Of a DNA stretch of 18,201 nt, positions 1 to 18,201 are shown in pieces. The DNA comes from Pseudomonadota bacterium (GTDB lineage: Bacteria > Pseudomonadota > Alphaproteobacteria > Acetobacterales > Acetobacteraceae), in the NCBI GenBank assembly GCA_021805485.1, contig JAJZFF010000024.1, positions 1-18,201 of the forward strand, in the 5' to 3' direction. The position numbers were made by a program, and so were the translations under genes. Positions within the stretch are counted from its first letter, which is position 1. Every line of letters starts with the position of its first letter. The notes under the pieces were generated by a model, which saw only the letters and a list, made by a program, of their open reading frames with translations, was not told the origin of the DNA and searched no databases.

Positions 1-2
1 GC

Positions 3-8
3 AAGGAG
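3..8 (+). promoter_or_regulatory. Ribosome binding site of the secretin gene
   Basis: AAGGAG lies 11 bases before the ATG at 20. It is a strong Shine-Dalgarno match and supports that ATG as the start of the secretin gene. No promoter can be judged because the window begins here; cpaC is usually internal to the tad/cpa operon. Confidence 0.7.
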
Positions 9-19
9 TTCCACTTCTG

Positions 20-1516
20 ATGCGCCGCCCGGCGGGCTTTCCCCTTCGTATCGCGCTGCTGTGCGCGGCGGCGGCCGCGTGGCACACGCCGGCGCTCAGC
101 CAGCCGGCGGCGCCCGACCTGCCGCCGCCAGGCACCGCCCAGCGGGCACCCACCCAAATGGCGCCCACCCAAATGGCGCCCACCCCATTGTCAACCAGCC
201 CATTGGCGCCGCCGCACCGCGCGGCCGCAGACACGGCGCACAGCATCGCGCTCACCGCCGGCACCGGCCGCATCATCACGCTCGGGGCGGCGGTGGCAAA
301 CGTGTTCGCCGCCGACCCGAAAGTGGCCGAGGTGCGCCCGGCGAGTCCGACGACCTTGTTCGTCTTCGGCGTCGCCCCCGGCGCGACCACCATCGCCGCG
401 CTCGACGCCGCCGGCCACGCGGTCGCCCAATACGCCGTCACCGTGCGCCCCTCGGCCTTCAGCGCCGACGAGGTCAGCGCCACCATCGCCCGCCAGATCC
501 CCGGCAGCTCCGTGAACGTCCGCGCGACGCCGACGGGATTGCTGTTGAGCGGCGAGGTGCCCACCCCAGCGCAGGCCGATCGCGCCGCCGAAGCCGCGCA
601 GGCCTATCTGATGCCCGGGCAGAAGCTCGATAACCGCCTCGCCGTCAGCGCCGGCATGCAGGTCAATCTGCGCGTCCGCATCGCCGAGATGTCGCGCACC
701 GTGATCCGCGAGTTCGGCATCAACTGGAACGCTCTCGGCAATCTCGGCCGGATGGGCACGATCAACTTCCTCACCGCCAACGCCCTCGGCTTCAACGCCT
801 CCGGCGCGGCCAGCCTCACCGGGGCCAACGTGGGGAACACGGTGAACGGCGTCATCGACGCGCTCGCGGCCGACAACCTCATCCATGTCCTCGCCGAACC
901 CAATCTCACCACGATGAGCGGCGAAACCGCGAGCTTCCTCGTCGGCGGCATGTTCCCGATCCCGATGTCCCAGGGGCTCGGCGCGGTTTCGGTGCAGTTT
1001 CAGCAGTACGGCGTGCAGCTCTCGTTCGTGCCGACGGTGCTCAGCTCCGGACGGATCAGCCTGCATGTGCGCCCCGAGGTCAGCGAGCTCACGACGCAGG
1101 GGGCGGTGCAGCTGTCCTCGGGCGTCGGCAGCGGCACCTTCACCATCCCGGCGCTGACGGTGCGCCGGGCCGACACCACGGTCGAACTCGGCACCGGCCA
1201 GAGCTTCGCCATCGCCGGCCTGCTGCAGGACAGCACCAACCAGGCGGATCAGGGCGTGCCCGGGCTCGCCGATCTGCCGATCCTCGGCGCGCTGTTCCGC
1301 TCGACCAGCTTCCAGCGCGCGGAAACCGAGCTGGTGATCGTCGTCACCCCCTACATCGTCCGCCCGGTCAGCGATCCGTCGGCGATCCGCCTGCCCACCG
1401 ACGGCTGGCGCATGCCGAACGACATCGAGCGCATCTTCCTGCTGCGCCAGACCGCCCGCACCGCGCCCGCGGCGCCGCTGCGCGTGCCGGGCGATGCCGG
1501 ATTCATCGTCCAGTGA
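20..1516 (+). CDS. cpaC: Tad/Flp pilus outer-membrane secretin CpaC (RcpA)
   Basis: This is the 498-residue secretin that forms the outer-membrane channel of the Tad (Flp) pilus. A signal peptide covers about residues 1-28 (basic start, LLCAAAAA core, ALSQ end). A Pro/Thr-rich stretch (about 30-70) contains a short repeated APTQM unit. The pilus/secretion N-terminal domain follows (about 74-145, HSIALTAGTGRIITLG), then a BON-like region (about 150-210). The secretin domain spans about 213-448 and includes the conserved VPGLADLPILGALF segment (413-426) and the closing VVTPYIVRPV strand. The start at 20 has AAGGAG upstream. The stop overlaps the GTG of the next gene by four bases, so translation is probably coupled. 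The tad order of the following genes supports CpaC rather than a type II or III secretion secretin. The family is clear; the exact signal-peptide cleavage site is uncertain. Confidence 0.95.
   Translation: MRRPAGFPLRIALLCAAAAAWHTPALSQPAAPDLPPPGTAQRAPTQMAPTQMAPTPLSTSPLAPPHRAAADTAHSIALTAGTGRIITLGAAVANVFAADPKVAEVRPASPTTLFVFGVAPGATTIAALDAAGHAVAQYAVTVRPSAFSADEVSATIARQIPGSSVNVRATPTGLLLSGEVPTPAQADRAAEAAQAYLMPGQKLDNRLAVSAGMQVNLRVRIAEMSRTVIREFGINWNALGNLGRMGTINFLTANALGFNASGAASLTGANVGNTVNGVIDALAADNLIHVLAEPNLTTMSGETASFLVGGMFPIPMSQGLGAVSVQFQQYGVQLSFVPTVLSSGRISLHVRPEVSELTTQGAVQLSSGVGSGTFTIPALTVRRADTTVELGTGQSFAIAGLLQDSTNQADQGVPGLADLPILGALFRSTSFQRAETELVIVVTPYIVRPVSDPSAIRLPTDGWRMPNDIERIFLLRQTARTAPAAPLRVPGDAGFIVQ
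151..180 (+). repeat. 15-bp tandem repeat, two copies, inside cpaC
   Basis: CACCCAAATGGCGCC occurs twice perfectly in tandem (151-165 and 166-180). A third degenerate start, CACCC, follows at 181. The repeat is in frame and encodes the APTQM units of the low-complexity segment just after the signal peptide, so copy-number changes would keep the reading frame. Confidence 0.85.
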
Positions 1517-1908
1517 GCCGCCCCATGCCCGCGCCGCGCCCCACCCCGCCGACCCGACCGCGCTCGATCACATCGCTCGCCGCAGGGCCTGTCTTCACGC
1601 TCGCCGCGGGGCTGGTCCTCGCCGGCTGCTCCTTCATCGATCCTTACCGGCGGGACGGGATGTGGAACCCGAACGGCGCCAACGAGGCCAATCTCGGCGC
1701 CATGGTCGCGACCCCGACCGATCTCGCCAGGGGGCAGAGCGAGCCCGGCAGCAGCGGCGATCTCGCCGCCGCCGCGGTGAAGCGGCTGCGCACCGACCGC
1801 CTCAAGACCCTCCCCGCCGTCGACACCACCGGCGGTGCCATTTCCGGCGGTATGAACGGCGGCGGCGGCGGCGGCGGCGGCGCGGCGGCTGGTGGCGGAG
1901 GCAATTGA
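1513..1908 (+). CDS. cpaD: Short CpaD-like pilus assembly lipoprotein
   Basis: This 131-residue protein sits where cpaD belongs, between secretin and cpaE. The GTG start at 1513 overlaps the cpaC stop (GTGA). A later ATG at 1525 is also possible. A lipoprotein signal ends at a lipobox, VLAGC, with the acceptor Cys near residue 39. The segment NPNGANEANLGAMVATPTDL resembles the conserved C-terminal signature of CpaD, a lipoprotein thought to help place the secretin. Most of the N-terminal body of a usual CpaD (roughly 200 residues) is absent. The C-terminus is an unusual glycine run encoded by eight GGC codons (1858-1881), followed by more Gly and Ala. The gene is intact and in phase with its neighbours, so I read it as a reduced CpaD rather than a pseudogene. 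Assignment rests on position, lipobox and one motif. Confidence 0.72.
   Translation: MSRPMPAPRPTPPTRPRSITSLAAGPVFTLAAGLVLAGCSFIDPYRRDGMWNPNGANEANLGAMVATPTDLARGQSEPGSSGDLAAAAVKRLRTDRLKTLPAVDTTGGAISGGMNGGGGGGGGAAAGGGGN
1858..1881 (+). repeat. (GGC)8 trinucleotide run in the cpaD-like gene
   Basis: Eight perfect GGC triplets encode the start of a Gly-rich tail at the C-terminus of the CpaD-like lipoprotein. The run is prone to length change by slippage in steps of one glycine without breaking the frame. Confidence 0.9.
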
Positions 1909-3170
1909 TGCCCGACGACCTCGCCCCGTCCGCCCGCACGGAGGATGCCGCCAGCGGCCGGCCGGAGCGCGTGCCCCTGCTCGCCTTCCTCGCCGACGCC
2001 GAATCCGAACTGGTGATGCGCGAGGTGCTGGTCGAGGCCGCGCCGGGCGGCATGGTGGTGCGGCGCGGCAATGTCCGCCAGGCGATCACCGCCTTGCAGA
2101 AGATGCCGACACCGAAGACGCTGATCATCGACGTCAGCGGCGAGGAACAACCGCTCACCGCGCTGGCCGATCTCTCCGACGTCGTCGAGCCCGATGTGCG
2201 CGTGCTCGTGATCGGCGATCTCGAGAACGTCAATTTCTATCGCCAGGTCACCCGTGGCCTCGGCGCGCTGGAGTATCTCTACAAACCGCTGACGCGCGAC
2301 ATGGTGGCGCGGCATTTCGGCCCTTTGCTCTCCAGCGACCGCACCGTGACGGAAGCGGTGCATGGCGGGCGCGTGGTCACCATCACCGGCACCAGGGGCG
2401 GCTCCGGGGCGTCCACGATTGCGGCCCTGCTGGCCTGGTATTTCGGCGTGCTCGCCCGCCGCCACACGGTCCTGCTCGATCCGGATCTGCATCTCGGCAC
2501 CGCCGCCCTGCTGCTCGATGCCAAGACCGGTTCCGGCCTGCGCTCGGCGATCGAGGCACCCCAGCGGATCGATGAACTGTTCGTCGAGCGCTCGGCGCAG
2601 CCGGTGGCCGAGCGGCTGTTCGTGCTCGCCGGCGAGGAGCGCCTGTCGGAACAGCCGACCTACGCACCCGGCGCGGCGGCGCGCCTGCTCGATGCGCTGC
2701 GGCGCCGCTACAATTTCGTCGTCGCCGACGTGCCGTTCATTCCGGTTCAACTCAATCGCGACCTGCTCAATCTCGCCCATCAGCGCGTCCTCGTGCTGCA
2801 ACCGACACTATCCGCCGTGCGCGAGACGTTGCGCCTGCTCGAACTGCCGAACGGCGCGCTGCAGCCGCGCCGGCCGGTTCTGGTGCTGAACCGCGTCGGC
2901 CTGCCGGGCGGCCTCACCCGCGCGCAGGTGGAGCAGGCGCTCAACGTCAAGGTGGACGTCGCCATCCCGGACCAGCCGCGCTACGTCGCCCAGGCCGCGA
3001 GCATGGGCCAGCCCGAGACGGCGATGCGCGGCGCCTTGCGCGAAGGGATCACCGCGCTGGCCCGCGAGGTCGCCTTCGTGCGTCTGCTGGAATCCTCGCT
3101 CGGCGCGAACAACACCGAGCTGCTCAGCGGGGCCGGACGGCGCCGCCGCCTGTTCCGGTTCTGGCGATGA
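1908..3170 (+). CDS. cpaE: Pilus assembly protein CpaE/TadZ, ParA/MinD-like ATPase
   Basis: This 420-residue protein belongs to the CpaE/TadZ family, which sits at the inner membrane and positions the Tad machine at the cell pole. Residues about 22-140 form an atypical receiver-like domain (LLAFLADAESELVMREVL, and LIIDVSG at 72-78). A SIMIBI-class P-loop domain follows. The deviant Walker A reads TRGGSGAST (162-170). A second Walker-like segment is DPDLHLGTA (191-199), and Walker B is FVVADVP (270-276). The signature lysines of a ParA Walker A are replaced by Arg and Ala, as seen in other CpaE/TadZ proteins, so ATP turnover may be weak. The start at 1908 shares its A with the TGA of the cpaD-like gene. 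A longer reading frame back to 1494 exists but would run through the cpaD gene and is rejected. The 3' end overlaps cpaF by four bases. Confidence 0.92.
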   Translation: MPDDLAPSARTEDAASGRPERVPLLAFLADAESELVMREVLVEAAPGGMVVRRGNVRQAITALQKMPTPKTLIIDVSGEEQPLTALADLSDVVEPDVRVLVIGDLENVNFYRQVTRGLGALEYLYKPLTRDMVARHFGPLLSSDRTVTEAVHGGRVVTITGTRGGSGASTIAALLAWYFGVLARRHTVLLDPDLHLGTAALLLDAKTGSGLRSAIEAPQRIDELFVERSAQPVAERLFVLAGEERLSEQPTYAPGAAARLLDALRRRYNFVVADVPFIPVQLNRDLLNLAHQRVLVLQPTLSAVRETLRLLELPNGALQPRRPVLVLNRVGLPGGLTRAQVEQALNVKVDVAIPDQPRYVAQAASMGQPETAMRGALREGITALAREVAFVRLLESSLGANNTELLSGAGRRRRLFRFWR

Positions 3171-4540
3171 GTGAGACGCTGCGCCCCACGTTCGGCCGGC
3201 GGCGCAACGAGTCCGATCCGGAGACGGCGAACGTCCAGGCGGCCGAACCCCGTTCCGAGCCGGTGCGCCTGCCGGCGCTGGGGCCGCTGGCGGAACTGAG
3301 GACCCTCTGCCTCGCGCGCATCGACCCGACCGTCGTCGCGACGCTGTCGCCCGAGCGCTTGGCGGAGGAGGTGGAGCGGCTGATCGCCGAGATCGCCACC
3401 GAGAAGCGCATCCAGATCAATGCGCGCGAGCAGCGCGAGTTGGCCGGAGACCTCGTCGACGACATGCTCGGGCTCGGCCCGCTCGAACCGCTGCTCGAGG
3501 ACGATGCCGTCGCCGACATCATGGTCAACGGACCCGAGCGCGTGTTCGTCGAACGTGCCGGCAAGGTCGCGCTCTCCGCGGCGCGCTTCCGTGATACCGG
3601 GCATCTGGCCAATATCTGCCAACGCATCGCCACGGCCGTCGGGCGGCGGATCGACGAAGCGAGCCCGATGGTCGACGCGCGCCTCAAGGACGGCTCGCGC
3701 GTGAACATCGTCTTCCCACCGCTGGCGCTCGACGGGCCGTATCTCTCGATCCGAAAATTCTCCCGCCGCGTCATCGATTTTGCCAAACTCGTGGAATTCG
3801 GTTCGCTCACACCGCAGGTCGCGCGCGTTCTCGAGATCGGTTCGCGGGCGCGCCTCAACGTCATCATCTCGGGCGGCACCGGATCGGGCAAGACCACGAT
3901 GATGAACGCGATGTCGCGGCTGATCGAGCCCACGGAGCGCATCATCACCGTCGAGGACGCCGCCGAGCTGCAGCTGCAGCAGCCGCACGTGGTCCGCATG
4001 GAGACGCGGCCGACCAATCTCGAAGGCAAGGGCGAGGTGACGCAGCGCGACCTGGTCCGCAACGCCCTGCGTATGCGCCCCGATCGCATCATCATCGGCG
4101 AGGTGCGCAGCGGCGAGGCCTTCGACATGCTGCAGGCGATGAACACCGGCCATGACGGCTCGATGTCCACCATCCACGCCAACAATACGCGCGATGCGCT
4201 GACCCGCATCGAGAACATGGTGCAGATGGGCAACATGGGCCTGCCCTCGCGCGCCATCCGCACGCAGATCGTCGGCGCGGTCGATCTCATCGTCCAGGTC
4301 GAGCGCCAGCGCGACGGCGTGCGGCGGGTCACGCAGGTCACCGAGGTGGTCGGGATGGAGGGCGAAGTCGTCATCCTCAACGACATCTTCCAGTTCGAGA
4401 TTCTCGGCGAGGGCCTCGATGGAAAGCTGCACGGCCATTACCGCGTCGGGCGGGCGCGCCCGAGCTTCCACGATCGTCTGACCTATTTCGGGCTCGATCG
4501 CGCCTGGATCGCCGCGCTCGAAGAGGGCGAATCGCGATGA
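3167..4540 (+). CDS. cpaF: Tad pilus assembly ATPase CpaF/TadA
   Basis: This is the 457-residue hexameric secretion ATPase (T2SSE/GspE superfamily) that powers Flp pilus extension and retraction from the cytoplasmic side of the TadB/TadC platform. The N-terminal about 60 residues are variable. The N-terminal ATPase domain includes DDMLGLGPLEPLL and DDAVADIMVNGP. Walker A is GGTGSGKTT at 236-244, with K242 binding phosphate. The Asp-box region is EDAAELQLQQPHVVRMETRP. Walker B is IIIGEVRSGEA, with catalytic E312. The His-box is GHDGSMSTIHANN. Length and motifs match CpaF well. The ATG at 3167 overlaps the cpaE stop (ATGA), and the gene's own stop overlaps tadB in the same way, so the block is probably translated as a coupled unit. 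Confidence 0.97.
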   Translation: MSETLRPTFGRRRNESDPETANVQAAEPRSEPVRLPALGPLAELRTLCLARIDPTVVATLSPERLAEEVERLIAEIATEKRIQINAREQRELAGDLVDDMLGLGPLEPLLEDDAVADIMVNGPERVFVERAGKVALSAARFRDTGHLANICQRIATAVGRRIDEASPMVDARLKDGSRVNIVFPPLALDGPYLSIRKFSRRVIDFAKLVEFGSLTPQVARVLEIGSRARLNVIISGGTGSGKTTMMNAMSRLIEPTERIITVEDAAELQLQQPHVVRMETRPTNLEGKGEVTQRDLVRNALRMRPDRIIIGEVRSGEAFDMLQAMNTGHDGSMSTIHANNTRDALTRIENMVQMGNMGLPSRAIRTQIVGAVDLIVQVERQRDGVRRVTQVTEVVGMEGEVVILNDIFQFEILGEGLDGKLHGHYRVGRARPSFHDRLTYFGLDRAWIAALEEGESR

Positions 4541-5493
4541 ATCTGCAGGCGATGCTGGCCGGTGGCCTGCTCCTGCTCGGCGGCCTCGGGCTGAGCGGCC
4601 TGTCGCTGGTGCGCGCGCAGGCGCGCAGCGAGCGGTTCCGCAGCCGGATGGATGCGGTCGTTGCGCCGCACGTGCCGAGCCGCCAGCGCCAGGCCACGCT
4701 GCGCCGCACCAGCGCGCGCACGCCGAGGGAGGATTTCTGGCACCGCGCCGCCGGCGTGCTCGGCTTCAGCCCGGACCGGCCGGAGCTCTACCCGGTGCGC
4801 TGGTGGATCATCGTCGCCGCGGCCGCGGTGCTCGCGCGTATCGCGGTCGGGCTGCTCTCGAACGTGGCCGGGCCGGGCGCCTATGTCCTGATCGTGCCGG
4901 CCGCACTCTGGCTCAGCCGCTGGTTCTTCCGCCATTTCGCGCGCCGCTACGCCAACACGCTGTTCACCCAGTTTCCCGATGCGCTCGGCATGATCGTCCG
5001 TTCGGTGCGCGTCGGCATCCCGGTCAGCGAGGCGATCCGCATCGTCGCCCGCGAGAGTCCGCAGCCGACCGCGCGGGCCTTCGGCAGGCTCTCCGACGAG
5101 ATCGCGATCGGCGTGCCGCTCGAGGATGCGGTGCGGCGCATGGGCGAATTCACCGGCCTGCCGGAATACCGCTTCTTCGGCACCGCGCTCTCGCTGCAGG
5201 CGCAGACCGGCGGCGGGCTCGCCGAGACCATCGAGACGCTCGCCGACGTCATCCGCAAGCGCGTCGCCCTCAAGGCGCGCGGCAAGGCGCTGGCGAGCGA
5301 GGCGAACACCTCGGCCGGCGTGCTCACCGCCCTGCCCGGCGTCGCCGCGCTCGGCCTCTATCTGATCAACCCGAGCTATATCGAGGTGCTGTTCAGCACG
5401 CCGGAGGGCAAGCGGCTGGTCGCGGTGGCGGTCGGCCTGCTGAGCACGGGCACCGGTATCATGCGCATGACCATCCGCAAGAGCCTCTCATGA
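4537..5493 (+). CDS. tadB: Tad pilus inner-membrane platform protein TadB
   Basis: This 318-residue protein is one of two T2SSF-type inner-membrane platform proteins of the Tad pilus (also called CpaG). One membrane segment lies near the N-terminus (about residues 5-26). Another hydrophobic region (about 88-128) precedes the T2SSF cytoplasmic domain at about 142-268, which contains LFTQFPDALGMIVRSVRVG, GIPVSEAI and the ALSLQAQTGGGLAETIETLADVIRKR region. Two more membrane segments lie at about 268-290 and 294-312. It starts by ATGA overlap with cpaF and ends by ATGA overlap with tadC. With TadC it should form the partner of the CpaF ATPase. Confidence 0.95.
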   Translation: MNLQAMLAGGLLLLGGLGLSGLSLVRAQARSERFRSRMDAVVAPHVPSRQRQATLRRTSARTPREDFWHRAAGVLGFSPDRPELYPVRWWIIVAAAAVLARIAVGLLSNVAGPGAYVLIVPAALWLSRWFFRHFARRYANTLFTQFPDALGMIVRSVRVGIPVSEAIRIVARESPQPTARAFGRLSDEIAIGVPLEDAVRRMGEFTGLPEYRFFGTALSLQAQTGGGLAETIETLADVIRKRVALKARGKALASEANTSAGVLTALPGVAALGLYLINPSYIEVLFSTPEGKRLVAVAVGLLSTGTGIMRMTIRKSLS

Positions 5494-6413
5494 CCCCGCC
5501 CCTGTTGCTCATCGGCCTGTTCGCGCTGCTGATGATGGCCGGCGTCGGTGCCGCCCTCGTCGTCGAGACCAAGCGCCAGCAGCGCTTCGCGGCGCGCCTG
5601 CGCAGCATCCGGCAAAGTATCGCCGGGGTCCCGGAGGCGCCGGAGGTGACGGGCCCGCTGCTGCTGCGTCTCGTCAGCCGGCTCGGCGCGGCGGTCGCCA
5701 AGAGCGGCCTGCTCTCGCCGCGCACGCTGGGCGAACTGGAGCACACGCTGCGCCTGGCCGGATTCCGTCCCGGCCAGGGCCTCGGCCTGTTCGTCGGCAG
5801 CAAGATGCTGCTGCTGCCGCTCCTGCCAGCGCTGATGATCGCGCTGCACCCGCCGGTATCGTCCTTCATGCACAATGTGCTCGTGTTCGGCTCGGCGATC
5901 GTCGGATTGCTGGCGCCGGACCAGCTCGTCCGCTGGCTGCGCAAGCGCCATTTGCGCGCCGTCGACCAGGGTCTGCCGGACGCGCTCGATCTCATGGTCA
6001 TCTGCAGCGACGCCGGGCTGAGCCTGGAGCCGGCGCTGTCGCGCGTGGCGACCGAGATCCGCCCCGCTCACCCGGCGGTCGCCGAGGAGCTCGCGCTGAC
6101 CGCCAACGAATTGCGCATCACCGCCGATATTCGCATCGCCTTCGGCAACGCCGGTGAGCGCACGGGGCTGGTCGGGATCAAACGGCTGGCGACGACGCTG
6201 GCGCAGAGCCTGCAATACGGCACCCCGCTCGCGCACGCGCTGCGCACGCTCTCGGCCGAGATGCGCCAGGAGATGCTGACGCGCTTCGAGGCGCGCGCGG
6301 CGCGGCTGCCGGTGCTGCTGACGGTGCCGATGATCATGTTCATCCTCCCCTGCGTGTTCCTGATCGTCGGCGGCCCGGCGATCCTGCAGGTGATGCATCT
6401 GGTCAAACATTAG
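5490..6413 (+). CDS. tadC: Tad pilus inner-membrane platform protein TadC
   Basis: This 307-residue protein is the second T2SSF-domain platform protein (CpaH). Membrane segments are at about residues 3-24, 105-120, 127-145 and 273-297. The cytoplasmic T2SSF domain lies at about 160-270 and contains LPDALDLMVICSDAGLSLEPAL, ELRITADIRIAFGNAGERTGL and SLQYGTPLAHALRTLSAEMR. These are characteristic of TadC rather than TadB. The ATG at 5490 overlaps the tadB stop (ATGA). Longer in-frame extensions upstream would cover tadB and are rejected. The TAG stop is nine bases before the next gene. Confidence 0.95.
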   Translation: MTPPLLLIGLFALLMMAGVGAALVVETKRQQRFAARLRSIRQSIAGVPEAPEVTGPLLLRLVSRLGAAVAKSGLLSPRTLGELEHTLRLAGFRPGQGLGLFVGSKMLLLPLLPALMIALHPPVSSFMHNVLVFGSAIVGLLAPDQLVRWLRKRHLRAVDQGLPDALDLMVICSDAGLSLEPALSRVATEIRPAHPAVAEELALTANELRITADIRIAFGNAGERTGLVGIKRLATTLAQSLQYGTPLAHALRTLSAEMRQEMLTRFEARAARLPVLLTVPMIMFILPCVFLIVGGPAILQVMHLVKH

Positions 6414-6422
6414 GAGACGTGG

Positions 6423-7730
6423 ATGCGCTGGACTGCCCTTGCCGTGCTGCTCGGGCTCGCCGCCTGCTCGTCGGGTCCGCCGCCCTTGCAGCTCAGCCGC
6501 CCGCCGCCGCCGCCACCGCCGGGCCAGCCGACGCTGCGGGTCGCCGATGCCGCGCTCGCCTCCGGCGCGCCCGATCTGGCACTGCGGGTCGTGCACGACA
6601 TCCTGGCGCGGCATCCGGACGACGCGGACGCCTGGGTGCGCCAGGGCGATGCCCTCTATATGCTGCGCCGCGTGCCGGAAGCGGCTGACAGCTATATACG
6701 CGCGCTGGCGCTGGCGCCGCGGTCGAACCTGGCCAGGCTCGGCCTCGGCCGCACCAAGCTCCCGAGCGACGCCACCGCCGCCGAGACCCTGTTCCTGGAA
6801 GTGACGCAGAGCGAGCCGCGCAACGGCGCCGCCTTCAACGACCTCGGCATCGCCCGCGACCTCCAGGGCCATCACGCGGCGGCGCAGGCGGCCTACGCGA
6901 CGGCGCTGGCGCTGACCCCGGACATGATCGCGGCGCAGGTCAATCTGGGCCTGTCGCTGGCGCTCTCCGGCCAGACCGACCGCGCGCTGAGCATCCTCCG
7001 CCCGCTCGCCGCCCGCAGCGAGGCGACGCCGCGCGTTCGCCAGGACCTCGCGGTCGCCCTCGCCCTCGCCGGCAACGACGGCGAGGCCGAACAGGTGCTG
7101 CGCATGGATCAGCCGGAGGGAGAAACGCCGAAGCCTATCTTCCTCCCGCGCGACGCGCCGGAAGCGCCGTCCGCCCCGGCCGTGATGGCGCCGACGCCGG
7201 CCGCCACGTCGGCGGTGATGGCGCCGACGCCAGCCACGGCCACGCCAGCCACGGCCATGCCAGCACCGGCCATGCCAGCACCGGCCACGCCAGCACCGGC
7301 GTCTCGGGCCGCGGCTGTCCGGCAAGCCGCTCCCGCGATCCGGACGGCTGACATCGGCACGGCCGCTGCGGCCAAGCCGGAGCGGCCGCGGGCGACCGAA
7401 CGGCGGATCGTCATCCGGACCGACGGCGATGCCTGGGTGGAGGTGCGCGACACGGCGGGGCAAGTCTACATCAACCGCATGTTCCACGACGGCGACAGCT
7501 GGCGGATGCCGGCGCGCGCGCCGGACGAGCCGGCGCTGCTGCTCACCACCGGCAATGCCGGCCACACCGTGCTCCTCGTGGACGGTACCGAGACGCCGCG
7601 GATCGGCCGCGGCGATACCGTGGTTCGCGATCTCGCCCTGGACCCGGACCAGGTCCGAAAGGGCCATCTTCCGGCGCAGCTCGCCGCCGCCCGGGCCGCG
7701 GCCAAGGCCGAGACGCCGGCGCCGTTCTGA
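6423..7730 (+). CDS. TadD-like TPR lipoprotein fused to a RodZ C-terminal-like domain
   Basis: This 435-residue protein occupies the tadD position, nine bases after tadC, with GGAGACGTGG spacing for a ribosome site. A lipoprotein signal ends in LAAC with acceptor C15. A proline run is at about 27-33. TPR-like helices cover about 38-225 (for example RQGDALYMLRRVPEAADSYI, FNDLGIARDLQGHHAAAQAAY). In tad systems TadD is a TPR lipoprotein needed for pilus assembly. A Pro/Ala/Met/Thr linker (about 245-324) is encoded by 15-bp tandem repeats. The last part (about 325-413) has no place in TadD: it reads DAWVEVRDTAGQVYINRMF, DGDSWRMP, LLLTTGNAGHTVLLVDG and DLALDPDQVRKG. That matches the pattern I know for the periplasmic beta-domain of RodZ (DUF4115). 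RodZ's cytoplasmic helix-turn-helix and single transmembrane helix are absent. TadD identity rests on position, lipobox and TPRs. The fusion could link pilus assembly to the wall or a partner protein, but this is inferred. Confidence 0.85.
   Translation: MRWTALAVLLGLAACSSGPPPLQLSRPPPPPPPGQPTLRVADAALASGAPDLALRVVHDILARHPDDADAWVRQGDALYMLRRVPEAADSYIRALALAPRSNLARLGLGRTKLPSDATAAETLFLEVTQSEPRNGAAFNDLGIARDLQGHHAAAQAAYATALALTPDMIAAQVNLGLSLALSGQTDRALSILRPLAARSEATPRVRQDLAVALALAGNDGEAEQVLRMDQPEGETPKPIFLPRDAPEAPSAPAVMAPTPAATSAVMAPTPATATPATAMPAPAMPAPATPAPASRAAAVRQAAPAIRTADIGTAAAAKPERPRATERRIVIRTDGDAWVEVRDTAGQVYINRMFHDGDSWRMPARAPDEPALLLTTGNAGHTVLLVDGTETPRIGRGDTVVRDLALDPDQVRKGHLPAQLAAARAAAKAETPAPF
7182..7301 (+). 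repeat. In-frame tandem repeats encoding the linker of the TadD-like protein
   Basis: Two types are present. GTGATGGCGCCGACGCC occurs at 7182-7198 and 7215-7231. Five consecutive 15-bp units then run from 7227 to 7301: two ACGCCAGCCACGGCC, two ATGCCAGCACCGGCC and one ACGCCAGCACCGGCG. They encode TPATA, TPATA, MPAPA, MPAPA and TPAPA. Paired identical neighbours suggest recent duplication, so linker length may vary between strains. Confidence 0.88.
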
Positions 7731-7772
7731 GCCGCGACCTGAGCGCCATCGGCCGCCGTCTGGCGCGCACCG

Positions 7773-7801
7773 TTGGCCGCGGCTGGCGAGGGCGCTAAGC
7801 T
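7773..7801 (+). promoter_or_regulatory. Possible sigma70-type promoter for the hydrolase gene
   Basis: TTGGCC (7773-7778) and TAAGCT (7796-7801) are separated by exactly 17 bases and end 27 bases before the ATG at 7829. Match to the consensus is partial (4/6 and 3/6). The location in the only gap between the tad block and the next genes makes a promoter here sensible. Confidence 0.4.
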
Positions 7802-7828
7802 GGTTCCGTCCAGGTCCGGGAGGAACGC

Positions 7829-8716
7829 ATGCCATTCGCCACCGCCGATGACGGTGTCCGGCTCTGCTACCAGGAGACCGGCAGCGGCACACCGCTGATC
7901 TTCGTGCACGAGTTCGCCGGCGACATGACGAGCTGGGAAGCCCAGCTGCGCCATTTCGGCCAGCGCTACCGCGCGATCGCGTTCAACGCCCGCGGCTATC
8001 CGCCCTCCGATGTCCCCCCGGACGTCGCCGCCTATTCGCAGGCCCGCGCCGCCGACGACATCGCCGCGGTGCTCGACCATCTCGGCATCGCGCGCGCCCA
8101 TGTCGCCGGCCTCTCGATGGGCGGCTTCGCGACGCTGCATTTCGGTCTGCGCCATCCCGCCCGCGCGCTCTCGCTCTGCGTCGGCGGCTGCGGCTACGGC
8201 GCCGAGCCGGACAAGCGGGCGGAGTTCGCGCGTGAGGCCGAGACGATCGCCGCCTTCATCGCCGAGCGCGGCATGGCGGCCTTCGCCGAGACCTATGCGC
8301 TCGGACCGACGCGGGTGCAGTTCGAGACCAAGGACCCGCGCGGCTTCGCGGCCTTCCGCGCCCAGCTGGCGACGCATTCGGCGCTCGGCTCGGCCAACAC
8401 GCAGCTCGGGGTCCAGCGCCGCCGCCCCTCGCTCTACGACCTCACCGCCGAGATGGCGCGGCTGGAACTGCCGGTGCTGATCCTGCACGGCGACGAGGAC
8501 TGGCCCTGCCTGCAGCCCGGACTGCTGATGAAGCAGACCATCCCGACGGCGGCGCTGGCGGTGATGCCGAATTGCGGCCACGCCATCAATCTCGAAGACC
8601 CGGACGAGTACAACCGCATCCTCGCCGCCTTCCTGGCGCAGGTGGATGCCGGCCGCTGGCCGCGGCGGGACCCGCGCGCCGTCGGCCGCTCGGCGACGGG
8701 GATGATGCGGGGTTGA
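7829..8716 (+). CDS. Alpha/beta hydrolase fold protein
   Basis: This 295-residue soluble alpha/beta hydrolase most likely acts on an ester or similar bond; the substrate cannot be read from sequence. The nucleophile elbow is GLSMG with S96. The acid is D224 in HGDEDW (D222 is an alternative), and the histidine is H251 in PNCGHAINLEDP. The segment LIFVHEFAGDMTSW occupies the oxyanion position with HEFAG in place of the more common HGFPG type. The last about 25 residues are Arg/Gly-rich and probably disordered. The ATG is preceded by GGGAGGAACGC, a good ribosome site. The stop is shared with the TTG start of the P450 (TTGA), which suggests coupled expression. It could process the P450/sulfotransferase substrate, but nothing in the sequence proves that. 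Confidence 0.9.
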   Translation: MPFATADDGVRLCYQETGSGTPLIFVHEFAGDMTSWEAQLRHFGQRYRAIAFNARGYPPSDVPPDVAAYSQARAADDIAAVLDHLGIARAHVAGLSMGGFATLHFGLRHPARALSLCVGGCGYGAEPDKRAEFAREAETIAAFIAERGMAAFAETYALGPTRVQFETKDPRGFAAFRAQLATHSALGSANTQLGVQRRRPSLYDLTAEMARLELPVLILHGDEDWPCLQPGLLMKQTIPTAALAVMPNCGHAINLEDPDEYNRILAAFLAQVDAGRWPRRDPRAVGRSATGMMRG

Positions 8717-10098
8717 GCGCCACCTTCGCCCCGCCGATCCCCCCCATCCCCGAGCACAGCCTGCGTCGCGGCGCCTATCTGCGCGCGCTGCGCACCAACA
8801 CCATCGCCACCTGGCCGCGCGAGGCCTACGAGCAGCTCATCCGCCCGGCCACCCTGCTCGGCCGGCCCTCGCTCCTGCTCAACGATCCCGACGCGATCCA
8901 TCACGTGCTGGTGGCGAACCCGGAGACCTATCGCCGCACCGCTGCGGCCATCCGCGTGCTGCGCCCGGTGGTCGGCAACGGGCTGCTGCTGGCCGAGGGC
9001 GATGCCTGGCGCCACCAGCGCCGCACGCTCGCGCCCAGCTTCGCGCCACGGGTGATGCCGATGCTGTGCCGGCACATCGCGCGCGCGACCGCCGGCTGGG
9101 TGACGGATCTCGCCGCCCGCGCCGAGGCCGGCCCGGTCGATCTCCTGGCCGCCATGCAGGGGCTGACGCTGGAGATCGCCGGTCGGGCGCTGTTCTCGCT
9201 CGAGACCGGCGCGTTCCGCGACGAGATGCGGACGATGATCACCGCGTTCGGGCTCACCCTCGCCCGGCCCTATCTGCTCGATCTGCTGCTGCCGCTCGGC
9301 GTGCCGAGCCCGCGCGATCTGCTGCGCTGGCGCTTCAAGCGGCGCTGGATGCGGCTCATCGACCGCATCCTCGCGGCGCGCCTCGCCATGCCGGCAGCCA
9401 GCGCGGAGACAGGGAACGACGCGCGCGACCTGCTCGATCTGATGCTCGCCGCGCGCGACCCCGAGAGCGGCGAGGCCTTCGACCGCACGGCGCTGCGTGA
9501 GCAGGTGGCGACCCTGATCGTCGCCGGCCACGAGACCACGGCGGTGGCGCTGTTCTGGTCGCTGTTCCTGCTCGCCACGGTGCCGGAGGAACAGGAGCGC
9601 GTCGCGGCCGAGGTGGCCGGGCTCGCGATCACGCCGGAGAACGCCGCCGCGATGCTGGCGCGCATGCCCCGCACGCGTGCCGTCGTCAGCGAGGCGCTGC
9701 GGCTCTACCCGCCGGCGGCGACGCTGGTGCGGCAGGCGACCGCCGACGACCGCATCGGCGCGACCGCCATCCCACGCGGCACGGTGGTGTTCGTCGCGCC
9801 CTGGGTGCTGCACCGCCACCGCCGGCTCTGGCGCGAGCCGGACACATTCGACCCATCCCGCTTCCTGCCGGACGCGCCGCCGCCGCCGCGCTTCGCCTAC
9901 CTGCCCTTCGGCGCCGGCCCGCGCATCTGCATCGGCGCCCAGTTCGCCCTCGCCGAGGCGGCGCTGGTGCTGGGGATGCTGCTCCAGCGCTTCACGCTCG
10001 CGCGCGAGACCGAGGAGCCGGTGCTGCCGGTGAGCGTGGTGACGACGCACCCGGACCACCCCCCGGGCTTTCGCCTCCGCGCCCGGCCCCCCAACTGA
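8713..10098 (+). CDS. Cytochrome P450
   Basis: This 461-residue cytochrome P450 should insert one oxygen atom into an organic substrate. The diagnostic motifs are all present: WRHQRR (99-104, heme propionate contact), I-helix AGHETT (271-276, oxygen activation), K-helix EALR (E327 and R330), and the heme loop FGAGPRICIG (399-408) with C406 as the proximal thiolate. There is no N-terminal membrane anchor and no fused reductase. No ferredoxin or reductase gene is adjacent, so electrons must come from elsewhere. I place the start at the TTG at 8713, which overlaps the hydrolase stop (TTGA) and gives SATFAPPIPP. The open frame runs back to 8572, but that would lie over the hydrolase end and has atypical composition. 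The sequence resembles class-E, fatty-acid-hydroxylase type P450s more than CYP101-like ones; the substrate is unknown. Confidence 0.93.
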   Translation: MSATFAPPIPPIPEHSLRRGAYLRALRTNTIATWPREAYEQLIRPATLLGRPSLLLNDPDAIHHVLVANPETYRRTAAAIRVLRPVVGNGLLLAEGDAWRHQRRTLAPSFAPRVMPMLCRHIARATAGWVTDLAARAEAGPVDLLAAMQGLTLEIAGRALFSLETGAFRDEMRTMITAFGLTLARPYLLDLLLPLGVPSPRDLLRWRFKRRWMRLIDRILAARLAMPAASAETGNDARDLLDLMLAARDPESGEAFDRTALREQVATLIVAGHETTAVALFWSLFLLATVPEEQERVAAEVAGLAITPENAAAMLARMPRTRAVVSEALRLYPPAATLVRQATADDRIGATAIPRGTVVFVAPWVLHRHRRLWREPDTFDPSRFLPDAPPPPRFAYLPFGAGPRICIGAQFALAEAALVLGMLLQRFTLARETEEPVLPVSVVTTHPDHPPGFRLRARPPN

Positions 10099-10108
10099 GC
10101 CGCGCGGG

Positions 10109-10125
10109 CGAGCCGATCGGGCTCG
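10109..10125 (+). terminator. Weak hairpin after the P450 gene
   Basis: CGAGCC and GGCTCG form a perfect six-base stem around GATCG, 11 bases after the P450 stop. No T-run follows, so it may be an inefficient terminator or mere GC-rich symmetry. Confidence 0.25.
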
Positions 10126-10171
10126 GCCGTCATATCTGCCTGTCCTCTCCGCCGCTTGACCGTCCGATCGC

Positions 10172-10211
10172 GGCATGCCCCACTCATGCCATGGAGCGAC
10201 ACGGTACCGTG
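10172..10211. promoter_or_regulatory. Two dyad-symmetric sites upstream of the sulfotransferase
   Basis: The 145-base gap 10099-10243 contains GGCATG-N7-CATGCC (10172-10190) and the perfect 12-base palindrome CACGGTACCGTG (10200-10211), which ends 32 bases before the GTG at 10244. Their place between two genes suggests operators, but no regulator is identified. They would be coding if the sulfotransferase began at the ATG at 10175. Confidence 0.35.
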
Positions 10212-10243
10212 CCCAACCACGCGTCGGCAAAGGGCGCGAGCCG

Positions 10244-11539
10244 GTGAGCGCGCTTCTCGGTCTGGTCAATGCCGGATGCGCGCTGGCCGAGCGGGCCGGC
10301 CTCGGGGCCGACGCGCTCGAGCCGGAGCGGCTGATCGCAGCCGCGCGGGCCTCGGCGCGGCTCGAGGATTTCGGCACCGAGGACTTCGCCGAGCCCCTGG
10401 CGGCGCTGCTCGGTGCCCTGAACGGCGAGGCCGGGCTCAGCCCTTTCGGCCGCTTCGCCGCGCGCTGGGACGCGAAGCGCTTCCTGATCAATCTGCTGAT
10501 CCTGCGCCAGCGTGAGCGCGCCGACCCGGGCATCGGCGAGCAGACGATCGCGCCGCCGATCTTCGTCACCGGCGTGCCGCGCAGCGGGACCACCTTCCTG
10601 CACGCGCTGCTCGCCGAGGACACGGCCAATCTCGTGCCGCGGGTCTGGCAGACGATCTATCCCGACCCGCGCCATCCCGCCGCCGGGCGCGGCGCCGGCC
10701 CCGCGCGGGTGGACCGCCAGATCACCTTCTTCCGCCGCCTGGTTCCGGAGCTGGACCATCTGCACCCGCTGGATGCCAACCGGCCGCAGGAATGCACCGA
10801 GATCACCGCGCATGTCTTCCGCAGCCTGCGCTTCGACAGCACCCATGACGTGCCCTCCTACCGGCGCTGGCTCGCCGCTTCGGGGCATATCGACGCCTAC
10901 CGCTTCCATCGCCGATTCCTCGGCCATCTCCAGCGCCAGACCGGGCCGGGGCGCTGGGTGCTGAAATCGCCGGACCATGTTTTCGCGCTCGACGCGCTGC
11001 GCCGCGTCTATCCGGAGGCCAGGCTGGTCTTCGTGCACCGCGACCCGCTCAGGGTGCTGCCCTCGGTGGCGCGGCTGACCCAGGTGCTGCGCACGCCGTT
11101 CGCCCGTTCCGTCGACCCGCTGCATGTCGGACGGCAGATCAGCCTCGATTGGGCGAGCGGCGTGGCGCGGATCATCGAGGCGTCCCGCACCTGGCCGGCG
11201 TCGCAGCTGTTCCATGTCCAGTATCGCGCGCTGACGGCCGATCCGCTCGGCACCGTGGCGGCGCTGTATCGGCATTTCGATCTCGACCTCGCGCCGGCGG
11301 CCGCGGAGCGGATGGCGGACGCGATCGCGCGCGCCCCACGCGGCGGCTATGGGGTGAATTGCTACCGCTTCGCCGATTTCGGCCTGGACCCGCAGACCGA
11401 GCGCGCCCGCTACCGCGACTACATGGCCACGTTCGGCATCGAGCCCGAGCTTGCGGAGGCCGACGACGCCCGGCCGGCCGGCACGCGGCCGGGGGGCGCG
11501 CCGGTCGCCAGCGACGCGCAGATCTCCGCTTCGCGGTGA
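10244..11539 (+). CDS. PAPS-dependent sulfotransferase family protein
   Basis: This protein of about 431 residues belongs to the Sulfotransfer_3 group, which moves a sulfuryl group from PAPS to a hydroxyl or amine. An N-terminal helical region of about 100 residues (ALEPERLIAAARASARLEDFGTEDF) is typical of the longer bacterial members. The 5'-phosphosulfate-binding loop is TGVPRSGTTF (109-118). The 3'-phosphate-binding segment is VFVHRDPLRVLPS, with R266 and S274 as likely phosphate contacts. The KSPDHVFALDAL segment is also typical. I chose the GTG at 10244, which follows AAAGGGCGCGAG and begins SALLGLVNAG. The frame stays open to an ATG at 10175, but that extension (MPHSCHGATRYRAQ) does not look native and covers two palindromes. 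The stop overlaps the HpnL-like gene (GTGA). The P450 upstream could provide the hydroxyl acceptor. Confidence 0.88.
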   Translation: MSALLGLVNAGCALAERAGLGADALEPERLIAAARASARLEDFGTEDFAEPLAALLGALNGEAGLSPFGRFAARWDAKRFLINLLILRQRERADPGIGEQTIAPPIFVTGVPRSGTTFLHALLAEDTANLVPRVWQTIYPDPRHPAAGRGAGPARVDRQITFFRRLVPELDHLHPLDANRPQECTEITAHVFRSLRFDSTHDVPSYRRWLAASGHIDAYRFHRRFLGHLQRQTGPGRWVLKSPDHVFALDALRRVYPEARLVFVHRDPLRVLPSVARLTQVLRTPFARSVDPLHVGRQISLDWASGVARIIEASRTWPASQLFHVQYRALTADPLGTVAALYRHFDLDLAPAAAERMADAIARAPRGGYGVNCYRFADFGLDPQTERARYRDYMATFGIEPELAEADDARPAGTRPGGAPVASDAQISASR

Positions 11540-12531
11540 CGGCGGCGCGCCGGCGCCGGATCGGCCTCGGGCTCGGGCTGGCGCTCGCCGCGGTGGCGCT
11601 CGCGCTCCTCGCGCGCCGCCTGGACGTCGATGCCGTGCTGGGCGCGCTGCGGACGCTCGGTTGGGGCGGCTTCGCCGTGCTCCTCGTCATCCAGGCGCTC
11701 CTGATCGCCATCGCGGGGCTGGCCTGGTGGTGGCTGCTGCCACCGGCGGCATCGACCCCAACCCGGCGCTTCGTGCTCGCCCAACGCTTCGTCCTGGCCC
11801 GGCTGATGCGCGATTCGGCGGCGCAGATTCTGCCCTTCGTCCAGCTCGGCGGCGTCGTGCTCGGGCTGCGCGTGCTGACGCTGAGCGGGGTCGACGCGGC
11901 GATGGCGATGGCCACGGCGGCGGCGGACCTGGCCGTCGAGTTCCTCGGCGAGCTGGCCTATGCCGCCCTCGGCCTCGGCCTGCTGGCCGGGCTGCGTCCG
12001 GGGGACCGGCTGATCGTGCCGCTGTTTGCCGTCCTGCTGGTGATGGCCCTGCTCGGCGGCGGCTTCGTGCTCGCGCTGCTGCGCGGCACCGGCTTGCTGG
12101 CGCGGGCCGCGGGCTGGTTCGGCGCCGGGGCGGCGGAGCGGGTGTACGCGCTCGGGCAGGCGCTGCGCAGCATCCACGCGCGGCCATCGACGCTCGGCGC
12201 CGCCTGGCTGGTCCATTTCGCCGCCTGGATCCTCACCGGCGTCCAGACCTGGCTCACCCTGAGGCTGATGCACGTGCCCGCGAGCCTCGGCGCCGCGCTC
12301 GCCATCGACAGCCTGACCTTCGGCATCCGCAGCCTCGCCTTCATCGTGCCGAGCGGGCTCGGCGTGCAGGAGGGCGCCTTCGTGATGCTCGGCGGCCTGT
12401 TCGGCATCAGCCCCGGCGCCGCCCTGGCGCTGGCGCTGGCGCGGCGGGGACGGGAACTGGTGATCGGGCTCCCGGCCCTGCTCGGATGGCAGATTTTCGA
12501 GGGCCGCCGGGCCTGGCGCCGCGCGGCGTGA
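11536..12531 (+). CDS. HpnL / LPG-synthase-like polytopic inner-membrane protein
   Basis: This 331-residue integral membrane protein has about seven or eight hydrophobic segments (about 9-27, 41-68, 120-150, 158-182, 218-243, 250-270, 282-302 and a short one near 308-320). Two hallmarks of the lysylphosphatidylglycerol-synthase TM / HpnL family are visible: RDSAAQILPFVQLGG (92-106) and VPSGLGVQEGAFVMLGGLFG (271-290). HpnL proteins are linked to hopanoid biosynthesis and transport; related members move lipids across the membrane. There is no soluble aminoacyltransferase domain, so it is not an MprF synthase. The GTG at 11536 overlaps the sulfotransferase stop by four bases, which implies a shared function. 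An upstream frame extending to 11149 lies over the sulfotransferase and is an artefact of GC content. I call it HpnL-like; the transported lipid is not known. Confidence 0.85.
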   Translation: MTAARRRRIGLGLGLALAAVALALLARRLDVDAVLGALRTLGWGGFAVLLVIQALLIAIAGLAWWWLLPPAASTPTRRFVLAQRFVLARLMRDSAAQILPFVQLGGVVLGLRVLTLSGVDAAMAMATAAADLAVEFLGELAYAALGLGLLAGLRPGDRLIVPLFAVLLVMALLGGGFVLALLRGTGLLARAAGWFGAGAAERVYALGQALRSIHARPSTLGAAWLVHFAAWILTGVQTWLTLRLMHVPASLGAALAIDSLTFGIRSLAFIVPSGLGVQEGAFVMLGGLFGISPGAALALALARRGRELVIGLPALLGWQIFEGRRAWRRAA

Positions 12532-12534
12532 CGG

Positions 12535-12564
12535 CTGTCGGCCCGGATCGGCCTGTGCCATAAC
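12535..12564 (+). promoter_or_regulatory. Possible promoter for the SARP-type regulator
   Basis: CATAAC (12559-12564) is a 4/6 match to a -10 element, with CTGTCG (12535-12540) 18 bases before it as a weak -35. It would give a leader of roughly 50 bases before the ATG at 12620 and argues against a start at 12566. Confidence 0.3.
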
Positions 12565-12619
12565 GGTGTCACCTGGGCAGCGTGCGTCACGCCGTCGTCC
12601 AGCGGAGCCAGGACCCCCG

Positions 12620-14680
12620 ATGGCAATTGCCCGATCCGGCGCCGGCGAGGCGCAGACGCAGGTCGGCCGGTGGCGCGCCGGCGGCGCGCTGCTGCGCCTG
12701 AAGCTGATTGGCCGCATGCAGGCGTGCACGGAGCAGGGCCCGCTGACCCTGCCCCCGGTCCGCAAGACCCGTGCCGTGCTGGCGGTGCTCGCGCTGGCCG
12801 CCGGCCAGCCGGTGCTGCGCGAGCGGCTGGCGCAGCTGCTGTGGAGCCAGCGCGGGCGCGACCAGGCCCGCGCCTCCCTGCGCCAGTCGGTGCACGAGCT
12901 GCAGGAGGCGCTGCGCGTCCTGTCCGACGACCTGCTGCACGCCGACCGCTATCAGCTGCGCCTGGAACCCGAGCTCGTCTCGGTGGACCTGCACGACGTC
13001 GCCCGCGCGACGACGCTGGACCCCTCGCCGCTGGCGTTGCTGGAGCGGCCGCTGCTCGAGGACCTGACCGGCCTCGATCCGGCCTTCGACGCCTGGATCC
13101 AGGCGGAGCGCCGGCGCATCACCCAGGGCGCGACCGCGCTGGCCGAGGCGCTGCTGGCCGAGCAGCAGGGCGCCGCCGCGATCGTCGCGGCGGAGCGCGT
13201 GCTCGACGTCGAGCCGGGCCACGAATCGGCCTGGCGGGCGCTGATCGGCGCCCTCGCCGCGCGTGGCGATCGTGCCGGCGCCATCGCCGCGTTCGAACGC
13301 TGCAGCGCCGCGCTCGCCCAGGCGGCCGGACTGACCCCCTCCGCCGAGACGCTGGCGCTGCTCTCCCGCGTCCGCGCGCCATTCGGCGAGTCCGGATCGG
13401 GGCCGACGGTGACGGATGCGACGGCGGCGCCGCAGCCGACCGGCCCAGGCCCCGGCTCTGCCCCCCCAGGTGCAGCGTCGCGGCCGCGGCGGGTGCGGCT
13501 CGGGGTGATGCCGCTGCGCGCGCTCGATGCCAGCCAGGAGGAACCGATCGCCCTCGGGCTGGCGGAGGAGATCACCACGGCGCTGGCCCGCTTCCGCTGG
13601 CTGTTCCTGATCTCCAGCCTGTCGCTGCAGCACCTGGTCGGCACCCCGCCGCTCGCCGGCGAGGCCTGGCAGCGGCTCGATCTCGACTTTCTCATCGACG
13701 GGTCGGTGCAGCGGGGCAATGGGCGCGTCCGTGTCGCCGTCCGCCTGCTCGACATGCGCGGTGAAGGCGAGGTCATCTGGACCCAGCGCTTCGAGCGCGC
13801 CGACGACGACATCCTCACCCTGCAATCCGAAGTCGCCGGCGAGATCGTCGCCCAGGTCGATCCCGAATTGCTGCTCTACGAGGGCGCGCGAGCGGCGCCG
13901 GCGGGAACGCACGACGTCACCGCCTACGACCTGCTGCTGCGCGCCATCCCGGCGGTGTACCGGCTGGACGAAAGCGGCTTCCGCGCTGCCGGCGAGATGC
14001 TCGCCCAGGCGGTGGCGCGCGATCCGCAATTCGCCGCGGCGCACGCCTGGTGGGCCTATTGGCATGTGCTCTCGGTGGGCCAGCGCTGGGCGCGCGACGA
14101 GGATGCGATGGCGCGCGCCGGGGCGCTGGCCGAGCGCGCGGTGCGGCTCGATCCGTCCGACGCGCGCGCCTTGACCATCGCCGGCCATGTCGAGGCGTTC
14201 CTGCACCGGCGTCCGGACGAGGCGGTGCTGCTGCACGACCGCGCGCTGCAGCTGAACCCGAACCTGCCGCTGGCCTGGGCGCTCTCGGGCCTGGCGCTGG
14301 CCTATCGCGGCGAGCACGAGGAGGCGATCCGGCGCCTGCTCCAGGCCAAGCGGCTCTCGCCGTTCGATCCGCACGCCTTCTTCTTCGACATGGCGCTGAT
14401 GATGCCGCACCTGCTGCGCGGTGAATTCGACCTCGCCGTGCTGATCGGCCGGCGCGCCGCCCAGCTCAACCCCGGCTTCACCTCGACGCTGAAGGGCTAT
14501 CTCGCCGCCCTCGGCCATCTCGGTCGGCGCGAGGAGACGGAGCTGATCCGCGCCCGCCTGCTCGCGCTCGAGCCCGGCTTCACCGTCACCGAGGCCCTGG
14601 CGCGCTCGCCGCTGATGCGCGCCGAGGACCGCATCATCTACGCCGAGGGGCTGCGACGGGCGGGCCTGGCGGAGGCGTAG
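12620..14680 (+). CDS. SARP/BTAD-type transcriptional regulator with TolB-like domain and TPRs
   Basis: This is a 686-residue cytoplasmic regulator. Residues about 25-120 resemble an OmpR/SARP winged helix (RKTRAVLAVLALAAGQPVLRERLAQLLW, then ARASLRQSVHELQEAL). A bacterial transcriptional activation domain of TPR-like helices follows at about 121-250. A Pro/Gly-rich linker spans about 255-290. A TolB-N-like domain covers about 291-410 (RLGVMPLRALDASQEEP, EEITTALARFRWLFLISS, VRVAVRLLDMRGEGEVIWTQRFER), and TPRs run from about 435 to 655. This architecture resembles adenylate-cyclase-associated and CadC/HilA-like regulators but has no cyclase domain or membrane segment. The start at 12620 follows GGAGCCAGGA; a frame-open ATG at 12566 would overlap a possible promoter. 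It could regulate the genes upstream, but no cognate operator was identified. Confidence 0.85.
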   Translation: MAIARSGAGEAQTQVGRWRAGGALLRLKLIGRMQACTEQGPLTLPPVRKTRAVLAVLALAAGQPVLRERLAQLLWSQRGRDQARASLRQSVHELQEALRVLSDDLLHADRYQLRLEPELVSVDLHDVARATTLDPSPLALLERPLLEDLTGLDPAFDAWIQAERRRITQGATALAEALLAEQQGAAAIVAAERVLDVEPGHESAWRALIGALAARGDRAGAIAAFERCSAALAQAAGLTPSAETLALLSRVRAPFGESGSGPTVTDATAAPQPTGPGPGSAPPGAASRPRRVRLGVMPLRALDASQEEPIALGLAEEITTALARFRWLFLISSLSLQHLVGTPPLAGEAWQRLDLDFLIDGSVQRGNGRVRVAVRLLDMRGEGEVIWTQRFERADDDILTLQSEVAGEIVAQVDPELLLYEGARAAPAGTHDVTAYDLLLRAIPAVYRLDESGFRAAGEMLAQAVARDPQFAAAHAWWAYWHVLSVGQRWARDEDAMARAGALAERAVRLDPSDARALTIAGHVEAFLHRRPDEAVLLHDRALQLNPNLPLAWALSGLALAYRGEHEEAIRRLLQAKRLSPFDPHAFFFDMALMMPHLLRGEFDLAVLIGRRAAQLNPGFTSTLKGYLAALGHLGRREETELIRARLLALEPGFTVTEALARSPLMRAEDRIIYAEGLRRAGLAEA

Positions 14681-14686
14681 AGCAGG

Positions 14687-14727
14687 GCGGGGCCGCCAAG
14701 CTGGACGACCCCGCCGAACGGCCCCGC
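14687..14727. terminator. Likely bidirectional terminator between convergent genes
   Basis: GCGGGGCCG (14687-14695) and CGGCCCCGC (14719-14727) form a perfect nine-base stem with a 23-base loop. An alternative seven-base stem, GGCGGGG/CCCCGCC, overlaps it. It fills the 57-base gap between two converging genes. There is no strong T-tract on either side, so efficiency is uncertain. Confidence 0.5.
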
Positions 14728-14737
14728 TGGGTTGGGC

Positions 14738-15295
14738 TCAGCTCGGCATCAGCACGCGATCGATGACGTGGATGACGCCGTTCGCCTGGTTCACATCGGC
14801 GATCGAGATGTCGGCGACCTGGCCCTTGGCATCCTTGACGATGATGTTGGTCGGCCCGTTCATCATCAGGGTCAGCTCGCCGCCGGCCAGGGTCTTGAGA
14901 TGCGCGGTGCCGTTGCCGGCCAGGATCAGCCGGCGCAGGTCCGCCGTGCTGTAGGTGCCGGGTACGACGTGGTATTCCAGCACCGTCGCCAGCGTATTCT
15001 TGTTCTCCGGCTTGAGCAGCGTCGGCACGGTGCCGGCCGGCAGGTCCGCGAAGGCCTCGTTGGTCGGAGCGAAGACGGTGAACGGCCCGGCGCCGTTGAG
15101 CGCGTCGGCCAGCCCCGCCGCCTTCACCGCCGCGACCAGCGTGGTGTGATCGGCCGAGTTCACCGCATTGCCGACGATGGTCTTGCTCGGATACATCGCC
15201 TGGCCGCCGACCATCACCGTCGGCGGCATGCCGGCCAGCGCCGGCAGCGACATCAGCCCCAGCGCACTCGCCGCGATCAGAAGGGAACGCCTCAT
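14738..15295 (-). CDS. Secreted fasciclin (FAS1) domain protein
   Basis: This 185-residue exported protein has a single FAS1 domain. The signal peptide is MRRSLLIAASALGLMSLPALA, with likely cleavage after residue 21. The FAS1 domain runs from about 50 to 185. It shows the H1 box TVFAPTNEAF (73-82), the central YH pair (108-109) in LEYHVVPGTYS, and the H2 box NGVIHVIDRVLMP (172-184). FAS1 proteins are associated with adhesion or matrix contact in many bacteria; a specific partner is not evident. The ATG at 15295 has an excellent ribosome site (GGAGG eight bases upstream). A longer frame back to 15472 has no signal-like start and is rejected. It is transcribed divergently from the acyl-CoA dehydrogenase. 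Confidence 0.93.
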   Translation of the reverse strand: MRRSLLIAASALGLMSLPALAGMPPTVMVGGQAMYPSKTIVGNAVNSADHTTLVAAVKAAGLADALNGAGPFTVFAPTNEAFADLPAGTVPTLLKPENKNTLATVLEYHVVPGTYSTADLRRLILAGNGTAHLKTLAGGELTLMMNGPTNIIVKDAKGQVADISIADVNQANGVIHVIDRVLMPS

Positions 15296-15394
15296 AGCCT
15301 GCCTCCATTTGTGGTGCGGCCGATGGATGACCGCCACCTCCCTAACGCGGGCAGGACGGCGGCGGATGCAGCGGCGGGGCGATTTTTGCCGCCT

Positions 15395-15449
15395 TTGACC
15401 CGGTTCGATGCCGGCGCCATGCTGGCGCGGCCAATGGGCTGCGCATTGG
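15395..15449 (+). promoter_or_regulatory. Possible promoter and dyad operator before the acyl-CoA dehydrogenase
   Basis: TTGACC (15395-15400) stands 17 bases before CATGCT (15418-15423), a good -35 with a weak -10. Just downstream, CCAATG-N7-CATTGG (15431-15449) is a perfect six-base dyad ending 21 bases before the ATG at 15471, a typical place for a repressor site. No other structure is evident in the 175-base divergent gap. Confidence 0.3.
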
Positions 15450-15470
15450 GAGGGAAAGCGGGGTAACGCC

Positions 15471-16637
15471 ATGGATTTCGCACCGAGCGAGGAACAATCC
15501 GCGCTGCAGGAGGCGGTCGCGCGGATCTGCCGCCGTTTCGACGATGCGTATTGGCTGCAGAAGGACCGCGAGGGCGGCTTTCCCGCCGATTTTCATCAGG
15601 CCTTGGCCGCCGACGGCTGGCTCGGCATCGCCATGCCGACCGAATATGGCGGCGCCGGGCTCGGCATCACCGAGGCGGCGCTGATGATGGAGACCATCGC
15701 TCGCTCGGGCGCGGGCATGTCTGGCGCCTCGGCCGTGCACATGAATATTTTTGGCCTCAACCCGGTGGTGGTGTTCGGCAGCGAGGCGCAGAAGCGGCGC
15801 TTCCTGCCGCCGCTGATCGCCGGGCGGGAGCGCGCCTGCTTCGCCGTCACCGAGCCGAATACCGGCCTCGACACCACGCATCTGCGCACCCGCGCCGAAC
15901 GCCGCGGCGATCGCTACGTCATCAATGGCCAGAAGGTCTGGATCTCGACCGCCCAGGTGGCCGAAAAAATGCTGATCCTGGCCCGCACCACGCCGATCGA
16001 GCAGGTGCGCAAGCCGGCCGAGGGGCTGAGCCTGTTCTACACCAGCCTCGACCGCGCCCGGGTCGAGGTCCGCGAGATCGAGAAAATGGGCCGCAAGGCG
16101 GTCGATTCGAACCAGCTCTTCATCGATGGGCTGGAGGTGCCGGTCGAGGACCGGATCGGCGAGGAAGGGCGCGGCTTCCCGATGATCCTGCACGGGCTGA
16201 ACCCGGAGCGTATCCTGATCGCGGCCGAGGCGGTCGGCCTCGGTTTCGCCGCGCTCGACAGGGCGACGGCCTATGCCAAGGAGCGCGTCGTCTTCGGCCG
16301 GCCGATCGGGCAGAATCAGGCGATCCAGCACCCGCTGGCGGAAAATTGGTGCGAACTCTCGGCGGCGCGGCTGATGATGCTGAACGCCGCGTGGCACTAC
16401 GATGCCGGCAAGCCGGCCGGGCCGCTCGCCAACGCGGCGAAATACCTGGCCGCCGAGGCCGGCTTCAAGGCCTGCCAGAGCGCGGTGATGACGCATGGCG
16501 GCTTCGGCTACGCCAAGGAGTATCACGTCGAGCGCTATCTGCGTGAAATCATGATCCCCCGCCTCACCCCCGTCAGCCCGCAACTCGCGCTGTGCCACAT
16601 CGCCGAGAAGGTCCTCGGCCTGCCGAAATCCTATTGA
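15471..16637 (+). CDS. Acyl-CoA dehydrogenase
   Basis: This 388-residue FAD-dependent enzyme introduces an alpha,beta double bond into an acyl-CoA and passes electrons to ETF. Domains run in the usual order: N-terminal helices (1-118), beta-domain with CFAVTEPNTGLDT (123-135) and KVWIST (155-160) that cradle the flavin, and a C-terminal helical domain ending HGGFGYAKEYHVERYLRE. The Glu of the common C-terminal YEGT site is missing; the region reads IPRLTPVS (362-369). However, LNPERILIA places a Glu (E246) where isovaleryl-CoA and long-chain acyl-CoA dehydrogenases carry their catalytic base in helix G, so activity is plausible. The start at 15471 follows GGGAGGGAAAGCGGGG. The chain length of the substrate cannot be read. 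The neighbours do not form an obvious catabolic operon with it. Confidence 0.93.
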   Translation: MDFAPSEEQSALQEAVARICRRFDDAYWLQKDREGGFPADFHQALAADGWLGIAMPTEYGGAGLGITEAALMMETIARSGAGMSGASAVHMNIFGLNPVVVFGSEAQKRRFLPPLIAGRERACFAVTEPNTGLDTTHLRTRAERRGDRYVINGQKVWISTAQVAEKMLILARTTPIEQVRKPAEGLSLFYTSLDRARVEVREIEKMGRKAVDSNQLFIDGLEVPVEDRIGEEGRGFPMILHGLNPERILIAAEAVGLGFAALDRATAYAKERVVFGRPIGQNQAIQHPLAENWCELSAARLMMLNAAWHYDAGKPAGPLANAAKYLAAEAGFKACQSAVMTHGGFGYAKEYHVERYLREIMIPRLTPVSPQLALCHIAEKVLGLPKSY

Positions 16638-16643
16638 GCCCGC

Positions 16644-17834
16644 TCAGAACAGCGATAATTGCCGCGCCGCGGGGCCGCGCGCCGGCGCCGGCGGCGGCGC
16701 GAACCCGGTGCAATCCAGCTCCGAGCGCGTCTCACCCAACCCGAACTGGCGCACCGCGCGTGCGAAGCGGGCGGCGAGCAGGTCCGCGATCGGGCCACTG
16801 CCCTCCATGCGATGGCCGAAGCGCGGATCGTTCATCTGGCCGGCGCGGGTCTGGCGCACCAGGCTCAGCACATGCGCGGCGCGGTCGGGGAAATGCGCCG
16901 TCAGCCACGCCTCGAAGAGCTGCGCCACCTCGCCCGGCAGACGCAACAGCACATAGCCGGCCTGCCGCGCCCCGGCGCGCGCCGCCGCTTCGAGGATCTT
17001 CTCCATCTCGGCGTCGTTCAGCCCGGGGATCATCGGCGCCGCCATCACCCCGGCGGGCACGCCCGCCTGCGCCAGCGCCGCGATCGCCTGCAGCCGCCGC
17101 TCCGGGCTCGCCGCCCGCGGCTCCATGCGCCGGGCCAGGTCCGGATCGAGCGTGGTCACCGAGAGGCACACCCGCACCAGGCGGCGCTTCGCCATCGCCG
17201 CCAGGATATCGAGATCGCGCAGCACGCCGGCCGACTTGGTGACGATGGTGAGGGGATGATTGAAGCGATCCAGCACTTCGAGCACGGCGCGGGTCAGCTT
17301 CAGCGTCCGCTCGACCGGCTGATAGGGATCGGTATTGGTGCCGAGCGCCAAGGGCCGCGCCGTGTAGCCCGCCTTGCGCAGCTCGCGCTCGAGCAGGGCC
17401 GCGACGTCCGGCTTGAACTGCAGACGGGTCTCGAAATCGAGTCCGGGCGAGAGGCCGAGATAGGCATGGGTCGGGCGCGCATAGCAGTAGATGCAGCCAT
17501 GCTCGCAGCCGCGATAGGGATTGACCGAACGGTCGAAGCCGAGATCGGGGCTGGTGTTCCAGCTGATGACGCTGCGCGCGGTATCGCGGCTCAGCGTCGT
17601 CGGCACGCGCTCGGCCGGATCGTCCGCATCCCAGCCATCATCGAACGGGTCGCGCCAGGTCGGCTCGAAGCGCGGCGGCGGATTGGCCGTCGCGCCCCGC
17701 CCCTTGCGCGGGCGGGCCGGACGCGGCGTGACCGGCTCCGGCTCCGGCGCGCCCGCTGCCTCGAGCGCGGCCAGCGCCTCCGCGTCCGGCTCGGAGCGGG
17801 TCAGCCTCTTGCCTTCGGTGGCACCATCGGGCAT
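16644..17834 (-). CDS. SPL-like (PA0069-type) radical SAM protein
   Basis: This protein of about 396 residues belongs to the radical SAM group related to spore photoproduct lyase, often named PA0069 or Rv2578c family. The [4Fe-4S] cluster motif is C110-EHG-C114-IY-C117 within NPYRGCEHGCIYCYARPTH. Other family blocks are LGTNTDPYQPVERTLKLTR, PLTIVTKSAGVLRDLD, VCLSVTTLDPDLARRMEPR, PMIPGLNDAEMEKILEAA, and a C-terminal GPIADLLAARFARAVRQFGL. The N-terminal about 55 residues are Pro/Arg-rich and probably disordered. The biochemical role of this group is not established to my knowledge; a link to DNA repair has been suggested only from similarity to SplB. I chose the ATG at 17834, which has GGGGAAC upstream; frame-open ATGs at 17870 and 17924 would extend the protein through the proposed operators. 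It ends six bases after the acyl-CoA dehydrogenase stop, convergent with it. Confidence 0.88.
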   Translation of the reverse strand: MPDGATEGKRLTRSEPDAEALAALEAAGAPEPEPVTPRPARPRKGRGATANPPPRFEPTWRDPFDDGWDADDPAERVPTTLSRDTARSVISWNTSPDLGFDRSVNPYRGCEHGCIYCYARPTHAYLGLSPGLDFETRLQFKPDVAALLERELRKAGYTARPLALGTNTDPYQPVERTLKLTRAVLEVLDRFNHPLTIVTKSAGVLRDLDILAAMAKRRLVRVCLSVTTLDPDLARRMEPRAASPERRLQAIAALAQAGVPAGVMAAPMIPGLNDAEMEKILEAAARAGARQAGYVLLRLPGEVAQLFEAWLTAHFPDRAAHVLSLVRQTRAGQMNDPRFGHRMEGSGPIADLLAARFARAVRQFGLGETRSELDCTGFAPPPAPARGPAARQLSLF

Positions 17835-17840
17835 GGTTCT

Positions 17841-17855
17841 GTTCCCCGTTCGTTC
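17841..17855 (-). promoter_or_regulatory. LexA-like box 1 (GTTC-N7-GTTC)
   Basis: GTTCCCCGTTCGTTC on the + strand has two GTTC half sites seven bases apart, the spacing of the alphaproteobacterial SOS box. It lies 7-21 bases before the proposed ATG of the radical SAM gene and overlaps its ribosome site. GTTC also repeats at shorter spacing here, so it may be partly fortuitous. Confidence 0.35.
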
Positions 17856-17884
17856 GTCAACACTCTCGTGCATCCGGCGTGACG

Positions 17885-17905
17885 AGTCAAGAACGTAAAG
17901 TGAAC
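17885..17905 (-). promoter_or_regulatory. LexA-like box 2 abutting a -35 element of the radical SAM gene
   Basis: GAACGTAAAGTGAAC (17891-17905) fits GAAC-N7-GAAC, the alphaproteobacterial LexA site, with the usual A/T-rich centre. Read on the - strand it is followed at once by TTGACT (17890-17885), a good -35 hexamer about 50 bases before the ATG at 17834. The matching -10 is weak (GAGAGT at 17 spacing). LexA bound here would block RNA polymerase. Confidence 0.5.
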
Positions 17906-17947
17906 GAACATACTCCGCGCTCACACCGGAATGCGGGCCTGGCCGAC

Positions 17948-18201
17948 GTGGGCCACAGCGATCTGCGCCAGCTCGGGGTCGTCATCCCGGCCCTCGATGC
18001 CGCCAGCACGCTGCCCGCCACGCTGGCCGCGTTGGCAGCGGAGGCCAGGCTCGGCGAGATTCTCGTCGTCGATGGTGGCAGCGTGGACGCGACCGCCCCG
18101 CTCGCGGCGGCCGGCGGCGCGCGGGTGCTGCACGCGCCGCGCGGGCGAGGGAGCCAGATCGCCGCCGGCGTCGCCGCCGGCGCCGCACCGTGGCTGCTGC
18201 T
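17948..18201 (+). CDS. Family 2 glycosyltransferase, N-terminal part (cut by window end)
   Basis: The first 84 codons of a GT-A fold, family 2 glycosyltransferase are visible. LGVVIPALDAASTLPATLAAL is the first beta-strand and helix of the nucleotide-sugar fold. ILVVDGGSVDATAPLAAAGGARVL carries the VDGGS-x-D element typical of the TIGR04283-like subgroup. APRGRGSQIAAGVAAGAAPWLLL is the next helix and the lead into the DxD strand, which lies beyond the window. The start is uncertain: a GTG at 17948 gives a typical length before the first strand, while an in-frame GTG at 17900 would overlap LexA-like box 2. It diverges from the radical SAM gene. The sugar donor and acceptor are unknown. Confidence 0.8.
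   Translation, partial: MGHSDLRQLGVVIPALDAASTLPATLAALAAEARLGEILVVDGGSVDATAPLAAAGGARVLHAPRGRGSQIAAGVAAGAAPWLL

Follow-up and report, generated by a model that had tools for sequence, protein, structure and literature searches.

A TadD-like lipoprotein ending in a RodZ C-terminal domain in an alphaproteobacterial tad locus, and the recurrence of this domain on Tad outer-membrane-type proteins

The gene in the tadD slot of an alphaproteobacterial tad locus encodes a lipoprotein whose TPR part continues, through a repetitive linker, into a RodZ C-terminal domain (RodZ_C), an addition that recurs on Tad outer-membrane-type proteins of other lineages. The fusion lipoprotein probably helps to build an attachment pilus, and the recurrence suggests that the placement of such pili may be linked to cell-wall growth through RodZ_C. 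The window referred to below is the whole stretch of DNA analysed, 18,201 nucleotides in length; an earlier interpretation of it from its letters (the sequence-only reading) is partly supported by the results.

The fusion gene and its tad locus

The window contains the following features, those within the fusion gene being given with the residues of its product:

20..1516, + strand: Tad secretin of the RcpA/CpaC type, whose C-terminal tail, PGDAGFIVQ, is conserved across the family sample
1513..1908, + strand: short CpaD-like lipoprotein, aligned below the cut-off to the final 38 CpaD profile positions only
1908..3170, + strand: CpaE-like ATPase
3167..4540, + strand: TadA/CpaF ATPase
4537..5493, + strand: TadB (T2SSF)
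5490..6413, + strand: TadC (T2SSF)
6423..7730, + strand: TadD-RodZ_C fusion gene, 435 amino acids (open reading frame and Pfam)
6423..6467, + strand: lipoprotein signal peptide to Cys15, lipobox LAAC with Ser at +2
6534..7106, + strand: TPR solenoid, residues 38-228 (Pfam TPR families; 12 predicted helices)
7107..7400, + strand: Ala/Pro linker, residues 229-326, containing tandem repeats of 33 bp and 15 bp
7401..7673, + strand: RodZ C-terminal domain, residues 327-417 (Pfam match 330-402)
7674..7727, + strand: C-terminal tail, residues 418-435, a low-confidence predicted helix

The genes thus run in the order secretin, short CpaD-like lipoprotein, CpaE-like ATPase, TadA, TadB, TadC and fusion, the last directly after tadC, as it likewise is in locus L044, and flanked on its other side by an alpha/beta hydrolase gene rather than by ispG. 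The lipobox and TPRs that the sequence-only reading had assigned to the tadD slot are both present. Judged by its sequence, the product is a lipoprotein with a predicted lipidated Cys15, a residue kept in 40/40 aligned rows, its own among them, and about five TPRs fall within residues 38-228 by Pfam. In a Foldseek search with the full-length model, which tested the TPR part alone, the fold resembles PilW/PilF but is tied with generic TPR proteins; the solved TadD chain was not found among the matches listed, by sequence or by fold. The linker is likewise built from repeats, as had been claimed: 52 of its 98 residues are Ala or Pro, its DNA contains a 15-bp unit repeated 4.9 times (7227-7300) and a 33-bp unit repeated 2.5 times (7155-7235), and it is mostly of low confidence (disordered) in the predicted model.

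That the C-terminus is a true RodZ C-terminal domain, the central claim of the sequence-only reading, was confirmed by several comparisons. Pfam places RodZ_C (PF13464) at residues 330-402 with an E-value of 5.1e-10 and 39.6 bits (curated cut-off 23.9), and the C-terminus searched alone matches it with E 4.3e-11 and 43 bits. A separate full RodZ (HTH_25 and RodZ_C), which the sequence-only reading had proposed to look for, is encoded on contig C79 beside ispG; the C-terminus of the fusion is identical to it at 55 of 106 positions (52%; BLASTP, E 1e-30), with similarity extending beyond the Pfam match into the tail (HLPAQLAAAR in the fusion, KLPAQVATAR in the genome's own RodZ). In an alignment of 16 proteins, six TadDs (the fusion included) and ten RodZs, 24 columns are invariant. 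The domain is modelled as mainly beta, with seven strands and short helices, at a mean pLDDT of 77.5 for the isolated domain and at low confidence in the full-length model. A sequence search with the domain gave no known-structure match better than E 0.2, and Foldseek with the domain model gave zero matches at E<=0.001; an NMR model from B. subtilis is mentioned in the literature (PMC6946637). The fusion shares this C-terminal domain with RodZ (PF13413 HTH_25, a transmembrane helix and PF13464) but differs from it in its lipid anchor and its position away from ispG, and also in what precedes the domain: an HTH family is absent from the Pfam scan at E<=1, and no inner-membrane helix was seen in sequence or model, as the sequence-only reading had supposed, the helices being confined to the N-terminal signal, the TPRs and low-confidence helices at the end. 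AMIN and SPOR are not among the Pfam families listed for the product at E<=1.

The fusion itself is real. In the genome whose own RodZ lies on C79, the fusion gene is divided between contigs C1 and C92, which overlap at their ends exactly over 127 bases in the TPR part (window 6952-7078); C92 alone holds TPR residues 178-228, the linker and RodZ_C. The window, 99.9% identical to C1 (8 mismatches in 7078) and 99.3% identical to C92 (15 in 2177), runs through without interruption, and P0003 and P0004 represent whole fusions on other contigs. In the sister genomes G001 and G002, the hydrolase gene of the window recurs, at 97% identity, behind C-terminal fragments of the fusion. Assemblies of the fusion genus break inside the fusion gene (ends of L044, L152 and L153), those of the sister genomes in the linker.

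The RodZ_C part of this TadD is under purifying selection. Rough dN/dS values by the Nei-Gojobori method over 91 codons are 0.17, 0.20 and 0.09 for the three pairs formed by the window, G001 and G002; between the window and G002, the TPR part gives 0.17 and 52 linker codons 0.35. The C-domain of the genus's own RodZ is held more tightly (0.00-0.06), and the RodZ_C copies on secretins, described below, give 0.07-0.23.

Spread and origin of the added domain

Additional domains on TadD were counted in a set of 121 TadD-like proteins, made up of the query and the top 120 of its 240 matches and labelled from their listed Pfam domains. Ninety-three bear no extra domain, 18 carry SPOR, six RodZ_C and one SH3, and three have a long unassigned end; two of the six with RodZ_C, P0001 and P0002, are near-identical. 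The SH3 of P0052 stands at the TadD C-terminus, in the SPOR/RodZ_C position. A survey of tad loci in 150 genomes (82 with a match) of one family, very likely the Acetobacteraceae to judge from the names of related proteins, covered 94 of 103 listed TadA places, with the nine lowest-scoring, mostly partial places excluded. TadD lies less than 500 bases from TadC in 66 of the 94 loci, and 62 of these slots are not cut by a contig end, the four cut ones including two loci of the fusion genus (G000, G002). The complete slots comprise 51 TPR-only proteins, seven with SPOR, one with RodZ_C (G060, 48.6 bits by Pfam) and three long proteins, two of which were scanned and gave TPR only in Pfam. SPOR was confirmed by Pfam in six of the seven slots, in two barely above the cut-off, and was assigned in L109 by a profile made for this analysis. 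In all seven (L054, L092, L095, L105, L107, L109 and L125), it follows an Ala/Pro-rich linker. Among the 26 records returned by a plasmid search with a TadD-SPOR protein, coverage of the query stayed below 80%. The survey of related loci proposed with the sequence-only reading thus found the addition to recur, in the TadD of G060 and the secretins of G084 and G159, yet the TPR-only form fills 51 of the 62 complete slots.

The neighbouring CpaD was surveyed in the same loci by a script that found the lipoprotein in 47 of 94, missing the short CpaD of the fusion genus itself. Forty-five have 78-112 mature residues, one has 28 (probably miscalled) and that of L132 (G033) has 228. Pfam, run on four short CpaDs and on that of L132, aligned the short ones to no more than the final 38-67 of the 200 profile positions, and that of L132 to positions 4-199. 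The short CpaD of the fusion locus lacks the part called OmpA-like in Caulobacter, as do those of 45 of the 47 family loci. That a wall anchor had moved from CpaD to TadD was considered and rejected, short CpaDs also standing beside TPR-only TadDs; the contig of L132 ends shortly after tadC, so that its TadD cannot be judged.

A RodZ_C scan of the 150 family genomes gave matches in 135 and at least two matches in 11 (G000, G001, G002, G060, G083, G084, G091, G122, G124, G158 and G159), compared with two matches in three of about 285 non-family genomes within a class sample of 289 (Fisher p 8e-4, genomes being counted without correction for kinship). The extra RodZ_C is that of TadD in G000, G001 and G002, the last two being contig-end fragments, and lies in the TadD slot in G060. 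In G124, it belongs to a TadD-like lipoprotein about 13 kb from the pseudopilin-like genes (recognised by eye) of a tad locus in whose slot no TadD was found. The Tad secretins of G084 and G159 contain three tandem RodZ_C domains each, scoring 141 and 142 bits in all, between the signal peptide and pil_N, the position that AMIN domains occupy in PilQ:

L065, 94-3057, + strand: Tad secretin with three RodZ_C domains
L067, 253-3036, + strand: Tad secretin with three RodZ_C domains, same genus

The second match of G091 scores 28.7 bits, over the cut-off, but covers 36 of 72 positions. Extra copies are also found in other contexts. G122 has two tandem RodZ_C domains in a contig-cut open reading frame (L189 15467-17784) convergent with a CpaE-like gene, and a third extra one beside a chemoreceptor-like gene (by eye). 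G083 and G158, of one genus (L187 6298-8172, L188 1365-3008), encode proteins in which a single membrane helix is apparent by eye, along with a long linker and a C-terminal RodZ_C but without HTH, and no tad gene was found in the stretch examined. Outside the family, G042 has a further RodZ_C protein (L191 1-1755) with no other Pfam family at E<=0.01, and two genomes of another family have a RodZ with a doubled domain:

L193 (G425), 460-2205, + strand: RodZ with two tandem RodZ_C domains, beside ispG
L192 (G332), 559-2100, - strand: RodZ with two tandem RodZ_C domains, beside ispG

Counted as placed gains at the level of genera, with the partial match of G091 left out, four of six extra RodZ_C domains came to lie on a Tad outer-membrane-type protein, or three of five without the seed genus, dropping to two of five if the unlinked G124 gene is excluded (P 1.7e-3 to 1.8e-5, assuming 300-3000 landing sites). 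The recurrence on such proteins thus exceeds a rough chance estimate.

The origin of the copies was traced in a tree of 81 RodZ_C domains and 99 columns, the bootstrap of which had not fully settled. The TadD domains of the fusion genus group with the RodZ of the same genus (98/95), and the secretin copies, along with the long-branched TadD domain of G060, adjoin the RodZ of the secretin genus less firmly (89/76); in these two genera, the copies are nearest to the lineage's own RodZ. The G060 domain scores equally best in BLAST with its own RodZ, a second RodZ and the secretin copies; the G124 domain has no firm place in the tree, and its own RodZ is not its nearest relative. The membrane-protein copy of G158 groups with the RodZ of its genus (96/91), whereas that of G083 does not. 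P0071 and P0117 group with the RodZ proteins P0147/P0171 (99/84; 99/99 with two more). The TadD label requires four changes on the tree, three of which are forced by starred branches. One origin for all seven TadD-RodZ_C rows was rejected (AU p 0.0037, the long branch L051 included). A single origin for the fusion genus and P0071/P0117 was not rejected on the short domain (AU p 0.097) but was rejected on the TPR tree (p 0.016), where P0071/P0117 are sisters of a SPOR-bearing TadD (SH-aLRT 100), so that SPOR and RodZ_C may have been exchanged there. These two proteins have a shortened TPR part and an eroded look; residues 473-548 of P0117 are an RcpC segment following RodZ_C, and the C-terminus of P0071 looks, by eye, like the same RcpC stretch out of frame.

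A proposed role in pilus placement and its alternatives

Comparison with known systems suggests that the fusion is a Tad pilotin. TadD of P. aeruginosa is the pilotin of the Tad secretin RcpA, whose last four residues bind the TPR groove of TadD, and D139 in helix 7, an Asn in other TadDs, contacts the secretin end (PMC10499894). In the fusion, Asn139 lies in the seventh helix of the predicted model and is Asn in 35 of 40 aligned rows, and may correspond to D139; family secretins have GF near the C-terminal end in 75 of 76 cases. The two proteins are alike in lipoprotein signal, TPR solenoid, tad slot and a secretin with a short conserved tail, but the P. aeruginosa protein is described with five TPRs, at 27 kDa with its tag, and with no C-terminal addition (PMC10499894). 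The TadD-SPOR proteins of the same family share with the fusion the slot, TPR part, Ala/Pro-rich linker and one extra C-terminal domain, with SPOR in place of RodZ_C. Caulobacter, whose Tad system likewise combines a TadD orthologue, CpaO, with an outer-membrane lipoprotein, CpaD, differs in having a full-length CpaD (225 amino acids) and a dispensable CpaO, as against a short CpaD and an extended TadD in the window (PMC13170226).

Precedents for wall-directed domains on or near such pores also exist. PilQ is brought by its AMIN domains to the peptidoglycan of septum and poles in Myxococcus (PMC10653833) and to future division sites in P. aeruginosa (PMC5285504), SPOR domains recognise denuded glycan (PMC6895207), and for the periplasmic part of RodZ an interaction with the wall machinery (PMC6052060) and perhaps one with a part of the divisome (PMC6946637) are reported. 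Like AMIN on PilQ, RodZ_C is an accessory periplasmic domain on the unit of outer-membrane pore and pilotin, and the secretins of G084/G159 match that arrangement even in the N-terminal position, with three copies; unlike AMIN, it belongs to another domain family and in the window is carried by the pilotin-like protein and not by the secretin (PMC10653833, PMC5285504). In view of these AMIN, SPOR and RodZ precedents, the simplest reading of RodZ_C on a pilotin, or of three copies on a secretin, would be a link between the Tad pore and wall growth.

The role that we infer, and hold at roughly even chances, is that of a Tad pilotin with a RodZ-derived module tying the secretin to wall-synthesis sites. 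A RodZ_C module copied from the lineage's own RodZ onto the pilotin would hang at the end of a disordered 98-residue tether reaching from each pilotin into the periplasm, while the lipidated TPR parts would ring the secretin in the outer membrane and grip its conserved C-terminal tail. Docking to wall synthesis is plausible by analogy: the module might bind the wall-synthesis partner of the host's RodZ C-domain, be it PBP2/RodA/MreC, a divisome partner or RodZ itself, with the result that the secretin would be assembled or held at sites of wall synthesis, a job that AMIN of PilQ and SPOR of other TadDs might do by other means. The sequence-only reading had suggested docking to the secretin or to TadB/C; as TadD is the secretin's pilotin in P. 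aeruginosa (PMC10499894), docking is more likely to take place around the secretin, in the outer membrane, than at TadB/C. Several observations weigh against docking to the wall machinery, namely the predominance of TadD slots without an extra domain, the G124 copy, which lies outside the tadD slot and is not closest to its own RodZ, the long branch of G060, the shortened TPR part of P0071/P0117 with the RcpC piece of P0117, the single origin with P0071/P0117 that the domain tree did not reject, and the presence of extra RodZ_C domains in non-Tad proteins (G083, G158, G042). In addition, the literature covered establishes no partner for the folded C-domain, E. coli is described as keeping its rod shape largely without the periplasmic domain of RodZ (PMC6946637), Caulobacter makes pili without CpaO (PMC13170226), and in M. 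xanthus the secretin recruits the pilotin and not the reverse (PMC10653833).

Among the alternatives, the one that fares best, though unlikely, is that RodZ_C binds peptidoglycan itself and fixes the secretin mechanically, as AMIN, SPOR or the OmpA-like part of CpaD would, with wall synthesis uninvolved. SPOR in the RodZ_C position of other TadDs and the AMIN-like location of the triple RodZ_C on secretins agree with it, as does a CpaD in the window without the part called OmpA-like and peptidoglycan-binding in the Caulobacter account (PMC13170226). Loss of the CpaD part and gain of the TadD domain, however, were not seen to go together, short CpaDs also accompanying TPR-only TadDs, and a host-specific protein partner would account no less well for the kinship to the own RodZ in two Tad lineages. 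Moreover, we know of no report of peptidoglycan binding by RodZ_C, which counts against this alternative.

A still less probable account makes RodZ_C a passenger, an end tolerated without a role that arose through ready recombination between the Ala/Pro- and GC-rich linkers of RodZ and TadD. The repeat-built linker, the breaks of the fusion-genus assemblies in the gene and of the sister genomes in the linker, the eroded look of P0071/P0117 and the non-Tad carriers G083, G158 and G042 are in keeping with such a history, but the low dN/dS of the domain on TadD (0.09-0.20) and on the secretin speaks against it, as does the recurrence above the rough chance estimate. Improbable, too, is a docking surface inside the Tad machine that would bridge the secretin to RcpC/CpaB or other inner-membrane parts. 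The linker would be long enough to span much of the periplasm, a bridge between outer and inner membrane is needed in Tad systems, for example CpaI in Caulobacter (PMC13170226), and P0117 has its RcpC segment after RodZ_C; yet relatives have the same core tad genes without RodZ_C, and RodZ ancestry gives no reason for an affinity to RcpC. An assembly or annotation artefact, to which the split gene and the broken sister assemblies might point, is scarcely credible in view of the exact overlap of C1 and C92, the content of C92, the slightly different but continuous sequence of the window, the whole P0003/P0004 and the same hydrolase gene after the G001 and G002 fragments.

TadD pilotins, RodZ_C and accessory wall domains on secretins are known already; in the open-licence literature searched, no description was found of a TadD-RodZ_C fusion or of RodZ_C on pilus proteins, which in this Tad context appears new. 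The statement of the sequence-only reading that no described Tad system has this arrangement therefore stands for that literature, but the fusion is no one-off, as other lineages have RodZ_C on Tad proteins.

More tentatively than the role proposed for the fusion alone, RodZ_C may be regarded as a portable wall-targeting module that was copied more than once onto Tad outer-membrane proteins, in at least two cases from the rodZ of the same lineage, such that the pores would ride on, or be installed by, the wall-growth machinery, with the pilotin and not the secretin picking the site in the present case. If this is so, its carriers would be a pilotin C-terminus or an AMIN-like secretin N-terminus. 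In the literature covered, secretin placement is understood for certain type IVa pili, through AMIN, and not for Tad pili. The recurrent RodZ_C on Tad outer-membrane-type proteins would thus constitute a natural experiment on what the periplasmic domain of RodZ binds, and one that bears equally on whether Tad machines go in at sites of wall growth.
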